The notes: generated by a model not told the origin, from the sequence alone. Numbered from the stretch's first letter, positions 1 through 64,000 are shown. The stretch is 64,000 nt of DNA from a virus (IMGVR_UViG_3300030419_006726:1-64000); one strand, 5' to 3'. Translations and numbers: made by a program.

Positions 1-14
1 ACCTGAAGCTGACC

Positions 15-473
15 ATGGAAGAATGGGATGCGCTACTCGACCCAGAAGCACTCCGGGTTGATTTGCAAATTGTTGATGTGCTCGTGCTCGCTGGGCTTGC
101 CGAGTGGGACATTGGCGAGCATGCCCGTGATGAGGGCGACTGGCTATTGACCGATTTGGGTCGCGATGCTCGCGATGCGATTGACATGATTTTTGATTGG
201 AGCGAGTTCGCGTATCGGACAGACAGGCCCATCGCAGAGGCTGACACGGTAGAGCTTGCCCCTGAACTTAGGCGCATGACCGTGGGCTCTCTGGTGCGGC
301 ACAAGACCACTGGTGGCGTCGGCCTTATTACCCAGCATGGAATGTGGGATGCCGACTGGGGCTCGTTTCGCGTGCAGTTTAACAAGCCGGTCGATAATGT
401 AATTGATGGTCGAGTGGTCAATCAATTGAACCACGTTACCGACCGTGCCGATAAGTTTGAGTTCACATACTAA
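15..473 (+). CDS. Hypothetical protein, winged-helix-like N-terminus and SH3-like C-terminus
   Basis: The first ATG is used as start, but the frame is open to the left edge of the window and no ribosome site is visible, so the true start may lie outside. Residues about 20-60 hold alternating helices ending in WLLTDLGRDAR, which resembles the wing of a winged-helix DNA-binding domain (inference). Residues about 90-125 (MTVGSLVRHK, then GVGLIT) match the small SH3/KOW-like barrel pattern that recurs in the array downstream. Composition is GC-rich like the next four kilobases. The function is unknown. Confidence 0.6.
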   Translation: MEEWDALLDPEALRVDLQIVDVLVLAGLAEWDIGEHARDEGDWLLTDLGRDARDAIDMIFDWSEFAYRTDRPIAEADTVELAPELRRMTVGSLVRHKTTGGVGLITQHGMWDADWGSFRVQFNKPVDNVIDGRVVNQLNHVTDRADKFEFTY

Positions 474-486
474 AAAGGAGAAAATC

Positions 487-783
487 GTGAAAGCAGTGAA
501 AAATCAAGAAGTTGTACGTGCCTGGAGTCGAGGAGAGGCAGCGAGAAACCATAAGGGCTCGCTCGTCGCCATGGACTCAGGTGAATTGTATTCGTATGGG
601 TTGAAAATCGGGCAGTACCTCAAGGGAAACGCAGTGCTGTGCGACTACACCGCGAAAAGCGGTGGGTTCTACTCGATGACCACCTCGCAGCATGTGGGCC
701 TTGCCCGTCGTCATGCTGATTTGGTGATGCATCCAAAAATTTGGGAAGCCTCGCCAATGAGCAAGGATGAAGTTCCATTTTGA
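487..783 (+). CDS. Hypothetical protein
   Basis: A 98-residue protein from a GTG start, chosen because AAGGAG ends 6 nt upstream and the earlier in-frame ATG lies inside the preceding gene. I see no membrane segment or catalytic motif and do not recognise a family. The C-terminus is acidic and aromatic (KDEVPF). It probably shares a transcript with the preceding gene, as only 13 nt separate them. Confidence 0.6.
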   Translation: MKAVKNQEVVRAWSRGEAARNHKGSLVAMDSGELYSYGLKIGQYLKGNAVLCDYTAKSGGFYSMTTSQHVGLARRHADLVMHPKIWEASPMSKDEVPF

Positions 784-810
784 ACTAATTAAAAGAAAGT
801 TCATAATTCT

Positions 811-840
811 TTGAATATTTCGGCGCTGCCAACGTCTAAC
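811..840 (+). promoter_or_regulatory. Promoter element copy 1 (TTGAAT/TCTAAC)
   Basis: TTGAAT at 811-816 and TCTAAC at 835-840 are separated by 18 nt and look like sigma70-type -35 and -10 boxes. The extended core CTTTGAATA, then ACGTCTAA, recurs with almost identical spacing before three other genes (2129, 3003, 4242). It precedes a long gene with a strong ribosome site. Promoter activity is inferred. Confidence 0.65.
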
Positions 841-852
841 CTATGGTTAGAC
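834..852. promoter_or_regulatory. Palindromic operator candidate over the -10 box
   Basis: GTCTAACC-TAT-GGTTAGAC is a perfect 8-bp inverted repeat with a 3-nt centre. It overlaps the -10 box and probable start of promoter copy 1. The position suits a repressor operator or a 5' mRNA hairpin. The copy at 2129 instead has two direct GTCTAA repeats in the same place. Confidence 0.45.
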
Positions 853-877
853 GGCAAACGCCGAGGAGGTTAACCGC

Positions 878-1699
878 ATGGCTCGTATCTCTTGGAAAAC
901 GCGCTTCGATTCTATGCTCGCGAACCCGCTGCTGGTGGGTCGCGACCGTACATTCATGGAATCCCTGCATCGTCACTGGAGTGGTGGTAAGGCGATGACC
1001 AAGGGGCGCAAGTTCCACTTTCTCAAAATGGAAGAGAAGCTGGAGCGCATGGCGAAAGCCAAGCCCGCCGATGCTGCGCTTGCTGCGCGGCTTGAGCGCG
1101 TTCTGACTCGCACTGGCGAGCGTTCCTGGGCTCGTGGCTTCTGTGAGTCCCTCGTGACTCAGAACCTCTCTGGGCGCCTTCTGAGCGATAAGCAGATGTC
1201 TATCCTGGGCAAAATTGAGGAGGAGCACAGTGATGAAACACTCGCCTCGCGTCAGACCTGGGCGACTGATTACGCGGCAAAGCATCGCGTGACTGCTATT
1301 AAGGTCGCAAAATATTATCAAACAAGCGTATATTTCGGTGACCTTGTGGAGAAGATTTTGAATGACGGTGAATTCGTCCCGACCATGAAGCAGTTCAACG
1401 CGATGACTGAGAACAAGTACGCGAAGAAGGTGCTCGCAGGCTACGAGGCTGCACCCAAGTACGCGAAGGGCTCATATGTCACTCTTCGCTCTACTGCTCC
1501 GAGTTCTGCCCGGTGGCCCGGTGGTGTCGGACGTGGAAAGCGTCTCGATAATTCCACGGTGTGCATCGTGTTGAGCACCGACGAAGACATCACCAGCGCA
1601 TGCGCCGGAAACAAGCGGTATAAGCTACTGCCAGTGGGCGGCGCTCAGACCGTCACCCTTGAGGAACGATACATGAAGAAGGCGCGGGGTGTGAAGTGA
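878..1699 (+). CDS. Hypothetical protein with SH3-like C-terminal region
   Basis: A 273-residue basic protein. The ATG is preceded by GAGGAGG and by promoter copy 1. Two stretches, around LSDKQMSIL (about residue 107) and FVPTMKQFNAM (about 165), look like two copies of one helical motif (Leu/Pro-x-x-x-Lys-Gln followed by a Lys-rich helix). The C-terminal third (YAKGSYVTLRS, then STVCIVLS) resembles the small SH3-like barrels downstream. Its stop overlaps the next start (TGATG), so they are probably translationally coupled. The function is unknown. Confidence 0.65.
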   Translation: MARISWKTRFDSMLANPLLVGRDRTFMESLHRHWSGGKAMTKGRKFHFLKMEEKLERMAKAKPADAALAARLERVLTRTGERSWARGFCESLVTQNLSGRLLSDKQMSILGKIEEEHSDETLASRQTWATDYAAKHRVTAIKVAKYYQTSVYFGDLVEKILNDGEFVPTMKQFNAMTENKYAKKVLAGYEAAPKYAKGSYVTLRSTAPSSARWPGGVGRGKRLDNSTVCIVLSTDEDITSACAGNKRYKLLPVGGAQTVTLEERYMKKARGVK

Positions 1700-1941
1700 T
1701 GAGCTATCACGGAATGGACTTTATGGTGAACAAGGTGGACGGTGAAAAAGAATTTTCACCCCACCCATGGACCGGCGAATTTATTGGAAAACTAATTGCA
1801 GACCATATTAAAAATGGTCGAGCCGACGAAGCTATAGGTTTATGGCGAGGTATCGCCCGTTGGCCGAAAACCCTTGACACTGCTAAAAGATTTATTGAGC
1901 CCGATTACGTTCAGTGGCTTGAAATTAAAGTTAAGTGGTAA
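1699..1941 (+). CDS. Hypothetical small protein
   Basis: An 80-residue protein starting in the TGATG overlap with the upstream stop; the GTG one codon earlier is less likely. It is rich in Trp, Lys and acidic residues and has no recognisable motif. It probably belongs to the transcript from promoter copy 1. Confidence 0.6.
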   Translation: MSYHGMDFMVNKVDGEKEFSPHPWTGEFIGKLIADHIKNGRADEAIGLWRGIARWPKTLDTAKRFIEPDYVQWLEIKVKW

Positions 1942-1973
1942 CAATTCCGTTCCTTGATATGGGGGGTTGTAAT

Positions 1974-2117
1974 ATGCTTTACAAGGTATTTGTGGATGGC
2001 GTGCTAAAAGAGAGCACACGCAGCGCGAACAGAGCGTTCGACTTGTGGCAAAGGCTGGTGGACTTCACCGGTCCAGAAACCAGGGTAAAACTCTGTTATG
2101 AGATTATTTCAAAATAA
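1974..2117 (+). CDS. Hypothetical small protein
   Basis: A 47-residue protein from the ATG after a G-rich stretch; the alternative start at 1935 lies inside the previous gene. It begins MLYKVFVDG, a beta-hairpin-like opening seen in small phage proteins. No family is recognised. The next promoter element begins shortly after its stop. Confidence 0.5.
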   Translation: MLYKVFVDGVLKESTRSANRAFDLWQRLVDFTGPETRVKLCYEIISK

Positions 2118-2128
2118 ATTAAATTTCT

Positions 2129-2158
2129 TTGAATAATTTGAATTTTGACACGTCTAAT
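2129..2158 (+). promoter_or_regulatory. Promoter element copy 2 (TTGAAT/TCTAAT)
   Basis: TTGAAT at 2129-2134 and TCTAAT at 2153-2158, spacing 18 nt, with the shared CACGTCTAA core. A second GTCTAA follows at about 2162, giving a direct repeat around the expected transcription start. It lies just upstream of the zinc-knuckle gene. Confidence 0.65.
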
Positions 2159-2184
2159 CGGTGTCTAACAAAATTGGAGGCTCT

Positions 2185-2934
2185 ATGTCTTGGAACGGAA
2201 CTGTAACCTGTAGCTACTGCTACCAGCGCGGCCACAATCGCCGCTCCTGCCCCGAAATTACCGCGAATGTGCAAGCTGAGTACGACGAGGCTCGCCAATG
2301 GCTTGCGAACGCAGAGAAAGACCCCGATAGCAACAATGTTGACTACTGGACCGGGCGTGTCGATAGGCACGCGAAGGAGCTTGCGAAGCGCACAGGCGTG
2401 GACCCTCGCACGGGTAAGAAGGTCAAGAAGAAGAATACGACTTGTGGCTACTGTTACGAGCAGGGGCACAATCGGCGCTCCTGTCCCAAGCGTAAAGCAG
2501 ACCGCGCAGCAGCAGTCGAGAAAACCGCAACCATGCGAACGGCGGCTGTCGAGTACCTCAAGGCGAAAGGCTTGGCTGTCGGCTCGTTCATCAGGGGCGA
2601 GGTTTACGTTCCAGGCCAAGGCTACACGGTGCATCCTTGTGTCGTTACCGATATCAGGTGGCAGAATTGGTCCTCTGTGACCCCTGGTGCACAGATTTTC
2701 GTATACGAGCGACTCGCCCAGTTGGGCAATAATGCTCGTAAGCAGGCTTTCGGCTTCGATGGTGAGTGCCCACAGGTTCAGGAAATTTTGTTGCCATCCG
2801 GCAGCGGCTCCCGCGCATGGCGTTACGAACACATCGAAATTCTCGGACCTCTGACCGCTTCACAGGTCGAGGCGCAGATTCCGAGCGACTGGACCAAAGG
2901 CCATTCGGACAAGATTAACGAGAGCATCAAGTGA
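2185..2934 (+). CDS. Double CCHC zinc-knuckle protein with SH3-like domain
   Basis: A 249-residue protein starting at the ATG 4 nt after GGAGG. Two C-x2-C-x4-H-x4-C zinc knuckles are visible: Cys9/Cys12/His17/Cys22 and Cys87/Cys90/His95/Cys100, both containing GHNRRSCP. Such knuckles usually bind single-stranded nucleic acid. Residues about 130-170 (GLAVGSFIRGEVYV, then CVVTDIRW) resemble the SH3-like barrels of the array. A one-knuckle relative lies at 8939. The likely role is RNA or ssDNA binding, target unknown. Confidence 0.75.
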   Translation: MSWNGTVTCSYCYQRGHNRRSCPEITANVQAEYDEARQWLANAEKDPDSNNVDYWTGRVDRHAKELAKRTGVDPRTGKKVKKKNTTCGYCYEQGHNRRSCPKRKADRAAAVEKTATMRTAAVEYLKAKGLAVGSFIRGEVYVPGQGYTVHPCVVTDIRWQNWSSVTPGAQIFVYERLAQLGNNARKQAFGFDGECPQVQEILLPSGSGSRAWRYEHIEILGPLTASQVEAQIPSDWTKGHSDKINESIK

Positions 2935-3002
2935 TTAAACCCACAGTCGAATCTAATTATTTTTAGGAGATTCAAATTATTTTCAGATTTTCTCAAAATA
3001 CT

Positions 3003-3033
3003 TTGAATAAAACCGGCACCTGCCACGTCTAAC
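3003..3033 (+). promoter_or_regulatory. Promoter element copy 3 (TTGAAT/TCTAAC)
   Basis: TTGAAT at 3003-3008 and TCTAAC at 3028-3033, spacing 19 nt, with the CACGTCTAAC core. It is the only copy with 19 rather than 18 nt. It drives the MoxR-like ATPase gene, whose ribosome site GGAGG follows about 35 nt later. Confidence 0.65.
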
Positions 3034-3076
3034 TAGCGTAGCAAGTTAAGGATACCAAACCCCCTGGAGGCCCATC

Positions 3077-4165
3077 ATGGCAGTCGATTTCGCAACTTTT
3101 CTTTCCACCGCTCCTTTCATTCTCGATGCGCGTCTGCCGATTCTCATTCGCGGGCGTCACGGTGTCGGCAAGTCTCAGGTGGTCTACATGATTGCAGACC
3201 AGTCCTTGAAGTTGCCCGTCATCGAGCGCCGTGCGTCTCAGATGACCGAGGGCGACCTTCTCGGCCTGCCCGACAATCGCGATGTCGAGGTCAATGGTCG
3301 CAAGGCGACCACCTGGAACGCCCCTGACTGGCTGGTGCAGGCTTGCACCGAGCCCGTTTGCCTGTTCTTGGACGAGGTGGACCGTGCGACTCCAGAGGTT
3401 CGCCAGGGTCTTTTCGAGTTGACCGATTCCCGTAAAATCAACGGGTGGCACTTGCACCCTGAGACTCGCATCATCGCAGCCGTCAACGGTGGCGAGCATG
3501 GCTCGCAGTATCAGGTGGGCGAGATGGACCCGGCAGAGCTTGACCGGTGGACCGTGTTCGACGTGGAGCCCACTGTCGAGGACTGGCTCAAGTGGGCCAA
3601 GTCCAACGTCAGTACGGTGGTTTGGGACTTCGTGAACCAGAATCACAATCACCTTGAGCACGCGGGCGACTTTGAGCCTAACAAGGTGTACCCGTCTCGT
3701 CGGTCCTGGCACCGCTTCGACGGCACGTGCGCTGGTGGCTCCCTGCTCGATGACAAGTCGAACCTTGACACGGTTTTCAACCTTGCCTGTGCCTTCGTCG
3801 GCTTTGAGGCCGCCGTCGCGCTCCGTGACTTCGTTGAGAAGTACGAGAAGCAAGTGACCGTCCAAGACATCCTCGATGATGGCAAGGTCGAGCTTACCGC
3901 AGAGTGGGGTATCAATGACCACGCCGCTATGATTGAGAAGATGGAGGCAAGCGAGGCCCTCAAGCCTGCTCTGTCCGATGACCAGATTCAGAATCTGACC
4001 AATTACTTCGTCACTCTGCCTTCCGAGGTGGCTATGAAGCTGTGGACCGTCCTTGGCGAGTCCGATGATGTCCAGAACACCATCAAGCTCCATCAGGCGA
4101 CCTCTACGGACGGTGTGAGCGTCAGCGAGCACCTTGTCGAGCTACTGGGTGGCGGCGCGTCCTAA
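3077..4165 (+). CDS. MoxR-type AAA+ ATPase
   Basis: A 362-residue ATPase starting after GGAGG. Walker A is GRHGVGKS (residues 26-33) and Walker B is CLFLDE (95-100) followed by VDRA, the arrangement of MoxR/dynein-related AAA_5 proteins. MoxR ATPases usually act as metal-insertion or remodelling chaperones with a VWA-domain partner, and the next gene encodes such a protein. The pair has separate promoters of the same sequence family and a terminator between them, so they are co-regulated rather than one operon. In a phage it could help assemble or remodel a phage or host complex (inference). Confidence 0.88.
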   Translation: MAVDFATFLSTAPFILDARLPILIRGRHGVGKSQVVYMIADQSLKLPVIERRASQMTEGDLLGLPDNRDVEVNGRKATTWNAPDWLVQACTEPVCLFLDEVDRATPEVRQGLFELTDSRKINGWHLHPETRIIAAVNGGEHGSQYQVGEMDPAELDRWTVFDVEPTVEDWLKWAKSNVSTVVWDFVNQNHNHLEHAGDFEPNKVYPSRRSWHRFDGTCAGGSLLDDKSNLDTVFNLACAFVGFEAAVALRDFVEKYEKQVTVQDILDDGKVELTAEWGINDHAAMIEKMEASEALKPALSDDQIQNLTNYFVTLPSEVAMKLWTVLGESDDVQNTIKLHQATSTDGVSVSEHLVELLGGGAS

Positions 4166-4175
4166 GCCCTTGAAA

Positions 4176-4212
4176 GCCCTCTCAGAGCGTCTGAGAGGGC
4201 ACACTTTTATTT
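4176..4212 (+). terminator. Rho-independent terminator after the MoxR gene
   Basis: GCCCTCTCAG-AGCGT-CTGAGAGGGC forms a perfect 10-bp stem with a 5-nt loop (4176-4200), followed by ACACTTTTATTT. It separates the ATPase gene from the promoter of the VWA gene. Confidence 0.85.
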
Positions 4213-4241
4213 GGAGAAAATGAGATAAAATGAAAAAAACT

Positions 4242-4271
4242 TTGAATATTGACGGTCCTGGCACGTCTAAG
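4242..4271 (+). promoter_or_regulatory. Promoter element copy 4 (TTGAAT/TCTAAG)
   Basis: TTGAAT at 4242-4247 and TCTAAG at 4266-4271, spacing 18 nt, with the GCACGTCTAA core. GGTGTCCAAC follows, mirroring GGTGTCTAAC in copy 2. It lies between the terminator and the VWA gene. Confidence 0.65.
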
Positions 4272-4298
4272 GGGTGTCCAACAAGTGATGGGAGTCCT

Positions 4299-5525
4299 AT
4301 GTCCTTCGACCTCAATAAACACGCCGCCCGCCTGCTCATGCAGGAGCCGTTTTTCGCAGCCCTCTCTCGGACCATCGAGAAGCGGGCCACAACTGCGATT
4401 CCGACTGCCGGTGTGCGCGTGAATCCCCAATCGGCTCAGTTTGAGCTTGTTTACAATCCTGAGTTCATGGGGAGCCTGCCCGATAATCAAAAGCTGGGCG
4501 TACTCAAGCACGAGTTCTACCACTGCATTTTCGGCCATGTGACCAACCGGACACCAGAAGGTGGGCTCAAGAAGCTCGACAACGTGGCTATGGACCTCGC
4601 CATCAATTCGCACTTGCGCGGCGAGTTGCCCGAAATGTGCTGTATGCCCGGTGAGGGTCCATTCGCAGACCTGCCACGTGGCAAGTCTTACGAGTGGTAC
4701 AAGGCTGCGCTTGAGGACAAGTACAGCGACGAGAGCGAGGACGGTGACGGCGATTCTGGTGACGGCGAGGGCGAGGGCGACGGTGGTGGTTCTGGCGACT
4801 CTGGTGACGGTGATAGCTCCGGTGGTGGCGGTCTGCCCGATAGCTTCGATGACCATGGCTCATTCGGTGAGGGTGACGCGACGACTCAGCAAATCGCCAA
4901 GGAGCGGCTCAAGGCGAACGTCAAGAAAGCAGCAGAGGAAGCGCAGAAAGCGCGAAGCTGGGGCACGGTATCCGCAGAGTGCCGCAAGGAAATCATGGAC
5001 GCCATCACCAGCAAGGTGGATTGGAAGAAAGTCCTCCGCTATTTCATCAAGACCAGCACTCGCGCTAACAAGCGTTCGACGGTTCGTCGGCTCAACCGGC
5101 GTTTCCCTCGCATCCACGCAGGAAAGAAGGTCCAGCGTCAGGCGCGTATCGGCGTCTACATCGACCAGTCTGGTTCGGTGGACGATGGCATGCTGGCGAA
5201 GTTCTACGCAGAGCTAAACAAGCTGGCGAACCTCGCAGAGTTCACGGTGGTGCCCTTCGATACGCAGGTCGCAGAGGATAAAATTTATGTCTGGAAGCGT
5301 GGACAGAGCCGCACCTTTGAGCGCGTCTTGACCGGTGGCACCTGCTTTCGCTCTCCGACTGACCACTGCAACCGCGAGGGTTTCGATGGGATGATTGTCT
5401 TGACCGACCTGATGGCTCCCAAGCCTCAAGCCTGCAAGTCGCAGCGTATGTGGATGACGACCGAATATTACGCGAAGCACCCATATTTCAAGACGAATGA
5501 GCTTATCGTCGCCATTCCAGATTAG
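4299..5525 (+). CDS. Metallopeptidase-like/VWA domain protein (DUF2201-type), MoxR partner
   Basis: A 408-residue protein. The ATG after GGGAG is chosen because upstream in-frame starts lie inside the promoter. The N-terminal domain has HEFYH (HExxH, residues 71-75) with a further His at 80, typical of the putative metallopeptidase domain found with VWA-like proteins. A Gly/Asp/Ser-rich acidic linker spans about 143-178. The C-terminal VWA-like domain carries a metal-ion-dependent adhesion motif DQSGS (289-293). Known relatives pair with MoxR ATPases, as here. Whether the HExxH site cuts peptides is unknown. Confidence 0.85.
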   Translation: MSFDLNKHAARLLMQEPFFAALSRTIEKRATTAIPTAGVRVNPQSAQFELVYNPEFMGSLPDNQKLGVLKHEFYHCIFGHVTNRTPEGGLKKLDNVAMDLAINSHLRGELPEMCCMPGEGPFADLPRGKSYEWYKAALEDKYSDESEDGDGDSGDGEGEGDGGGSGDSGDGDSSGGGGLPDSFDDHGSFGEGDATTQQIAKERLKANVKKAAEEAQKARSWGTVSAECRKEIMDAITSKVDWKKVLRYFIKTSTRANKRSTVRRLNRRFPRIHAGKKVQRQARIGVYIDQSGSVDDGMLAKFYAELNKLANLAEFTVVPFDTQVAEDKIYVWKRGQSRTFERVLTGGTCFRSPTDHCNREGFDGMIVLTDLMAPKPQACKSQRMWMTTEYYAKHPYFKTNELIVAIPD

Positions 5526-5534
5526 GGTGATAAA

Positions 5535-5696
5535 ATGCGTAAGCAGATAGAAGACAAAATGTTTTTGGTGGCAGAGATAACGGTTATCTCTGCTGCCTTG
5601 TATTTGGTGGTTGCTCGTGAAGCAGTCAGATACCAAAAGAGGAGGATTCGTGCTGCCATCAATCGGAGATTTGGTAATAGATTCGGGTCCACTTGA
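5535..5696 (+). CDS. Small single-pass membrane protein
   Basis: A 53-residue ORF with one hydrophobic segment (MFLVAEITVISAALYLVVA, residues 9-27) followed by a strongly basic tail (YQKRRIRAAINRR), consistent with an N-out/C-in membrane peptide. A weak GGTGA site lies upstream of the ATG. Its 3' end overlaps the next gene by 47 nt in another frame. No family is recognised. Confidence 0.5.
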   Translation: MRKQIEDKMFLVAEITVISAALYLVVAREAVRYQKRRIRAAINRRFGNRFGST

Positions 5697-5862
5697 ATTC
5701 GGATTCGGTATTGTGCTCGATGTCGATGACACAATGATGAATGAGGAATTTGTACAAGTTGCATGGTTGAAATCAGCATTGGGTATGGCAGATGGCTGCA
5801 TGTGGAGCCCTGCCGACCAATTGAAAATAGTTTCTAAAGGTCGCTGCGATGAAAGTTGGTGA
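5650..5862 (+). CDS. SH3-like small protein, array member 1
   Basis: A 70-residue protein from a GTG start preceded by AGAGGAGG; it overlaps the upstream membrane gene. It shows the array pattern: IGDLVIDSG near the N-terminus, then FGIVLDVDD. The pattern (hydrophobic-Gly-Asp/Gln-Leu-Val, then Gly-Ile-Val about 10-25 residues later, ending in a Val-Val/Ile-Ser strand) suggests a small SH3/KOW-like barrel. The function is unknown. Confidence 0.65.
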   Translation: MLPSIGDLVIDSGPLEFGFGIVLDVDDTMMNEEFVQVAWLKSALGMADGCMWSPADQLKIVSKGRCDESW

Positions 5863-6046
5863 CGTGGTAAAATATAAAAGGACAGCCAAGCCAACGCCGT
5901 CTGATTGGCGTGGAGTGCTGTACGACCGTATTGGTATTGTAACCGAGGTTTGCAGCGATTCCCGTGTGATGGTGACATATCCGGGGCTAAGATACAGCCC
6001 TTATGATTTGTTGGTTCGGGACTTAGAACTTATTTCAGAGGCATAA
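5849..6046 (+). CDS. SH3-like small protein, array member 2
   Basis: A 65-residue protein beginning MKVGDVVKYK and containing RIGIVTEV, with the terminal strand LELISEA. It overlaps the previous gene by 14 nt. AAAGG lies upstream of the ATG. Its sequence is divergent from its neighbours although the hydrophobic pattern is shared. Confidence 0.7.
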   Translation: MKVGDVVKYKRTAKPTPSDWRGVLYDRIGIVTEVCSDSRVMVTYPGLRYSPYDLLVRDLELISEA

Positions 6047-6050
6047 TTAA

Positions 6051-6305
6051 ATGGCATTAAAAATGTTTAAGAACAAAAAGGTTAGCCCTAAACTTGGTGA
6101 TTTGGTGCGCCCACGCATGATTGCCGATATGACAGGTATCGTGGTGGAAATCAGGGACAATGAGGAGGACGTAGAGAGTGAATATTATAAAAACGAGCCT
6201 CGAAAAATTTTTGTTGTCAGGTGGATGCATGGGCATGCATGGGCCAAACAATCTATCAAAACAGAGTACCAAGCGCACCAGTTAGAAGTGATATCCAAGG
6301 CATGA
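6051..6305 (+). CDS. SH3-like small protein, array member 3
   Basis: An 84-residue protein with KLGDLVRPR and TGIVVEIRD, then a WMHGHAW strand and a terminal LEVISKA. The C-terminal strand closely matches that of array member 2 (LELISEA), supporting paralogy. Its stop overlaps the next start (ATGA). Confidence 0.7.
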   Translation: MALKMFKNKKVSPKLGDLVRPRMIADMTGIVVEIRDNEEDVESEYYKNEPRKIFVVRWMHGHAWAKQSIKTEYQAHQLEVISKA

Positions 6306-6514
6306 AACAGTTAAATGTTGGCGACTTGGTGATAATCGAACACGCAGTCACAGGAACAAAACAAGGAATTGTTTTGTGTCATAATTGGCAGGAACGCAAG
6401 GTCGAAGTCTATTTAATCGGTGAGGGGAGGACGCGAACGCTGCACGACAGTCGTGTGAACGTAGTGTCGAAATGCACCAATGACCGAGGACCGAGAGCCA
6501 CAATACAAATTTAA
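6302..6514 (+). CDS. SH3-like small protein, array member 4
   Basis: A 70-residue protein; the ATG in the ATGA overlap is chosen over an upstream start buried in the preceding gene. It has LNVGDLVIIE, KQGIVLC and a terminal VNVVSKC strand. It overlaps the next gene by 35 nt. Confidence 0.68.
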   Translation: MKQLNVGDLVIIEHAVTGTKQGIVLCHNWQERKVEVYLIGEGRTRTLHDSRVNVVSKCTNDRGPRATIQI

Positions 6515-6773
6515 TATTGGCCAACTTGTTATCAGGCATGGTTATCAACCATACTTGCGTGACTTGGGTATCATTGTCAGCAGAAACAGATATATTTTCA
6601 ACCTTCCAGAATACGAAATTTATTGGACGATTGAAGCAGCGAGCGAATGGCTAACGCAGTACGAACTTGATGGTTCGCTATATGTCCCTTACACCCTCGC
6701 TTATACGGTAGTCGAGGAAGGACAAGAATATAAAATAGATTTATCTTGGGACGATGGAGGCAATATGGATTGA
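6480..6773 (+). CDS. SH3-like small protein, array member 5
   Basis: A 97-residue protein with FNIGQLVIRH and LGIIVSRN, then aromatic-rich strands (YEIYWTIEAASEW). It is longer than members 2-4, with an acidic C-terminal tail. It is translationally overlapped with both neighbours. Confidence 0.68.
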   Translation: MTEDREPQYKFNIGQLVIRHGYQPYLRDLGIIVSRNRYIFNLPEYEIYWTIEAASEWLTQYELDGSLYVPYTLAYTVVEEGQEYKIDLSWDDGGNMD

Positions 6774-7000
6774 GTCTCTCGCCCAAATATAAAGTTGGTC
6801 AATTGGTATTGATGAAAGGTCTACACTCAGACCGCAGCGAAGAGATACAAGTTATCGGCATCATTACCCGCGTTCAACCTATAGAATACGATGATGAAAA
6901 TGTCGCGTATACATACCGTGTTTACTTCCAAGGCGAAGACCGAGACTATTTATACTTTGAGAACGTCTTAGATGATTTGGTCGAGGTCGTACCAGAATGA
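6770..7000 (+). CDS. SH3-like small protein, array member 6 (TTG start)
   Basis: A 76-residue protein. The TTG start is preferred because GGAGG ends 9 nt upstream and it overlaps the stop of member 5 (TTGA); another TTG lies at 6746. It contains YKVGQLVLMK, IGIITRV and a terminal DDLVEVVPE strand. Confidence 0.62.
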   Translation: MSLSPKYKVGQLVLMKGLHSDRSEEIQVIGIITRVQPIEYDDENVAYTYRVYFQGEDRDYLYFENVLDDLVEVVPE

Positions 7001-7209
7001 AGTATTCGATAGGTCAATTAGTTTTTTGGACAAGCCATACATCAGGCCGCAGCCCCATCGGAATTATTCTCAAGAGAGATAAGATAAAAAAGACATATAC
7101 AATCATGTGGACGACAAGAGAACAGAACGGAATATTAACGGTGGGTGATATCATGTTAGAAAATAGCTATCACTTCTATGTATTGAGTAATGACACAGAG
7201 AGAACCTAA
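6997..7209 (+). CDS. SH3-like small protein, array member 7
   Basis: A 70-residue protein starting in an ATGA overlap. YSIGQLVFWT and IGIILKRD define the pattern; YTIMWTT is the central strand. It overlaps member 8 by 20 nt. Confidence 0.68.
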   Translation: MKYSIGQLVFWTSHTSGRSPIGIILKRDKIKKTYTIMWTTREQNGILTVGDIMLENSYHFYVLSNDTERT

Positions 7210-7480
7210 ATACCAAGAGGGTCAATTGATATTCGATGCAGACCCATGGGTTGTTGCACCGGAGGTTGCAGGAGACGCCCTAAGCAAAGACCCGGTAGGA
7301 GTTATCGTATCAATTGGTTTCGATGTATCCTCAGAAGAACCTTTGTACGAGGTCTTTTGGAGAGCGCAGAATAAAAGAACTTATGTATTAGAAAGAATAA
7401 TAGACCACTATTGTATAGTGGTGGATGCAGAAGGCAATACTATCAACGGTGGTCCGTGGTCCCGTAGCAAAGTAAAGTAA
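7190..7480 (+). CDS. SH3-like small protein, array member 8
   Basis: A 96-residue protein with YQEGQLIFDA, VGVIVSIG and YEVFWRAQN. Members 5, 6 and 8 share the opening K/R-Y-x-x-G-Q-L more than the others do, suggesting a later duplication group. It is the last member before the non-coding stretch. Confidence 0.68.
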   Translation: MTQREPKYQEGQLIFDADPWVVAPEVAGDALSKDPVGVIVSIGFDVSSEEPLYEVFWRAQNKRTYVLERIIDHYCIVVDAEGNTINGGPWSRSKVK

Positions 7481-7922
7481 TTGTTTGTTAGTTATGTTGT
7501 TATCATAATAAAGAAAGATACGGTTGGTGGTATTGCGTGGGTGACTTAGTACATAGGAGCGACAGAAAGCAAGTCACATTATGTCCGTAACAATGTTACA
7601 TGTATCATGCGACAATGTGACAGCCTGCGATAGTGCAGGTTACACCTACATGTATCACGTGTGTATACAGCATGCGACAAGCCTGTAACACTGTAGCATA
7701 CCATTGTTGACAGCGAGGGTAACAGAACAGGTCCGAGGTTATATTAAAAAATACCTTAAAGAAAGTAAAGGTTAAACCTGTGTTATTGCAGAGGGAGTAC
7801 TCCTACCCCCCTCCTACCCCCGGAGGATATGTCCCTTATAACGCCGACTATCGGCGAGTGCGCTAAGGACGCGTTCACACTGCGGGCAAAATTTTTGAGA
7901 TATTAATAATTACTTAAGGAAT
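7481..7922. other. 440-bp structured non-coding region with direct and inverted repeats
   Basis: No credible gene. It holds GTAACA-A-TGTTAC (around 7587), a partial direct repeat in which ACATGTATCAYG (about 7598 and 7638), CATGCGACAA and GCCTG recur in order, and the hairpins CCTGC-GATAGT-GCAGG (about 7624), CCTCC/GGAGG (7810-7826) and CGCCGA-CTA-TCGGCG (7842-7856). A weak promoter-like pair TTGTTT-17-CATAAT begins at about 7482. It could be a regulatory region, an origin or an untranslated RNA. Confidence 0.5.
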
Positions 7923-8189
7923 ATGGATAAATCAAACGTACAGTTCAAAGTTGGAGACTTGGTGATGTACAACCCAAGCACAACGTTAATCAAGTCATGG
8001 GCAGAAGGCTCACCTAGGAAATCATTAGCAGTTGTTCTAGAGGTAGATGAAGCTAGTGACTACGCGCTCATGTACTACTTTGCAAACAATCAATCCATAT
8101 GGACATTGATAAGTGAAAGATCAATGGAAAAATACGGTTGCCCGTACCGAATATTGAACAGTCCAAAAAACACCGGTAAAAAAATTTAG
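7923..8189 (+). CDS. SH3-like small protein, array member 9
   Basis: An 88-residue protein after AAGGA. FKVGDLVMYN and LAVVLEVDE define the pattern, followed by YALMYYFANN and a C-terminal PYRILNS strand. It resumes the array beyond the non-coding region and is followed by a sigma70-like promoter. Confidence 0.68.
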   Translation: MDKSNVQFKVGDLVMYNPSTTLIKSWAEGSPRKSLAVVLEVDEASDYALMYYFANNQSIWTLISERSMEKYGCPYRILNSPKNTGKKI

Positions 8190-8192
8190 AGG

Positions 8193-8222
8193 TTGCAAAG
8201 GGCATTGGACATATGTTATAAT
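8193..8222 (+). promoter_or_regulatory. Sigma70-like promoter (TTGCAA-18-TATAAT)
   Basis: TTGCAA at 8193-8198 and a perfect TATAAT at 8217-8222, 18 nt apart, 42 nt upstream of a membrane-protein gene. It differs from the TTGAAT/TCTAAC family of the first 5 kb. Confidence 0.6.
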
Positions 8223-8263
8223 CAAAAGGTACTGAGGGCGTATATGGGGCGGTTTAAAGCATA

Positions 8264-8614
8264 ATGATTAGTATGAAGATGGGCGCGGCTTGTGCGCTAT
8301 TCGTAATTGGGCAAACGCTGGTATGGTTCCAGCTAAATTCACAGTTCGTGTGGGACTGGTGGAAAGGTAGGCCGTTTTTAGCTACGGCATTATATTCCAT
8401 ACCAGCCGGCCTGTGCTTCTGGTTGGGTGTAAAGCTAGCTTATGAGGAAATGAACGAGGTGTGGGGTCCGCGCTTCCTGATCTTCTGCATGTCGTACATA
8501 ACGTTTCCAGTACTCACATGGTGGCTATTGAACGAAAGCATGTTCACGACCCGAACAATGCTGTGCGTGATTTTATCGTTTTGCATTATATTTGTTCAGC
8601 TATTTGGTAGATAA
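8264..8614 (+). CDS. Small multi-pass membrane protein
   Basis: A 116-residue protein with four likely membrane segments: residues about 7-22, 38-57, 68-88 and 95-114. The last pair (FPVLTWWLL and LCVILSFCIIFVQL) recalls small EamA/SMR-like membrane proteins, but length and motifs do not settle a family. The function is unknown; it may act in the host inner membrane. Confidence 0.7.
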   Translation: MISMKMGAACALFVIGQTLVWFQLNSQFVWDWWKGRPFLATALYSIPAGLCFWLGVKLAYEEMNEVWGPRFLIFCMSYITFPVLTWWLLNESMFTTRTMLCVILSFCIIFVQLFGR

Positions 8615-8640
8615 GCCCATGTACCCTCATACATACATAT

Positions 8641-8931
8641 ATGAGGGATGGCTTGGAGGCTGGCGACATCGTTGAGATGTTGGCTATTGAAGACCGTGGG
8701 ATTCTCGTTGAAAAAACGTGGACCCAAGCCACGTATGCAGGAGACATGGATTACCAGTTCGGGTACTATCTCGGCAAATCTCGCCGAGAAGAGGATCAAA
8801 TTGCAATTTGGAAGATCTTTTGGTTCAAGCGAACCGGCTCGGGTGGATATAATGTTGGATATTATTCTGATAAAGCCTTGCGCGAAAGCATAAAGTGTGG
8901 TAAGATTAGATTACATAAGAAACCGCTATAG
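8641..8931 (+). CDS. SH3-like small protein, array member 10
   Basis: Up to 96 residues. The ATG has no clear ribosome site; a TTG at 8653 follows GAGGG and would give MEAGDIVEML. LEAGDIVEM and RGILVEK fit the array pattern, then IWKIFWFKR. Its stop forms part of the TAGGAG ribosome site of the next gene. Confidence 0.6.
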   Translation: MRDGLEAGDIVEMLAIEDRGILVEKTWTQATYAGDMDYQFGYYLGKSRREEDQIAIWKIFWFKRTGSGGYNVGYYSDKALRESIKCGKIRLHKKPL

Positions 8932-8938
8932 GAGTCGT

Positions 8939-9181
8939 ATGAACAAGCCAAGAACATGTGGGTATTGTTTTGAATCCGGCCATAATCGCCGAACATGCCC
9001 GCTACTAAACAAAAAAACCAAAAAAAAATATGAGGCCAATTTGGAAACTGCAATCGTAATGAGTGAACACACTAACTGGAAATGGCAATGGTGCAAGATT
9101 AAGCCTGCATCGATGCAAGTGATGGAAAAACTTAGTCCCGAGTTTGCTTGCTTCGAAGAAGCAAAAGCGTGGCTAGCGTAA
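8939..9181 (+). CDS. Single CCHC zinc-knuckle protein
   Basis: An 80-residue protein starting after TAGGAG. Cys7/Cys10/His15/Cys20 form a C-x2-C-x4-H-x4-C knuckle with GHNRRTCP, nearly identical to both knuckles of the protein at 2185. A lysine-rich stretch follows (KKTKKKYE). The likely role is binding single-stranded nucleic acid. It sits inside the SH3-like array. Confidence 0.72.
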   Translation: MNKPRTCGYCFESGHNRRTCPLLNKKTKKKYEANLETAIVMSEHTNWKWQWCKIKPASMQVMEKLSPEFACFEEAKAWLA

Positions 9182-9277
9182 AAATGCTTGCGCTTTTTGG
9201 CATAAAAAATTTTCCGACACTATTTAACTTTGAATTTTCCCTCCCTTTATTTTGTTTTTTCATGAAAATTCAATCTC

Positions 9278-9309
9278 AAAACCCTCGGTGAATGCTGGGG
9301 GTTTTTTTA
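9278..9309 (+). terminator. Rho-independent terminator
   Basis: AAAACCCTCGG-TGAATG-CTGGGGGTTTT pairs over 11 bp with a few G-T wobbles and runs into TTTTTTT. It ends the transcript that carries the zinc-knuckle gene. Confidence 0.75.
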
Positions 9310-9576
9310 TTGCCTATATATTATGTGGGCGAAAGGTACAAAATTGGAAGTTTAGTGAAGGTTGTGCCATTTTGGAATGCCACCGGCTCCGAAAAAATTG
9401 TAAGCGATGTAGGAATTATCGTATCTAATACTGAAACTTTGTGCGATCATCCCTTTTTCGATATATTCGAATACGAAATGGAGTGCGATGAGTGTTGTTA
9501 CAAGGTGTCGGTACGTGGAAAAATCTTCCTTTTTACTGATCTGGAATTGGAACTAATAAATGCGCCTGAAAAGTAA
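9310..9576 (+). CDS. SH3-like small protein, array member 11
   Basis: About 88 residues from TTG; the ATG at 9292 lies inside the terminator loop and is unlikely, and a GTG at 9325 is also possible. YKIGSLVKVV and VGIIVSN define the pattern; ECDECCY in the middle has three closely spaced cysteines. It ends with a LELELINA strand. Confidence 0.58.
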   Translation: MPIYYVGERYKIGSLVKVVPFWNATGSEKIVSDVGIIVSNTETLCDHPFFDIFEYEMECDECCYKVSVRGKIFLFTDLELELINAPEK

Positions 9577-9607
9577 CATAAAAATTTTACGAAAAAAAAT
9601 TCGCGAT

Positions 9608-9635
9608 TTGTTCCGAAATCAGTTATATTTATAAT
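9608..9635 (+). promoter_or_regulatory. Sigma70-like promoter (TTGTTC-16-TATAAT)
   Basis: TTGTTC at 9608-9613 and TATAAT at 9630-9635, 16 nt apart, ahead of ACAAGGA and the ATG at 9655. Confidence 0.5.
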
Positions 9636-9654
9636 ATACAACAAGGATTATATC

Positions 9655-9969
9655 ATGGATAAAATCGAGGTCTTTTCCACAACGGCTTTGACTGACTTAA
9701 AAGTCGTACTTCAAACTAGACCAAAATTAACTATTGAGCAAAAAGATCAACTATATCACGCAATATTGGATTTGGTCGAAGAATTTGAACAATGCATGCT
9801 AGAGGATACAATCAATACACTCATCGAGCAGAGCACACAACACATTGTAACAGAGTCACTAGACTTGCAAGAAGAAGAAAATATCGAAGAGAAGGAAACT
9901 TATTTGGCCGATACTAGGTGCGAATTTCTCAAAATTGCAAGACCGGTCGATGAAAAGTATGATGACTGA
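9655..9969 (+). CDS. Hypothetical acidic helical protein
   Basis: A 104-residue, Glu-rich, mostly helical protein with a good ribosome site (ACAAGGA). The region LYHAILDLVEEFEQCMLEDTI suggests an amphipathic helix pair. No family is recognised. Its end overlaps the next gene by 11 nt. Confidence 0.6.
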   Translation: MDKIEVFSTTALTDLKVVLQTRPKLTIEQKDQLYHAILDLVEEFEQCMLEDTINTLIEQSTQHIVTESLDLQEEENIEEKETYLADTRCEFLKIARPVDEKYDD

Positions 9970-10405
9970 TTATACTGTTTATGAAATTGGCGATCTGGTT
10001 CAATGGATCGATCCACTTTATCGTGTATACGATGAACCTCACCCAAGCGCCATGAAGGTTTATGGGATCGTTGTTGGATTTGATAAAGAGAATCCAAAAG
10101 TCTTTTGGTTTGATCGTCTAGATATGAATTCATATTTTATGTCTGCTAATGAAATCTCACTAGTCTCTCGTGCATCTGATAAAAAACACGTTCTTAAGGA
10201 GGAACAAATGGTTGTCAACTCAATCAGAAATCCATATCTTTATTATAAGATAAACAATATTAACTCAAACATAGAAAAAGATGAAAAAACACGCGACAAA
10301 CGATGGCTATGCGTACATTGCAAGGCCGGCGTTGTGTATAAGCTGCCGGCGCGATGTCCGGAGTGTGAAAAAATGTTAGGAGAAGAAATCAAGCGGAATA
10401 AGTAA
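9959..10405 (+). CDS. SH3-like protein fused to a zinc-ribbon tail, array member 12
   Basis: A 148-residue protein. Residues about 6-70 match the array pattern (YEIGDLVQWI, YGIVVGFD, ISLVSRA). The C-terminal 65 residues hold a zinc-ribbon (CVHC, then CPEC). Between them the mRNA reads AAGGAGG followed 5 nt later by an in-frame ATG at 10208, so the ribbon could also be made as a separate 65-residue protein or derive from a once-separate gene. Confidence 0.68.
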   Translation: MMTDYTVYEIGDLVQWIDPLYRVYDEPHPSAMKVYGIVVGFDKENPKVFWFDRLDMNSYFMSANEISLVSRASDKKHVLKEEQMVVNSIRNPYLYYKINNINSNIEKDEKTRDKRWLCVHCKAGVVYKLPARCPECEKMLGEEIKRNK

Positions 10406-10453
10406 AAATCAAAGTTTTTTCTCTATATAATTTAGAGAGCGAGGCTTTCGTGA

Positions 10454-10744
10454 ATGGACGAGAAGAAAGATTACAGCATGTATACTTTGTCTGAGATCGA
10501 AAAGGTGATGAAAGAATCTCCGGAATCTCTTGTCGGAGAAACTCCGACTCACTATATATCAGGATCCGGCACAGCGTGGTATTTAGATCCAACCGCCAGA
10601 AGCATGAAATTGGTGATGCGCGGCGCGAACATCGTGACTAGTCCAAACTATGTTGATTCAAAAAATAGAGTATTGGCTTATTTTATAGATGGAAAAGTCT
10701 TACTTGTTCCAAGAGAAGAAATTATTGAATTAGGATATATGTAA
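10454..10744 (+). CDS. Hypothetical protein
   Basis: A 96-residue protein. TATAAT at 10426-10431 lies upstream without a good -35. An N-terminal helix (YTLSEIEKVM) is followed by strands that recall small phage beta proteins (YFIDGKVLLVPREEI). No family is recognised. Its stop overlaps the next start (TAATG). Confidence 0.6.
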   Translation: MDEKKDYSMYTLSEIEKVMKESPESLVGETPTHYISGSGTAWYLDPTARSMKLVMRGANIVTSPNYVDSKNRVLAYFIDGKVLLVPREEIIELGYM

Positions 10745-10884
10745 TGCTTTACAAATTTGATCGATATTGGAAAATGTTCTTTATTATGCTGGGTGCCTGG
10801 ATTGTTAACGCAGTTTGTGGGTTTGAGTTTACTGTAGTTTCCCTGCTTACCATTATGGTTATGAACAGTCTTTTTTCAAGGTAG
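10744..10884 (+). CDS. Small two-pass membrane peptide
   Basis: A 46-residue ORF coupled to the preceding gene by a TAATG overlap. Two hydrophobic stretches, FFIMLGAWIVNAVCGF and FTVVSLLTIMVMNSLF, form a probable helical hairpin after the basic N-terminus MLYKFDRYWK. The function is unknown; holin-like or membrane-stress roles are possible but unsupported. Confidence 0.5.
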   Translation: MLYKFDRYWKMFFIMLGAWIVNAVCGFEFTVVSLLTIMVMNSLFSR

Positions 10885-10918
10885 TTAACTAATTAAGAGT
10901 GTTGACAGGAGATCTTAA

Positions 10919-10962
10919 ATGACGATTTCAAAAACACGACTTAAGCGAATCATTAAAGAAGA
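10919..10962 (+). repeat. 44-nt direct repeat copy 1 (shared gene start)
   Basis: Identical to 11374-11417. It encodes MTISKTRLKRIIKE and begins at the ATG of the gene. Identity at every nucleotide, including wobble positions, points to recent duplication or gene conversion of a functional N-terminal signal. Confidence 0.9.
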
Positions 10963-11377
10963 GTTAAAAAAGTCTTTATATGAAGCACAGATGCCCGACA
11001 CGGTGTCTGTTGATCCGCAAGATTGTCCGGAAGGCCAAGGCTTTGGATCGCTAACTGGCAAGCCTTGTGCAGATTGGCTAGCCGGTAACAGCCCCCAAGC
11101 TAAAAAATATATTGAAAAACATGGAGATCCTGGCTGCACTCCTGGCGCTGGTTTTAGCCCGGTCACCGGTGAGAGATGCAAGCCCGGACAACCGGCCGCG
11201 GCGGCCGGGAAAGAAGCCGCCGGGAAAGAAGATGTTCAATCTGCAAAAGCAAAGAAAATGCAATTAAAATTGCAAAAGATGTTACAAAAACCAAACATAA
11301 AAAACAATCCAGAGGCAGTAAAAACGATTAAATCCCAAATGAGTAAGTTACAGTCGTATCTGTTAGATATAAAATGA
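10919..11377 (+). CDS. Putative head-targeted protein with capsid-targeting-like N-terminus
   Basis: A 152-residue protein starting after ACAGGAG. The N-terminal basic amphipathic helix MTISKTRLKRIIKEEL is followed by two short imperfect repeats (CPEGQGFGSLTGKPC and CTPGAGFSPVTGERC), each with paired cysteines, then an Ala/Gly/Lys linker and a Lys-rich helical tail. The helix resembles the capsid-targeting sequences of T4 internal proteins in placement and character (inference). It overlaps the next gene by 4 nt. Confidence 0.65.
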   Translation: MTISKTRLKRIIKEELKKSLYEAQMPDTVSVDPQDCPEGQGFGSLTGKPCADWLAGNSPQAKKYIEKHGDPGCTPGAGFSPVTGERCKPGQPAAAAGKEAAGKEDVQSAKAKKMQLKLQKMLQKPNIKNNPEAVKTIKSQMSKLQSYLLDIK

Positions 11378-11417
11378 CGATTTCAAAAACACGACTTAAG
11401 CGAATCATTAAAGAAGA
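11374..11417 (+). repeat. 44-nt direct repeat copy 2 (shared gene start)
   Basis: Second copy of the 10919-10962 repeat, again starting exactly at an ATG. The sequences diverge immediately afterwards (GAGTTA versus GAATTG). Confidence 0.9.
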
Positions 11418-11820
11418 ATTGTTGTCCGAAGCAATTGGCCCAGTAGATGGATCTGGTCTTAAAAGTGCCGGCGATGATCTCAAAGCTTCGATCGGACAAA
11501 TTGCTAGCACACTCGATGGTGCTGGCGAAGATGTGCGCACCGGCAGTATAACTGCTGCGGGGCAAGTCGCTTCTATAATGAAAATAATGCAAGAACTTGA
11601 AAAAATGGTTCGAAAATATGAACAACAGACCAATTACAGGCTTGATCAAGCAGAAAAATGGATCAACGGCCTTAAGAAAGATTGGATTTCAATTCGTCAA
11701 AATATCGCACAGATGGCGCCAAAAGATCATGATCATGGAGACGCTGCAGAGGAGCCCAAGGCTGCGCCGACAACCAGTGAAGAAGATCCTACAGCCGGTA
11801 TGCCTGATATTGGCAGTTAA
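11374..11820 (+). CDS. Putative head-targeted coiled-coil protein
   Basis: A 148-residue protein with the same first 14 residues as its upstream neighbour, then KEELLSEA, which contains a Leu-Ser-Glu that could be a T4-type prohead protease site (inference). The middle (MKIMQELEKMVRKYEQQ and on) is a probable coiled coil and the tail is acidic and Ala/Pro-rich. It is likely a minor or internal virion protein. Confidence 0.65.
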   Translation: MTISKTRLKRIIKEELLSEAIGPVDGSGLKSAGDDLKASIGQIASTLDGAGEDVRTGSITAAGQVASIMKIMQELEKMVRKYEQQTNYRLDQAEKWINGLKKDWISIRQNIAQMAPKDHDHGDAAEEPKAAPTTSEEDPTAGMPDIGS

Positions 11821-11872
11821 GCTGACAACTAACTAATTAAATAAGAGTCTGATATCGAAAAGGAAAACAACT

Positions 11873-12181
11873 ATGAAATTTACAAAATCTGAACTTATCA
11901 ACATCATCAAAGAAGAGCTAGCCCACTTAAAAGAGATTGAAACAAAGGCATCTGATGCGAAAATGGCACAGAGAATTATTGATACCATGATTAAGCAGAA
12001 GAAGGGTGTGTTTGAGGCACTAGCAAAAAATCCAGTTGCAGCTAGACAAGTTGTTGGATATCTTGCTAGCATACTCAACGTTGACATGTCGGATACTAAA
12101 GCCCAACGTGCTGTCGGAGTACAGGCAAGAAGAATGGGCGCCGGAAAGGATGAGCAGCCCGAACCCGAAGTGGGCCCGTAG
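11873..12181 (+). CDS. Putative head-associated small protein
   Basis: A 102-residue protein after AAAAGGA. The N-terminus MKFTKSELINIIKEEL has the same Lys-x-x-Leu-x-x-Ile-Ile-Lys-Glu-Glu-Leu pattern as the two upstream proteins but a different DNA sequence. The rest is helical, with a Lys/Ala-rich core and a Pro/Glu tail. It is probably the third member of one N-terminal signal family. Confidence 0.62.
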   Translation: MKFTKSELINIIKEELAHLKEIETKASDAKMAQRIIDTMIKQKKGVFEALAKNPVAARQVVGYLASILNVDMSDTKAQRAVGVQARRMGAGKDEQPEPEVGP

Positions 12182-12227
12182 GAATCTGGATCTAGAATAA
12201 ATAGAACAGCAAAAAGCAGTAAACTTG

Positions 12228-12236
12228 TGGTATAAT
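12228..12236 (+). promoter_or_regulatory. Extended -10 promoter (TGGTATAAT)
   Basis: TG-G-TATAAT is a consensus extended -10 box, about 30 nt before the next gene; no good -35 box is visible. Confidence 0.5.
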
Positions 12237-12266
12237 CGATTCAGCTGATCATTTAAGGAGCTGAAC

Positions 12267-12626
12267 ATGCTGATACCACAATTTTTTCGAGATCAAACAA
12301 AAAGTATTCGAGGCGCCAACTTCGAAGAGAAGATTCAAACAGTTGCAAACAGGTGCAAGAAAGTTTACAAAGATTGTATATCCGCGTTTGAAGAAGGCAG
12401 AGACTTGACGCTGTATAGGCAAGACTTCGGAGACGAACATAGAATTTGTTATGATTTAATTTCATCGATTCAAACCCCAGAAGACGTTGAAGTTATAATC
12501 GATATTCTAGCAACTGTCCTCAATGAATCAGAAAGTGTCGGCCAAAAAGAAGCGCTGCGCTATATAATAACAGAGCTTCAAGTGGCGGTAGAAACAAGTG
12601 GACGACAAAAAAGTGCAAAAAGCTAG
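12267..12626 (+). CDS. Hypothetical helical protein
   Basis: A 119-residue protein starting after AAGGAG and downstream of an extended -10 promoter. It is mostly helical, with a hydrophobic stretch VEVIIDILATVL. No family is recognised. It overlaps the next gene by 29 nt. Confidence 0.62.
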   Translation: MLIPQFFRDQTKSIRGANFEEKIQTVANRCKKVYKDCISAFEEGRDLTLYRQDFGDEHRICYDLISSIQTPEDVEVIIDILATVLNESESVGQKEALRYIITELQVAVETSGRQKSAKS

Positions 12627-12870
12627 AACAGCAGAGATTAATAAATATGTTCGCGAGATCAATGATGCATACTATAGAGATGGTTACTCACACCATGGAA
12701 TGCCAATGCCTTTAAATCAAACTTATTTATTCGATTATAGCATTGTTTGTCATTTTGATCCTGTAACATGTAAGACTGTAGAAATCGCATGCTTTGATCA
12801 CAATGATGCACTAAGTAGAATGAAAAATCTCTTATTGAAAGGAGTTTGCGCCTGGATTAAGCAAGAGTAA
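12598..12870 (+). CDS. Hypothetical protein (GTG start)
   Basis: A 90-residue protein starting at GTG within the preceding gene. It contains YYRDGYSHHGMP and a His/Cys-containing CHFDPVTC segment, but no established motif. The function is unknown. Confidence 0.55.
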   Translation: MDDKKVQKARTAEINKYVREINDAYYRDGYSHHGMPMPLNQTYLFDYSIVCHFDPVTCKTVEIACFDHNDALSRMKNLLLKGVCAWIKQE

Positions 12871-12873
12871 CAC

Positions 12874-13113
12874 ATGAAACAGAGAGAGCCGTTTGGAAGT
12901 TTAGCTGCAAAACACTTAAAAGTAGGCGATCTAGTATTGTGGAAAAACTATCGTAATGAAAAGTTAGGCGTTATCGTCAGTTTTGACATTAAGGTTCTTG
13001 GAGGGCGACCGGTTTCGGTCGCTCGAATTGTTTCTGCAGACGGCAGCTTTGGTCAAGCGGAAGTTTTTACAATTAATTTAAAAGTTATTTCCGAAGCCTC
13101 GATAGCGGAATAA
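12874..13113 (+). CDS. SH3-like small protein (dispersed array relative)
   Basis: A 79-residue protein with LKVGDLVLWK, LGVIVSFD and the terminal LKVISEA, almost the same final strand as members 2 and 3 at 5.8-6.3 kb. It shows that the family is not confined to the tandem array. Confidence 0.7.
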   Translation: MKQREPFGSLAAKHLKVGDLVLWKNYRNEKLGVIVSFDIKVLGGRPVSVARIVSADGSFGQAEVFTINLKVISEASIAE

Positions 13114-13128
13114 TTATATATACCATGA
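13106..13128 (+). repeat. 23-nt junction repeat copy 1
   Basis: The stretch from CGGAATAATTATATATAC through the next ATG matches 13423-13445 except for one base. It spans the stop of one gene and the start of the next. Confidence 0.7.
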
Positions 13129-13430
13129 CTGATGAACAACTTATAGAAGTATTGAACGATGCTTATTACGATTACACCGAAGATACGACGGGGGAGTGGC
13201 TGGAACACTCTCTAACACGAGAGAACAATACTGAAATAGAGTTTGATAGATTGATGCGAGATCGCTCAGTCAGTGACGAGCGAGTCGCGCAGCTCAAATC
13301 TAATTATGGTCTAGACACAAGCCTTTCGGTCCCCGCGGCCCTAGAGCACTTTATCAATGCTCTTGGTGGCGAAAGGTGGTCCGCAGAAGAGGCTGCAGTC
13401 ATCCGCGGAAAAAGTACAGTAACGGAATAA
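13125..13430 (+). CDS. Hypothetical acidic protein
   Basis: A 101-residue acidic protein starting inside a 23-nt repeat; no normal ribosome site is visible. It is helical with no recognised domain. Its end carries the second copy of the same repeat. Confidence 0.58.
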   Translation: MTDEQLIEVLNDAYYDYTEDTTGEWLEHSLTRENNTEIEFDRLMRDRSVSDERVAQLKSNYGLDTSLSVPAALEHFINALGGERWSAEEAAVIRGKSTVTE

Positions 13431-13445
13431 TTATATATACTATGA
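13423..13445 (+). repeat. 23-nt junction repeat copy 2
   Basis: Second copy of the 13106-13128 repeat with one difference (C to T before the ATG). The repeated TATATATAC may affect transcription or translation, or mark a gene-insertion boundary. Confidence 0.7.
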
Positions 13446-13840
13446 ACTACTTTGACGAAACAATATGGCGTGATTTTAAACACTTGATTAATGAGCACAA
13501 AAAGCCGCTTATGGAGGACGATCCTTCATACAGGCAATCAACATATGCTATCGACCTTAAGATAAGAATTGAGAAGCGTAAGGGTGGAAACAAAGAGCAA
13601 ACCCTGGATGAAATAAGGGGCATACCTTTTCTCACTGTTGTAAGTATTGTGCCAGATACATCATCAAGTGATGAGGCGGCATATTTAACAACCTTAAAAT
13701 GTAAATTTGCCCTAACACAAAACAAAGATCCAATGGCATATAAGCAGAATGTTTTAATTCCATCGCTGATCAATATAAAAGGACTGAGCATTAAATACAT
13801 CAATAATCCGTCACTACTCGCGAGGCCTCGACAAGCATGA
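13442..13840 (+). CDS. Hypothetical protein
   Basis: A 132-residue protein from the ATG in the 23-nt repeat; an earlier in-frame start lies inside the preceding gene. It has N-terminal helices (IWRDFKHLINEHKK) and then mixed alpha/beta segments (IPFLTVVSIVPDT). It overlaps the metalloprotease gene by 4 nt. No family is recognised. Confidence 0.6.
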   Translation: MNYFDETIWRDFKHLINEHKKPLMEDDPSYRQSTYAIDLKIRIEKRKGGNKEQTLDEIRGIPFLTVVSIVPDTSSSDEAAYLTTLKCKFALTQNKDPMAYKQNVLIPSLINIKGLSIKYINNPSLLARPRQA

Positions 13841-14811
13841 AGTACGAAGTTCACAACAGATCAAATAAAGACATGTCAGACGTTGAGGGTATGATGCAGT
13901 CTTTTATGCCCTTCGCTCAGAAGCGGATTGGATTCAATAGACCACCGACTATCTTTTTTGATTCTGACGATATTAATGCGAAAAATGCTTTAGGAAAAAC
14001 TGGGTTTTACGATCCTGCAGACATGTCAATAACTGTTTTTGTCGACGGCCGTCATCCAAAAGATGTTTTAAGATCCCTCTCGCACGAACTGGTTCACCAT
14101 GGACAGAACTGTCGCGGGGATCTTGCTGCCGGCGGTGCGGGCGAGCAAGGATATGCTCAAAAGGACCCGCACTTGAGAGAAATGGAGAGGGAAGCTTACG
14201 AGGTTGGAAACCTCTGTTTTAGAGATTGGGAAGACAATTACAAACAACAAACTAATTATGTACAGATCGATGTTTCATTAAATGAAAACAGACAATTAAG
14301 GAGTAAAAAAATGGGAATCAACGATAAGAAATACAACACTCTCCACAAGGGATTGATGGAGCGTTGGGGTTATAAACTAACCGAAGAGGAAGAGGAACTT
14401 GAGGAGACTGCCACCGGACGCCGTAAAGATGGAGAGCGACGGCCGGAAGATCTTCGTAAGCGACCAATGGAAGAGTCTGATGATGTATTCGCACCTAACC
14501 ATTATTGCGTTCATCATGGAGGCGTCCAACACAACGGCAAGATTGAAATGGCTGAAGCTATTAATCACAATTACAATCTTGAGTTGTCTCGCGTAACTCA
14601 CTACGACATGAAATTGGCAGATGGAACTATTTTAGAAAATGTTGCCGCTGAAGATATTCAGGTTACAGAGGCATCGCTAGCAGAAGAGCACAGCCATCCT
14701 GCAAATCGCGACGATGACGACGATGACGACGACAAGAAAAATCTTAAAGAATCTGCGATAAGAAAAATCGTCCGAGAAACAATCAGAAGGAGACTTAAGA
14801 AAAATGGGTAA
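13837..14811 (+). CDS. Zincin metalloprotease with virion-like tail
   Basis: A 324-residue protein. HELVH at residues 83-87 is an HExxH zinc site; acidic residues in EMEREAYE about 30 residues later could supply the third ligand. The C-terminal half is non-catalytic: it contains NHYCVHHGGV and an Asp run (14707-14733), and ends in the basic helix IRKIVRETIRRRLKK, like the targeting helices of nearby proteins. Its place in the head-like module suggests maturation cleavage or delivery into the host (inference). Confidence 0.75.
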   Translation: MKYEVHNRSNKDMSDVEGMMQSFMPFAQKRIGFNRPPTIFFDSDDINAKNALGKTGFYDPADMSITVFVDGRHPKDVLRSLSHELVHHGQNCRGDLAAGGAGEQGYAQKDPHLREMEREAYEVGNLCFRDWEDNYKQQTNYVQIDVSLNENRQLRSKKMGINDKKYNTLHKGLMERWGYKLTEEEEELEETATGRRKDGERRPEDLRKRPMEESDDVFAPNHYCVHHGGVQHNGKIEMAEAINHNYNLELSRVTHYDMKLADGTILENVAAEDIQVTEASLAEEHSHPANRDDDDDDDDKKNLKESAIRKIVRETIRRRLKKNG

Positions 14812-15067
14812 ATCATTTAAAAGACGCTGGAACAAACAACGGCTCGCCCGTCTTAGGGCACTCCGCAAGCCAACTGACGAGATTATGATTGCCGGCGCAG
14901 CCGCCTCGGAAACCGTCAAAGAGATCATCGAAGTGCTTTCAGAACCTGAAAAGGTTGACACAACTGTAGCCGAAGATGCGCCTGTGCCGGTCGCGACGGT
15001 TGCTAAAAAACCACGCAAAAGACGAACAAAGAAGACTACCACAACTACTACATCAACGGCGGAATGA
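14804..15067 (+). CDS. Small basic Lys/Thr-rich protein
   Basis: An 87-residue protein with a very basic N-terminus (SFKRRWNKQRLARLRALRK), a central acidic helix and a Lys/Arg/Thr-rich C-terminus (KKPRKRRTKKTTTTTT). It overlaps the protease gene by 8 nt. The charge suggests DNA or capsid-interior binding. No family is recognised. Confidence 0.6.
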   Translation: MGKSFKRRWNKQRLARLRALRKPTDEIMIAGAAASETVKEIIEVLSEPEKVDTTVAEDAPVPVATVAKKPRKRRTKKTTTTTTSTAE

Positions 15068-15070
15068 TGC

Positions 15071-15283
15071 ATGGTTTATTTTAAAATAAAAAGACCATTT
15101 AATACGTCAAGATCTGGAAGTGTCAGGCGAACCAACTCTGGAAGTCGCACCAGATCTAATGGTTCGACCCGGGCGCCCACGAGGCGAACCACTGCCCGTC
15201 GAAGAACCAGCACTAGCCGCAACTCTCGTACCGGACAAGCCAGAACTAGAGCGATGGGCAGAACGAGAAGAGGAAGGTACTAA
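15071..15283 (+). CDS. Protamine-like Arg/Ser/Thr-rich peptide
   Basis: A 70-residue protein almost free of acidic and hydrophobic residues after position 12; Arg, Ser, Thr and Gly make up most of it (RTTARRRTSTSRNSRT). This composition is typical of protamines and of virion DNA-condensing peptides. It lies between the basic protein and a coiled-coil protein, with a 1-nt overlap to the next gene. A DNA-packing role inside the head is inferred. Confidence 0.62.
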   Translation: MVYFKIKRPFNTSRSGSVRRTNSGSRTRSNGSTRAPTRRTTARRRTSTSRNSRTGQARTRAMGRTRRGRY

Positions 15284-15546
15284 TGTCTATTAATTTTAAT
15301 AACCTAACAAGAAGATTCTTACTTGGTGAAGAGAGATCTAAATCAAGTATATTTACATATATTCAAGGGCTACAAGAAACTCTAACAAATTTTACTCCAA
15401 GATCAAAAACTGAATCCCGTAGAGTTTCTATAGCCCGCGAACAATTGCGTGAGATTAAACGCTATGCTCGCAAACTTCAAAACGAAGTCGAGCTATTACA
15501 AGAAAAATTAAACGTTTTAGAAGAGCAAGTCGGACCTAAAGAATAA
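15283..15546 (+). CDS. Coiled-coil protein
   Basis: An 87-residue protein whose C-terminal half is a clear heptad coiled coil (EIKRYARKLQNEVELLQ and on). The Arg-rich N-terminal part (LTRRFLLGEERSK) resembles the basic targeting helices of the module. It could oligomerise as a scaffold or minor capsid part. It overlaps the next gene by 1 nt. Confidence 0.62.
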   Translation: MSINFNNLTRRFLLGEERSKSSIFTYIQGLQETLTNFTPRSKTESRRVSIAREQLREIKRYARKLQNEVELLQEKLNVLEEQVGPKE

Positions 15547-18389
15547 TGAAAAAACTACTGTTAGAAGGAGGTGTCGGAGGACACCTCAATCACCTTTATG
15601 ATAATAGGCAGATGACTGCCAATAAGATGATTAGCATATTGAAAAAGGCTTCTAATGGTGAGTTGATTGGAACCGAAAAGGCTGACGGCTATAATATATT
15701 TTTAGGCTATCAAGGCGGTGTTGCTAGAGCAGCAAGGAATAAAACCGATATGCGCCGCGGCGGAATGACAATGGAAGAATTGGCCGTTCGCGAGTTTAAA
15801 GGGGGTGAAAAAGTCCGACAAGCATATATTCAATCATTTAATGCTTACCAAGCCGCTCTTGATAGTCTAACTGATAAAGAAAAAATAAAGATATTTGGCC
15901 CTAACGGTGAAATATTCTACAATACAGAGATAATGGGCCCTGCAGCTGCGCAGGTTATAAACTATGATATCGATGTCTTGTCAATACATAGCGGCGGTCA
16001 TAAAACATATAATAGAGACACAGACACTGTTGAAATTATTGATGCAGCTGAAGCTTCCAAATATCTAGACAGAGCTGTCGACCGCTTTGAACAAGCAACA
16101 GCAGGACAAAGATTCTCAGTTCAACGTACTGCGTTTGTAAAGTTGAATGCACTTGATGGCGATGCTGACTTGAACGTTGCAATTGCCAGACTACAAAAGG
16201 CCGGCTATAGCGGCGCGATGACTATTGAAGAATATTTAGAAATGAAGCTGACACCGGCAGTTGAAGCGGCGCTTCCTTATTTCGATCGAAGAATTAAACA
16301 GGAAATTATTGATAGAATATTAAATAAAGAGAACAAGAAGGGACTTGCACAAATTACAAAAGGGTTTCCCAAAGAGCAGAAAGCCGCTGTCAGCGATCTA
16401 GTATTAAATCAATCTAAAAACTTAATCAAGGATGCCATATGGCCTATCGAAGAAGCTGTACACGACTTCGCTGTTGAAATGCTGCGTGGAATGGAGAGTG
16501 CCTATATTCTTGACAATGCAAAAGAGTTGGAAAGATTAAGGCAAGAAGTTACAACAGCGATTAGAGAAATCCAAGCCTACCGCGGCCCGGGCGAAGAAGA
16601 GGCAAAAGACATTCTTTTGCAACAACTGAAGAAACTAAAACAACTGGATGATGTTAGTTCAACCATGGAAGGGTTTGTGTTTGAAGAAGATGGCATGCTA
16701 TATAAATTTACTGGCAATTACGCTCCTATCAATCAAATCCTAGGATTGTTCAAGTATGGTCGAGGATCTACGCCGGCGCTTAAAAGGCAAGAACTCACGG
16801 AACAAGACGAGGCAGAGGAAGAGACACCAGAACAGTTTACGTCTCCAAACTCTCCAGAAGAAGTGACAGCCAACGATGCACAAATACTGGACAATATCGC
16901 AATCTTCCCGGGAGGTTTTAAGCCGCCCCATAAAGGACATTTTGAGGCAGCTGCCTATCTTTCAAACCAAAGAGGCGTGGATCAAGTATATGTTATTATA
17001 TCTCCGAAGGCTCGCGCAGAGCACGAATATGATTTAAGAATCGAAGTTACCGCAGAGCAGTCAAAAGAGCTTTGGGATTTGTACGCAGCTGCAAATCGAG
17101 ACAAGATCGGAGCGCCAATCATTACAATTATTGGAAAGACCGTAACACCTGTTACAGACGCATATGAATTTATGAAAAAGATGAATCCCGGTCAAACAGT
17201 CACATTTGCAAAAGGATCCAAAGACAAAAAGGATAAGAGATTTAATGGCGCCCAAGCTTGGTCGGACAAAAAAGGATATGGTTTAACAGTGAAATTGATA
17301 GACACTCCAGTATTTGGCCAAGGTATTTCTGGTACAATGATGAGAAAACACATTGCTAAAGAGGATTGGCGATCTTTTATCGACAACACCCCTCTTGAGA
17401 AAGATCAAGATAAACTTCGCGCATGGCAAATCGTTACAGGCAAGATACAGCCGTCACCACAAGCTGGTCCTGTGTTGGAGGAAACTATTTATAAAATGGT
17501 GCGTGAGGCTTTAACCGAGAAAGAGGGGAGAGGAGTTGGTGATAGAATAAGGGGAGTTATGCAGAGTGACCCCGTTAAAAGTGTCATGGGCAAGGTTGAT
17601 AAAGCGGCATGGGCTGGATCAAAAACGACCTCTAGGGGAAAACTAGGAAAGATGTCTATAGCACCGAAAGAGATTAACACTATTGGAGATCTTCGCAAAT
17701 TAATGAAAGTGATGAAGGCCTCCAAGGCCGGCAAAGCTGGTGCTAAGCGCGCTATCTCTGCGCTTGGTGGTGGCGCGTTGTTTCAGGCGATTGACGGTGT
17801 GCGCAAGATTTCCGATTTATATCAAAAAATGTACAACGCTCAAGATAATTTCTTGACAGGAACAGGAATGGATGCACTAAATGTTGACGACAACGTTGCT
17901 AAAATAATTGATGATAGAGTTGAAGACGCTTTTCTTAAGTATTTGATGGTTAAAATGAAAAATGCCTCGGATGATGAACCTTTGCCAAATGCAACCAAAA
18001 TGATACAGGGTTATCTAAAAAATACGTTTGGTGGCTGGTCTGTTGCCCCTGGCCAGAGCGCATCATTCACGATGGCACGTGAAGGTAAAAATAGATCATT
18101 AAACGAAGTGGAAAGCGAAAAGCAAAGACGATGGGCATGCGCGCAAATGGGAGACGATTTCAAAGGAGAACGCAAGTTAACTAAAAAACAGGCCAAGGAA
18201 ATGTGCAAATCAGAGGTTGAAGAATCCGAAGAGATAGAGGAAATGTCAGCCATGGGCGCCGGCGCAGTAGCTGGCCCGGGCACAGCACAAAAAAAGAAGA
18301 AGAGTTTAATCCGAGAAGAAGATCCAACCATTGACGAAGTACTGAACTATTTACTTAATGATCTGGGAGTTATAACAAATGCAAATTGA
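15546..18389 (+). CDS. Ligase-like plus HxGH nucleotidyltransferase fusion, large head-module protein
   Basis: A 947-residue protein. Residues 1-400 hold a KADG motif (45-48), EGFVF (375-379) and YKF (386-388), matching motifs I, IV and V of polynucleotide ligase/capping-type nucleotidyltransferases. Residues about 450-605 form an adenylyl/cytidylyltransferase-like domain with FPGGFKPPHKGH (HKGH at 462-465) and ISGTMMR (594-600), the signature of NMNAT/CTP-transferase folds. The C-terminal third has a targeting-like helix (IYKMVREALTEKE) and RRWACAQMG, then KKQAKEMC, common in phage virion proteins. A virion-delivered nucleotide-transferring enzyme is possible (inference). Confidence 0.75.
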   Translation: MKKLLLEGGVGGHLNHLYDNRQMTANKMISILKKASNGELIGTEKADGYNIFLGYQGGVARAARNKTDMRRGGMTMEELAVREFKGGEKVRQAYIQSFNAYQAALDSLTDKEKIKIFGPNGEIFYNTEIMGPAAAQVINYDIDVLSIHSGGHKTYNRDTDTVEIIDAAEASKYLDRAVDRFEQATAGQRFSVQRTAFVKLNALDGDADLNVAIARLQKAGYSGAMTIEEYLEMKLTPAVEAALPYFDRRIKQEIIDRILNKENKKGLAQITKGFPKEQKAAVSDLVLNQSKNLIKDAIWPIEEAVHDFAVEMLRGMESAYILDNAKELERLRQEVTTAIREIQAYRGPGEEEAKDILLQQLKKLKQLDDVSSTMEGFVFEEDGMLYKFTGNYAPINQILGLFKYGRGSTPALKRQELTEQDEAEEETPEQFTSPNSPEEVTANDAQILDNIAIFPGGFKPPHKGHFEAAAYLSNQRGVDQVYVIISPKARAEHEYDLRIEVTAEQSKELWDLYAAANRDKIGAPIITIIGKTVTPVTDAYEFMKKMNPGQTVTFAKGSKDKKDKRFNGAQAWSDKKGYGLTVKLIDTPVFGQGISGTMMRKHIAKEDWRSFIDNTPLEKDQDKLRAWQIVTGKIQPSPQAGPVLEETIYKMVREALTEKEGRGVGDRIRGVMQSDPVKSVMGKVDKAAWAGSKTTSRGKLGKMSIAPKEINTIGDLRKLMKVMKASKAGKAGAKRAISALGGGALFQAIDGVRKISDLYQKMYNAQDNFLTGTGMDALNVDDNVAKIIDDRVEDAFLKYLMVKMKNASDDEPLPNATKMIQGYLKNTFGGWSVAPGQSASFTMAREGKNRSLNEVESEKQRRWACAQMGDDFKGERKLTKKQAKEMCKSEVEESEEIEEMSAMGAGAVAGPGTAQKKKKSLIREEDPTIDEVLNYLLNDLGVITNAN

Positions 18390-19230
18390 TAGAATTGAAT
18401 TTTTAAAAGAGCTGGAAGAAGAAAAGATATTGAGAGAAAGCATTCGCAATGTTATTTCTATAGTTAAGCAGCGTAAAAAGAAAGAAATTCAGGAAAAACA
18501 AGAAGCTGAAAACCATATTCGTACAATTGTCAGACGACTAATTGCCGAAGCAAAAACAGCAGACACTGATCCCTCTCCCGGGAGAACAACGGGCATCAAC
18601 GTATTAGAAGATCTTCTTAAAAAAATAATTCCTGTTTTACAAGATGATTACAAAATATTAACTACTGATGAGCAACAAAGATCTTCATTTCGTGCACACA
18701 TTCTTAATGGCGTTCTTAAGGCACTTAAGCCAATCGCGGTTTCGAACGAAGCCGGCGCCGAAGGCGCAGAAGCCCCTCAAGAAGATGAATTTATCAATAT
18801 AGCCGAAGCTATAGCTGAAGCTCTTGATGTAGATATAGGTGATGAAGAGAAGTTTATCGATATTGATCCGGACGAAGATCCGGAAACAGAAGAGCTAAGT
18901 CCCCAAGAAGAGTTTGGTGCTGGAGTCGAAGGTCATGATTTGACTGGTAGAAATATGGCTTTTACTAGTTTTAAGAAAATACAATCAAATATTATTGATG
19001 CATTTGAGTTACTGGAAAACGAAGAAGACGAAAACATTTTCCTTGATTACTTGATTACCAATCTTAAACTATATTTTGATAAATTTGAAGCAGAAATTGC
19101 ACCTAATTTAGAAGAACCTACAACCCCAGAATATGAAGATGCTGCAGCTGAAACTCCCGATATGGCTCCAGAAGATGATTTAGGGGGACCAGAAGATGAT
19201 CTAGAAGGTGGGGCAGAATTAGGATTATAA
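18379..19230 (+). CDS. Acidic scaffold-like head-module protein
   Basis: A 283-residue protein overlapping the fusion gene by 11 nt. The N-terminal 60 residues hold two basic helices (IRNVISIVKQRKKKE and HIRTIVRRLIAEA) of the same type as the putative targeting helices. The rest is very acidic, with long Asp/Glu/Pro stretches and a helical C-terminal core. Size, charge and context fit a prohead core or scaffold protein, but no family motif confirms it. Confidence 0.6.
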   Translation: MQIDRIEFLKELEEEKILRESIRNVISIVKQRKKKEIQEKQEAENHIRTIVRRLIAEAKTADTDPSPGRTTGINVLEDLLKKIIPVLQDDYKILTTDEQQRSSFRAHILNGVLKALKPIAVSNEAGAEGAEAPQEDEFINIAEAIAEALDVDIGDEEKFIDIDPDEDPETEELSPQEEFGAGVEGHDLTGRNMAFTSFKKIQSNIIDAFELLENEEDENIFLDYLITNLKLYFDKFEAEIAPNLEEPTTPEYEDAAAETPDMAPEDDLGGPEDDLEGGAELGL

Positions 19231-19328
19231 TCTTCTTCTTATATAACCTTCTTTTAATATATAATAAAACACCCCATAAACAATTAATTTAAATCTAATC
19301 ACCGATTAAAACACCGTCAAGGTAAAAA
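19231..19328. other. AT-rich gap, nothing identified
   Basis: A 98-bp AT-rich stretch with no gene and no convincing hairpin. It separates the head-like module from the HTH-like gene, so it may hold a promoter I cannot define. Confidence 0.3.
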
Positions 19329-19703
19329 ATGAACTGGCAACCAAAAAAAAGAAGAATTGGTAAAAATCGGTATTATTCAGTAGTTAGAAAACTGCGACGA
19401 GAGGGCAAGTCCACCGTCGAATTCGAAGTAATGCTTAATAGCCTGAGCATGGAGGATATAATAGCGCTTAAGCTAGAGTTGGCCTCCAAGGTTGCTGGAT
19501 CGAAATTATATGGATTTAAGCTGTGGCATTCTATACCAGACATTGTTAGAGATGCAATGTTGAAGTATGCGATGTCTGCAACAAGAACAAAGAATGAAGC
19601 CCAGAGATTCCTGGGTATCGACGCGCAAAGTTACAAGAAGATGTTAAAAAAGTATCAAACCGAGAGCTTTTTTGAAGAAAATGAGTTGACACTAGAACAA
19701 TAA
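19329..19703 (+). CDS. Putative HTH-type DNA-binding protein
   Basis: A 124-residue basic protein. The C-terminal segment TRTKNEAQRFLGIDAQSY resembles a Fis/sigma54-activator-type helix-turn-helix, preceded by a conserved-looking helical region (LASKVAGSKLYGFKLW). This arrangement occurs in hypothetical proteins of environmental phages as far as I recall. It is a candidate transcription regulator. It stands alone, ahead of the structured RNA and the tmRNA. Confidence 0.55.
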   Translation: MNWQPKKRRIGKNRYYSVVRKLRREGKSTVEFEVMLNSLSMEDIIALKLELASKVAGSKLYGFKLWHSIPDIVRDAMLKYAMSATRTKNEAQRFLGIDAQSYKKMLKKYQTESFFEENELTLEQ

Positions 19704-19718
19704 AATGGTAATATTAAT

Positions 19719-19838
19719 TAATCTTGAGGAACTAAGCAAGGGGTTCATTGTCTCTAACGAATCCTCGCCAGCGCGTGGCAAATTATTAAAGGGAGGCTAG
19801 CATTGGTGGGGAGCTAAGAGAACCACCCCTCAAGATTA
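19719..19838 (+). ncRNA. Candidate structured RNA of about 120 nt
   Basis: TAATCTTGAGG (19719-19729) pairs perfectly with CCTCAAGATTA (19828-19838), closing a domain of about 100 nt. Inside are the hairpins GCCA-GCGCG-TGGC (about 19767-19779) and GGTGG/CCACC (about 19805-19827). There is no reading frame through it and no T-run after it. It could be a 5' leader element of the following gene or an independent small RNA. No known family is recognised. Confidence 0.5.
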
Positions 19839-19866
19839 TAATTATGGAGCGAAAAGGAAAAATGTA

Positions 19867-20106
19867 ATGTGGAAATTGTGGAGAGAAAACAATGGATATA
19901 TCCAAGGCGAACTACTTAGTAAGCACTCTTCAGAAAAAGCAGCTTTAAAAAAGGCAAAAGCTGTGGTAGAATATAAACATAAAGTAAAAGAAGAAGACAC
20001 CGAAGAGATTGTCATTTGGCTAGAAGATGAAGACAGAAGCACAATTGGCATTATAACACACAAAAAGGGGACGAAAAGGACTCGACAGGGTAAGAAAGAG
20101 AAATAG
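19867..20106 (+). CDS. Hypothetical small protein overlapping the tmRNA 5' end
   Basis: A 79-residue protein after AAAAGGAA. It begins MWKLWRENNGYIQGELL, has a Lys/Ala helix and then WLEDEDRSTIGII, all protein-like. Its final 13 codons lie inside the tmRNA 5' end and read as a basic tail (KGTKRTRQGKKEK). The function is unknown. Processing of the tmRNA from this mRNA would remove the end of the message. Confidence 0.55.
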   Translation: MWKLWRENNGYIQGELLSKHSSEKAALKKAKAVVEYKHKVKEEDTEEIVIWLEDEDRSTIGIITHKKGTKRTRQGKKEK

Positions 20107-20399
20107 TGCAAGTAGGTTAGACACGACCTTAACAGTTCAAAAACATAGTTGCAAATAACAACAATCACTTTGATTCTGTTCGCCTAGCGGCTTAATCAGG
20201 AGGCTGATCAGAGCCTTCTATCCAATCTGATCAAAATAACAGACAAGTTTTAAAAATCAAACCATTTATCGCAACAGGATGGTAAGCGATATCTTAACAC
20301 CATCTATTTTGTCAGCGGCTGATAGAAACTGACTAAACTTGTAAATGACTACAATTGGACTTATTGTGGACGCGGGTTCGACTCCCGCCGTCTCCACCA
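20067..20399 (+). ncRNA. ssrA: Transfer-messenger RNA (tmRNA)
   Basis: The 5' end GGGGACG pairs over 7 bp with CGTCTCC before an encoded ACCA end, and GGACTCGACAGGG matches the conserved tmRNA 5' sequence. The 3' tRNA-like domain has TGACTAAACTTGTAAATG and a T-arm GCGGGTTCGACTCCCGC. The tag frame resumes after ATAGTTGCA: codons from GCA at 20151 to TAA at 20193-20195 encode ANNNNHFDSVRLAA. tmRNA with SmpB rescues stalled ribosomes and tags products for proteolysis; the LAA end is the usual ClpXP signal. It is a complete one-piece form. Confidence 0.95.
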
Positions 20400-20424
20400 T
20401 CTCATTAAAAATATAGGAGGAAAA

Positions 20425-20667
20425 ATGAGAACTTTAGCAATTGCCACAATTCTTGTGGCATGTAATACAACAGAAACCACCGAGACCGAAGCTACTAGTA
20501 CGGAAGCGGTGCAAACAGAAGCCACCGAAACGACATTTACACCACCCGTTGATGTTGTTGACGAGGAAGTTCGACGCCTTGAGCGCGAAAACGCAAATAC
20601 TAATAGTGATTTTGACACTATTGAAACACCTGCCAAAACAACAGATTTTGAGCAGGAAGGAAATTAA
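20425..20667 (+). CDS. Putative lipoprotein, Thr/Glu-rich
   Basis: An 80-residue protein after AGGAGG. It starts MRTLAIATILVACNTT: a short basic N-region, hydrophobic core and lipobox LVAC, so Cys13 is probably lipidated. The mature part is Thr/Glu-rich and disordered. Small phage lipoproteins can be outer-membrane spanin subunits, but nothing here confirms that role. It lies just after the tmRNA. Confidence 0.65.
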   Translation: MRTLAIATILVACNTTETTETEATSTEAVQTEATETTFTPPVDVVDEEVRRLERENANTNSDFDTIETPAKTTDFEQEGN

Positions 20668-20670
20668 ATT

Positions 20671-21114
20671 ATGAAAGTAACAAACGGAACCATGGTTAAG
20701 GTGCACTATAAGGGCACCCTTTCTGATGGTCGAGAATTTGATAATTCTCACACTCGCGGCCAAACGCTCGACTTTAAAGTTGGCGCTGGTCAAATGATTA
20801 AGGGCTTCAACGATGCTGTTATTGGTATGAAAGCTGGACAAACCAAATCGTTCACGATTCCTGCCGCAGATGCCTATGGAGAATACAATCCTGAAGCTTT
20901 TACAACGGCGCCCAAGGAGGCGTTCCCGCCTAACTTCAATTTTCAAGTTGGAGCAGAGGTACAGGGTACGACACCTACGGGACAGCCCTTTCTTGCGAAG
21001 ATTACGGCTCTTGAAGATGACAATGTTACGTTGGATGTTAATCATCCACTAGCTGGTCAGGATCTCACTTTCGAAGTTGAGTTGGTTGAGATCGAACAAA
21101 CCAACGATGACTAA
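20671..21114 (+). CDS. FKBP-type peptidyl-prolyl isomerase, SlyD-like
   Basis: A 147-residue protein. It matches the FKBP fold with VKVHYKGTL, FDNSHTRGQ, GAGQMIKGF and IPAADAYGE, followed by an insert-in-flap domain (about residues 72-128) and the LTFEVELVEIE strand, as in SlyD. These enzymes speed proline isomerisation and chaperone folding proteins. It lacks the His-rich metal-binding tail of E. coli SlyD. A phage-encoded folding helper beside Hsp20 suggests assistance to virion or host proteins (inference). Confidence 0.92.
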   Translation: MKVTNGTMVKVHYKGTLSDGREFDNSHTRGQTLDFKVGAGQMIKGFNDAVIGMKAGQTKSFTIPAADAYGEYNPEAFTTAPKEAFPPNFNFQVGAEVQGTTPTGQPFLAKITALEDDNVTLDVNHPLAGQDLTFEVELVEIEQTNDD

Positions 21115-21163
21115 ATCGTAATAACAATAGGTGTAAACTGGCGGGCAACTACTAGTTAGTGAT

Positions 21164-21703
21164 ATGGAACGACTTTTTGAAAATTGGCGCTCGCACGTTA
21201 GCGAACAAAAACAAAAAGAAGAAGAAGTCGTTCTATATCACGTCTCCTCTGTACCAAACATCGAAGTGTTGGATCCGGATATCGCAATTAAATCCGCTCG
21301 ACACTACACAAAGCAGGAATACCGTACATGGGACCGCCCCCGGGTATTCTTTTTTACCAATTGGGGTCAAGAGGACGTTGGAGTGGGAAAAATTGGCGGA
21401 ATCAATGGACATGTATACAAGGTCAGCATCAAAGAGAACGAGCTGTATCCTGTGTTAAGAGATCCTTTGCAGTTTTCACGCAGAATTGATGAGTATAAAG
21501 AGTTAAGAGAAAAAGAAAGAGGACTACCAAAACATTATCCAACAAATGCATATGAAATTGTGGCAACGTTCGCGGAACGAGAGCTTGGTGTTAAGGGTTT
21601 TATATATCCACAATCCAAGAAACCAAACCACATGATTGTGGCATTGTGGAAAAAGGTGCCGGTAGAAAAAGTTGATAAACCATTCTATAATCAGGAGAAA
21701 TAA
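21164..21703 (+). CDS. Possible ADP-ribosyltransferase-like protein with targeting-like N-terminus
   Basis: A 179-residue protein. The N-terminus MERLFENWRSHVSEQ resembles T4-type capsid-targeting peptides and matches the protein at 21966. The following pattern, VVLYHVSSVPNIEVLDP, RVFFFTN and then VYKVSIKENELYP, recalls ART-fold proteins (His/Arg start, FFT strand), as in phage Alt. Catalytic residues cannot be assigned confidently. If correct, it may be a virion-packaged modifier of host proteins. A neighbour with the same N-terminal motif supports a shared signal. Confidence 0.5.
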   Translation: MERLFENWRSHVSEQKQKEEEVVLYHVSSVPNIEVLDPDIAIKSARHYTKQEYRTWDRPRVFFFTNWGQEDVGVGKIGGINGHVYKVSIKENELYPVLRDPLQFSRRIDEYKELREKERGLPKHYPTNAYEIVATFAERELGVKGFIYPQSKKPNHMIVALWKKVPVEKVDKPFYNQEK

Positions 21704-21969
21704 TGGGTTTAATTGGAAAATCAGTATATAAGGTATGGGCGTTCAATTCGCTGCGATTTGGAAATATAGTCGCAGAAAAGAAGAAGGATGGCTGGAAATA
21801 TGTTAAAGTTGATTGGAAAGACGATGAGGCGTATGAAATGGACGTTGCTCGTGTAGTTGAGCTACGCAGTGTTAAATATGATGAAAATCACGAGTGGCAT
21901 CGGGTCGATAGTGTTAAGGTTTTCGATCCAATCACAATGACACAAACATTAGGAAAACTTAAAACATGA
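21703..21969 (+). CDS. SH3/KOW-like small protein
   Basis: An 88-residue protein starting 1 nt inside the previous stop. GKSVYKVWA, FGNIVAEKKKDGW and YVKVDWKDDEAY suggest a five-strand small barrel, distantly like the array members though lacking the exact Gly-Asp-Leu-Val. It overlaps the next gene by 4 nt. The function is unknown. Confidence 0.6.
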   Translation: MGLIGKSVYKVWAFNSLRFGNIVAEKKKDGWKYVKVDWKDDEAYEMDVARVVELRSVKYDENHEWHRVDSVKVFDPITMTQTLGKLKT

Positions 21970-22544
21970 AGGAAATATTCGAAAACTGGAATAAGTATAT
22001 CTTGTCGGAATCCGGATTATCTAGGGTTTACGAGCATATGATGGAGCACGACAGTGCAATACTTACAGCTTTTCGAAATGAATATTCGAATAAAGAAAAT
22101 TATGAAAGAAATAGAGAACTTAAGGCACAACTTTTAAGTATGGGCTACGGCGTTACAAAAGTCGACGGTTCTTATATTGAAAATTTTCAAACTCCACAAG
22201 CCATAGAAGTATCAGAGCAAAGCTATTTCGTCTCTAATCGGTCTGATGACGCTGGGTTTGTGGAGAGTGTTGAGTCTCTAGGTACACAATACGACCAAGA
22301 TTCTGTTTTGATAATTCCAGCTGGTGGCGAAGGCGCGTATCTGATTGGTACAAGACAAGGAAACGATTTTCCACCCTTCGGAGATAAAATCTCGGTCGGC
22401 AGCTTGCAAATGGGCCGCGAAGCCGAGTTCATGTCGAAGGTTAAGGGAAGGCCAATTGCTTTTAAAGAAGAATTAGAGACATACGATAAATTATCTAGAA
22501 ACCAAAGATGGGCAGTCAAGAAGCTGCTTGAGAGGAATAAGTGA
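21966..22544 (+). CDS. DUF3293-like protein with targeting-like N-terminus
   Basis: A 192-residue protein. MKEIFENWNKYILSES is the second copy of the Phe-Glu-Asn-Trp N-terminal motif and contains Leu-Ser-Glu, a possible prohead protease site. The body (RNRELKAQLLSMGYGV, SYIENF, EQSYFV, DQDSVLIIP) resembles the DUF3293 family, whose role is unknown. It is probably a minor virion component if the signal is real (inference). Confidence 0.6.
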   Translation: MKEIFENWNKYILSESGLSRVYEHMMEHDSAILTAFRNEYSNKENYERNRELKAQLLSMGYGVTKVDGSYIENFQTPQAIEVSEQSYFVSNRSDDAGFVESVESLGTQYDQDSVLIIPAGGEGAYLIGTRQGNDFPPFGDKISVGSLQMGREAEFMSKVKGRPIAFKEELETYDKLSRNQRWAVKKLLERNK

Positions 22545-22843
22545 AACAATTAATTTTTGCTATTGTTACTGGCATTGTCAACGAGGTTGAAAACGATACC
22601 GCACAAGTATTTTTCCCCACAGCAGCATCAGGCTTTGTGGTTACAGAGTATATATCAACCGATCTATTGCCGTGCGAAGTTTCCGAAGGCGATACAATCT
22701 ACATTAGAAAAAGCGAAAACGTTACGGAAATAAGATGTACAGAATTTCCAGAATCAGACCCTCCTAGTCTTGAGTTGAGAGTCGATCCAGCTACCGGCGA
22801 GATTCAGTATATAATTAAAGATATTGAGATTGAGTTAGAATAA
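22541..22843 (+). CDS. Hypothetical beta-rich protein (GTG start)
   Basis: A 100-residue protein starting at GTG in a 4-nt overlap. The N-terminus (IVTGIVNEVENDTAQVFF) and EGDTIYIRK suggest a small beta barrel; the C-terminus is acidic (IIKDIEIELE). No catalytic motif is seen. It is followed by the strong Hsp20 promoter. Confidence 0.58.
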   Translation: MKQLIFAIVTGIVNEVENDTAQVFFPTAASGFVVTEYISTDLLPCEVSEGDTIYIRKSENVTEIRCTEFPESDPPSLELRVDPATGEIQYIIKDIEIELE

Positions 22844-22847
22844 ACAC

Positions 22848-22876
22848 TTGACAACTAGTCCGAATGTGGTTATATT
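22848..22876 (+). promoter_or_regulatory. Consensus sigma70-like promoter for Hsp20
   Basis: TTGACA (22848-22853) and TATATT (22871-22876) are separated by 17 nt, the best promoter match in the window. The leader of about 65 nt ends in AAGGAG before the Hsp20 start. Confidence 0.75.
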
Positions 22877-22942
22877 ATAAAGGTAAGCAGATCAATGCGA
22901 CTGTTTACTAACTTAGACTAACATAGATAAGGAGATATAACA

Positions 22943-23428
22943 ATGGCTGGTCTTATTCGTAGAAATAACTTTGCGCCACGTGCGCTTTCCCGCAACGAGT
23001 TTCTAACTCCGTTTGATCGGGTTTTTGATGACATGTTTAGCAACATGTTCCCCACGTTCTCACGCGATTTCGGTGAGGATTTTTTTGTAAAGGGATCGTA
23101 TCCAAAGGTTAACGTAGTCGATTTCGATTGCTCGATTGACATTGAAGCTGCTATCCCCGGCATGAACAAGGACGAGGTTACCGTTGAAGTTACTGACGGC
23201 ACCCTCACCATTCAAGGAAACAGCAACCAGCGCGTTGACGCTGACGACGGCCAGTATGTTCGTCGTGAAATCAAGCGTTCAGCATTCCAGCGCTCTTTCC
23301 GACTCGGAGATAATTTGGATCAAGCTGGGATTACTGCTAGCTATGATAACGGCATTCTCACGCTCAACATTCCGAAAATTGTTCCGAATGACGCAGAGCC
23401 AAGCACCAGAAAGATTGAAATTTCATAA
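22943..23428 (+). CDS. Small heat-shock protein, Hsp20/alpha-crystallin family
   Basis: A 161-residue protein. The alpha-crystallin domain spans about residues 50-150: IDIEAAIPGMNKDEVTVEV, then YVRREIKRSAFQRSFRL, and the diagnostic A-x-x-x-NGILTLNIPK near the end. These ATP-independent chaperones hold unfolding proteins. Hsp20 genes are frequent in marine T4-like phages. It has its own strong promoter and a terminator-like hairpin after it, so it is probably a single-gene unit with high expression. Confidence 0.93.
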   Translation: MAGLIRRNNFAPRALSRNEFLTPFDRVFDDMFSNMFPTFSRDFGEDFFVKGSYPKVNVVDFDCSIDIEAAIPGMNKDEVTVEVTDGTLTIQGNSNQRVDADDGQYVRREIKRSAFQRSFRLGDNLDQAGITASYDNGILTLNIPKIVPNDAEPSTRKIEIS

Positions 23429-23439
23429 ATAATTATTTT

Positions 23440-23492
23440 CCTACCCACAATTTTGTGTTATACTATATTTAATTGTGGGTAGGGATCTTTTT
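23440..23492 (+). terminator. Terminator-like hairpin overlapping the next ribosome site
   Basis: CCTACCCACAATT (23440-23452) pairs perfectly with AATTGTGGGTAGG (23471-23483), an 18-nt loop between, then GATCTTTTT. It can end the Hsp20 transcript. The 3' arm also contains the AGGG ribosome site of the next gene and the loop holds a TATACT box, so it may regulate that gene too. Confidence 0.65.
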
Positions 23493-24047
23493 GTGACGGC
23501 TAAAATAAAAGTTGCTTTTTATAAAGCTAAAGGAAATTGGCTTAATAGCTTAATCCGTTGGTGGACAAAAAGCAAATATAGCCACGCAGAACTAGTCCTA
23601 CCTAACAATGTAACTTGGATCGGAATTAGTCCGTTTTTGACTTCAACAGTTGAATCGCGTTTTCATCTAGATTGCGACCATCACAATTGGGATTTTGTTG
23701 AGCTAGAAATAACAAACAAACAACATGCTACAATACTAGATTTTTTCGAAGAAACGAGAGGGTGTAAATATGATTGGGCTGGAATGTTGTTATCTCAGTT
23801 TTTACCGTTTAGCATCAAAAAAAGAAGCAAATGGTATTGTAGTGAATGGATTGCTTACGCTCTAAGAGTTTCAGGCGTCTTGGATTGGCAAACAATTAAG
23901 ATATATGATCAATCTGATTTGTCGCCGGGAACGTTACATAAAATAATACTTAAACAAAAAAGGAAAAATAATGACATCAGAAAGAGCACCGAAGACATGG
24001 AAGACCCGAGGAATTTACAATACTTATCTCGACGCTTCCGAGATTAA
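23493..24047 (+). CDS. YiiX-like permuted NlpC/P60 cysteine peptidase
   Basis: A 184-residue protein. The GTG start is chosen for AGGGA 7 nt upstream; another GTG at 23475 lies in the hairpin. YSHAELV provides the probable catalytic His and WYCSEWIAYALR the Cys, in the His-before-Cys order of permuted papain-like enzymes (YiiX/YaeF, C92-like). Such enzymes act on lipids or cell-wall peptides. It may serve lysis or host-envelope changes. Substrate unknown. Confidence 0.75.
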   Translation: MTAKIKVAFYKAKGNWLNSLIRWWTKSKYSHAELVLPNNVTWIGISPFLTSTVESRFHLDCDHHNWDFVELEITNKQHATILDFFEETRGCKYDWAGMLLSQFLPFSIKKRSKWYCSEWIAYALRVSGVLDWQTIKIYDQSDLSPGTLHKIILKQKRKNNDIRKSTEDMEDPRNLQYLSRRFRD

Positions 24048-24219
24048 AGAGCTTTTGTTGTCCAACGATGACACCGGAGAACTTGAGGTTAAAATTCGAC
24101 GCTGCGGCCCTGGTGGAATCAGGTTTAAAATTAAGACCTATTTTCCGGAACCAAAAAATGAAAAAAAACAAACTAATACAAAAACCAAAAGTTCACGTAA
24201 TTCAAAACGAACCAGATGA
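23971..24219 (+). CDS. Hypothetical basic protein
   Basis: An 82-residue protein after AAAAAGGA; it overlaps the peptidase gene by 77 nt in another frame. The core YLDASEIKELLLSNDDTGELEVKIRR is helix-strand, followed by RCGPGGIRFKI and a Lys/Arg/Thr-rich tail. No family is named. Its tail overlaps the next gene. Confidence 0.55.
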   Translation: MTSERAPKTWKTRGIYNTYLDASEIKELLLSNDDTGELEVKIRRCGPGGIRFKIKTYFPEPKNEKKQTNTKTKSSRNSKRTR

Positions 24220-24352
24220 CTTAACTGCAGAAGTAGCAAAAACCCTAGCAGAGATCAAAGATGAATATGATCTCCCAACAGAAGAGGTCGAGGCAACAAT
24301 CGAAAAGAGTCGATTTAAAAAAATCTTAAAAAAGATCTTGACCAAAGATTAA
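24158..24352 (+). CDS. Hypothetical small helical protein
   Basis: A 64-residue protein from the ATG after GGAACC, overlapping the previous gene by 62 nt. A basic N-terminus (MKKNKLIQKPKVHV), an acidic middle and a basic amphipathic end (RFKKILKKILTKD) resemble the targeting helices of the head-like module. The function is unknown. Confidence 0.52.
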   Translation: MKKNKLIQKPKVHVIQNEPDDLTAEVAKTLAEIKDEYDLPTEEVEATIEKSRFKKILKKILTKD

Positions 24353-24366
24353 ATGTGTTGTATTAT
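24338..24366 (+). promoter_or_regulatory. Sigma70-like promoter (TTGACC-17-TATTAT)
   Basis: TTGACC at 24338-24343 and TATTAT at 24361-24366 with 17-nt spacing, overlapping the end of the preceding gene and about 30 nt before the next ATG. TATAAT at 24364-24369 is an alternative -10. It may transcribe the start of the tRNA region. Confidence 0.6.
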
Positions 24367-24395
24367 AATAACATAATACAGCGTCTAGTTACTAT

Positions 24396-24659
24396 ATGAA
24401 GCTAGAATCGCTACTAAAAACAACGGCAAGTTACATGTTGGCAATGAATGACCCTAGCGCGGCTGCTGAGTTTATGTTTTCTAAAGTCGAGCAATCGATC
24501 GCCGATGGCACTTCATCTTCTGAAGAGAGGATAAAGTTTTGGGAATCTGTAACAACCGAACTTACATCCCTGGATCCAGAATATTCATCTGAAGTTGCTG
24601 CGCTGTATTTGAAGATAGTTTTGGACAAATATAAATCAGAATTTCAGGGCCCATGGTGA
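24396..24659 (+). CDS. Hypothetical protein ending inside tRNA-Arg
   Basis: An 87-residue helical protein. Its last residues (GPW) and TGA stop are encoded by the first 13 nt of the following tRNA gene. The hydrophobic N-terminus (LLKTTASYMLAM) is too weak to be called a signal peptide. tRNA processing would cut this message before its stop codon. Confidence 0.55.
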   Translation: MKLESLLKTTASYMLAMNDPSAAAEFMFSKVEQSIADGTSSSEERIKFWESVTTELTSLDPEYSSEVAALYLKIVLDKYKSEFQGPW

Positions 24660-24721
24660 AAGGGATATCACTAGGGTCTTCTAAACCCTCGTTTCAGGTT
24701 CGAATCCTGATGGGCCTACCA
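24647..24721 (+). tRNA. tRNA-Arg(TCT)
   Basis: Acceptor GGGCCCA pairs with TGGGCCT (one G-T); the anticodon arm is AGGGT-CTTCTAA-ACCCT with anticodon TCT; the T-arm is TCAGG-TTCGAAT-CCTGA; CCA is encoded. It reads AGA, a codon common in the AT-rich genes here. Its first 13 nt overlap the preceding CDS. Confidence 0.93.
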
Positions 24722-24735
24722 TATAAGGAGAAAAA

Positions 24736-25215
24736 ATGGCTACACCCTATGATACAGTTGTTGTTAGCGGCGGTTTCGATCCGCTACATGCTGGTCACGT
24801 TAGAATGATTATTGACGCAGCACGACATGGAAATGTTATTGTTGTTGCAAACTCTGATGCTTGGCTTAAGCGAAAGAAGGGTTATGTTTTTATGCCCTTT
24901 GAAGAGCGCTCTCAAATTCTAGAATCAATCAAGGGCGTACTAAGAGTGGAAGCGGTTGACGATAGTGATGGCACTGTCTGCGAAGCGCTTCGAAGAATTA
25001 AGCCAACCTATTTTGCAAATGGTGGCGATAGAACTAATATTAATACGCCGGAATTGGGTGTCTGCGCCGAGTTGGGTATTCAACCGCTGTGGAATATTGG
25101 TGGAGATAAAATTCAAAGTTCCTCCGATCTCGTCAAGGCTGCTAAGCGCCGCTCGCTGAATTGGACAGGAGACTATGTGCCTGGGGATGTATGGCATATT
25201 TCCGCGAAAGATTAA
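24736..25215 (+). CDS. Cytidylyltransferase-like nucleotidyltransferase (RfaE/TagD type)
   Basis: A 159-residue protein. VVVSGGFDPLHAGHVRM holds the HxGH nucleotide-binding motif (HAGH, about residues 18-21), and IQSSSDLV fits the second conserved Ser motif. The family transfers a nucleotide to a sugar or alcohol phosphate (ADP-heptose, CDP-glycerol and similar). Lacking a kinase domain, its substrate is unclear. It may feed the glycan island, though it sits among tRNAs. It has a strong ribosome site. Confidence 0.88.
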   Translation: MATPYDTVVVSGGFDPLHAGHVRMIIDAARHGNVIVVANSDAWLKRKKGYVFMPFEERSQILESIKGVLRVEAVDDSDGTVCEALRRIKPTYFANGGDRTNINTPELGVCAELGIQPLWNIGGDKIQSSSDLVKAAKRRSLNWTGDYVPGDVWHISAKD

Positions 25216-25224
25216 CATCAGCTT

Positions 25225-25308
25225 GGCTTCGTGGTGGAATGGTATACACGGCAGACTCAAAATCTGCTGCTCTAGGGCTTGTGGGTTCGAATCCCACCGA
25301 AGCTACCA
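25225..25308 (+). tRNA. tRNA-Leu(CAA)
   Basis: Acceptor GGCTTCG/CGAAGCT (one G-T), anticodon arm GCAGA-CTCAAAA-TCTGC with anticodon CAA, a long class II variable arm (TGCTCTAGGGCTT), T-arm GTGGG-TTCGAAT-CCCAC, CCA encoded. It reads TTG. Confidence 0.93.
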
Positions 25309-25344
25309 AATTAAAAACAACTAATTTTGACTAAAGGAAAGAAC

Positions 25345-25638
25345 ATGCTTAAAAATGTTGCGACAATGATTGCGCTCATGTTTGCTATTGGCAATACAGC
25401 CATGGCAGATGTCGAATTTAACCCTGCCACCCGCCTTGCAGAAGCGGAAGCAGCCACCGGTTTGCAGCTGTATCACCGCGCACCACCTCCGAGACCCCCG
25501 CCCCATCGCCGCCCACCGCCGCGAGCTGCTCCGTCTGTCGCGACAGTTATTATTGTGTGTGCAACTATCATTGTCTTGGCCAGCATTGACGACCAGACGC
25601 GTCCGAGTCCCAATCCGCAAGCTAGAAGAAATAATTGA
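25345..25638 (+). CDS. Secreted or membrane-anchored Pro-rich protein
   Basis: A 97-residue protein from the ATG after AAAGGAAAG. MLKNVATMIALMFAIGNTAMA is a probable signal peptide with Ala-x-Ala cleavage at about 19-21. A Pro/Arg/His-rich stretch (about 47-67) follows, then a hydrophobic segment VATVIIVCATIIVLA (about 71-85) and a polar tail. The layout recalls envelope-spanning lysis proteins, but the assignment is speculative. Confidence 0.6.
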   Translation: MLKNVATMIALMFAIGNTAMADVEFNPATRLAEAEAATGLQLYHRAPPPRPPPHRRPPPRAAPSVATVIIVCATIIVLASIDDQTRPSPNPQARRNN

Positions 25639-26210
25639 GAACGGTATTGGCGAATAATCCAAAATTTATTGTATTTACTGGGCCGATGTTCGGATCAAAG
25701 ACTACGCGGCTGTTCGCAGTACTGGATCGCTATAAGTACCAGAAGCGCAAGATAGCAGCATTCAAGCCAAGCATCGATGGCCGATATTCCAAGACAAAGA
25801 TTTCCACTCACTCCGGAGCTTCTATGGAAGCGAGAACGATTGCAACCGGTCAAGAAATTTTAGATTTTATCGAACAGAATGATGAATTCGATGTAATTGC
25901 AGTCGATGAGGCGTTTATGATTCCCGGTGTTTCTGACGCCTTGATATCTGCATATGTACAGGGTAAGACAATTGTTGTCTCATCTCTAGAATTGTCTGCT
26001 ACCGGAAATGTCTTTGAGGAAATGGAGAAGATGCTACCATGGGCAACTTGTATCGAGAAGTGCCCTGCGGTTTGTACTGTTTGCGGAGCAGACGCTTATT
26101 ATACTCATCGAAAGGTTGATGACATAGAGGAGATAACTGTCGGCGGCGCTGAATTATACGAACCTAGGTGCTGGAGCCATCACGGTTATTTTAAAGGTAT
26201 TAATGAATAA
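25635..26210 (+). CDS. tdk: Thymidine kinase, type II
   Basis: A 191-residue protein starting at TTG in the TTGA overlap; a later TTG is possible. Walker A is GPMFGSKT (16-23), Walker B-like VIAVDEAFM, and a zinc site is formed by C-x3-C-x2-C near residue 145 with a Cys near 181. It phosphorylates thymidine to dTMP, raising dTTP for phage DNA synthesis in the cytoplasm. Length matches the family. It sits among tRNA genes, not in a nucleotide operon. Confidence 0.93.
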   Translation: MRTVLANNPKFIVFTGPMFGSKTTRLFAVLDRYKYQKRKIAAFKPSIDGRYSKTKISTHSGASMEARTIATGQEILDFIEQNDEFDVIAVDEAFMIPGVSDALISAYVQGKTIVVSSLELSATGNVFEEMEKMLPWATCIEKCPAVCTVCGADAYYTHRKVDDIEEITVGGAELYEPRCWSHHGYFKGINE

Positions 26211-26211
26211 T

Positions 26212-26287
26212 GCGGGAGTAGCTCAGTTGGTAGAGCACCAGCTTGCCATGCTGGATGTCGCGGGTTCGAATCCCGTCTCCCGCTCCA
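26212..26287 (+). tRNA. tRNA-Gly(GCC)
   Basis: Acceptor GCGGGAG/CTCCCGC, D-arm GCTCAGTTGGTAGAGC, anticodon arm CCAGC-TTGCCAT-GCTGG with anticodon GCC, T-arm CGGG-TTCGAAT-CCCG, CCA encoded. It begins 2 nt after the thymidine kinase stop. Confidence 0.95.
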
Positions 26288-26288
26288 A

Positions 26289-26364
26289 GGGAAACTGGCC
26301 AAATGGTTAAGGCAACGGACTCTTAATCCGTCGATTCTGGGTTCGAATCCCAGGTTTCCCACCA
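26289..26364 (+). tRNA. tRNA-Lys(CTT)
   Basis: Acceptor GGGAAAC/GTTTCCC, anticodon arm ACGGA-CTCTTAA-TCCGT with anticodon CTT, T-arm CTGGG-TTCGAAT-CCCAG, CCA encoded. It reads AAG and is 1 nt after tRNA-Gly, so the two are cotranscribed. Confidence 0.9.
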
Positions 26365-26383
26365 TCTTAACATAGGAGAAGAA

Positions 26384-26554
26384 ATGATATCATTCGGAGT
26401 GTATGAAAAGAACACAAAGACAAACAAAGAGCAATTTTTAGAATCAATTAGTGCGGAGAATATTGCTGTTGCGCGGAAGCTGTTTATCAAGCAATATAAT
26501 TGGAAGCCTCGTAAGAATGTAAAGCTTGTTCTTAAAAATCCAATAGGAATTTAA
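26384..26554 (+). CDS. Hypothetical small protein between tRNAs
   Basis: A 56-residue protein after TAGGAG. Sequence MISFGVYEKNTKTNKEQF leads into a helix (ENIAVARKLFIKQYNW) and a basic C-terminal strand. The strong ribosome site and protein-like composition support it. The function is unknown. Confidence 0.6.
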   Translation: MISFGVYEKNTKTNKEQFLESISAENIAVARKLFIKQYNWKPRKNVKLVLKNPIGI

Positions 26555-26560
26555 GAAAGC

Positions 26561-26637
26561 GGGCCCTTAGCTCAGTTGGTCAGAGCACCCGGCTCATAAC
26601 CGGAGGGTCGTAGGTTCAAGTCCTACAGGGCCCACCA
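26561..26637 (+). tRNA. tRNA with CAT anticodon, probably Ile2
   Basis: Acceptor GGGCCCT/AGGGCCC, anticodon loop CTCATAA (CAT), T-arm GTAGG-TTCAAGT-CCTAC, CCA encoded. The whole resembles bacterial tRNA-Ile2 (lysidine-modified CAT, reads ATA) more than elongator Met: the GGxCCCTTAGCTCAG start, GGTCG and GGTTCAAGTCC are shared. TilS-mediated lysidine formation is needed for ATA reading. Confidence 0.85.
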
Positions 26638-26644
26638 TATTAAA

Positions 26645-26920
26645 ATGAAATACAAAAAAGGTGACATAGTTTTAGTGCAAAGTTCTGCGGGAGAAGCAAT
26701 ACCGAGATTTCATGTCAAGTTGTTGAAGAGAATTGTTGTTCCTCCATCCAAGGGCAGGACAATCGATTGGCCTGGATATACACACTGGCAAGCTACGCCA
26801 GTGTACCAACATGAAGTGGATATACTCAGAAAAGAGTGGCACATTTCGTTCCGAAAAGCCGGCCAAGATTTGACTTTTATTAGTGAATGTAATATAATCA
26901 AAAAAGTTAAAACTATTTAA
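26645..26920 (+). CDS. SH3-like small protein (dispersed array relative)
   Basis: A 91-residue protein just after the tRNA, without a clear ribosome site. YKKGDIVLVQ starts the barrel pattern; KLLKRIVV and ECNIIKKVK fit later strands. A distant member of the family concentrated at 5.6-10.4 kb. Confidence 0.58.
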   Translation: MKYKKGDIVLVQSSAGEAIPRFHVKLLKRIVVPPSKGRTIDWPGYTHWQATPVYQHEVDILRKEWHISFRKAGQDLTFISECNIIKKVKTI

Positions 26921-26936
26921 TAACAAGGCGGTTCAA

Positions 26937-27539
26937 TTGAACAGAGACGAAACAAGAAGACAACGTTATGACGCAAAAAAGAAGACGGCTAAAACGTTTC
27001 CTATCAGCATTGCCGCAGTTAATTTTAAACATGATGGTAATCTCGGCTACCTCATTCGTTCTGCTGCTTGTTTTGGCGCAACTGCTGTCCACGTTATAGG
27101 ATCGATTCCAGAAAGAAAAGTACTAAATCCTCTTTCCGGAAGTCTGGTCGATTATATCGACATAAACAAGTATGCCGACCCTGCAGCTTTTATTCAATAC
27201 GCTAGTGACAATAATATAAAACTTATTTCAGCCGAATTGTGTAAAGAGGCGGAATCAATTGAAACTTATGATTTTAATTTCTCGCATCCTATTTGCATTG
27301 TTGTCGGCCACGAAGAGCTTGGGATCCCTGTTGAAATATTGAACAATAGTGATAAGATATACATTCCTATGCCCGGTGTAGGATATTGCTTAAACACTTC
27401 TCAAACAGCTAACATTCTTTTGTACGAGGCGACAACGCAGTATCAGAATAGTAGAGTTAAAAGCTATTATTTAGATGGCGGCAAGATTTGCAATTCACTG
27501 GAAGAGTGGGCTGAAGCTGGCATGTACAATGTACCGTAG
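26937..27539 (+). CDS. SpoU/TrmH-type RNA 2'-O-methyltransferase
   Basis: A 200-residue protein from TTG after AAGGCGG. The SPOUT motifs are clear: N-x-G-x-x-x-R (NLGYLIRSAACFGA), IVVGHEELGIP, and IPMPGVGYCLNTSQTANILLYEA, which form the knotted SAM site. Family members methylate ribose in tRNA or rRNA. Its position between tRNA genes makes phage or host tRNA the best-guess substrate. The N-terminal basic tail (RDETRRQRYDAKKK) could bind RNA. Confidence 0.9.
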   Translation: MNRDETRRQRYDAKKKTAKTFPISIAAVNFKHDGNLGYLIRSAACFGATAVHVIGSIPERKVLNPLSGSLVDYIDINKYADPAAFIQYASDNNIKLISAELCKEAESIETYDFNFSHPICIVVGHEELGIPVEILNNSDKIYIPMPGVGYCLNTSQTANILLYEATTQYQNSRVKSYYLDGGKICNSLEEWAEAGMYNVP

Positions 27540-27548
27540 GAGGTAAAT

Positions 27549-27743
27549 ATGAATTCTAGTGACGCATGGGAGAATCACATCGAAGGGCTGACAAAGCAAG
27601 TCGCCTTTCTGCTGCGAAGAACGCAAGATCTTGAAGATAGATTGGAATACTATGAAGAAGTTTTCATTACATTATTAAAAGCACTTAAACAAAGTGGTAT
27701 CATTGCAGATGATGAGAACGGAAAACATTCTATGCCATCTTAG
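27549..27743 (+). CDS. Small coiled-coil protein ending inside tRNA-Thr
   Basis: A 64-residue protein after TAGGAGG. Residues about 10-45 form a heptad-rich coiled coil (TKQVAFLLRRTQDLEDRL). The last codons and the TAG stop are supplied by the first 10 nt of the next tRNA (GCCATCTTAG), the same arrangement as at 24647. The function is unknown. Confidence 0.6.
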   Translation: MNSSDAWENHIEGLTKQVAFLLRRTQDLEDRLEYYEEVFITLLKALKQSGIIADDENGKHSMPS

Positions 27744-27810
27744 CTCAGTTGGCCAGAGCAACGGTCTTGTAAACCGTAGGTCGTGAGTTCGAATCTCACA
27801 GATGGCTCCA
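27734..27810 (+). tRNA. tRNA-Thr(TGT)
   Basis: Acceptor GCCATCT/AGATGGC, anticodon arm ACGGT-CTTGTAA-ACCGT with anticodon TGT, T-arm GTGAG-TTCGAAT-CTCAC, CCA encoded. It reads ACA. Its 5' end overlaps the preceding CDS. Confidence 0.95.
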
Positions 27811-27850
27811 TTATTAAATCGAGAACTATTTATAGGAAACAGGTTAACAC

Positions 27851-29173
27851 ATGGCTAGTAAAAAGACGTTTATTTTAGATACAAGCGTTTATTTGACAGA
27901 TGCCGATTCAATAAACGCGTTTAAAAATAATGATATCGTTATACCTCTAAAGGTTTTGGAGGAAATAGATAAGCATAAAAAAAGACAAGATGGAGTCGGC
28001 CTACATGCAAGAAAGACTATCAGAACTCTTGACGAATTGCGATCAAAGGGCTGTTTGCAAAAAGGTGTGCGTCTAGGAAAGGGCAAAGGCATCGTTAGTG
28101 TGAGAACATTCGATCCCTCTGAACTACCACCAGACTTAGATCCTTCTATTCCGGATCATGTAATTATTGCGACTGCTTTGTCTGAAAAATCAAAGAATCC
28201 AAATAGAAAAGTAATATTGGTGTCTCGCGATATTAATATGCGAGTCATCTGCGATGCCGTAGGTGTTCCCTCTGAAGACTATATGGCTCCTACGATTGTT
28301 ACTGAAATGGATCAGATTTACGATGGTTTTGCCTCCGTATTGGTTGATGATGAATTGATTGAGCAATATTATAATGACGAAGAGGTCGTTTTAGAGGAAG
28401 GTCGGGAATTGCATCCAAATCAATATATCATGCTGGTTTCCAATCAGAATGAAAAGAAAACAGCGTTAGCTAGATATATTAATAGCGAAATGCCTCTCAA
28501 AAAGATTGCACAATTTCGAAAAGGTATTTGGGGAATTAAGTCTAGAAACAAAGAGCAGATGTTCGCAATGGATATGCTTCTGAATCCAGAAATACAAGTT
28601 GTTTCTCTGATCGGAAAGGCCGGCTCCGGAAAAACTTTATGCGCAATTGCAGCTGGTCTGGAGCAAAGCATGGAATCTGGTTCCGAAGAGCCAATTTATA
28701 GAAGATTGATTGTTTCTAGACCGGTCCAACCCCTAGGAAAAGATATCGGGTATTTGCCAGGAACATTGGAAGATAAAATGGCGCCATGGCTAGCCCCCGT
28801 ACAAGATAATCTCAGATTCCTAATGGGAGATGATAACGTAACACTAGAGATGTATATGGAGAAGGGAAAGATCGAAATAGAGGCCCTCACGTACATCAGA
28901 GGGCGTTCCATATCGAATTCCTACATAGTCATCGATGAGGCACAAAATTTAACCACGCACGAAATAAAGACGATTATTACTCGTGTTGGCGAAGGGACAA
29001 AGGTCATACTAACTGGCGATATCGAACAGATTGATAATGTTTATTTAGATGAAAAATCAAATGGTTTGGTTTACGCGGTAGAAAAATTTAAATACCACTC
29101 AATCGCTGGCCATGTCACGCTCAAGAAGGGCGAAAGATCAAAAGTCGCAACTATTGCAGCACAAATATTATAA
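27851..29173 (+). CDS. phoH: PIN-PhoH fusion (PhoH2-type) ATPase/ribonuclease
   Basis: A 440-residue protein. The N-terminal PIN nuclease domain (about 1-140) has FILDTSVYL with its Asp at 10 and later acidic residues (VSRDINMR). The C-terminal PhoH P-loop ATPase has Walker A GKAGSGKT (255-262), PVQPLGKDIGYLPG and Walker B YIVIDEAQN. PhoH2 proteins are reported as RNA helicase/RNases. Stand-alone phoH is common in marine phages; the PIN fusion is less so. It lies alone after tRNA-Thr with its own downstream promoter boundary. Confidence 0.92.
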   Translation: MASKKTFILDTSVYLTDADSINAFKNNDIVIPLKVLEEIDKHKKRQDGVGLHARKTIRTLDELRSKGCLQKGVRLGKGKGIVSVRTFDPSELPPDLDPSIPDHVIIATALSEKSKNPNRKVILVSRDINMRVICDAVGVPSEDYMAPTIVTEMDQIYDGFASVLVDDELIEQYYNDEEVVLEEGRELHPNQYIMLVSNQNEKKTALARYINSEMPLKKIAQFRKGIWGIKSRNKEQMFAMDMLLNPEIQVVSLIGKAGSGKTLCAIAAGLEQSMESGSEEPIYRRLIVSRPVQPLGKDIGYLPGTLEDKMAPWLAPVQDNLRFLMGDDNVTLEMYMEKGKIEIEALTYIRGRSISNSYIVIDEAQNLTTHEIKTIITRVGEGTKVILTGDIEQIDNVYLDEKSNGLVYAVEKFKYHSIAGHVTLKKGERSKVATIAAQIL

Positions 29174-29178
29174 AATAC

Positions 29179-29207
29179 TTGACAAACACTGACTTAGGTG
29201 TTATCTT
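29179..29207 (+). promoter_or_regulatory. Sigma70-like promoter (TTGACA-17-TATCTT)
   Basis: TTGACA at 29179-29184 and TATCTT at 29202-29207, 17 nt apart, directly after the phoH stop and 17 nt before the next ATG. Confidence 0.65.
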
Positions 29208-29223
29208 ATAGAAGAGGTTTATT

Positions 29224-29514
29224 ATGAATATCGAAGATACAAATCCAACACTAAGAGAACCGATCGACAAAACCACTCCTTTAAAAGAGTGGTTAGTTGA
29301 ATATGTCGGGACGCAACATGAGCCAAATGACGGCAACGTTACTGTCGAAATGGTCATTGAAACCGTGGCAAAGGAATTTCCAGAATTTTTGATGGCTATA
29401 GCTGAAGAAAATTGGATCCGCGGATACCATCAAGCGCTTTCAGATGTAACCGAGGGTGATATGTCCTATAATTCTGAATTAAAGGTTCGACAAGAAAATG
29501 GATCAATTGACTGA
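29224..29514 (+). CDS. Hypothetical acidic protein
   Basis: A 96-residue protein with a promoter and AAGAGG site just upstream. Helical segments include VEMVIETVAKEFPEFLMAIAEENW; the phrase ENWIRGYHQALSD is conserved-looking but unassigned. It overlaps the next gene by 17 nt. Confidence 0.62.
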   Translation: MNIEDTNPTLREPIDKTTPLKEWLVEYVGTQHEPNDGNVTVEMVIETVAKEFPEFLMAIAEENWIRGYHQALSDVTEGDMSYNSELKVRQENGSID

Positions 29515-30190
29515 GTATATAAAGAATTCTTTGATTGCAGCAGAGAACGCACGCAGAGAGTATCAGCTTTTTGATGATATTTTTGTTTATGTCAAAGACG
29601 AGCTTCCAGATTATATTAATTTAAACAATGTACTGAAATCGGTGGAGAGAATAATACCGTTTCACCTGTCAAGAGAGGTTGATGGAATGTATATTGGTCA
29701 ATTTAAAGATTGGGCCGAGCGCGAAGTCAATTCAATGTTTAAAGATGCATCAATATTTGTAACAAACCAACAAGACGATGATGAAGACATGATTGATGAC
29801 ATTGTTCATGAATTTGCTCACTCAATTGAGAGTCCCATGGGAGATATTATATATTCTGACGGAGAATTACAGCAAGAATTTGTTGGAAAACGAAAGCGTT
29901 TATATTTTCTCATCAAGGCCGAGGGTTACGACACCGCATCAGAAAAATTCATGAATCCTGAATACGAAGAGAAGTTTGATGATTTTTTATATAAGAAAAT
30001 TGGATATGACGCTCTATCTTCGATCGCGATGGGACTATTTATTACACCATATGCCGCAACATCGTTAAGAGAATACTTTGCAACCGGCTATGTTGAATAT
30101 TTGATGGGCGATAGAAATTACCTAATGAAAGTAAGTCCCATGCTTTATCGAAAAATCGAACAACTAACTGGAGAAGCAGATGAAGATTGA
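29498..30190 (+). CDS. Zincin-type metallopeptidase-like protein
   Basis: A 230-residue protein. HEFAH at residues 104-108 within DDIVHEFAHSIE is a typical HExxH zinc site, and REYFATGYVEYLMGD near residue 200 fits the downstream Glu helix of gluzincins. The N-terminus is helical. No membrane segment or signal is seen, so it acts in the cytoplasm or virion. Substrate unknown. It is a second zincin besides that at 13837, with no obvious similarity outside the motif. Confidence 0.75.
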   Translation: MDQLTEYIKNSLIAAENARREYQLFDDIFVYVKDELPDYINLNNVLKSVERIIPFHLSREVDGMYIGQFKDWAEREVNSMFKDASIFVTNQQDDDEDMIDDIVHEFAHSIESPMGDIIYSDGELQQEFVGKRKRLYFLIKAEGYDTASEKFMNPEYEEKFDDFLYKKIGYDALSSIAMGLFITPYAATSLREYFATGYVEYLMGDRNYLMKVSPMLYRKIEQLTGEADED

Positions 30191-30494
30191 TACAAGAGAG
30201 GAAGACGGGCTACTTATCGTGACCGTGACAGTACCTAGGTACAATAAGAACAACCCCGACACAGCAGAGACAAACAGAAAGATTAAGATCGGAACCTCTG
30301 ATCTAAGGCGTAAATTTCCACAGGTTGCAAATTTATCTCTAAAAGAGGGCAACACCTTGGATAATAGAAGTGCAAGCTCTGCAACGTGGGTTTTCCGTCT
30401 ACCGACACCCCCTCCAGCGCCAGAAAAACCAAAAACAAAACCTAGACGTAGAAGAACTCGCAAAACAACGAAAAAAACCGAAACTGAGGTGTAA
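30180..30494 (+). CDS. Hypothetical protein with basic Pro-rich tail
   Basis: A 104-residue protein overlapping the zincin by 11 nt. The N-terminal part is beta-rich (GLLIVTVTVPRYN); the C-terminal 30 residues are Pro then Lys/Arg/Thr-rich (KPRRRRTRKTTKKTE), suggesting nucleic-acid contact. No family is recognised. Confidence 0.58.
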   Translation: MKIDTREEDGLLIVTVTVPRYNKNNPDTAETNRKIKIGTSDLRRKFPQVANLSLKEGNTLDNRSASSATWVFRLPTPPPAPEKPKTKPRRRRTRKTTKKTETEV

Positions 30495-30495
30495 T

Positions 30496-31275
30496 TTGGC
30501 TCACATTTCTTATTCTGAGCTTAAGAACTGGGCTTTTTGCCCTTTTTATCACAAATTAGTCAACATTGACAAGCTAAAGGGCTTCCGAGGCAATGAATTT
30601 ACTGCCTTTGGCACTGCTATGCACGAAGTGTGCGAAAAAACGGCTTTAAAACAGCTAAAAGAGGAAGATCAAGAGGGTTTTTTCATGAAAAAGTTCCTTG
30701 AAGAGCTGATTTCCCTCCCTGATGACGTACAATTGAACGAAAATCTTGTAAATTCGATGCGCGAACAAGGAAAAGCACTAATACCAGAGGTTTTTCCGGC
30801 TTTGGAGGACTATTTTGAGGACTATGAGGTCGTTTCGACCGAAGAAAAGCTATTTGAGCCCATAAATGACCTAAGTTACGCCGAAAATTACCATTTTAAG
30901 GGCTTTATTGACCTAGTTGTACGCACTGGTGACGGCAAATATCACGTTATTGACTGGAAAACATGCTCCTGGGGGTGGGATTCTCGTAAGAGATCGGAAA
31001 AGATGATTACATACCAATTGACCCTATATAAGCACTATTTTGCCCTAAAACACGGTATTGACCCTAAAAATGTCGAAACACACTTCGCACTACTGAAGAG
31101 AACCGCTAAAAACAACCGTGTAGAGCTATTTCGCGTTACTAGCGGCCCAAGAAAAACTGAAAATGCTCTTAAATTGTTAAACAAAGCGTTATATAATATC
31201 TGTAGTAAGAAACACATTAAAAACAAGACAGCTTGTGGTAAATGTGAGTTTCACAATACAAAGCATTGTCCATGA
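30496..31275 (+). CDS. PD-(D/E)XK nuclease, RecB/Cas4-like
   Basis: A 259-residue protein; TTG is chosen because GAGGTG lies 3-9 nt upstream and an earlier start runs inside the previous gene. ISYSELKNWAFCPFYHK, FGTAMHEV, FKGFIDLVV and VIDWKT mark a RecB-like exonuclease core (Asp, then Asp-x-Lys). Cys15 plus the C-terminal C-x2-C-x6-C suggest a Cas4/AddB-type Fe-S cluster. It likely acts in DNA replication or recombination. It is the last gene before the glycan island. Confidence 0.87.
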   Translation: MAHISYSELKNWAFCPFYHKLVNIDKLKGFRGNEFTAFGTAMHEVCEKTALKQLKEEDQEGFFMKKFLEELISLPDDVQLNENLVNSMREQGKALIPEVFPALEDYFEDYEVVSTEEKLFEPINDLSYAENYHFKGFIDLVVRTGDGKYHVIDWKTCSWGWDSRKRSEKMITYQLTLYKHYFALKHGIDPKNVETHFALLKRTAKNNRVELFRVTSGPRKTENALKLLNKALYNICSKKHIKNKTACGKCEFHNTKHCP

Positions 31276-31282
31276 GGAATAA

Positions 31283-32542
31283 ATGACAGAAAAAAAGAAG
31301 ATTTTGGTCCTGTCTGACCATCCACTATCACCATCAGGTGTTGGAACACAGACAAAGTACTTTATTGAGTCATTGCTCAAAACAAACAGGTATAAGTTTA
31401 TTTGTTTGGGCGGTGCCATTAAGCACCAGAAATATGACCCTATTAAGGTAGATCCATGGGGTGAAGATTGGATTATCTATCCCGTAGACGGTTATGGAAC
31501 CCATGATATTATTCGCTCTCTCTTGAGAACAGAGCGCCCAGACATCGTATGGTTTATGACTGATCCTAGATTCTGGGGATGGCTGTGGGAGATTGAAGAT
31601 GAGGTCCGACCCCTAGTGCCAATGGTGTATTATCACGTATGGGACAACTACCCATACCCAAATTTCAACGCTAGGTACTACGACTCAACAGATGTTGTTG
31701 TTGCTATCTCAAAATTAACACACGACATCGTTCAAAACGTATCACCAAATGTAGAGTGCCACTATTTGCCACATTCTGTAGACACTGGGGTATTTAAGAA
31801 GCTTCCGGAATCAGAAGTTAAAGATTTTGTAGAAAAAGGCTTTGATTCTAGTGAAGAAAAATTTACAATATTCTGGAATAATCGAAACGCACGTCGAAAA
31901 CAATCTGGCTCACTGATTTGGTGGTTTAATGAGTTTCTAAACAAGGTCGGTCGTGACAAAGCCCGCCTTGTTATGCACACAGACCCTAAAGACAATAATG
32001 GTCAAGACTTGATTGCAATCATGCAAGAGTTGAACCTAGATAATGGAGAGGTTTTCATTTCCAGAGACAAGGTTCCACCCAAGCTTCTAGCTTTCATGTA
32101 TAATATGTCTGATTGTACAATTAATATTTCAGACGCTGAGGGTTTCGGTCTGGCAACGCTGGAATCGTTGGCATGTGAGACTCCGATCATTGCAACAATG
32201 ACTGGTGGCTTACAAGAACAAGTAACTGATGGAGAAGATTGGTTTGGAGTTGGATTGACACCGGTCTCCAAGGCAGTCATTGGATCTCAGGGTGTGCCAT
32301 ATATTTATGAAGACAGAGTAAGCCAAGATGATGTGGTTAATGCTTTGCTCAAGATGTATAACATGACAAAAGAAGAGAGGCAAGCGCTTGGCGCCAAAGG
32401 TCGCCAGCACGTAATGAATAATTATAATTTTGATCAATTTCAATCTAAATGGGTTGAATTGATTGACGGTGTTGTGGAAAATTATGGCTCTTGGGAAACC
32501 AGAGTCGGCTATGATAGATGGGAGATATTAGAAGTAGCATGA
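31283..32542 (+). CDS. GT4-family glycosyltransferase
   Basis: A 419-residue protein with a GT-B fold. The N-terminal domain starts KKILVLSDHPLSPSGVGTQ; the C-terminal domain has the GT4 E-x7-E motif in EGFGLATLE followed by PIIATMTGG. These enzymes transfer a sugar from a nucleotide donor. There is no membrane segment. It overlaps the next gene by 4 nt and opens a 25-kb run of glycan genes. Donor and acceptor are unknown. Confidence 0.88.
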   Translation: MTEKKKILVLSDHPLSPSGVGTQTKYFIESLLKTNRYKFICLGGAIKHQKYDPIKVDPWGEDWIIYPVDGYGTHDIIRSLLRTERPDIVWFMTDPRFWGWLWEIEDEVRPLVPMVYYHVWDNYPYPNFNARYYDSTDVVVAISKLTHDIVQNVSPNVECHYLPHSVDTGVFKKLPESEVKDFVEKGFDSSEEKFTIFWNNRNARRKQSGSLIWWFNEFLNKVGRDKARLVMHTDPKDNNGQDLIAIMQELNLDNGEVFISRDKVPPKLLAFMYNMSDCTINISDAEGFGLATLESLACETPIIATMTGGLQEQVTDGEDWFGVGLTPVSKAVIGSQGVPYIYEDRVSQDDVVNALLKMYNMTKEERQALGAKGRQHVMNNYNFDQFQSKWVELIDGVVENYGSWETRVGYDRWEILEVA

Positions 32543-33780
32543 AGAAGATTTTAATTAAAGGCCCAGTGCTAACACGCTCTGGATATGGCGAACAAGCAAG
32601 ATTTGCACTGAGATCACTGGCCTCGCGCCCAGATTTGTATGATTTGTATTTGATGGCCACCGGCTGGGGTAAAACAAGCTGGGTAATAGAGGATAATCCC
32701 GAAAGAGATTGGATCGATCATCTGATTAACAAGACAGCTAGCTTTATTCAGTCTGGTGGCAAATTCGATGAATCTTTGCAGGTTACAATTCCAAATGAAT
32801 GGGAGCGTATCGCTCCATACAATGTTGGGTATACTGCCGGCATCGAAACTACTAAAGTGGCACCCGAATGGATTGAAAAAGCCAACATGATGGACAAAAT
32901 TATTGTTGTATCGAATCATTCAAAAAATGTATTCGAAGATACGGCATACGTTTTACAGAACGATAAGCAACAGAGAGCAAATTTCCAATGCAGCACAGAA
33001 ATCGAAGTTGTCAACTATCCCGTTAAAAAATACGATCCAGTGGATTTGGAGTTGAATCTACCTTATGATTTTAATTTTTTATGTGTCGCTCAATGGGGTC
33101 CGAGAAAGAATGTAAAAAACACTATTAAGTGGTTCGTAGAAGAATTCCATGACGATGAAGTCGGCTTGGTTGTTAAAATGTTTCAAATGAAAAATTGCCA
33201 CATGGATAAGCAGAATTGCATAACTAAACTTACTGAATTATTGAGACAGTATCCGGATAAGAAGTGTAAACTGCATTTGATTCATGGCAACATGACTGAT
33301 GAGGAAATGAATTCCCTATATACGCATCCAAAACTTAAAGCATTTGTTACCCTTACTCATGGAGAGGGTTACGGTCTTCCGCTATTTGAAGCAGCCTATA
33401 ATGGTATGCCGGTAGTAGCCCCAGCCTGGAGCGGTCATTGCGATTTTCTTTTTGCCCCGGTTAAAAAGAAAGGGTCCAACAAAACAAAGATAAGACCTCT
33501 GTTTGCCAAGGTGGATTATGACCTGAAGCCAATTCAAAAAGAGGCAGTGTGGAAAGGGGTGCTGCAGCCAGATTCAATGTGGTGCTATGCGAGAGAAACT
33601 AGCTATAAGAGAAAGCTAAGAGAGGTTTATAAATCACACAGTATGTTTGTTGGTCACGCCAAGAAATTAAAGAAACACCTTAATAGTAATTTTACGAACC
33701 AAATAATGTATTCAAATTTTGTTAATGCTATGGCAAGCAAGAACACCTCCGCAGAAGATAGTTTAGTAATGGTGGTTTGA
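32539..33780 (+). CDS. GT4-family glycosyltransferase
   Basis: A 413-residue protein from the ATG in the ATGA overlap. The N-terminus MKKILIKGPVLTRSGYGEQ is a Rossmann-type start; GEGYGLPLFEAAYNG carries the E-x7-E motif with PVVAPAWSGH. IIVVSNHSKNVFED fits the inter-domain region. It is related to its neighbours at 31283 and 33780, suggesting tandem duplication. Substrates unknown. Confidence 0.86.
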   Translation: MKKILIKGPVLTRSGYGEQARFALRSLASRPDLYDLYLMATGWGKTSWVIEDNPERDWIDHLINKTASFIQSGGKFDESLQVTIPNEWERIAPYNVGYTAGIETTKVAPEWIEKANMMDKIIVVSNHSKNVFEDTAYVLQNDKQQRANFQCSTEIEVVNYPVKKYDPVDLELNLPYDFNFLCVAQWGPRKNVKNTIKWFVEEFHDDEVGLVVKMFQMKNCHMDKQNCITKLTELLRQYPDKKCKLHLIHGNMTDEEMNSLYTHPKLKAFVTLTHGEGYGLPLFEAAYNGMPVVAPAWSGHCDFLFAPVKKKGSNKTKIRPLFAKVDYDLKPIQKEAVWKGVLQPDSMWCYARETSYKRKLREVYKSHSMFVGHAKKLKKHLNSNFTNQIMYSNFVNAMASKNTSAEDSLVMVV

Positions 33781-35834
33781 TGAATGTTGTTTACGCTGCA
33801 CAGTTTCGAGATTCTAGTGGATATGCGGTAGCAGCTAGAGGATATCTTAAAGCTCTTGATGCTTATTTGACAGAGCACCCGGGAGCCTTCAATCTTAAAA
33901 TATATTCTTCTGTTGTAAACCACTCAGACAAGCTTTTATTAGAAGAAGTCCAATTGATTGAAAAATATGAGTTTAGAGATAACTCGGACATACAGAAAGC
34001 GATAAATCAAGATTATACTTTTGTGTGGCATATGCCGCCACCAATGTTATCTTTTGCAGATGACAGATTTAAGCCTTCGCCAAATTGTAGCCCTTCGCTA
34101 TCTCGTTTGCAAAGATGTTCTTCGAAAAATGTAAACCTTACAGTATGGGAAACAACCACCATACCGATTGAGTGGCGTAGGGATTACGAATATTACAAGC
34201 CTGACAAGATTATCGTACCTTGCAGCTGGAATAAACAAGTATTTGAAGAGTGTGTACCCGATGTACCCTGTGAGATGATTCCGCACATCATTGAGCCGCA
34301 TACCATCTCTACCAATAAAAATGGCCATCCAATGGGTACGCTTCGGCCGCTAAAGTTACCATTCGATCTTACTAATAAGTTTGTTGTTTTAACGATGTCG
34401 CAATGGACAAAGCGAAAAGGTTTTGATACCTTGATTAGATCGTTTACCGCTGAGTTTGGAAATAATAAAGACGCAGTATTGATTATCAAAACTTATGGCG
34501 GGCCCGAAGGCGATGCTGAAAGTATTGGAAGGTATGTAAAGAGCTTAAGAAATTCGATTTTACTTCCAGGCCCAGTCAACACTCATGCATCTGAGAATAA
34601 TATACTATTAATTCCCGGATTTGTTCCTACAGAAAGTATAATGTGGCTGCATCAGCAAGCGAGCGTATTCGCTTTGTTTTCTCGCGGCGAGGGATTTGGT
34701 TTACCAATAGCAGAGGCTATAATGGCCAAAAAACCAGTGATTGTACCAAAGGAAGGCGGTCATGTGGATTATATTAACACAGATAGCGCTTTTTTTGTTG
34801 ATGGCCGCTGGGACACGTGCGCGTATGGAATGACTCCGTATGGGTGCGATGGAGATTGGTACGAGTGCAGTATCAAGTCCGGTCGCGAGCAATTGAGGAA
34901 GGCATATGAAATATGGAAGAAGCGTGGAAACGAATTGGCTGTCATGGGCGTCGACGCGTATACTCACGTAATAGAAGGCCCTTATTCTCGATACAAGGTT
35001 GGATCGACTTTTTATGAGAAGCTCAAGGACCTAAACGAGCCAGATACTAAGCCAAAAACAATACTTGAAAGAAGAACAGCTTTAAAGCGAAAAGTTCAGA
35101 AAGCCCCCACGTTGAAAGAGAAGGTGGCACTATTGAAGGACTCATTTAAGGGCGAGACATGTTATGTGTTATCCTGCGGCCCGTCTATTTCTGACCATAC
35201 TTTGAAACAGTACAAGGAGAAATTACAAGACAAGCTTGTACTATCAGTAAAGCAGACATATGATAAGGTGCCAGATTTAGTTGATTTTCACTTTTTTAAT
35301 TGTGCAAACACTCCAAGGCCCAAGGGATATCCGCTGCTTGAGCATTATCAGTATAACGATAATGAACCGATCATCGTCGCTAGCAGCAATTATCCACTCC
35401 ACTCCCGCTGGAGCCCGTTTCAGAAGCATGATTTGTTCTTTAAGATTCCCATTCGCACTGAAATTAATGATCAGTTTATCTGCAAGACAAAGAACTTTGA
35501 TGACTATGACTTAGGTGTGAATGTCGAACGCCCATGCGGCCCGGGCATAATGTATGAAACCGTTATATTTATGGCCGCCCATTTGGGCGTTAAGAAGATC
35601 ATTGCCGTTGGTTGGGACTTAAGTCAGACAAATCCAAAAAAACCAAATGAATATGAACATTTCTATAAAGATGAAAAAATGCTTATAAAAGGCGACATAT
35701 TGCCTTGGGAAGTTGCTGCCACATGCGAAGCTTCAAAAGAACTATACGAATGGCTACAAGGCCGTGGTATCGAGTTGGAATTAGCATCAAATAAAAGCTC
35801 ATTGTATGAAAAAATTCCAAGAGTTGTGTTATAA
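33780..35834 (+). CDS. GT4 glycosyltransferase fused to Maf/DUF115-like domain
   Basis: A 684-residue protein; the ATG in TGATG is used. Residues 1-420 are a GT4 enzyme (GEGFGLPIAEAI holds E-x7-E). Residues about 450-684 form a Maf/DUF115-like domain starting ETCYVLSCGPSISDH and including RPCGPGIMYET and KKIIAVGWDLSQT. Maf proteins transfer nonulosonic acids to flagellin Ser/Thr. Three further genes encode the same kind of domain. The fusion suggests one polypeptide adds two successive sugars (inference). Confidence 0.82.
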   Translation: MNVVYAAQFRDSSGYAVAARGYLKALDAYLTEHPGAFNLKIYSSVVNHSDKLLLEEVQLIEKYEFRDNSDIQKAINQDYTFVWHMPPPMLSFADDRFKPSPNCSPSLSRLQRCSSKNVNLTVWETTTIPIEWRRDYEYYKPDKIIVPCSWNKQVFEECVPDVPCEMIPHIIEPHTISTNKNGHPMGTLRPLKLPFDLTNKFVVLTMSQWTKRKGFDTLIRSFTAEFGNNKDAVLIIKTYGGPEGDAESIGRYVKSLRNSILLPGPVNTHASENNILLIPGFVPTESIMWLHQQASVFALFSRGEGFGLPIAEAIMAKKPVIVPKEGGHVDYINTDSAFFVDGRWDTCAYGMTPYGCDGDWYECSIKSGREQLRKAYEIWKKRGNELAVMGVDAYTHVIEGPYSRYKVGSTFYEKLKDLNEPDTKPKTILERRTALKRKVQKAPTLKEKVALLKDSFKGETCYVLSCGPSISDHTLKQYKEKLQDKLVLSVKQTYDKVPDLVDFHFFNCANTPRPKGYPLLEHYQYNDNEPIIVASSNYPLHSRWSPFQKHDLFFKIPIRTEINDQFICKTKNFDDYDLGVNVERPCGPGIMYETVIFMAAHLGVKKIIAVGWDLSQTNPKKPNEYEHFYKDEKMLIKGDILPWEVAATCEASKELYEWLQGRGIELELASNKSSLYEKIPRVVL

Positions 35835-35846
35835 TTTGAGGACCAA

Positions 35847-36680
35847 ATGAAGAATACCTATATCATCGCCGAAATCGGCATTAACCACAATGGCGACTTA
35901 GATGTCGCCAAAAAGCTTATTGATGTTGCGGCCGTATCTGGCTGCGATGCCGTTAAGTTTCAAAAGAGAAACCCAGATGTCTGCGTCCCAGATCATCAGA
36001 AAGGTGTCATGCGCGAGACGCCATGGGGCACAATGACTTATTTAGATTATAAGTATCGCATGGAATTTGAAAAGGATGAGTATGATCAGATTGATGCTTA
36101 CTGCAGTGATAAAAATATTGATTGGTCTGCATCCCCGTGGGACATGGACAGTCTAGATTTCTTATTACAGTATAAGATACCCTTTATCAAAGTGCCATCT
36201 GCTATGATCACGAACGAGCAGTTAATGCGCGCTTGTGCCAGTACTGGAAAGAAAGTGATTTTTTCGGCCGGCATGAGTTCTTTGGACGAGGTTGACGAGG
36301 CCGTTCGCTGGATGCGAGAAGAGAATGCCGATTTTGCACTTTTGCATTGCAACTCTTCATATCCTGCGCCATTGGAAGACTTAAATCTGAGCTGTATCCA
36401 GACGCTTAAGCAAAGATACGATTGCGAGGTGGGATATAGTGGTCATGAATTTAGATTAGGGACGAGTGTTGCTGCAATTTATTTAGGCGCAACGATTGTG
36501 GAGAGACACATTACTCTAGATAGAACGATGTGGGGATCTGATCACCTAGCGTCAGTAGAGCCACAGGGGCTCATAAAGCTGGTAAAGGGAATTAGAGAAT
36601 TAGAAATTGCTCATGGCGATGGAATTAAAAAAGTTACTGAAGCGGAAAAGAAAGTCCGCAAAAAATTGAGAGGTTATTGA
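35847..36680 (+). CDS. NeuB-type nonulosonic acid synthase, core domain only
   Basis: A 277-residue TIM-barrel. IAEIGINHNGDL, AVKFQKR, NSSYPAP, GYSGHE and ERHITLDRTMWGSDH are the active-site blocks of NeuB/PseI/LegI enzymes, which condense phosphoenolpyruvate with an amino sugar to make a sialic-type acid. It lacks the C-terminal SAF antifreeze-like domain of full-length family members (about 340 residues), which normally caps the neighbour's active site. Precise product (pseudaminic, legionaminic or other) is unclear. Confidence 0.9.
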   Translation: MKNTYIIAEIGINHNGDLDVAKKLIDVAAVSGCDAVKFQKRNPDVCVPDHQKGVMRETPWGTMTYLDYKYRMEFEKDEYDQIDAYCSDKNIDWSASPWDMDSLDFLLQYKIPFIKVPSAMITNEQLMRACASTGKKVIFSAGMSSLDEVDEAVRWMREENADFALLHCNSSYPAPLEDLNLSCIQTLKQRYDCEVGYSGHEFRLGTSVAAIYLGATIVERHITLDRTMWGSDHLASVEPQGLIKLVKGIRELEIAHGDGIKKVTEAEKKVRKKLRGY

Positions 36681-37652
36681 ATGCCAAAAATTTGGAATAA
36701 TTGTGTAGAGATTTATAAAGATGGAGATTTTGTTGATGATTACGATATAGATCGAACCGTTTTTGCATCATGGCAGAGGTATACTAATATTCTATGCCGT
36801 GAGCCAGCAGCGACGGTGTGGTATGATAAGATATCCAAGCGTTGTTTTGGCTCAGAGCAAGATTTTTATGCAAATCCAAATGACTTTTCATTTTTCTCGC
36901 AAAAAGAAGATTTTGTTTCAAATAGAGCCTGGGGCCTGAACCATGTGATGGATAGGTTTGGAAATCATCTCGGAAACAACGTAATTATAGAGGACGACTA
37001 CATTCTGCAAGACTTAGAAGAGTTGAAAAAGTTTCAAGATAAGAAAATTTTGATTGTTGGCGGCGGCCCAACCGCGAAGGATATTAACTGGCAAGATACT
37101 GAATATGATTACGTTTGGTCTTGTACGAAGTTTTATCTTAACGAGCAACTAAATAATGTGGGTGTTGATTTAGCAACTATTGGCGGCAATGTTGATTTAG
37201 ATGATGTTGAGTTTAATGCATATTTGTCAGAAAACAATACCATTTGTGGTTTCGAGTGTGGAGTTTCTCCGTTCAAGGATCCTCAAGATATGGTGCGATT
37301 CAAAGAAAGATATCCAAACAGAGTATTCTATTACCACCCTAGATATTTCTCCAAGCTTGGCGCCGCCGCTAGGCTTTTGTGCTTGGGATCTTTTGTGGGA
37401 GCGGAACAAGTCAGCTTTGTTGGATTTGATGGAAACCCAGTAGGAAAAAAACATGCTTTTGAAGGCGAAAATAAAGTTCATAATGAACCATGGCGAAACA
37501 ATGAGACAAATGATTTATATAGAAGACAGCTTGTACTGCTTTGGGATTATTTGCTACAGTTTGATACAAAATATCAGAATTTAGGCGAAGGTCATCCTTC
37601 GAATCAATCAAGCGATATTTCAAAAAAGATGTTTCCGCTTGGAGATAGTTGA
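36681..37652 (+). CDS. Maf/DUF115-like protein, copy A
   Basis: A 323-residue protein. The core KILIVGGGPTAKDINW, WSCTKFYLNE and the YHPRYFSKLGAAARLL block match the proteins at 39826 and 41610. The glycine-rich GGGPT motif corresponds to the CGPS motif of Maf flagellin glycosyltransferases. Location between NeuB and the CMP-sugar synthetase supports transfer of a nonulosonic acid. It overlaps the next gene by 1 nt. Confidence 0.75.
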   Translation: MPKIWNNCVEIYKDGDFVDDYDIDRTVFASWQRYTNILCREPAATVWYDKISKRCFGSEQDFYANPNDFSFFSQKEDFVSNRAWGLNHVMDRFGNHLGNNVIIEDDYILQDLEELKKFQDKKILIVGGGPTAKDINWQDTEYDYVWSCTKFYLNEQLNNVGVDLATIGGNVDLDDVEFNAYLSENNTICGFECGVSPFKDPQDMVRFKERYPNRVFYYHPRYFSKLGAAARLLCLGSFVGAEQVSFVGFDGNPVGKKHAFEGENKVHNEPWRNNETNDLYRRQLVLLWDYLLQFDTKYQNLGEGHPSNQSSDISKKMFPLGDS

Positions 37653-38344
37653 TGAAAAGATTGCAGGATATCGCTGTTGTGATCCAGGCCCGCCTTGGAT
37701 CACAAAGAGTTCCAGGCAAGATGCTCAAGCCTTTTGCCGGTACCACTCTTATGGACATTGCCATCAAGAAGATGATGGATTCTAAGGTCTTTCCAAGAGA
37801 GAACTTCTTTGTCTCGGTCCACGAAAAAGAATTGGTCGATGTTGCGCAGAAATATGGCGCAAACATATATTACCGTAGTGAAAAATCAGCCAATTCTGAA
37901 GGCACGCCACTAACAGAAATGTATGAATGGTGGGACAAATTGCCATTTAAATATTGTGTCTTGGTTAATGCGTGCGCTCCATTCCTAACTGTTGCAACTG
38001 TCGACAGTTTTGTTGAAGCTTATATGAAAACAGAGTCAGATGGGCTGTTTGGGGTCATGGAAAAGAAGAACTATTTTTGGAATACTGACGGAAAGTTAAT
38101 AACAAATTGGCCGGAAGGACAAGCTTGCATGAATACAAAGTTTGTTGAAACTACTTATGAAGCAGCACATTGCCTTTACGCCGGCCGGATGGATCGTATT
38201 AACGATGGTATTTGGATGGGAGATTTCCAAGTCCCAGGCGACATTGAACTGCACGCAATGAGCGAATTTGAATCGTTAGATATTGATTACCCGTGGCAGT
38301 TTGACATGTGCGAATCAATATACAGACAAGTGAAAGGATTATAA
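37652..38344 (+). CDS. CMP-nonulosonate synthetase-like cytidylyltransferase
   Basis: A 230-residue protein; the ATG in TGATG is chosen. VVIQARLGSQRVPGKML is the N-terminal nucleotide-binding motif of NeuA/PseF/KdsB-type enzymes, and SLDIDYPWQFDMCE is the usual end block. The family activates sialic-type acids as CMP-sugars. Flanked by two NeuB-type genes, it completes the route from acid to donor. It overlaps both neighbours by 1 nt. Confidence 0.86.
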   Translation: MKRLQDIAVVIQARLGSQRVPGKMLKPFAGTTLMDIAIKKMMDSKVFPRENFFVSVHEKELVDVAQKYGANIYYRSEKSANSEGTPLTEMYEWWDKLPFKYCVLVNACAPFLTVATVDSFVEAYMKTESDGLFGVMEKKNYFWNTDGKLITNWPEGQACMNTKFVETTYEAAHCLYAGRMDRINDGIWMGDFQVPGDIELHAMSEFESLDIDYPWQFDMCESIYRQVKGL

Positions 38345-39819
38345 TGTTTTACATATTTGAAATGGCAAACAATCACCAGGGAAGCGTGAAGCATGCAAAG
38401 TTGATTGTTGATAGGTTTGCAGATATTGCGAAAAAGTACAGTATCAATGCAGGAATCAAGCTGCAGTTTAGACAATTGGATACTTTTATCCATAAAGACT
38501 ATATTGATTCAGATTTAAAATATGTCAAAAGGTTTAAGGATACTCGCTTATCTAAAGAGCAATTTGGAGAAATCACTGATTACATTCGCAGCAAAGATCT
38601 TGTAACTATCGCTACGCCTTTTGACAATGAGTCTTTACCGTGGCTTGAAGATCTAGACATTTCTGTCGTAAAGGTTGCAAGTTGTTCAGTAGATGATTGG
38701 CCATTGCTAAGAGATGTATGCAAGATTAATAAAAGAATTATTATCTCTACTGGCGGTGCATCGATCGATCAGCTAAAAGAAGTTTACACTCTGTTCAAAA
38801 ACCATAATCGTGATTTTGCCTTTATGCATTGTGTTGGAGAGTATCCAACACCTGTAGAGTGCTCCAACTTAAACAGAATTAAGAGACTGAGAGAAGAATT
38901 CCCAGATATTGAAATTGGATTTTCTACGCACGAATCACCAACTCAAAAGTCAATGGCGGGCTATGCCGCGGCCCTGGGGTGTACAATCGTAGAGAAGCAT
39001 GTTGGAGTTGAAACTGACGATGTAAGTCTGAATGCCTACTCGTGCGCACCGTATGACATGGAAAAGGTAATAAAAGAAATTCAATTATTTGAAAGTGCTA
39101 ACAGTGGTATTTCGGCTACAGAAAAGCAGACCCTCTACAAACTTAAAAGAGGTATATATGCCAAGAGAAGCATTAAACAAGGCGAGACAATTACTGCTGA
39201 TGATTTGTATTTTTCAATGCCCTTGGTTGAGAGTCAGCTCGATGCATCAAAAATCGATCAAGTTTTAGAGGGTTTCCGCTGCAATGTGGATGTTTTGGCC
39301 GACGCGCCAATCACTATGTACGATTTTGGCTCAACAGATAGAAAAGACAAAGTTGATAAAATCGCTCACTACACGAAGGGATACTTGGACGCCAACAGAA
39401 TCCCTCTTAGCAACAAAGACACTGCAGAGATTTCTGCACACTATGGAATCGACAATTTTAATGAAACTGGTGTTTTTATTATTAATAAGATCAATAGAGA
39501 ATACTGTAAAAAGATATTGGTTGTCTCACCCGGCCAATCTCATCCGACACACCACCATATCAAGAAAGAGGAGTCGTTTGAGCTATTGAGCGGTGATTGT
39601 ATGTTGATTTTAAATGGAAAAGTCATGGCGCTTGAAAGAGGTCGACCAGTATTGATTCCCCGGGGAGTTAAGCACTCTTTCAAAAGCAGAAGTGGCTGCA
39701 TTATTGAGGAAGTATCGACAACACATTATCCTGGCGACTCTGTATATGAAGATCCAGAGATTAACAAGCTTAAGCTTTCAGAGAGAAAATATGTTGTTGA
39801 TAATTTAAGCGAGTATTAA
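38344..39819 (+). CDS. NeuB-type synthase with SAF and cupin domains
   Basis: A 491-residue protein starting at the ATG coupled to the previous stop. Domains in order: TIM barrel (1-255; EMANNHQGS, KLQFRQ, EKHVGV), SAF antifreeze-like domain (about 262-320; KRGIYAKRSIKQGETI), linker, and a cupin (about 380-480; PTHHHIKKEESFELLSGD). The cupin could epimerise or bind a sugar. Compared with the 35847 protein it is longer and divergent, so the two probably make different acids or act in succession (inference). Confidence 0.85.
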   Translation: MFYIFEMANNHQGSVKHAKLIVDRFADIAKKYSINAGIKLQFRQLDTFIHKDYIDSDLKYVKRFKDTRLSKEQFGEITDYIRSKDLVTIATPFDNESLPWLEDLDISVVKVASCSVDDWPLLRDVCKINKRIIISTGGASIDQLKEVYTLFKNHNRDFAFMHCVGEYPTPVECSNLNRIKRLREEFPDIEIGFSTHESPTQKSMAGYAAALGCTIVEKHVGVETDDVSLNAYSCAPYDMEKVIKEIQLFESANSGISATEKQTLYKLKRGIYAKRSIKQGETITADDLYFSMPLVESQLDASKIDQVLEGFRCNVDVLADAPITMYDFGSTDRKDKVDKIAHYTKGYLDANRIPLSNKDTAEISAHYGIDNFNETGVFIINKINREYCKKILVVSPGQSHPTHHHIKKEESFELLSGDCMLILNGKVMALERGRPVLIPRGVKHSFKSRSGCIIEEVSTTHYPGDSVYEDPEINKLKLSERKYVVDNLSEY

Positions 39820-39825
39820 ATTAAA

Positions 39826-40893
39826 ATGTTAAAAAACGGAACTGTTTGGGAAGATTGCGTATTAGTTTCGAAGCAGGGTGAAGACCATAACTATTTCAAT
39901 AATTTTTCTAAAAAGTGCGCAAAGCAATTACAGCTTTATTATGATACTTTGATAAAGTACTATGGACGCGAACTAGCAGGAAAAGAATACCTAGATAATA
40001 ATATTTGGCTTGACACTAAAAGCAATACAGTCTTTTGCAAAGGTCAATACAAGCTTCCAAAGGCTTTTGGAAAAGATCACCATTTCTATGTTAGAGAGAA
40101 GAATTTTAACAAGGACACAAAAAATCATTTTTATAATAGATTAATACGCCCAGATGCAAATTTAAGTAAATTAACATATACTCAGATTGGTGATGATTTG
40201 ATTTATGGAAAAAACAATATTACTGATTTTGATATGTATAAAGGAAAAAGTGTAAAAATAGTTGGCGGTGGTCCAACTACCAAAGAGGTGAAATGGGAAA
40301 ATATCATAACCGATTATACTTGGACATGTAATCAATTTTACAATTATGAAAAAGTCACAAACCAGAAACTAGATTTGATATCAATATCCTCTGATACTCC
40401 AAAGCAGGGATATGATCACATCAGACACCATTGCCAGACAAATAACACTAAAGCATGTTTTCTTTTAGATTGGGGAGATTTCAATATCAATTCTCCAAAA
40501 TACTTATATAATTTGGCAAATCAATATTCAGACAACGTTTTTTATTATCATACGCGATATGCCTCTGCGATTGGGGTTGGTGTTCGGATGATTATTTCTG
40601 CGATTTTGTGGGGGGCAAAGAACATATATTTTGTTGGCATTGACGGCTGGAATGTCTCTAAAGAAACTCATTCTTTTGAGAAGAATAAGCATCTTCCTAG
40701 TTGGTATGCTAAACATGGCAATGATTTTCAAAGAAGGCACTTTGTTGTTTTTTGGGAATATATTATGAAACTTCGTGAAGTATATGATTTTAACTTATAC
40801 AATCTTGGAGAACTTAGTCAAAACAACTCGTATAAAACCATGTCACATCTTTTGTTTCCTTTAAGCAGCAACGTAAAGGAGAAGATAAAATGA
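39826..40893 (+). CDS. Maf/DUF115-like protein, copy B
   Basis: A 355-residue protein paralogous to those at 36681 and 41610: KSVKIVGGGPTTKEVKW, WTCNQFYNYEK, YHTRYASAIGVGVRM and the end block FWEYIMKLREV. The N-terminal 130 residues (WLDTKSNTVF, KDHHFYVREK) are shared with copy C. Likely a nonulosonic-acid glycosyltransferase (inference). Overlaps the next gene by 4 nt. Confidence 0.72.
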   Translation: MLKNGTVWEDCVLVSKQGEDHNYFNNFSKKCAKQLQLYYDTLIKYYGRELAGKEYLDNNIWLDTKSNTVFCKGQYKLPKAFGKDHHFYVREKNFNKDTKNHFYNRLIRPDANLSKLTYTQIGDDLIYGKNNITDFDMYKGKSVKIVGGGPTTKEVKWENIITDYTWTCNQFYNYEKVTNQKLDLISISSDTPKQGYDHIRHHCQTNNTKACFLLDWGDFNINSPKYLYNLANQYSDNVFYYHTRYASAIGVGVRMIISAILWGAKNIYFVGIDGWNVSKETHSFEKNKHLPSWYAKHGNDFQRRHFVVFWEYIMKLREVYDFNLYNLGELSQNNSYKTMSHLLFPLSSNVKEKIK

Positions 40894-41609
40894 GAGATCT
40901 AACATGTCACGCTTGTATGACCACTGCAGGATATCGGGTCATTAATAGTAGATTTCCAGACATCTACAAGTGCACACACTGCAATCACATTTTTAGAAGA
41001 TACAACGGGGATGTATCAGAATTTCACAGGGACCAATATAGAAGTCTAGTTTTACCTAGTGGAAATCTAGGATATGATTTTAAACCGATTGAAGTTAGAA
41101 CGAGACACGTTAATTCTATTTTGGCAAAAATAGATCCTTTTTTAAAAGATTCTCACAAGTGTTTAGAAGTGGGTTTTGGAGATGGTGTATTTACAAGATT
41201 GGTATCCCCACATGTTAAAAAAATTGAATGCTGTGAAATCGATCCCAACTTGGCATTACAAGCAGAGGCAGAAGGTTTTGATGCATATTGTGAAAATGTT
41301 TTAAATCTAAAAGACCTTCAGTATGATTCGGTTTTCGCTTTTGATATAATGGAACATGTTTTAGATATTCAACAATTTAAAGATAAAATGACAGAGTTAA
41401 CTAAGAAAACTCTTGTTATACAAGTTCCTGTAAATAGAATGTTAAAGCCTCCTAACAGACCTCAAGGATTTGATGGCCACTGTCATTATTTTTCTGCCGA
41501 TTCTATTAAGCGAGTATTTGAAAAAGATTTTGAACTAAAACTACTATACACTTCAAGACCCGGTGAGTTTGCCAATGGGTGCGAAATGCTGACCGTATGG
41601 GAGAAATAA
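40890..41609 (+). CDS. SAM-dependent methyltransferase with zinc-ribbon N-terminus
   Basis: A 239-residue protein. The N-terminal C-x2-C (CHAC) and C-x2-C (CTHC) form a zinc ribbon; the Rossmann core has CLEVGFGDGVFTRL as motif I and FAFDIMEHVLD. This layout is typical of small-molecule or sugar C/O-methyltransferases of the Methyltransf_11/12 type. Within the glycan island it probably methylates a sugar or nonulosonic acid. It overlaps the preceding gene by 4 nt. Confidence 0.83.
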   Translation: MRDLTCHACMTTAGYRVINSRFPDIYKCTHCNHIFRRYNGDVSEFHRDQYRSLVLPSGNLGYDFKPIEVRTRHVNSILAKIDPFLKDSHKCLEVGFGDGVFTRLVSPHVKKIECCEIDPNLALQAEAEGFDAYCENVLNLKDLQYDSVFAFDIMEHVLDIQQFKDKMTELTKKTLVIQVPVNRMLKPPNRPQGFDGHCHYFSADSIKRVFEKDFELKLLYTSRPGEFANGCEMLTVWEK

Positions 41610-42716
41610 GTGCATTTAGGATTCGCTACAGAAAATTACCAAATTATATATAAAAAAGGTAATATTTTAAAAGATTCAAATTGGCTGAAACCTTTAAGTC
41701 CCTCTGAGATAAAAAGCAGATCCGACCAGTTTAGAGAATATATTGATACCTTTCCGGATGCTATAAATCAAAATGTATGGTACGATTTTAAAAATGCACT
41801 CTTCTTCAGTCAGGCACAATATCGTTTTGGCCCAGCCGGAAAGGACCACCATTTTTTAGAAAAAAAAGACGCGTTTATTAAAGATAAAACATGGGGAGTA
41901 AATTCAGCTATCAAATTAGCTAAATTTTTTGACCTTATAGACGATCAAACTTCAAAACAAACCACACAGATATATGTTAATGATGAAATTATATACGGCG
42001 CTCACCCTAATCTTCAATCCGTAAAAGACAAATCTGTTTTAATTGTATGTGGTGGCCCCTCTGCTAGCACCGTTGCATGGGAAAACTTAAACTACGACCA
42101 GATTTGGTCTTGTAATCAATTTTTTATGAATGAGAAATTTGCTACTCGCAAAGTTGATTTAGTCACTGTTGTGGCTGAATTGTTTGATTTTAACAATACA
42201 GAACAATTTATTAAATACATTGAAGATAACAATACTTTGGTATCTTTTGAGCTTGAAAGGGGCTCTTGGATGACTAGCGACGGAAGAGTTGGAGAGGAGT
42301 TTAAGAAAACACGAGATTTTTGTATTAAATATAAAAATAGCTCAACATTTTTTCACACGAGATACAGAGGCCAATTAGGTGTTGGCTTAAGATTGATCGT
42401 TTATGCAATGATGATGGGTTTCAAAGATATATATATTGTGGGTTTAGATGGTAGGTTTGAAATAGAGAAAAATGGTAATTTGCTGCACGCGTTTGAGACA
42501 AATAAGCCAATTCCAAATTGGTATAAAAAGTTTGGCAATGATTTTCAAGATAGGCAAATGATTATTTTTTGGGAATATTTAATGGAATTAAAGCAAAATT
42601 ATCATCCAAATACAAATGTATACAATCTTGGGCAGGATTCAGAGTATAATGTATTGGCGCGCCTTTTTAGCGACTCTTACCCTTTGCCTGATCAAATTAA
42701 AGAGGATATTAAATAA
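41610..42716 (+). CDS. Maf/DUF115-like protein, copy C
   Basis: A 368-residue protein from GTG directly after the previous stop. The shared blocks KSVLIVCGGPSASTVAW, WSCNQFFMNEK, FHTRYRGQLGVGLRL and FWEYLMELKQN place it with copies A and B. CGGPS is closest of the three to the Maf CGPS motif. Three copies in six kilobases suggest sequential addition of several acids to one carrier (inference). Confidence 0.74.
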   Translation: MHLGFATENYQIIYKKGNILKDSNWLKPLSPSEIKSRSDQFREYIDTFPDAINQNVWYDFKNALFFSQAQYRFGPAGKDHHFLEKKDAFIKDKTWGVNSAIKLAKFFDLIDDQTSKQTTQIYVNDEIIYGAHPNLQSVKDKSVLIVCGGPSASTVAWENLNYDQIWSCNQFFMNEKFATRKVDLVTVVAELFDFNNTEQFIKYIEDNNTLVSFELERGSWMTSDGRVGEEFKKTRDFCIKYKNSSTFFHTRYRGQLGVGLRLIVYAMMMGFKDIYIVGLDGRFEIEKNGNLLHAFETNKPIPNWYKKFGNDFQDRQMIIFWEYLMELKQNYHPNTNVYNLGQDSEYNVLARLFSDSYPLPDQIKEDIK

Positions 42717-42717
42717 C

Positions 42718-43560
42718 ATGTATACATATGCCGAATATTATAAGCTTTGCAAAGATAGGTATGGAAATTCAAATCAAAAGTTAAACTTGTATGATCTTAA
42801 GATGCACATATGCCAACCAGATGAAAAAAGTGAATTATTTACTTTTCCTAAAAATTATTCCAAATTAATCAACTCTTTGGCTAAAAAAATTAGTGAAAAA
42901 ATCGATGACAAATCACAACACTATCGCGACCCGTCTGCCAAGGGTTATAGCATGGCTATACAAATTAAAAATATTTGGGATTTACCAGAGTTAAACGAAA
43001 TCGCAGCGCACATATTGCCATGTCTGGAGCAAAGCGTTTTTGGCTCAAGGATTCATTGCAGTGCTGTACACGCTTATAGAAATATTCCGACAAAAGAATC
43101 AGAGATTAGTTCATGGCTTTGGCATTATGATAACAATCCTAAAGAAGCAGTCAAGTTATTAATATACTTAACTGATGTAGAGGAAGACACTGGACCGTTT
43201 GAGCTTCTGGAAAAGGATGGTGATTATGTAAAAATGAAAACCAGCCGTACTGGATACAACAACTGGAGACCCCCTTATATACCGGAAAGTAGAATTCCAA
43301 AAAATATGATAAACGATTTCGTTAATCAAGGTTATAATAAAAAGAAGATTGTTGGACCAAAAGGAACTGTTCTATTTTTTGACAATAACATTATACACAA
43401 GGCAAACATTCCAACTCGAAAATACCGCGATGTTGTTATTTTTAACATAAGGCCAACATTGCATAAATTTGAGCCATATATCTCAAAAAACTTTACCGGC
43501 TCCTGGGAGCACAAGAGCCCAATTGTAAATCCAGAAGAAGTTGTGCCAAGATTAAAATAG
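42718..43560 (+). CDS. PhyH-like Fe(II)/2-oxoglutarate dioxygenase
   Basis: A 280-residue protein; the ATG right after the previous stop is chosen because the earlier frame lies inside copy C. WHYDNNP supplies the His-x-Asp pair and HKANIPTRKYRD the distal His and Arg, a phytanoyl-CoA dioxygenase-like facial triad. Such enzymes hydroxylate small molecules. Context suggests hydroxylation or modification of a glycan or lipid, substrate unknown. Confidence 0.8.
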   Translation: MYTYAEYYKLCKDRYGNSNQKLNLYDLKMHICQPDEKSELFTFPKNYSKLINSLAKKISEKIDDKSQHYRDPSAKGYSMAIQIKNIWDLPELNEIAAHILPCLEQSVFGSRIHCSAVHAYRNIPTKESEISSWLWHYDNNPKEAVKLLIYLTDVEEDTGPFELLEKDGDYVKMKTSRTGYNNWRPPYIPESRIPKNMINDFVNQGYNKKKIVGPKGTVLFFDNNIIHKANIPTRKYRDVVIFNIRPTLHKFEPYISKNFTGSWEHKSPIVNPEEVVPRLK

Positions 43561-43569
43561 GAGACTAAT

Positions 43570-44943
43570 ATGAAATTTATAGGAAGTGAAAAGACTTTTA
43601 ATTTAAAATTAAAACAAGGTGGAAACGATTTTGTTTTTGACTTTACGTGTCCATTTAGAAACAAGAAGGTTGGCTTTGCGAAAAAGCCATTTGATTTTGT
43701 TTTGTCTTGTGACAATGAAGAGTTTGTAGGCGCCGGCGCCTTTGGCCAAGATGCATTATGGTTGCCAATTTCTAATGAATCTGGAATAAAAATTATTAGA
43801 GCAAAAGACAACGCAGATCAGATATTAAAAAATATTGAATATATTAAATCTATCAATTGTGATCTTTTTCCTAAAATCGATTGGTTTTGCAAAGCAGCAA
43901 TTAATAACGTTGATTGCGTCTTCGTACAAATGGAGAACATTCATGAACTTGATGAAGGAATGGAAGACATTCCATACTTGCACCACATCGATAGAGAATA
44001 TGTCAACAAGTTGGTTGCAACTCCCATATCCACCATACAAAAGTGTGTACAAGTTTTTGTCAAATACGAATTAATGCCAGAAGATACGTGGTATAAAAAT
44101 GGTGGATTTGGAACTAAGAATCTTATTAACGGAAAGCTAGTCGATTTTCACATGTTTGAACACACCCCAGGCAGATATAAAATGCCGGCAAATAACACGT
44201 CACATGAGATTTGTGAAAACATTTATCAAGCTGCTCTTAAAAGATATAGAAATTGGGCGATTCAAAGAAACGAAAGATTACCAAAATGGAAGGGTAAAAT
44301 TTATCAAGGAATGAAGTTTGATAATGATTACACCATGCCTGGCTATACGTCTGATGGTACATATTTTGATAGCTATACAAAGCTAAACTTTTTACCTCTT
44401 GATAAAATTAAAGGAGGCAAAGTTCTTGATTTAGGATCGAATCAAGGTTTCTTTTCTATGCAGTGTGCACTTCATGGCGCCGGCGAGGTAACAGGTGTTG
44501 AATTGACAACTGAAGATGTTCTACTGGCAAATGAAATTAAAAACAATATTATTAAACTAGATAACGTTAATTTTATCAACACAGATTTAATTGAATATCT
44601 CAATCAAGATACAAACTGGTATGAATTAATTATCATGAGTTCAGTGTTGCACCAAACGCATCCAGATTTATATAAGTGTGATGATTTTCTTCAATTGATA
44701 GGGTCTAAGTGTAGACGTTTCTTTTTCGAAACTCCGATTCGACACAAGCACTATATGTATTCAGTTCAACAAATAGACGAAAAGCTTAAGCAGCATTATC
44801 ACTCGGTTAGATTGGCTTACATTTATGATGCTTATTCTACTGGTGCCCGCGCTGTATTTTTATGCCACCCTTTAGACCCCGGATATAACAGCGAGGGTGA
44901 ATACATGAGGTGGGTTAATCAAGGCAGAGTCGGAAAAAGATGA
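43570..44943 (+). CDS. Kinase-like domain fused to SAM methyltransferase
   Basis: A 457-residue protein after TAGGAG. The N-terminal 230 residues resemble a kinase fold (GAGAFGQDALW, ESGIKIIRA, a VQMENI hinge, and KNLINGKLVDFHMFE as catalytic/metal block). The C-terminal half is a methyltransferase: VLDLGSNQGFFSM (motif I), GVELTT, and MSSVLHQTHPD. The pairing could phosphorylate and methylate a glycan end, as in some O-antigen capping systems (inference). It overlaps the next gene by 4 nt. Confidence 0.75.
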   Translation: MKFIGSEKTFNLKLKQGGNDFVFDFTCPFRNKKVGFAKKPFDFVLSCDNEEFVGAGAFGQDALWLPISNESGIKIIRAKDNADQILKNIEYIKSINCDLFPKIDWFCKAAINNVDCVFVQMENIHELDEGMEDIPYLHHIDREYVNKLVATPISTIQKCVQVFVKYELMPEDTWYKNGGFGTKNLINGKLVDFHMFEHTPGRYKMPANNTSHEICENIYQAALKRYRNWAIQRNERLPKWKGKIYQGMKFDNDYTMPGYTSDGTYFDSYTKLNFLPLDKIKGGKVLDLGSNQGFFSMQCALHGAGEVTGVELTTEDVLLANEIKNNIIKLDNVNFINTDLIEYLNQDTNWYELIIMSSVLHQTHPDLYKCDDFLQLIGSKCRRFFFETPIRHKHYMYSVQQIDEKLKQHYHSVRLAYIYDAYSTGARAVFLCHPLDPGYNSEGEYMRWVNQGRVGKR

Positions 44944-45776
44944 TTCAATGGTATGATGCAAATAATGCAAACTGTTATCGTGGAGGAAAGCGCGGTGTTG
45001 AGATGTACAATATTGCCTGCACCGATAGAAGACAAGCATATCCTGTAGCTACCGAAAAGTACAAAAATATTATAAACACGCTAAACACAGATGGCTTTTG
45101 CGTTGTAAAAAACGCTGTTGATCCCGCGCTACCCCAACAGCTAAAAAAAGAATTTGATAATCAAGCAACAGCTAACGAGAACCTTAAAGAGCACAATGAG
45201 CATTTTACTGTTGTTGATCAAGCTTTAGTTAACTGTCCGACAGTTAAAGATTTTGCTTTTTCAGATTTGGTCACAGACATCGCTTCTGAATATTTTAATT
45301 GCTTGCCGGCGTTGGGTACGTTCAATTTGAGAAAAAGCTATGTAAATACAGCCAACCCAGTAAAGCATCAGATTTTTCATTCTGATCCAAACAGTATTAA
45401 GTTTATAAAGTTCTTCTTCTATCTCAACGATGTCGATATAGATGGGGGCCCGTTTTGCATCGTAAAGGGCTCTTTGTATAGAAAGTTTTCTGGATGGCTT
45501 GACAAGTATCGATGGACTGAGCAAGAAATGAAAGCAATTTATGGCGATGATAGCATTCATTATTTAACGGCAAATGTTGGTGATATGATTATCGCAAACA
45601 CAACATGTTTTCACAGAGGAGTTCCACCGATTAAGCAAGACAGAATAATGTTGACGCTCAATTACGTGGTGCACCCCGAAGATTGGAAAGAGCCGACATT
45701 TCAAATTAAAAAAGATGATTATGAAAACCTGCCCGACAATGTAAAACCGGTAGCAGATTATTTAGTAAAAATATAA
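44940..45776 (+). CDS. PhyH-like Fe(II)/2-oxoglutarate dioxygenase
   Basis: A 278-residue protein. FHSDPNSIKF (His-x-Asp), GGPFCIVKGS and FHRGVPPIKQDR (distal His and Arg) define the PhyH-like fold. It is the second such enzyme in the island and only distantly similar to that at 42718. The likely role is oxidation of a sugar or lipid-linked precursor. Confidence 0.83.
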   Translation: MIQWYDANNANCYRGGKRGVEMYNIACTDRRQAYPVATEKYKNIINTLNTDGFCVVKNAVDPALPQQLKKEFDNQATANENLKEHNEHFTVVDQALVNCPTVKDFAFSDLVTDIASEYFNCLPALGTFNLRKSYVNTANPVKHQIFHSDPNSIKFIKFFFYLNDVDIDGGPFCIVKGSLYRKFSGWLDKYRWTEQEMKAIYGDDSIHYLTANVGDMIIANTTCFHRGVPPIKQDRIMLTLNYVVHPEDWKEPTFQIKKDDYENLPDNVKPVADYLVKI

Positions 45777-45788
45777 AAGGAGTATACA

Positions 45789-46139
45789 ATGTTAACAGAT
45801 TTAAGACCATGGGGCAAATATGAGGTGCTCCTCGATGCTAAGGCTTGCAAGGTAAAGAGAATTATAGTCAATCCAGATTCTCAGCCAAGTTATCAATATC
45901 ACCACAAGAGAGATGAAATCTGGGTGATTGTATCTGGCGAAGGACTGGTTACGATCGAAAACGTAGAAAGCAATGTTTCGAAAGGAAACGTGATTCATGT
46001 TCCAAGAACCAAGAAGCACAGAATCAAGAACGTCGGAGAAGGCGAATTAGTTTTCATCGAAGTTCAGCTTGGCGAATACTTTGGCGAAGACGATATTGTC
46101 CGAGTCGAAGACGATTACAACAGACAAGATGATATATAA
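45789..46139 (+). CDS. Cupin, mannose-6-phosphate isomerase-like
   Basis: A 116-residue protein after AAAAGGAG. RPWGKYEVL, YQYHHKRDEIWVIVSGEG and VPRTKKHRIKNVGEGELVF are the blocks of the ManC C-terminal/WbuC-type cupin, with the metal ligands in HHKRDE and KKHR. Related enzymes isomerise sugar phosphates. It overlaps the next gene by 11 nt, suggesting joint action with the nucleotidyltransferase. Confidence 0.87.
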   Translation: MLTDLRPWGKYEVLLDAKACKVKRIIVNPDSQPSYQYHHKRDEIWVIVSGEGLVTIENVESNVSKGNVIHVPRTKKHRIKNVGEGELVFIEVQLGEYFGEDDIVRVEDDYNRQDDI

Positions 46140-47709
46140 AGTCTTTATACCAACTGCTGGCTTGGGTACCCGCCTAGGTCAGCTAAGCAAGAATATAAAC
46201 AAGGCCCTTGTTGCCGTTGACAACAAGCCTGTAATTTCACATGTAATTGAGAAGTTTCCAAAAGATGTGGAATTCGTTTTTGCGCTTGGCTATAAAGGCA
46301 ATTTAGTCCGTGATTATCTGCAGATAGCCCATCCTGACAGATTAATGACGTTTGTGGATGTTGATCCATATTGCGGTCCCGGAAGCGGCCTAGGCCGTAC
46401 TGTGCTCGAATGCGAGAGTTTTTTGCAATGTCCGTTCGTGTTCTGCACAAACGATGCTTTGATCCTAGAAAAGATCCCGCCACCAACTGAAAATTGGATG
46501 GGATTTACAGATATCGAAAATAACGAAAATTATCGTTCTGTCCGAATTGGAAAGCACGATGTTGTCGAAGAATTATACGAAAAGGACGAAGGCATTAATG
46601 CGAAACCATATATCGGATTAGCTGGAATATACGATTACAAGTCGTTTTGGCAAAACATGTCAGATGGCGTATTGTACGGATCAATACAGATCGGTGAATC
46701 ATATGCCTTGAGAAAGATGATCGAGGACAATGTAAAGATTAAAGCCAAGCAATTTACTTGGCACGATACCGGAACTTTGAGCACTTTGGCCCGGGCCAGA
46801 GAGATATTCAAAAGAAAGAATTCTCCGGAGATTCTAGAGAAGCCGAATGAGGCAATTTGGTTTGTAAACAATCGCGCCATCAAATTCGCAGAAGACAAGA
46901 CCTTTATAAGCGATAGAATCGAAAGATCTAAAGTTTTAAAAGGATACGTGCCAGAAATTGTAGATTCAAGCGACAATATGTACTGCTATAAGTTGATTAA
47001 CGGCAATACGATGTCAAAATGCATAACAAAACCGCTATTTTTGCGATTTTTGAGCTGGATTGGACACTTTTGGTCCGATACCGTGGGCGAATTCGGTCTA
47101 AACAAAGAAGAGAAATTGGAGTTTAAGCAGCGTTGTTTGTCATTTTATGAGGCCAAAACGAAAAGTCGCGTGCACCAATACTTTAATAGATTCAGCGTTT
47201 CAGACGCCGAAGAGGTGATTAACGGCGTAAAAGTGCCGAAATTATCATATTTGCTGCAAAAAGTCGATTGGGATCTGTTGTCTGACGGAAAGCCTTCAAG
47301 ATTTCATGGAGATTTGCACTTTGAAAACATATTGGTTGCTGAGAATGGCGAATTCTGCCTTTTAGACTGGAGACAGAATTTTTCGGGATTAAAAAAGTAT
47401 GGTGATATTTACTATGATTTAGCAAAACTCTATCACGGAATTGTTGTTTCTCACGAATTGGTAAACAAGAACTACTTCAATATCGACCGCGATGGTGGTA
47501 TTATTACTTTTGATATTCTTAGGAACCACAAACTGGTTGAGGCCGAGAAAGTATTCGAAAAATTTATAGTTGAAAAGGGATATGACCTGTATAAAGTGAA
47601 GTTGCTAACAGCACTGATTTTCTTAAACATCGCTGCGCTGCATCATTATCCATATTCTGAGTTTTTGTTTTATTTAGGAAAATATCAATTGAGTGAGTTG
47701 GTGAGTTAG
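46129..47709 (+). CDS. NTP-transferase/APH-kinase bifunctional protein (LicC-LicA-like)
   Basis: A 526-residue protein from the ATG in the overlap. The N-terminal nucleotidyltransferase has GLGTRLGQ (11-18) and NKALVAVDNKPV. The C-terminal kinase of the aminoglycoside/choline-kinase type has HGDLHFEN (HGD at 393) and FCLLDW. Similar fusions phosphorylate and activate choline or a sugar alcohol. Here the product could decorate the glycan with such a group (inference). It overlaps the next gene by 1 nt. Confidence 0.83.
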   Translation: MIYKVFIPTAGLGTRLGQLSKNINKALVAVDNKPVISHVIEKFPKDVEFVFALGYKGNLVRDYLQIAHPDRLMTFVDVDPYCGPGSGLGRTVLECESFLQCPFVFCTNDALILEKIPPPTENWMGFTDIENNENYRSVRIGKHDVVEELYEKDEGINAKPYIGLAGIYDYKSFWQNMSDGVLYGSIQIGESYALRKMIEDNVKIKAKQFTWHDTGTLSTLARAREIFKRKNSPEILEKPNEAIWFVNNRAIKFAEDKTFISDRIERSKVLKGYVPEIVDSSDNMYCYKLINGNTMSKCITKPLFLRFLSWIGHFWSDTVGEFGLNKEEKLEFKQRCLSFYEAKTKSRVHQYFNRFSVSDAEEVINGVKVPKLSYLLQKVDWDLLSDGKPSRFHGDLHFENILVAENGEFCLLDWRQNFSGLKKYGDIYYDLAKLYHGIVVSHELVNKNYFNIDRDGGIITFDILRNHKLVEAEKVFEKFIVEKGYDLYKVKLLTALIFLNIAALHHYPYSEFLFYLGKYQLSELVS

Positions 47710-48704
47710 TGATTGAGTATCCAAAATTGTTTATCGGACCAATGACGAAAAATGTTGTTGATGCAATTATTAAATTTTGCGATGCCGAAAAGGAGAATAT
47801 TGGCTTGATTCCTTCGCGTCGACAGGTGGAGTGCGATGGAGGATACGTCAATAATTGGACGACTCAACGCTTTGCAGATTATGTCAAGCAGAGGTCGACA
47901 TTAATATTGCAACGCGATCATGGCGGCATAGGACAGGGCGACTGTTCCGCTAGAGCATCTTTTACGTCTGACGCATCTAGTGGATTTGATTTAATTCATA
48001 TTGATCCATGGAAGGTGTTCACAAATGTTGAGTCCGCTGCAGCTGAAACAGTGGCGAATATGAGATTTATCAATAGCATCAATCCCAATTGCAGATTTGA
48101 GGTCGGCACCGAAGAGGCGATAAGAAAATATGAGGTTGACGAGTTGGAGCAGTTTCTTGAGATTCTAGCACACAAGGATCCTGCATTGTTTGATAAGATA
48201 ATTTTCGTTGTTATACAGTCCGGAACGGGAATTCAGGGTACACAAAATATTGGTACGTTTGACGAGCAAAGATGCGCAGATATGATTGCATTGTGTAACA
48301 GATATAACGTCTTAAGCAAAGAGCACAACGGCGATTATCTCACTTCAGAACAGCTTGTTAAAAGGTTTAATTTGGGACTATCGGCAATTAACATCGCACC
48401 AGAATTCGGCGTCCTTGAAACCAAGTGTATATTGGATGCGATTGAAACTAAAGAGCAGTTTGATACATTTTTTGATTTATGTTATCAGTCTAATCGCTGG
48501 CAAAAATGGTTGCCAGAAGATTTTGAATTAACAAATAAAAACAAACGTGATATAGTAATGGTTAGTGGTCATTATGTTTTCGCATGCAATCAGTTTATCG
48601 AACTTAAACAGCAACTGCAAGGCATCGACACCAGAATTCGTAACATAATATACCATAGATTGAAGGAGCTATCGTGCGCGATAAAGTCATCGCTTTTGAT
48701 TTAG
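47709..48704 (+). CDS. GatZ/KbaZ-like class II aldolase subunit or related barrel
   Basis: A 331-residue protein from GTG. IGLIPSRRQVECDGGYVNN and LILQRDHGGIGQG resemble the non-catalytic GatZ/KbaZ subunits of tagatose-bisphosphate aldolase (NQV-x-x-x-GGY, GGDH). No catalytic GatY partner is adjacent. It may be an aldolase-like enzyme forming or splitting a sugar precursor. Its end overlaps the HAD gene by 31 nt. Confidence 0.72.
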   Translation: MIEYPKLFIGPMTKNVVDAIIKFCDAEKENIGLIPSRRQVECDGGYVNNWTTQRFADYVKQRSTLILQRDHGGIGQGDCSARASFTSDASSGFDLIHIDPWKVFTNVESAAAETVANMRFINSINPNCRFEVGTEEAIRKYEVDELEQFLEILAHKDPALFDKIIFVVIQSGTGIQGTQNIGTFDEQRCADMIALCNRYNVLSKEHNGDYLTSEQLVKRFNLGLSAINIAPEFGVLETKCILDAIETKEQFDTFFDLCYQSNRWQKWLPEDFELTNKNKRDIVMVSGHYVFACNQFIELKQQLQGIDTRIRNIIYHRLKELSCAIKSSLLI

Positions 48705-49042
48705 ATGATGTGATTTGCTACAGAGACGAAGAAGAGGGAAAAATAAAGAAATATTTTTCTTGCAAGCCTTATTACGACATGATTGAGATTGTCAATCAAT
48801 GTCACGAACAGGGCGCCTACATAGTCATCTACACAGCCAGAGGAATGACATCTTTTGCTGGCAATCTTCATGATGTGTACGATAATTTATATCAACTTAC
48901 AAAAAATCAGCTAGATGATTGGGGCGTAAAATATCACAAACTTGCAATGGGCAAGCTTCACTATGATTTATTGATCGATGATAAGGCGGTAAGCTCATAT
49001 GACGTTGCAGGAATTGACTATATAAAGGAAAAGTTACAATGA
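48674..49042 (+). CDS. HAD-family phosphatase-like protein
   Basis: A 122-residue protein from GTG after AAGGAG. FDLDDVICY is the HAD motif I (Asp-x-Asp), YTARGM motif II and LLIDDKA motif IV. It is a short core without a cap domain. The WGVKYHKLAMGK block is shared with the protein at 55280, so the two are paralogues. Probably a sugar-phosphate phosphatase in the island. Confidence 0.86.
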   Translation: MRDKVIAFDLDDVICYRDEEEGKIKKYFSCKPYYDMIEIVNQCHEQGAYIVIYTARGMTSFAGNLHDVYDNLYQLTKNQLDDWGVKYHKLAMGKLHYDLLIDDKAVSSYDVAGIDYIKEKLQ

Positions 49043-50640
49043 AAAGAGAAGATTTTAGAGTTTTGATTATATATCCAAACTTGAGCATGATGCTGACGCC
49101 CTCTTATGCTATTGGGCTGTGGACCACGATTCTTAAAGAACAAAAATATGATGTAGATCTTTTTGATTGTACTCCCTATATGCCAACTTATGAATTTATT
49201 GGCAAACAGGACGAGGATGTTGTCGAAATTCAGAAGTCCATGGATGAATCAGCTAGCGCAACTCGTGCCAACAAATTTATGGCCAGTCGCAAGTATGATC
49301 CCATCAAATTGTTTGGTAGTCCAAAGACAGATCTTCTTGGTGATTTCACCGCAAAACTTGAAGAATTCAAGCCACATGTGGCGATCATATCAACGTTGGT
49401 TGAGGACACGTGGCCCCAAGCAAAGGATCTATTAAAAGCGCTTTCGAAATATCCAGAGATCAAATCAATCGTTGGTGGCGTTTTCCCAACTATGGCACCG
49501 GAAGAAGTGATCGCAGATCCCAATGTCAATTGCATTGCCGAAGGCGAGGGGGAGCACACTATACCTGAATTTTGTGAAGCTGTTCGAAATGGGATTGCTC
49601 CAGTCAATATTAGGGGCACGCGTGTTAAGGGTGAGGACGGAACCATCCGGACAAATTCTCCAAGAGCCTTGGTGGATGTCAATGATTTAATTCCAGACTT
49701 CTCTCTGTTTGACGAACGACGATTTTTAAGACCACTTGGTGCGAAAATCTGGAAAGCAATGCCGATTGAGACATACAGGGGTTGTCCGTATAAGTGTGCT
49801 TTTTGCAATTCTCCTACTCAGGTATTTCTTGCAAAGCAGAAGAATCAAGGTCGATACACCAGACGAAAGACCATGGACACTCTACGTCGAGAACTTGAGG
49901 CAATGGTTGAAAGGTATAATCCTAACTTTTTATATATCAATGATGATGCCTTCATGGCTCGACCTACCAGCGAGATCAAAGAGTTTGCAGAAATGTATAA
50001 GGACTTCAAAATGCCTTTCTGGTGCCAGACTAGGTTTGAGGATGTTAGCGAGGATAAAATTGGATGGCTTACTGAAGTCGGTCTTTATCGTATGTCTTTT
50101 GGACTGGAGCATGGAAACCAAGAGTTTCGTAGAAAAAAATTGTTTCGAAATATCACCAACAAATCTATGATAGAGAAGGCTAAAATACTCGGAGATTTTA
50201 AAGTCCCATATTCTATGAACATTATTATTGGTATGCCTTATGAAACGCGTGAGTTAATCTTTGACACCATCAATCTAGCCATAGACATAGAGACATTTGA
50301 TTCTCTTGCTGTTAATATTTTTGCCCCCTATCGCGGCACCGTGTTGCGCAAGAATGCTATTGACGAAGGTTGGCTAGATCCAACACTACAGTGTACTTCA
50401 TTCATCGAGAAATCTGTATTAAGAATGCCGAAACCATATCTGCAACCTGAAGAGATGTTAGGCCTGCAGAGAGTGTTTCCACTATACGTTACAATGCCGA
50501 AATCTTATTATCCGGATATTGAAAGGGCAGAAAAGTTCGATAGCGTGGGAAATGAAATATTCGAAAGATTATCAGAGAAGTATTATATTGATAAATATGG
50601 AACCAGTGAAGCTGATAGGATGCTTACCTATGCTGGCTAA
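49039..50640 (+). CDS. B12-binding-type radical SAM protein
   Basis: A 533-residue protein. The N-terminal cobalamin-binding-like domain (VLIIYPN, IVGGVFPTMAPEE) precedes the radical SAM core with C-x3-C-x2-C at 249/253/256 (GCPYKCAFCN) and the GE/Ile blocks (SFGLEHGNQEF, NIIIGMPYE). Many relatives methylate or rearrange unactivated carbons. Its substrate is unknown; placement in the glycan island suggests unusual sugar or lipid chemistry (inference). Confidence 0.88.
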   Translation: MKREDFRVLIIYPNLSMMLTPSYAIGLWTTILKEQKYDVDLFDCTPYMPTYEFIGKQDEDVVEIQKSMDESASATRANKFMASRKYDPIKLFGSPKTDLLGDFTAKLEEFKPHVAIISTLVEDTWPQAKDLLKALSKYPEIKSIVGGVFPTMAPEEVIADPNVNCIAEGEGEHTIPEFCEAVRNGIAPVNIRGTRVKGEDGTIRTNSPRALVDVNDLIPDFSLFDERRFLRPLGAKIWKAMPIETYRGCPYKCAFCNSPTQVFLAKQKNQGRYTRRKTMDTLRRELEAMVERYNPNFLYINDDAFMARPTSEIKEFAEMYKDFKMPFWCQTRFEDVSEDKIGWLTEVGLYRMSFGLEHGNQEFRRKKLFRNITNKSMIEKAKILGDFKVPYSMNIIIGMPYETRELIFDTINLAIDIETFDSLAVNIFAPYRGTVLRKNAIDEGWLDPTLQCTSFIEKSVLRMPKPYLQPEEMLGLQRVFPLYVTMPKSYYPDIERAEKFDSVGNEIFERLSEKYYIDKYGTSEADRMLTYAG

Positions 50641-50658
50641 TAAACAGGAGAGAATAAA

Positions 50659-51006
50659 ATGAATTTAGAAAATGTTGCTAGAGATTATTTTTCTGCCTTT
50701 GAAGGTAAAAAGTTGGATACGTTGTTCGACATGTTTCATGAAGATGTATCTCTTAAGGATTGGAATCTATCGGCCCAAGGTAGACGGTCTGTGTTGGTTG
50801 CGAATGCTGAAATATTTGACGCTATCGATAAAATAAGTGTAAATGTACAAAATCTATATTTATGTGGTATGACAGTTGTAGCAGAGCTTTTGATACTGGC
50901 CGATGATCAGGAGCCCTTGCCAGTTGTTGATATCATTAAATTCCATCCAGAATCTGTTGATGGCAATTTTAAGATCGAATCGATTGTCGCCTATAGGGGC
51001 AATTAA
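50659..51006 (+). CDS. SnoaL/NTF2-like protein
   Basis: A 115-residue protein after AGGAGA. The pattern ARDYFSAFEGKKLDTLFDMFHEDV and the later VVDIIKF and IESIVAYRG strands fit the NTF2/SnoaL alpha+beta barrel. Such folds act as ketosteroid-isomerase-like or cyclase enzymes, or bind ligands. The role here is unknown. Confidence 0.75.
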   Translation: MNLENVARDYFSAFEGKKLDTLFDMFHEDVSLKDWNLSAQGRRSVLVANAEIFDAIDKISVNVQNLYLCGMTVVAELLILADDQEPLPVVDIIKFHPESVDGNFKIESIVAYRGN

Positions 51007-51825
51007 ATGAAAACAGCAGTTTGCTTTAGTGGTCTTGTTGGAAGCACAAAAGGGAAAAGCCAAGAATTGATAGGCGATTTCAGTAAGTGTTTTGAAATTA
51101 GCTCCACTCTTTACAAGGAACACATCTTGGCCAAAAATGATGTAGATGTGTTTGTGCACTCTTGGTCAACGGGGGTCAAAGATCAGATCCTTGAAGCATA
51201 CGAGCCTAAAAAACACATCATTGAGAAGCAGAGAGTGTTTAATACTCCCAAGTATGACATCTTGAGAGAGACACCTGAAATTCGAAAACAAACCCACTAT
51301 AGTCTGTGGTACAGTCGCAAGATGGCAACACAACTTAAGTCAGAATACGAAAAAGAGCACGGTTTCAAATATGACTGTGTAATGTTGGCGCGATTTGATT
51401 TAGCGTGGCAAACCGATCTTATTTTTGAAGACCACGATCAACAGTATTTTTGGACCCAGAAATGGCCAAAGAAAATCTTAAATGGGCGAATGCTCAAAGA
51501 CTTAGACTATTGGAAGTTGCGTGAGCGCAATCTTGACTTTAAGACAAAGTGGTGGGGATACCCTCACAACAACGATGGTTTGCTGGGGATGTGGTTTTTC
51601 TCAAACTCAGATAATATTGATCAATTTGTGACCATGTATGATCGTTTGGACGAATATTCTTTGCCCAACAAGTGTCCGTTAGATGGATCTGGAAGGATGT
51701 CAGCTCACCAACAGTGCCTGTATCACTTGCAACAGTTGGGTATAGAAGATCGATTAAGATTTTGCGACAAAAACTGGCACGATGACTGCCCATCTGTAAG
51801 AAGAAAATATTACAAGGAAAAATAA
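51007..51825 (+). CDS. Putative glycosyltransferase
   Basis: A 272-residue protein starting directly after the previous stop. MKTAVCFSGLVGSTKGK resembles the opening of viral/bacterial glycosyltransferase-like proteins, with DVDVFVHSW, CVMLARFDLAW (R-x-D in a sugar-donor-like position) and NNDGLLGMWFFSN. No membrane segment. Substrate unknown. Confidence 0.66.
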   Translation: MKTAVCFSGLVGSTKGKSQELIGDFSKCFEISSTLYKEHILAKNDVDVFVHSWSTGVKDQILEAYEPKKHIIEKQRVFNTPKYDILRETPEIRKQTHYSLWYSRKMATQLKSEYEKEHGFKYDCVMLARFDLAWQTDLIFEDHDQQYFWTQKWPKKILNGRMLKDLDYWKLRERNLDFKTKWWGYPHNNDGLLGMWFFSNSDNIDQFVTMYDRLDEYSLPNKCPLDGSGRMSAHQQCLYHLQQLGIEDRLRFCDKNWHDDCPSVRRKYYKEK

Positions 51826-51826
51826 C

Positions 51827-52741
51827 ATGAAAAAATATGCGATTTGTATACCAAGTTCTGATGATTTTGCACTGCCCACGGCTGTGTTGATTTATTCATT
51901 AGAGAAAAACTTTAAAGCTTATGAGGATTGTGATATCATTGTTCCATACAACACTTTAACTGAAGTTGGTATGAGTATAATTCGCAAAGCTGCACCAAAC
52001 GTTATTTTTAAAAAACCGAAGGATTCTTCATTTTATGAGATCATTCCTGGCACATTTTATGGTAAAGATAACTATGATGTATATTTGTCATTTGAGGCTT
52101 TTTCTCAAGAGGGTTATGAAAAAACTATTTACATGGATGCTGATATGTTGTGCATTAAAGATTTTTCGGATGCCCTTAAATATCCTCACGATGTTACATG
52201 GAGAAATCCAAATCTTGGAATTCTTATAGCAGACAAAAAGTGTGTGCCCTCTGCGTATTACAAATTAATTGATTTAGTAAAAAGAGATAGTAAAATTAGA
52301 AATGATTCCGGAGGTGACCAAAAGGCCGTAAGACATATGTATGGAAGAGAGTCTAAAAAAGTTAAGTTTATTTCAGAGTTGTATAATTTTCAATCTTGGG
52401 GTGGCGGTGGAAAAGGAAGTAATAAAAATTTCTTAAAGTACAAGGACCAGATAAAAGTCATTCACTATTCTGGATCCAGAAAGCCATGGGGTAATGTGTG
52501 GGATGGCACGCGTTATGATAAAAATAGTATAAAATATCCTTATCTAATGTTTCATTGCGAGGCAGTTAAGATTTGGCATGAATATTATGAAGATTTTAAA
52601 AACTACCGAATAGGCGAAACCTTAAGTCCTTTTGAAAAGTATGAAATTCAAAACAATGTATTTCTCAAAGACACCCCTGGCAGTGTTGACGGTTTATCGA
52701 AAATAGAAGAACAGTATCTTTGCAAAAGAGGGGACAAATAG
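51827..52741 (+). CDS. GT8-like glycosyltransferase
   Basis: A 304-residue protein. It starts KKYAICIPSSDDFALP; the DxD metal site is MDADMLC (about residues 103-109), and IHYSGSRKPW is the typical GT8 C-terminal His block. GT8 enzymes are retaining galactosyl/glucosyltransferases such as those of LPS cores. It overlaps the following SDR gene by 1 nt. Confidence 0.85.
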   Translation: MKKYAICIPSSDDFALPTAVLIYSLEKNFKAYEDCDIIVPYNTLTEVGMSIIRKAAPNVIFKKPKDSSFYEIIPGTFYGKDNYDVYLSFEAFSQEGYEKTIYMDADMLCIKDFSDALKYPHDVTWRNPNLGILIADKKCVPSAYYKLIDLVKRDSKIRNDSGGDQKAVRHMYGRESKKVKFISELYNFQSWGGGGKGSNKNFLKYKDQIKVIHYSGSRKPWGNVWDGTRYDKNSIKYPYLMFHCEAVKIWHEYYEDFKNYRIGETLSPFEKYEIQNNVFLKDTPGSVDGLSKIEEQYLCKRGDK

Positions 52742-53736
52742 TGAAGGTATTTGTTGCTGGCGGCGCCGGATATATCGGAACCAGATTGTCTAATGATCTT
52801 TGCGCATCCGGTCACGATGTCACTGTGCTGGATAGGTTTTGGTTTGGAAATCACCTAGACCATAGAATAAAACAAATCTGCACTGGCGTGCTTAAGATCA
52901 AAGATGATGCTTTAATTGGCTATGATGCTGTAGTTTTTCTAGCTGGTCTATCGAATGATCCAATGGCAGATTTTGATCCTGCCGGCAATTTTATTGAAAA
53001 CGGCGCGGCTCCTGCATATTTGGCATATGTTGCCAAAAAATGCGGCGTTCCAAGATATGTTTACGCAAGTTCTTGCAGCGTATATGGATTTACCGATAAT
53101 GAAGAAATGGATGAAAATTCAGAACCCAGCCCACAATATCCATATGGCATTGCAAAACTTCAAGCAGAAAAAGCTATTATGATGCTTGAGGACGAGAGCT
53201 TCAGGCCCATATCGATAAGAAAGGGAACTGTAGGTGGTTGGTCGCCAAGAATGAGGTATGATCTTGTAGTAAATACAATGACAAAATACGCTCTTACAGA
53301 GGGTAGGATTACTGTTAATAATCCAACCTTGTGGCGGCCACTAGTTGATATCCGCGATGTTGTACAGGCATATAAATTGTCGATAGAGGCCGATCTAAAT
53401 ACAGCTGGAATATTCAACATTTCTTATGAAAACTATACCATCAAGAGAATCGCCACCGAGATAAAGGACGCTTTGTTGCAATTTGGACACTCGACAGATA
53501 TATTGATCAACAACGTTGCAGATATTAGAAACTATAAAGCGACAAACCAGAGAGCAAAAGATCTCTTGGGCTTTGATCCAAAGTACACCGTAGCAGACTC
53601 TGTGGCTGAAATAATGAATAATATTACTAAAGTACATGGGTCATATGATTTCTCTGATGATTCTTACTATAACATAGCAACATATAAAAAGTTTTTTAGC
53701 TTGGAGCAGGACAATGACCATTCAAGAATACTATGA
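52741..53736 (+). CDS. NAD-dependent epimerase/dehydratase (extended SDR)
   Basis: A 331-residue protein from GTG. GGAGYIGTRL (Gly-x-x-Gly-x-x-Gly at about 7-13) binds NAD; YASSCSVYG and YPYGIAK (Tyr-x-x-x-Lys) form the catalytic site. Family members are nucleotide-sugar 4-epimerases or 4,6-dehydratases. It likely prepares a sugar donor for this island, possibly the precursor used by the DegT and FdtA homologues downstream. It overlaps the next gene by 23 nt. Confidence 0.9.
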   Translation: MKVFVAGGAGYIGTRLSNDLCASGHDVTVLDRFWFGNHLDHRIKQICTGVLKIKDDALIGYDAVVFLAGLSNDPMADFDPAGNFIENGAAPAYLAYVAKKCGVPRYVYASSCSVYGFTDNEEMDENSEPSPQYPYGIAKLQAEKAIMMLEDESFRPISIRKGTVGGWSPRMRYDLVVNTMTKYALTEGRITVNNPTLWRPLVDIRDVVQAYKLSIEADLNTAGIFNISYENYTIKRIATEIKDALLQFGHSTDILINNVADIRNYKATNQRAKDLLGFDPKYTVADSVAEIMNNITKVHGSYDFSDDSYYNIATYKKFFSLEQDNDHSRIL

Positions 53737-54007
53737 ACATTATTTGACACTACATCAGAATAAGTGGTGTAGGCGCCTACATGCGTTGGGTCAAATTGCA
53801 ACCGTTGGGTATGTTATTGCAATTGTATCTGCACAACTATGGTGGCTGTTATTGGCCGCACCATTTGTAGTTTATCCATTTGCTTGGAGTGGTCACTTCT
53901 TTTTTGAAAAAAATAAGCCCGCCGCATGGTTTAATCCAGTTAAAGCAAAGATTTGCGACTGGATCATGTGTCGCGACATGATTATGGGAAGATTGAATAA
54001 TGATTAA
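53714..54007 (+). CDS. DUF962/Mpo1-like membrane protein
   Basis: A 97-residue protein. The family signature is clear: YYEHYLTLHQNKWCRRLH, two membrane segments (IATVGYVIAIVSAQLWW and LLLAAPFVVYPFAW) and SGHFFFEKNKPAAWF with conserved His residues. Mpo1 in yeast is an iron-dependent 2-hydroxy fatty-acid dioxygenase. In a phage it may act on lipid carried with the glycan, but this is speculative. Overlaps both neighbours. Confidence 0.85.
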   Translation: MTIQEYYEHYLTLHQNKWCRRLHALGQIATVGYVIAIVSAQLWWLLLAAPFVVYPFAWSGHFFFEKNKPAAWFNPVKAKICDWIMCRDMIMGRLNND

Positions 54008-54932
54008 TTTAATGCATGTTAACGATTATATTATTGACACAAGACAATTTCGACCCTTGTTGAATGATAAAATAGTTGAACAGTTGGAACAAAGAGTCGC
54101 CGAGTTTGTTGGAGCGAAATACGCCTGCTCCCTACACAGCGCAACGTTTGCTATTTTCTTGTGCTTAAACGAATTAGAAAAGCAAACAATCACAGTTCCA
54201 AGCATCATACCCCCGGTTGTTCCAAATGCGATCCTAACTTCTGGTCAAGATTTAAATTTTAACGATAATATTGCCTGGGTGGGTCATTCATATATCCTGC
54301 ATGATTTTGGAGATTATAAAATTATCGACTCCGCACAGCAGCTATCTAAGAATCAATTTGCCGATCAAGCAAATGATGAAGACCTGATGATCTTTAGCTT
54401 TTATCCAACGAAGCCAGTTGGAAGCAGTGATGGCGGAATGATTGTTTCAAACGACAGGGATAAGATCAATAGATTCAAAATGATGTCTCGCTATGGAACA
54501 TCATTTGAGAATAACAGCTGGGAGCGCAAGATAGCCGTCCCTGGTTGGAAACTATATATGAATTCTATCCAGGCATATATTGCGAATGAAAATATGAACC
54601 TGTTGGAAGAGAAGACAGAAAAGTATTCTGAAATTTGTCAACAATATAACCATGCATTCGGATTAGAAAATACAAGCAAACACCTGTACAGGATCAACGT
54701 CACCAGCAATGATCAGTTTGTACACGATATGAAAGAGAGGGGAATTCAATGCGGCGTACATTATCGTGCCGCACACATGATGGATTGTTACGGGCTTAAG
54801 CAACTTAGTCTGCCTAGTTCTGAGTATGAATCTAGCAGCACTGTTAGCATCCCATATCATGAAAAATTAACAAAAGAACAGATTGAGTATATTATTAAGG
54901 AGGTTAAACCACATGTTATCTCATCACATTGA
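54000..54932 (+). CDS. DegT/DnrJ/EryC1-type PLP aminotransferase
   Basis: A 310-residue protein. FVGAKYACSLHSATFAIFL, VPSIIPPVV and FSFYPTKPVGSSDGGMI define the family, with the PLP lysine in PTK at about 138. It is shorter than typical members (about 370). With FdtA next door, it fits 3-keto-sugar amination to a 3-amino-3,6-dideoxyhexose (FdtB/QdtB-type). The start ATG overlaps the previous gene. Confidence 0.85.
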   Translation: MINLMHVNDYIIDTRQFRPLLNDKIVEQLEQRVAEFVGAKYACSLHSATFAIFLCLNELEKQTITVPSIIPPVVPNAILTSGQDLNFNDNIAWVGHSYILHDFGDYKIIDSAQQLSKNQFADQANDEDLMIFSFYPTKPVGSSDGGMIVSNDRDKINRFKMMSRYGTSFENNSWERKIAVPGWKLYMNSIQAYIANENMNLLEEKTEKYSEICQQYNHAFGLENTSKHLYRINVTSNDQFVHDMKERGIQCGVHYRAAHMMDCYGLKQLSLPSSEYESSSTVSIPYHEKLTKEQIEYIIKEVKPHVISSH

Positions 54933-55278
54933 AGAAAGAGGAACGCTTAGCTATATGGAGCTAAGCGATTTAGGCTTTGAGCCAAAGAGGATGTACTATA
55001 TCACAGGAGTGCCACAAGGAGAGGTTCGTGGCAATCACGGACACAGGACAGACTTACAGTACCTAATTTGCGTAAAAGGGCAAATCCGCGTCACATTAAC
55101 TTCGAAGAATGAAGTGGAAACGACAATGCTAGATGCCGGCGATATGGTATTTATGGACAAGATGGTTTGGGGCGAGCAAGAATACATGACAGGTGAAGAC
55201 ATCCTGCTTGTATTGTGCTCTACTAGCTATGACAAGAGCGACTACATTACAGATATAAATGAGATTTTAGAGGCATAA
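54913..55278 (+). CDS. FdtA-like dTDP-sugar 3,4-ketoisomerase (cupin)
   Basis: A 121-residue protein after AAGGAGG; the upstream start is in the aminotransferase gene. RGTLSYMEL, YYITGVPQGEVRGNHGHRTDLQYLIC and LLVLCSTSYDKSDYI match FdtA/QdtA. These isomerases convert dTDP-4-keto-6-deoxyglucose to the 3-keto isomer, which a DegT aminotransferase then aminates. The coupled gene order supports this pathway. Confidence 0.9.
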   Translation: MLSHHIEERGTLSYMELSDLGFEPKRMYYITGVPQGEVRGNHGHRTDLQYLICVKGQIRVTLTSKNEVETTMLDAGDMVFMDKMVWGEQEYMTGEDILLVLCSTSYDKSDYITDINEILEA

Positions 55279-55279
55279 A

Positions 55280-55615
55280 ATGATAATTTACGTTGATGTC
55301 GATGAGACAATTTGTATAACGCCGGATGATAGAAATTACGCCATGGCCGATCCAATACTAGAAAACATTGAAAAGATCAACGCATTGTATGAGGCCGACC
55401 ACACGATCATTTATTGGACAGCTCGTGGTTCCGGTAGCGGGATTGATTGGCGAGAAATTACTGAAGATCAGTTTGCACTTTGGGGGGTTAAACACCATGA
55501 GTTAAAATTTGGAAAACCAGTGTATGATCTTTTTATTGACGACAAGAATTACAACACCGACATCTTTTTTAAAGCATCGACAGAGCAATTGGTTGAGGCG
55601 CTTGAAGAAGAATGA
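55280..55615 (+). CDS. HAD-family phosphatase-like protein
   Basis: A 111-residue protein with MIIYVDVDETIC (motif I), YWTARGSGSG (motif II) and LFIDDKNYN (motif IV). It shares the WGVKHHELKFGKPVYDLFIDD block with the 48674 protein. A capless small HAD phosphatase of glycan gene clusters; probable sugar-phosphate substrate. It overlaps the next gene by 4 nt. Confidence 0.85.
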   Translation: MIIYVDVDETICITPDDRNYAMADPILENIEKINALYEADHTIIYWTARGSGSGIDWREITEDQFALWGVKHHELKFGKPVYDLFIDDKNYNTDIFFKASTEQLVEALEEE

Positions 55616-56421
55616 TAATTACTGATAATCATATCTTTGTTCATGTTCCAAAAACTGGTGGAAAATCAGTTACGGAATTTATTGATCAGAACAAGGCGTG
55701 TTTATCATCGCGACAAGGCAACTACATTATAAAAATCAGAGAGCCGGAAGAGGGCACCCCTGATAAGCCTTTTGTACCGTTGAGTGCATTGGACTATTGC
55801 TCTCATATACCGATCCGCTGGGTCAATAGATATGACATGGAGCACAGTTTTAAGGTAAAATTCTGCACAATCAGAAATCCATGGGACTGGTACATTTCAT
55901 ATTATTTTTATTCAAAAGTTTATGAAAGAGAATATTGGCAACAAATTTTGGATAAAGAGTCAGTAGGCAACTTTAACCAATGGGTTCAAAAGATGTTGAA
56001 TCACGAATATCTCAATGTTGAGTATAACGATTGGGAGTGCGAAAATTATCCTTTATTGCGAAGATTTCGACATATGGAAAAATTTGACATCGGACTTTGT
56101 ACACAAATGTTTTTAGACTACTGTCTTGTTTTGGATTTGGGCGACATTGAAAAAGAACAATTTAATGCAGATTTGATCGAATCTAGGCTAGGCATCAACA
56201 AAGTGTGTAAGCTAGAGACACTAGAAAACGATCTATTACGCATATTTAAAGAAAGTAAAATACAGTTGCGAAATGAGAGTATTCCACACATACAAAACAA
56301 AAAGCGACCGTATCCTTTTAATTTTTTAAAATCTCGTTATGATTTTTACGAGGAAGAAACAAAAAATCTAATTTATGAAAAAGACAAATTGTTTGTCGAA
56401 AAATATGGATATCAATTTTAA
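55612..56421 (+). CDS. PAPS-dependent sulfotransferase-like protein
   Basis: A 269-residue protein. FVHVPKTGGKSVTEF (Lys14 to Ser19) is the 5'-phosphosulfate loop and CTIRNPWDWYIS the 3'-phosphate-binding motif of carbohydrate sulfotransferases. It would add sulfate to a glycan hydroxyl using PAPS. It ends the island. A host source of PAPS is assumed, as no PAPS synthase is seen. Confidence 0.84.
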   Translation: MIITDNHIFVHVPKTGGKSVTEFIDQNKACLSSRQGNYIIKIREPEEGTPDKPFVPLSALDYCSHIPIRWVNRYDMEHSFKVKFCTIRNPWDWYISYYFYSKVYEREYWQQILDKESVGNFNQWVQKMLNHEYLNVEYNDWECENYPLLRRFRHMEKFDIGLCTQMFLDYCLVLDLGDIEKEQFNADLIESRLGINKVCKLETLENDLLRIFKESKIQLRNESIPHIQNKKRPYPFNFLKSRYDFYEEETKNLIYEKDKLFVEKYGYQF

Positions 56422-56432
56422 AGGAGTAAGAG

Positions 56433-56654
56433 ATGACATCTATGACATTATCAAATCAAGCACTTGGAGCCATCATGATGGCACTTCAAAAGTCACTAAT
56501 GGAGCAGTCGGATATCGTCCCGGTTTTACAAGGGTTCGAATTCGTTGACACGACTGAGGGCTTAACGGTGCAAAATCCACCGGCATTTCAGGTGAAGAAT
56601 GCTGAATTTAATAAGCAGAAAGAAGAAGGTACCCTTACGTCCGACGAGGAGTAA
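56433..56654 (+). CDS. Hypothetical small protein
   Basis: A 73-residue protein after AAAGGAG, hydrophilic with an N-terminal helix (LSNQALGAIMMALQKSLMEQ) and an acidic end. It begins the return to phage core genes; no family is recognised. Confidence 0.62.
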   Translation: MTSMTLSNQALGAIMMALQKSLMEQSDIVPVLQGFEFVDTTEGLTVQNPPAFQVKNAEFNKQKEEGTLTSDEE

Positions 56655-56656
56655 AG

Positions 56657-56923
56657 ATGCCGAAATATATTTATCGTTGTAATGAGTGTGAAGATCAATT
56701 TGAAATCTATCATTCAATGAGCGATAAGTTGAGAGATTGTGACTCTTGCGAAATAACGGGATCGTTAATACGTGTGCCTTCTTTTACTACCAAAGTGACT
56801 AGAAGCGCCAATGACAATGTAAAAGTTGGACACGTTGTGACATCTCACATTGAAGACGCAAGACAGCAGTTAAAAAAAGAAAAAGAGAAATTAACAAAAA
56901 TTACTTATAAACCAAAAAAATGA
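56657..56923 (+). CDS. FmdB-type zinc-ribbon protein
   Basis: An 88-residue protein starting MPKYIYRCNECEDQFE with the second pair CDSC about 20 residues later, a typical FmdB/CxxC regulatory-protein zinc ribbon. The C-terminal tail is Lys-rich and helical. Related proteins appear near phage late-transcription genes. It overlaps the next gene by 4 nt. Confidence 0.8.
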   Translation: MPKYIYRCNECEDQFEIYHSMSDKLRDCDSCEITGSLIRVPSFTTKVTRSANDNVKVGHVVTSHIEDARQQLKKEKEKLTKITYKPKK

Positions 56924-57261
56924 ATACAATTTTAACACTTTCAATAATGCTGACGATATCGATTGCAATAAACATATTGCTTTTTGTCTACCTCAGAAAT
57001 GTCTTATCTAAGTTGTTATTCGTATCTGAAAATTTAGGAGATTTAGAGCAAATGCTTGTAAACTTCAACAATCATTTAGCAGCTGTTTATGAGCTTGAAA
57101 CTTTTTATGGCGACGATACATTGCATCATTTGCTAGAGCATGTTGGCGATTTATCCGAACAGTTGCAAGAATTTGAAGATATTTTCTCTTTAACAAATGA
57201 GGAGAATATAGAAGTTGAGCAAGACACAGCAGAGCAGCCCGCCGAAAAGACGCCGGCGTAG
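56920..57261 (+). CDS. Single-pass membrane protein with coiled coil
   Basis: A 113-residue protein. One membrane segment (LTLSIMLTISIAINILLFVY) is followed by a probable coiled coil (LSKLLFVSENLGDLEQML and on) and an acidic tail. No family is recognised. Overlaps the sigma-factor gene by 47 nt. Confidence 0.65.
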   Translation: MNTILTLSIMLTISIAINILLFVYLRNVLSKLLFVSENLGDLEQMLVNFNNHLAAVYELETFYGDDTLHHLLEHVGDLSEQLQEFEDIFSLTNEENIEVEQDTAEQPAEKTPA

Positions 57262-57934
57262 AAGAACAAAAAGACATTATTTCACACAGGTGCATGAAGA
57301 TGCAATTATAAGATATAACAACACCTCCTGCAATATAGAGAGAGGAGAGTTGTATGTGCAGTTTATTCAACCGGCTTTTGATGAGATGGTCGACAAAATC
57401 GTCTTTACCTATAAGTTCACAAACCTTCCAAATTGCGATGAGTTGAGGGAGGAATGTAAAATATGGTTAACGACAATCTTAGAAAAATATGATCCATCAA
57501 AGGGCTCCAAGGCCTTTTCTTATTTCAGTGTTATTACAAAAAATTGGTTTATTCACAAGGTCAAAAAGAATCAGAAACGTATTAAAAGAGAAGTAGATAT
57601 TGGTGAAATATCCAAAGACATGGAAATAAAGCACCTTGCGGCATATAACGATTATCACGAACAACGTGAGGACAGGGAATTTTGGGAGCATCTCTGGGAA
57701 GAAATAGGCACGTGGTCGACAGATAACATGAAAGAGAACGAGAAGAGGGTCTTAGAGGCAATAAAGATACTTCTTTCCAATCCAGATGACATAGAAATTT
57801 TTAATAAAAAAGCTATTTATTTGTACATTAGAGAGATTACTGGCTTAAATACGAAACAAGTTGTCAACAATTTGAATAAATTGAGACAAAAATATTTTGC
57901 TTTTAAATCGGATTGGAATGAGGGAAATTTATGA
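57215..57934 (+). CDS. gp55-like late-transcription sigma factor
   Basis: A 239-residue protein from TTG 9 nt after GAGGAG. Region LREECKIWLTTILEKYDPSKGSK followed by AFSYFSVITKNWFIH matches sigma70 region 2 as in T4 gp55, which directs host RNA polymerase to late promoters. The N-terminus is Lys/Arg-rich. It has no region 4, as expected of gp55. It supports a T4-like late-gene programme. It overlaps both neighbours. Confidence 0.88.
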   Translation: MSKTQQSSPPKRRRRRRTKRHYFTQVHEDAIIRYNNTSCNIERGELYVQFIQPAFDEMVDKIVFTYKFTNLPNCDELREECKIWLTTILEKYDPSKGSKAFSYFSVITKNWFIHKVKKNQKRIKREVDIGEISKDMEIKHLAAYNDYHEQREDREFWEHLWEEIGTWSTDNMKENEKRVLEAIKILLSNPDDIEIFNKKAIYLYIREITGLNTKQVVNNLNKLRQKYFAFKSDWNEGNL

Positions 57935-58236
57935 AAAAAGACCTTGAAACTTTAATTGAAGAGGCACTAGAAAACATAAGAGACGATAGGGAGATAGCTA
58001 AAGAGCTTTTAAATGATACGGCAAATCTGATAGCAAACAAGCCTGATGATAGTCGCTATTTAGGTCCAGTTGCCGCAAAGCACGTCGAGACCTTGCAAAG
58101 ATCAAATGAGCAGCTTGTCAAACTTATTGGCATCCGACAAAAGGAAACAACAAAATCTGTTGAGCTGACAGAGGAAGACAAGTCAGAAATATTTAATATA
58201 TTAAACTCAGGAGAAATAACGCCAAATGACAATTAA
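57931..58236 (+). CDS. Hypothetical helical protein
   Basis: A 101-residue protein overlapping the sigma gene by 4 nt. It has Glu/Lys-rich helices and the block RYLGPVAAKHVETLQRSNEQLVK in the middle, likely coiled coil. Small helical proteins of this sort occur beside T4-like late genes. No family name can be given. Confidence 0.62.
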   Translation: MKKDLETLIEEALENIRDDREIAKELLNDTANLIANKPDDSRYLGPVAAKHVETLQRSNEQLVKLIGIRQKETTKSVELTEEDKSEIFNILNSGEITPNDN

Positions 58237-59764
58237 TCCCTACACATTTATATCCCCCGATGGTTCCGATCGGGTCGCCACATCGATGAACATGTCGAAC
58301 ATGTCAGAGTTTATGCATGCGCTAAATACAATGACAGTTCAATACGCCCTAGGAGATGTTGATCAGTTCGCCGGTACTAATTCTTTTCCAGCTATTGTTT
58401 TGACGGAGCCGCTAGTACTTGATGTTACAAACCCTGATAATTCGTCTAGCGAGCCAATGGAGACTATCGTTAGCGCTTTGGGCGATAACGCCGGCGTTTC
58501 ATTTGGCACTTTGACGAATCGTGGCATAACTCAGACTACTCTATTTAAAGCAAGAGTTATCGGATACCCAGGGCGCCCAGGCCCAGACGACTGTTTGCCG
58601 CTCCCAGATAATATGAATATTGAAGATCCGGTAACTAGATCTAGATTAAGGCAACACAAGACATTTTATTGGTGGAAAAGTCCGGAAGAAGAAATGCCAA
58701 CGTTGGCAATTGGCGATGTGGTAATGGTGACTTTTGAAAACAGAGAGACTTTTGACAATGGATACGCGACCCATATAATCGAAAGGACTGAGACTCCCGG
58801 AGCTATCTCTGGAGATCCAAATAGCTTGTCGGCTGATTCAATGTCCCTCTTCGATATGCAGAGTTTATTTTCTAACGGTTCTGCTAGAGAAATATTGGCA
58901 GCCGGCGAATCCGGTCCCACTGCGTTGGAAGCTTCAGCTGAATCACTTGCAGCCGTTCAATCTGTTGTTGATGAGCTGTGTAGGTGGACTGGCCCGTATC
59001 CGCTAACGGATGGTTCCGGCGCCGAAATAACTGGAGTTTATATTCAAGGCGTATTGGTCAAAGAGAGCGAAGCCGGCGCAACAGTATTGTTGCTTCGAGG
59101 TATGCAAAGAGACGGATTAGAGCCACCCAGATTTAATAGTGGCTGGAGACCGGCATATGCGAGCGCCGTCCGCGGTGGAGCCGCGCCGGCCGGCCAAATA
59201 ACCGCCGGCGACATGGAGGGCAACACAATAGGAGAGACGACCCCGGCAAACTGTAAAGACTGGGACGGCCGCTCCCCATCCAGAGCCAACCCTGGAATGA
59301 AGTCGCAAGAATTACTGATGTGGAGAAACTGTAATCCGTCCCGAGGCCGCCGCGGCCAAGAGGGATATCCCAGCTATTTTGACGGAACAGCTGGTGATAG
59401 AGCCGGCACCACTGGAGCAAATGCCTGTTCTCCATTGACTGGTCGACCCAGTGCCACAGCGCCACACGGCACGGGAAGAGCAATGGATATTAACGTTGGT
59501 AGCCGCGGCGGATTAGATGACATTGGTGATGCATACATGTGGCTGATAAATAATGCATGGAAATATGGATTTATTAGAACGGTGAGGTCAGAAAGGTGGC
59601 ACTGGGAGTATCGCCCGGGCACCAGTATGTTTAGATTTGTTGCAAATGATCATGAAACTTGGAATTCGTATTTTACGACGGCCGGCCGCGTACCCATTAG
59701 CGTTCCGCCAACTTCACCGGTTCAGACTGAAGAAGATGTAATTGCTTCTACTGGAGATTTGTAA
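58226..59764 (+). CDS. Baseplate hub-like protein with M15 D,D-carboxypeptidase domain
   Basis: A 512-residue protein. The N-terminal half has an OB-fold-like region (FKARVIGYPGRPG, LAIGDVVMVTFENR), as in gp5-type hub proteins. The C-terminal M15 peptidase has SGWRPAYASAV, HGTGRAMDIN (His414, Asp421) and RWHWEY (His459), the zinc ligands. It would cut peptidoglycan stem peptides during DNA entry. It differs from T4 gp5, which carries a lysozyme instead. Overlaps both neighbours. Confidence 0.85.
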   Translation: MTINPYTFISPDGSDRVATSMNMSNMSEFMHALNTMTVQYALGDVDQFAGTNSFPAIVLTEPLVLDVTNPDNSSSEPMETIVSALGDNAGVSFGTLTNRGITQTTLFKARVIGYPGRPGPDDCLPLPDNMNIEDPVTRSRLRQHKTFYWWKSPEEEMPTLAIGDVVMVTFENRETFDNGYATHIIERTETPGAISGDPNSLSADSMSLFDMQSLFSNGSAREILAAGESGPTALEASAESLAAVQSVVDELCRWTGPYPLTDGSGAEITGVYIQGVLVKESEAGATVLLLRGMQRDGLEPPRFNSGWRPAYASAVRGGAAPAGQITAGDMEGNTIGETTPANCKDWDGRSPSRANPGMKSQELLMWRNCNPSRGRRGQEGYPSYFDGTAGDRAGTTGANACSPLTGRPSATAPHGTGRAMDINVGSRGGLDDIGDAYMWLINNAWKYGFIRTVRSERWHWEYRPGTSMFRFVANDHETWNSYFTTAGRVPISVPPTSPVQTEEDVIASTGDL

Positions 59765-60750
59765 TGTCAGACGATAAAAGTTGCGTAAATGTAGAGAACA
59801 TTTCAGATGTTGCGTCCGATATGTTGTCCGGCATCAATAGGAGGACAAAAGATCATTATGGCCGCGGTATTTGGAACGATGTGAGTGTCCAAGCCAGCCC
59901 AAAATTTAATGCCGCTCCAAGCGAGAAAGTTATCTCTAATGGCAATGCCTGGATAGTTGTTGGCGGGCAAGATCGCTTGGGCCCATTGGAGGGCCCTGGT
60001 GGCCTAGGTGCCCGGGGCCACACCCACACTGACAAGATTGACTTGGTTGTTGGCAGACAATCCGCAGACCCAGATTACAACACCGCAACAAATCCGAGTC
60101 CTTTTAGTGACGCAGCTAGAATTTATATTTCACAAAGAACATATTGTGACAAAACTTTCGCAATCGATCACAACGATGCAAATGCAGTCCATGAGGGCAA
60201 TGAAAATAGATCTGCGGTTGTAGCAAAGGCAGATGGAGTGCGCATCATAGGCAGGGAAAGCATTAAAATTGTAACTGGAAAAGGAAAAGATGTGAAAGGC
60301 GGCCGCCATGGCGAAAGAAATTCCCAGGGCGGTAAAATTACACATATCGGCAAAATTGATCTAATTGCCGGAAACAATCTAGATGATGACGAATTCAATA
60401 GGGTCAAGACTCTACAACCCATGGTCCGCGGAAACAATTTGGTCGATGCAATACAAGATCTAACAGAGATCATAGAGAGTATACAATCGGCTACTTTAAA
60501 TTTCATTAGAAAACAAAATCGCATCAATATGTGTCTGGCATCACACACTCACATCGCATCCGGCCCGGGCATGCCTACGGGCCCATCTGTTCGGTTGGCC
60601 ACGAATGTAACTGTGAACAGCCCCACCATATTGATATCAAAAGCGACTTTGCAATTTGTAAAATACGGCCTGCTTAACTATCGTTTAAAGTTCATACAGA
60701 ATCCCGCTGCCCCAAGATATATATGCAGCAGAGGATGCAGGCTTACATAG
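59764..60750 (+). CDS. Putative baseplate or tail structural protein
   Basis: A 328-residue protein. Gly/Asn/His-rich beta segments (RGHTHTDKIDLVVGRQ, KITHIGKIDLIAGNN) repeat, suggesting a beta-helix or spike, and SHTHIASGPGMPTGPS is typical of baseplate needle/hub proteins. Its place after the hub peptidase and before a giant ORF supports a structural role. No enzyme motif is seen. Confidence 0.68.
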   Translation: MSDDKSCVNVENISDVASDMLSGINRRTKDHYGRGIWNDVSVQASPKFNAAPSEKVISNGNAWIVVGGQDRLGPLEGPGGLGARGHTHTDKIDLVVGRQSADPDYNTATNPSPFSDAARIYISQRTYCDKTFAIDHNDANAVHEGNENRSAVVAKADGVRIIGRESIKIVTGKGKDVKGGRHGERNSQGGKITHIGKIDLIAGNNLDDDEFNRVKTLQPMVRGNNLVDAIQDLTEIIESIQSATLNFIRKQNRINMCLASHTHIASGPGMPTGPSVRLATNVTVNSPTILISKATLQFVKYGLLNYRLKFIQNPAAPRYICSRGCRLT

Positions 60751-60760
60751 GAGCTATTAG

Positions 60761-63700
60761 ATGGCAGAATCTATATTTAGACAATTCCAAGACGCCGACA
60801 GCGATGGCAAGCATGATGTTTGCGCAGATGTTTCAGTTCCTGCTGTAGAGCCAGAACCATGTCCATCATGTGTGCCGAATGCAGAAGCCGTTGTGCCAAA
60901 CTGGATCGAGCAAACAGAGCCGTTTCTTAATCAAAAGACGTGTCAATATTCTGTCACGATAGATACCGATTATGATGGAACAGGTGGTGATGAGTTAGAG
61001 TCTCGTATGGCCGATGAGGACTATACATACATTGATCAGGCGATCGAAAGACTTTTAAGATTTTATGGTAAATTAGAATCTAGAGAAGATGATTTTGTAG
61101 ACGAAGATGGCAACCTCACTGGTGAACTGGGCACGGTCGACGCTTTGCGATTGGTTGCTAAAGTAACTGATTATCATTTAGGTGGCGACTCCATAATACC
61201 AAGAACGGGCGCCAAAATGAAGTTTCTGGTAACAATACCAGCATTCAATTTTGATGCTATACCGGCGTCTCAAGACACCGACGCCGAGGATTCTGGCCCC
61301 GAAATCGGCGGGGACTCCGCTTTTATCGACAGCATAGAAATGGACGTGCACGAGATAAAGGGATACTCCAGAAAAGTTAGGGCACTGCTTAGAAGGTATA
61401 CTTCGTATCATAAAATTTTTCACCAACTTGAGGCTGGAAAATTGGTCTTTGAAAATGGGAAACCATGGAATGGCCGCGATTATGCAGAAAGACTAAAAGA
61501 TGCGATCGGTGAATTGTTTGATTTTATTAAAAACAAGGATTATAAGCCATCAAAGGGTCCTGGCTTCGATCGAGCAGGTTCTGGTCGAAGGTATGCGAAT
61601 AAGGTCACGCTTGGATTTGGACAAGATGACAATGGCGGCATGAAGTTGACATACGTCACAATTACACAAACTGGATGCGAAGACGCAGCCACCACTTTTT
61701 CTTGCGATAGAGAAAAGCTCACAGGATTGTTAGCGGCTCAAGACAGCGCTTGGACTGATCCGGTGATTGTGGGCTACGCTTCCCAACTACAAGATATGGC
61801 TGAGATGGCCTCCGCTAGAGAGCCGATGCCATGGAAAGATTATGTAATTAAATATACCAATCCTTCGCTTTCTGTTTCTTATATGAACAATGCTGATAAG
61901 TTCACTTCCTGCGCCGCAGGAGATTTAAATTCTGGCATAAGAGATGGTGTTGAAGACTTCTTAAGTGGCATAATCGACTTTTCTGATATTATTGCGTACA
62001 AATTTGCAATAGGGGGATGTATAGAACTCGGAAATGACGGGCCCACCGGAGCCCTAACCCCCGCAGAAGAGAGAAGACTTAAAGATAGAATATTTGATGA
62101 AGAGTCTAGGAGAAGTTACGCAAATAGCATGGATGCGTGTAAAGATTTGCCAGCACTCCTATCAAGCCTGATCGCAAAAGAAGGTCCAGTAATTGAGAAC
62201 TTTTGGGCTGATATAGCCGACACACTAAGGCAGTGCGGCATGTACGCAGTTATGTTTGAGGCCATGTCTTGCTTATTGGGTGGTTTGTCGTTAGACGTTG
62301 CTTTGAATAAGATGTTGACAGCCGCATTTAGAAACATGTCGATGAAACATATGGAGGCGATGTGGTTGGGTCTGCCGCATGAAAGGAAGGGCCAGATCAA
62401 TGAAGAGCTTATAAGAATTTATGGCTCTCAAGACAAGCCATGGTTTGATCAATACGATGCAAGTATTAGCACCACCAACCCTGTTATGATGAGATCCACA
62501 CTGGGCGCAAGGGTTAGCGAATCAAATGAGATGATTCTTGATGCATATATTGAAGCGGTATTTGGTGTGTATACTGATGTTGATAGTTTGATGGAATTGT
62601 TGGCAGAGCTTGATAAGTTCCCCGGCCAAGAAATTATCGCTAGGGTTCTTTCTGTAATGGATTGCCCAATGCCCCCGATATTTTCTCCACCACTTGGAGA
62701 CTTTTTAAAAGATTTAGATTTGCCGTTTTGTAGAAATACGGATCCAATAGTTATACCAGAATTTGTATTTGCAAACCCGTTTACAAACTTTTCTTTACGA
62801 TTTGATTTATTAAAATTAGCTTTTGATCTCGCGTTGGATCAGTTGCTTGATTTAATCGCAAGATTAATTATAGAACTAATAAACAAGATTTTGTCTGCCC
62901 TATGTTCATTTTTATGTGCTGCAGTTGATTTAACAAATTTGGCTTCCTTGGCCTCAGAAAGCACAACCATGATACAGGATATGGTCAGCAGCGCCTTTTG
63001 TACCGAAGAGCCCACTAACGAGGATGTTACCGCAACGTTAGAAGAATTGTTCGGAAACTTTTCAGATGCATCTACCGATCAATTGCAGGCAATGTCCAAT
63101 GAAACTACAGTTTCGGACCTTACAACTGGGATGTCTAGCGTGCTAACACCCGATGAGTTGAATGATTTAATCACAGGCCAAGCTGGTACAAATACTTTAA
63201 ACTTGTTATATAATTTAATCAAAACACAGTATCCAGAATTTTTAGGAGCTTTTAGAAGCCCAACTAGTATTGGCGATATGTTTAGAGGCATAGGAGACTT
63301 ATTGCCGGCCGATTTGAAACGGGACATGCAAAACAGGTTAGACAATCGAGAAAATTTGGATGAAACTAAGCCATGTTTTTCAATATGTCCTACGCCGAGT
63401 CAGCTAGATGATTTCCAGGCATTAAGGTGCGCCTTGTTGTCCGGACTCGATGGTACAACAGAGGATCAGTGCGATGAGCAGTTTCAAAAGCTAAAAGATA
63501 GAACGGCCGATGACCTGGGTAAGTTATCTGATATCGCGCAAAAGGGAATAGGCCAACATATAGCCGATGGCTTGCCAGATATTGGCACTGGTTGTGACGC
63601 GATTGCATCGATTAATTCCGATGAGATGTTGAGTATGTCATCGGAAGCTAACGCGGATGTTTCAAACTTTTTACAAGAAATACTCATTCACGATTTGATT

Positions 63701-64000
63701 GGAAGAAAAGGGTTCTTATCTTATATTTTGTCTGACACCATGGGTGTTCCCTACACAAGACACTTGTCGCGCACAAGAGTGAGGCTTTTTTATTACAACT
63801 CCGTAGATGAGGTTCCGACCTGGGCGCAGAGCGGCACCTTCACAGATGTGTCTAAAGGGTTTCTCCCATCCACAGTCGCAGTTTGGCTACAAGACAGTTT
63901 ACAGAGTTCAGATTTTATATACAGCGCCACAAATTCGTCTGCTGGCAGCATAGACCTTGAACAAATGATACAACTGCGATCGGATGCCGGCACGGCCGAC
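60761..64000 (+). CDS. Giant virion-protein ORF, truncated by the window end
   Basis: The ATG at 60761 opens 1,080 codons without a stop to the last base, so the protein is longer than 1,080 residues. It starts MAESIFRQFQDADSDGKHDV. It is mixed acidic and hydrophobic with Cys-x-x-Cys pairs (CPSCVP, and SICPTPSQ at about residue 872) and a long hydrophobic-helical region around residues 685-730. Context (baseplate genes) suggests a very large tail or baseplate protein. No family is recognised. Confidence 0.72.
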   Translation, partial: MAESIFRQFQDADSDGKHDVCADVSVPAVEPEPCPSCVPNAEAVVPNWIEQTEPFLNQKTCQYSVTIDTDYDGTGGDELESRMADEDYTYIDQAIERLLRFYGKLESREDDFVDEDGNLTGELGTVDALRLVAKVTDYHLGGDSIIPRTGAKMKFLVTIPAFNFDAIPASQDTDAEDSGPEIGGDSAFIDSIEMDVHEIKGYSRKVRALLRRYTSYHKIFHQLEAGKLVFENGKPWNGRDYAERLKDAIGELFDFIKNKDYKPSKGPGFDRAGSGRRYANKVTLGFGQDDNGGMKLTYVTITQTGCEDAATTFSCDREKLTGLLAAQDSAWTDPVIVGYASQLQDMAEMASAREPMPWKDYVIKYTNPSLSVSYMNNADKFTSCAAGDLNSGIRDGVEDFLSGIIDFSDIIAYKFAIGGCIELGNDGPTGALTPAEERRLKDRIFDEESRRSYANSMDACKDLPALLSSLIAKEGPVIENFWADIADTLRQCGMYAVMFEAMSCLLGGLSLDVALNKMLTAAFRNMSMKHMEAMWLGLPHERKGQINEELIRIYGSQDKPWFDQYDASISTTNPVMMRSTLGARVSESNEMILDAYIEAVFGVYTDVDSLMELLAELDKFPGQEIIARVLSVMDCPMPPIFSPPLGDFLKDLDLPFCRNTDPIVIPEFVFANPFTNFSLRFDLLKLAFDLALDQLLDLIARLIIELINKILSALCSFLCAAVDLTNLASLASESTTMIQDMVSSAFCTEEPTNEDVTATLEELFGNFSDASTDQLQAMSNETTVSDLTTGMSSVLTPDELNDLITGQAGTNTLNLLYNLIKTQYPEFLGAFRSPTSIGDMFRGIGDLLPADLKRDMQNRLDNRENLDETKPCFSICPTPSQLDDFQALRCALLSGLDGTTEDQCDEQFQKLKDRTADDLGKLSDIAQKGIGQHIADGLPDIGTGCDAIASINSDEMLSMSSEANADVSNFLQEILIHDLIGRKGFLSYILSDTMGVPYTRHLSRTRVRLFYYNSVDEVPTWAQSGTFTDVSKGFLPSTVAVWLQDSLQSSDFIYSATNSSAGSIDLEQMIQLRSDAGTAD

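Follow-up and report, generated by a model that had tools for sequence, protein, structure and literature searches.

A ligase-like and HIGH nucleotidyltransferase fusion protein in phages, possibly head-packaged, with a putative RNA-repair or anti-host role

A 947-residue protein encoded in a 64,000-nucleotide stretch of viral DNA (IMGVR_UViG_3300030419_006726:1-64000, here termed the window, part of a 154,915-base virus record in IMG/VR) combines a ligase-like domain with a HIGH nucleotidyltransferase domain and, judged from its sequence and predicted structure, looks like a late, possibly head-packaged protein with an RNA-repair or anti-host role. A preliminary description of this DNA had noted an open reading frame bearing KADG, EGFVF, YKF and ISGTMMR motifs and had proposed that it unites two different nucleotidyl-transfer domains. 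All four motifs are present (residues 45–48, 375–379, 386–388 and 594–600, respectively), and the two-domain claim is strongly supported by predicted folds, motif conservation and recurrence in relatives; structure prediction, which had been suggested as a check, returned the expected fold for both domains with high confidence (AlphaFold2, Foldseek). Single-sequence searches with the fusion protein yielded two weak matches, to Pfam CTP_transf_like (E 0.008) and to the phrog_395 cytidyltransferase family (E 7e-4), and gave no name above threshold to its N-terminal half in Pfam, PHROG or PDB. We assign a probability of roughly one half to the reading in which the fusion is a late, "polyvalent"-style two-enzyme protein that couples RNA repair to NAD(-like) chemistry and is perhaps carried in the head. 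The features on which this reading draws are listed in Table 1.

Table 1. Coordinates of the fusion gene, its predicted domains and motifs, and neighbouring genes in the window.
Feature	Position	Strand	Basis
Zn-metallopeptidase-like protein (HELVHH)	13837..14811	+	homologue in 32 loci, nearly all 0.7–3.2 kb upstream; weak DUF6647
Coiled-coil-like protein, 87 aa	15283..15546	+	stop overlaps fusion gene start; 33 loci
Ligase-like + HIGH nucleotidyltransferase fusion protein, 947 aa	15546..18389	+	ATG start; one place in record
Ligase-fold domain, residues 1–413, ~140-aa helical insertion before motif IV	15546..16784	+	AlphaFold2; Foldseek (PDB, BFVD); weak PF09414
Motif I KADG with predicted nucleophile Lys45, Glu44 just before it and Asn50 at +5	15678..15689	+	K, D, G in 86/86; N in 84/86; EKxxGxN as in T4 Rnl2
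Glu128, predicted motif III	15927..15929	+	kept in 85/86
Motif IV E375GFVF and motif V YK387FTG, predicted beta hairpin	16668..16715	+	E, G, F, Y, K, T, G in 86/86; strands 376–381, 384–388
HIGH/NMNAT-like domain, about residues 448–640	16887..17465	+	AlphaFold2 pLDDT 89.9; Foldseek; profile; CTP_transf_like
HxGH signature GGFKPPHKGH	16911..16940	+	family motif alignment
Second HIGH signature ISGTMMR (Arg600)	17325..17345	+	Arg kept in at least 90%
EKQRRWACAQMGDDFKG...LTKKQAKEMC module	18072..18170	+	common to otherwise unrelated phage proteins
C-terminal tail: IEEMSAMGAGAVAG motif (L/I-x-E site inside), KKKK, EVLNYLL helix	18237..18386	+	motif in 27 ligase-first-clade proteins, window included
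Acidic protein, pI 4.2, 283 aa	18379..19230	+	42 loci, 15 fused to ligase-HIGH ORF; E 2e-17 to 5e-57
124-aa protein, weak HTH_28 similarity, downstream	19329..19703	+	E 0.1; 37 loci
PIN-PhoH protein	27851..29173	+	homologue nearby in 21 relatives

The ligase-like domain was aligned across 86 sequences sharing approximately 23–59% identity with the window protein. In all 86, His13, His16, Glu44, Lys45, Asp47, Gly48, Arg64, Gly73 and Phe117 are invariant, as are Glu375, Gly376, Phe379, Tyr386, Lys387, Thr389, Gly390, Pro394 and Gln397, an invariance that rules out a chance origin for the short motifs. The conserved residues follow the ligase layout of the covalent nucleotidyltransferase (ligase/capping) superfamily, with motif I, a downstream arginine and motifs III, IV and V. 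AlphaFold2 modelled the domain with a pLDDT of 93.7 and a pTM of 0.90, and the 29 best Foldseek matches of this model in the PDB are all ligases, nearly all of them RNA ligases, headed by T4 Rnl2 (E 2e-3, probability 0.97) and followed by T4 Rnl1, a Naegleria RNA ligase and an archaeal RNA ligase, with capping enzymes and DNA ligases lower in the list. TM-scores against solved RNA ligases are low (~0.25), as would be explained by a helical insertion of ~140 residues that the order of secondary-structure elements places at about residues 227–364. Among predicted viral structures (BFVD), the closest are phage proteins that are unnamed or labelled "cytidyltransferase-like" (E 7e-47 to 1e-14), followed by mostly uncharacterised phage proteins of ~400 residues and then, with E about 3e-4, by proteins named as RNA ligases. 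Direct sequence assignment of the domain to a Pfam, PHROG or PDB entry was tried and rejected, with no match above threshold and only collective weak matches to the Pfam RNA_ligase family (PF09414); 30 of the 83 members gave such a match, with E values reaching 0.5 and a best value of 6e-4, and the window protein itself gave none. Profile alignment to T4 Rnl2 and its relatives with hhalign brought the two motifs I into register (E 0.0017) at a probability of only 15%, a result that is supportive, not decisive.

The domain shares with T4 Rnl2 (gp24.1), and with Rnl1/Rnl2-type ligases at large, the fold, an EKxxGxN motif I, the motif III glutamate, an EG[YF]V motif IV and the motif V lysine, and the EKIHGTN of Rnl2 is similar to the EKxDGxN of the window family. 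It differs from Rnl2, however, in having no C-terminal domain, the fold ending ~16–20 residues past motif V and giving way to the HIGH domain or to a stop codon. It also departs from Rnl2-type ligases in the ~140-residue insertion, in invariant GHxxH (N-terminal) and YKxTGxFAPxNQ motifs and in its fusion to a HIGH domain, and it scores under the curated cut-offs of the Rnl2 family.

For the HIGH domain, Foldseek placed NadD and PPAT at the top of 69 matches with E up to 1e-3, and a profile built from 65 sequences matched the MJ0541 NMN adenylyltransferase (E 4e-12) as well as PPATs; CTP_transf_like is found in 47 of the 65 members. The HxGH and (I/L/M)S(G/A)(T/S)xxR signatures and the fold are shared with NadM, NadR and NadD, phage NadM and NadR included, and the window protein carries both signatures in canonical form, as HKGH (within GGFKPPHKGH, residues 456–465) and ISGTMMR. 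In contrast to NadM and NadR, it has neither a Nudix domain (NadM) nor a fused P-loop kinase (NadR), its partner being the ligase domain, and many of its relatives differ from NMN/NaMN adenylyltransferases in carrying GxHH instead of HxGH. The preliminary description had held that loss of the key lysine and histidine residues in relatives would refute its reading. The ligase lysine is kept in all 86 relatives; the first HIGH histidine, kept in the window protein, is replaced by glycine in 23 of 67 relatives, many of them HIGH-first, which bear a GRFQP[MF]GxHH motif and in which the HIGH active site is thereby altered. The last histidine was demanded by the search pattern, so that its conservation is partly built in, and it is also kept in two proteins found without that pattern (L012 and L034). 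The record contains no NadV (PF04095). Every NadM phage has been reported to encode NadV (PMC9503650), and the absence of this usual partner hence weakens a reading in terms of NAD salvage.

The two domains travel together. A tblastn search of 50,697 phage records recovered the ligase domain in three, namely Microcystis phage Mel-JY01, the only named isolate among them, where the homologue, WWT39297.1, is annotated as a "cytidylyltransferase like protein", and the uncultured LR756508 and LR756500. A profile scan of IMG/VR located it in at least 590 viral contigs, and despite this abundance Pfam and PHROGs leave it unnamed. Among 75 complete ligase-domain ORFs, 69 are fused to a HIGH domain (67 detected by pattern, plus L012 and L034), which can either follow or precede the ligase domain. 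A split version, with the HIGH protein encoded by the next gene, occurs in L011 and likewise in L108, from a bacterial bin, while five of the 75 (L050 and L054–L057) have no HIGH domain within the sequence examined. In a quick, midpoint-rooted tree of the ligase domain, HIGH-first and ligase-first proteins form separate clades (SH-aLRT 100 on each side). Within the ligase-first clade the HIGH subtype switches between FKPP and GRFQP forms at least 4–5 times: near-identical ligase domains are joined to different HIGH subtypes in L037 and L043, L034 carries a third HIGH type, and the window protein is nearest to L028 and L029 in its HIGH domain and to L013 and L014 in its ligase domain. Retention of the pair through repeated exchange of the HIGH domain argues for functional coupling instead of an accident of fusion, and the two domains are thus probably coupled in function.

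The genomic context of the fusion differs between the two clades. In the ligase-first clade the conserved order is Zn-peptidase-like gene, coiled-coil-like gene, fusion gene, acidic protein gene and HTH-like gene. HELVHH-type ORFs identified by pattern number 33 upstream of the fusion, against two in other sequence about eight times as long, and in L040 the peptidase motif lies inside the same ORF as the fusion. In the HIGH-first clade the terminase gene follows 0.8–3.3 kb downstream of the gene, after small ORFs, and the portal gene comes next; at six HIGH-first loci, a fraction of this clade, a P-loop protein resembling Zeta toxins and polynucleotide kinases is encoded upstream or fused. Fused ParB-like domains also occur in relatives, and Flavobacterium phage immuto has its HIGH domain joined to a peptidase and to a region that, by eye, resembles Pol-beta. 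For neither the partner kinase nor the Zn-peptidase did searches of solved structures yield a convincing relative. The 64-kb window also encodes six tRNAs, a tmRNA and the PIN-PhoH protein.

Many of these traits recall the polyvalent proteins described in 2017 (PMC5512222), with which the family shares the union of several unrelated catalytic domains within a long polypeptide, a link to a candidate zincin, identified by motif (encoded upstream in 32 loci and within the ORF itself in L040), relatives with ParB-like and Pol-beta-like partners and, in part, a packaging-gene context, which holds for the HIGH-first clade and not for the window genome. The text of that work does not contain "HIGH superfamily" or "adenylyltransferase" and mentions RNA ligases a few times, not as polyvalent domains. 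Delivery of the present proteins with the virion would be a further parallel.

Several observations bear on whether the protein enters the head. The internal proteins of T4 are marked by a capsid targeting sequence (CTS) ten residues long, in which targeting depends mainly on residues 4 and 7 and processing on residues 8 and 10, and gp21 cleaves after L/I-x-E (PMC9026906); the leader of T4 IPIII, for instance, is MKTYQEFIAE. Of 1298 ORFs, 23 fit a pattern with this geometry (hydrophobic residues at 4 and 7, L/I at 8 and E at 10), whereas shuffled sequences gave 1.8 on average. One of the 23 is T4 gp24, which gp21 is known to cleave. Some leaders had already been viewed when the pattern was drawn up, and this enrichment is hence a lead and not a proof. 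Nine of the 25 ORFs of L105 match, its ligase homologue among them (MKSLIQYISE), as do all five separately encoded partner kinases (e.g., MIKLKDILNE). In these leaders the L105 homologue and the partner kinases resemble T4 internal proteins; the window protein does not, since its MKKLLLEGGV start misfits the geometry, and no ORF of the window record matches it. Other leader types are present in the window genome. An L/I-x-E tripeptide lies directly before the GG with which the ligase domain starts in 42 of the 59 proteins with upstream residues, as in the MKKLLLE|GG of the window protein, and one might guess that cleavage occurs there.

The preliminary description had placed the gene in a head-like module and suggested that its product is possibly packaged and is injected. 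The first claim fails, as the terminase, portal and major head protein genes lie at ~103–124 kb and the fusion gene at 15.5 kb. For the second, terminase and portal adjacency in the sister clade, the CTS-like leaders of one homologue and of the partner kinases, and the zincin-like neighbour speak in favour, whereas the distance to the head genes and the misfit of the protein's own N-terminus speak against; the case for packaging and injection is circumstantial. The same two adverse observations favour a soluble late enzyme that stays out of the virion, providing intracellular RNA repair and a NAD-restoring partner once expressed. Such an enzyme is conceivable, if rather unlikely, given that this reading must also accommodate the other clade's gene order upstream of terminase and portal, the leaders and the zincin-like neighbour.

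In the two-enzyme reading that we favour, the ligase domain would auto-adenylate at Lys45, probably with ATP, because no NAD-binding domain Ia is recognisable, and would then pass AMP to a 5'-phosphate end, so that RNA is sealed or activated. The likeliest substrate would be tRNA or other RNA cut by host defence nucleases, and the helical insertion before motif IV would take the place of the missing C-terminal nucleic-acid-binding domain. The HIGH domain, with less certainty, would link AMP to a small-molecule 5'-phosphate, most plausibly converting NMN to NAD+. More tentatively, late synthesis, carriage in the head and delivery with the DNA might make both activities available from the first minutes, and the prohead protease or the neighbouring Zn-peptidase might cut at L/I-x-E sites and release the units. 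The mending by phage RNA ligases of tRNAs cut by host defences (PMC7824862) and the restoration of NAD+ by phages (PMC9503650) are established themes; the pairing links these two forms of counter-defence and may point to their joint delivery. The earlier suggestion that the protein alters host RNA, tRNA or NAD metabolism is, on these models, plausible.

In support of this two-enzyme reading stand the intact ligase motifs and folds, the coupling of the domains and the fact that no second ligase-like protein was found in the record. Its late and packaging component draws on the terminase and portal context of the HIGH-first clade, the Zn-peptidase-like neighbour, the ParB and kinase fusions and the CTS-geometry leaders, and its RNA component on the six tRNAs, the tmRNA and PIN-PhoH in the window. 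Against it stand the lack of any ligase match above curated thresholds, a Foldseek E of ~2e-3 with a TM-score of ~0.25, the missing NadV, the distant head genes, the absence of a CTS fit and the loss of the first HIGH histidine in many HIGH-first relatives.

Searches of the record for PF09414, PF01068 and PF01653 returned no other ligase-like protein, and the negative PF01068 and PF01653 results, together with the packaging genes nearby in relatives, lend something to the idea that the protein acts on DNA, serving the phage as its DNA ligase by sealing nicks in the packaged or injected genome or by joining its ends. We consider this unlikely: among solved folds RNA ligases come nearest, DNA ligases appear in the Foldseek PDB list at E about 0.4 or worse except for one "putative" Aquifex entry, and the HIGH partner would be left unexplained. 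Furthermore, motif I of DNA ligases and of capping enzymes reads KxDGxR, unlike the Rnl2-like EKxDGxN of this family. Identity as an NAD+-dependent DNA ligase (LigA) was specifically rejected, with PF01653 negative across the record and no domain Ia in the secondary structure of the model.

These last two observations also weigh against a single coupled chemistry, in which the HIGH domain remakes NAD+ from NMN freed by an NAD+-using ligase, or in which both domains build 5'-5' pyrophosphate RNA ends (AppRNA or NAD-like). Both reactions do join AMP to a 5'-phosphate, and the fusion is near-obligate, occurs in either order and survives exchange of HIGH lineages; simple co-delivery of two countermeasures also accounts for the fusion, however, and a virion-delivered bifunctional enzyme serving one such pathway seems a long shot. 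Were it real, it would represent a new and abundant class of phage RNA-end-modifying counter-defence. A degenerate scaffold, with one or both domains catalytically dead and a binding or structural role, is very improbable, given that the catalytic residues of the ligase hardly vary across 86 divergent sequences, even with 23 of 67 relatives lacking the first HIGH histidine and 15 fused to the acidic protein.

Within the literature searched, which covered subscription papers only in part, no description of a ligase-HIGH fusion was found. Both domains belong to known superfamilies, and what appears new within that literature is a ligase branch marked by an insertion and by invariant motifs of its own, together with the near-obligate association of this branch with HIGH domains.

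The preliminary description had also mentioned a targeting-like helix. Beyond the HIGH domain, the protein continues into a C-terminal tail (residues ~640–947) with recurring short motifs, EExSxMxxGxVxG and EVLNYLL. Four loci (L003–L006) match the fusion protein only in the module of this tail that ends in LTKKQAKEMC.

Two N-terminal leader types distinct from the T4-like one, MKLLxENWRxxLxE and MKITKSQLxxIIKEEL, recur at the start of many mutually unrelated genes in the window's phage and in one of the compared loci (L001), and could be capsid-targeting signals. An L/I-x-E triplet, as in gp21 cleavage sites, falls at residues 6–24 in 8 of the 9 scored leaders, against 31 of 152 other ORFs, with the caveat that the leader patterns are by their own make-up biased towards the triplet. 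In a 17-kb stretch (L105) of a 410-kb 'Firmicutes' contig that is probably a big phage, T4-like leaders such as MKSIREYINE and MLTLKEYITE begin 9 of 25 ORFs, which suggests a large set of candidate head-internal proteins.

The tail of the fusion protein holds a short module, S(E/D)KQR(R/K)WACAQ...DFKG...LTKKQAKEMC, which recurs in otherwise unrelated phage proteins, where it is often preceded by a leader helix.

Positions of the features discussed, by sequence stretch
Feature	Stretch	Positions
Tail module carriers	L003	3958-4272
	L004	5062-7662
	L005	3-509
	L006	5992-6186
Genes with either further leader	window	10919-12178, 21164-22541
	L093	8843, 16382-16992
	L094	5171-8000
	L096	2605-10915
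	L001	154-2564
T4-like leaders	L105	1447-9571
Fusion gene and neighbours	L099	7738-11768
1564-residue protein	L040	137-4828
Basic ORF	window	15071-15283
tmRNA	window	20067-20399
Second HIGH-type ORF	window	24736-25215

The genes for the coiled-coil protein, the ligase-HIGH fusion and the acidic protein also have copies in the WOR-3 chromosome CP070664 (L099), an apparently bacterial chromosome in which they are flanked by housekeeping-like genes. These copies are either what is left of a prophage or a product of misassembly. In L040, a single protein combines the HELVHH peptidase motif, the ligase domain, six DUF4116 repeats and the HIGH domain.

A little upstream of the window's fusion gene lies a 70-residue, extremely basic (pI 12), protamine-like ORF rich in Arg, Thr and Ser, of which no homologue was found in the relatives' loci. 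The phage also encodes a tmRNA (tag ANNNNHFDSVRLAA); six tRNA genes lie a few kb away, and a separate, second HIGH-type nucleotidyltransferase-like ORF (VVSGGFDPLHAGH) is found among the tRNA genes.
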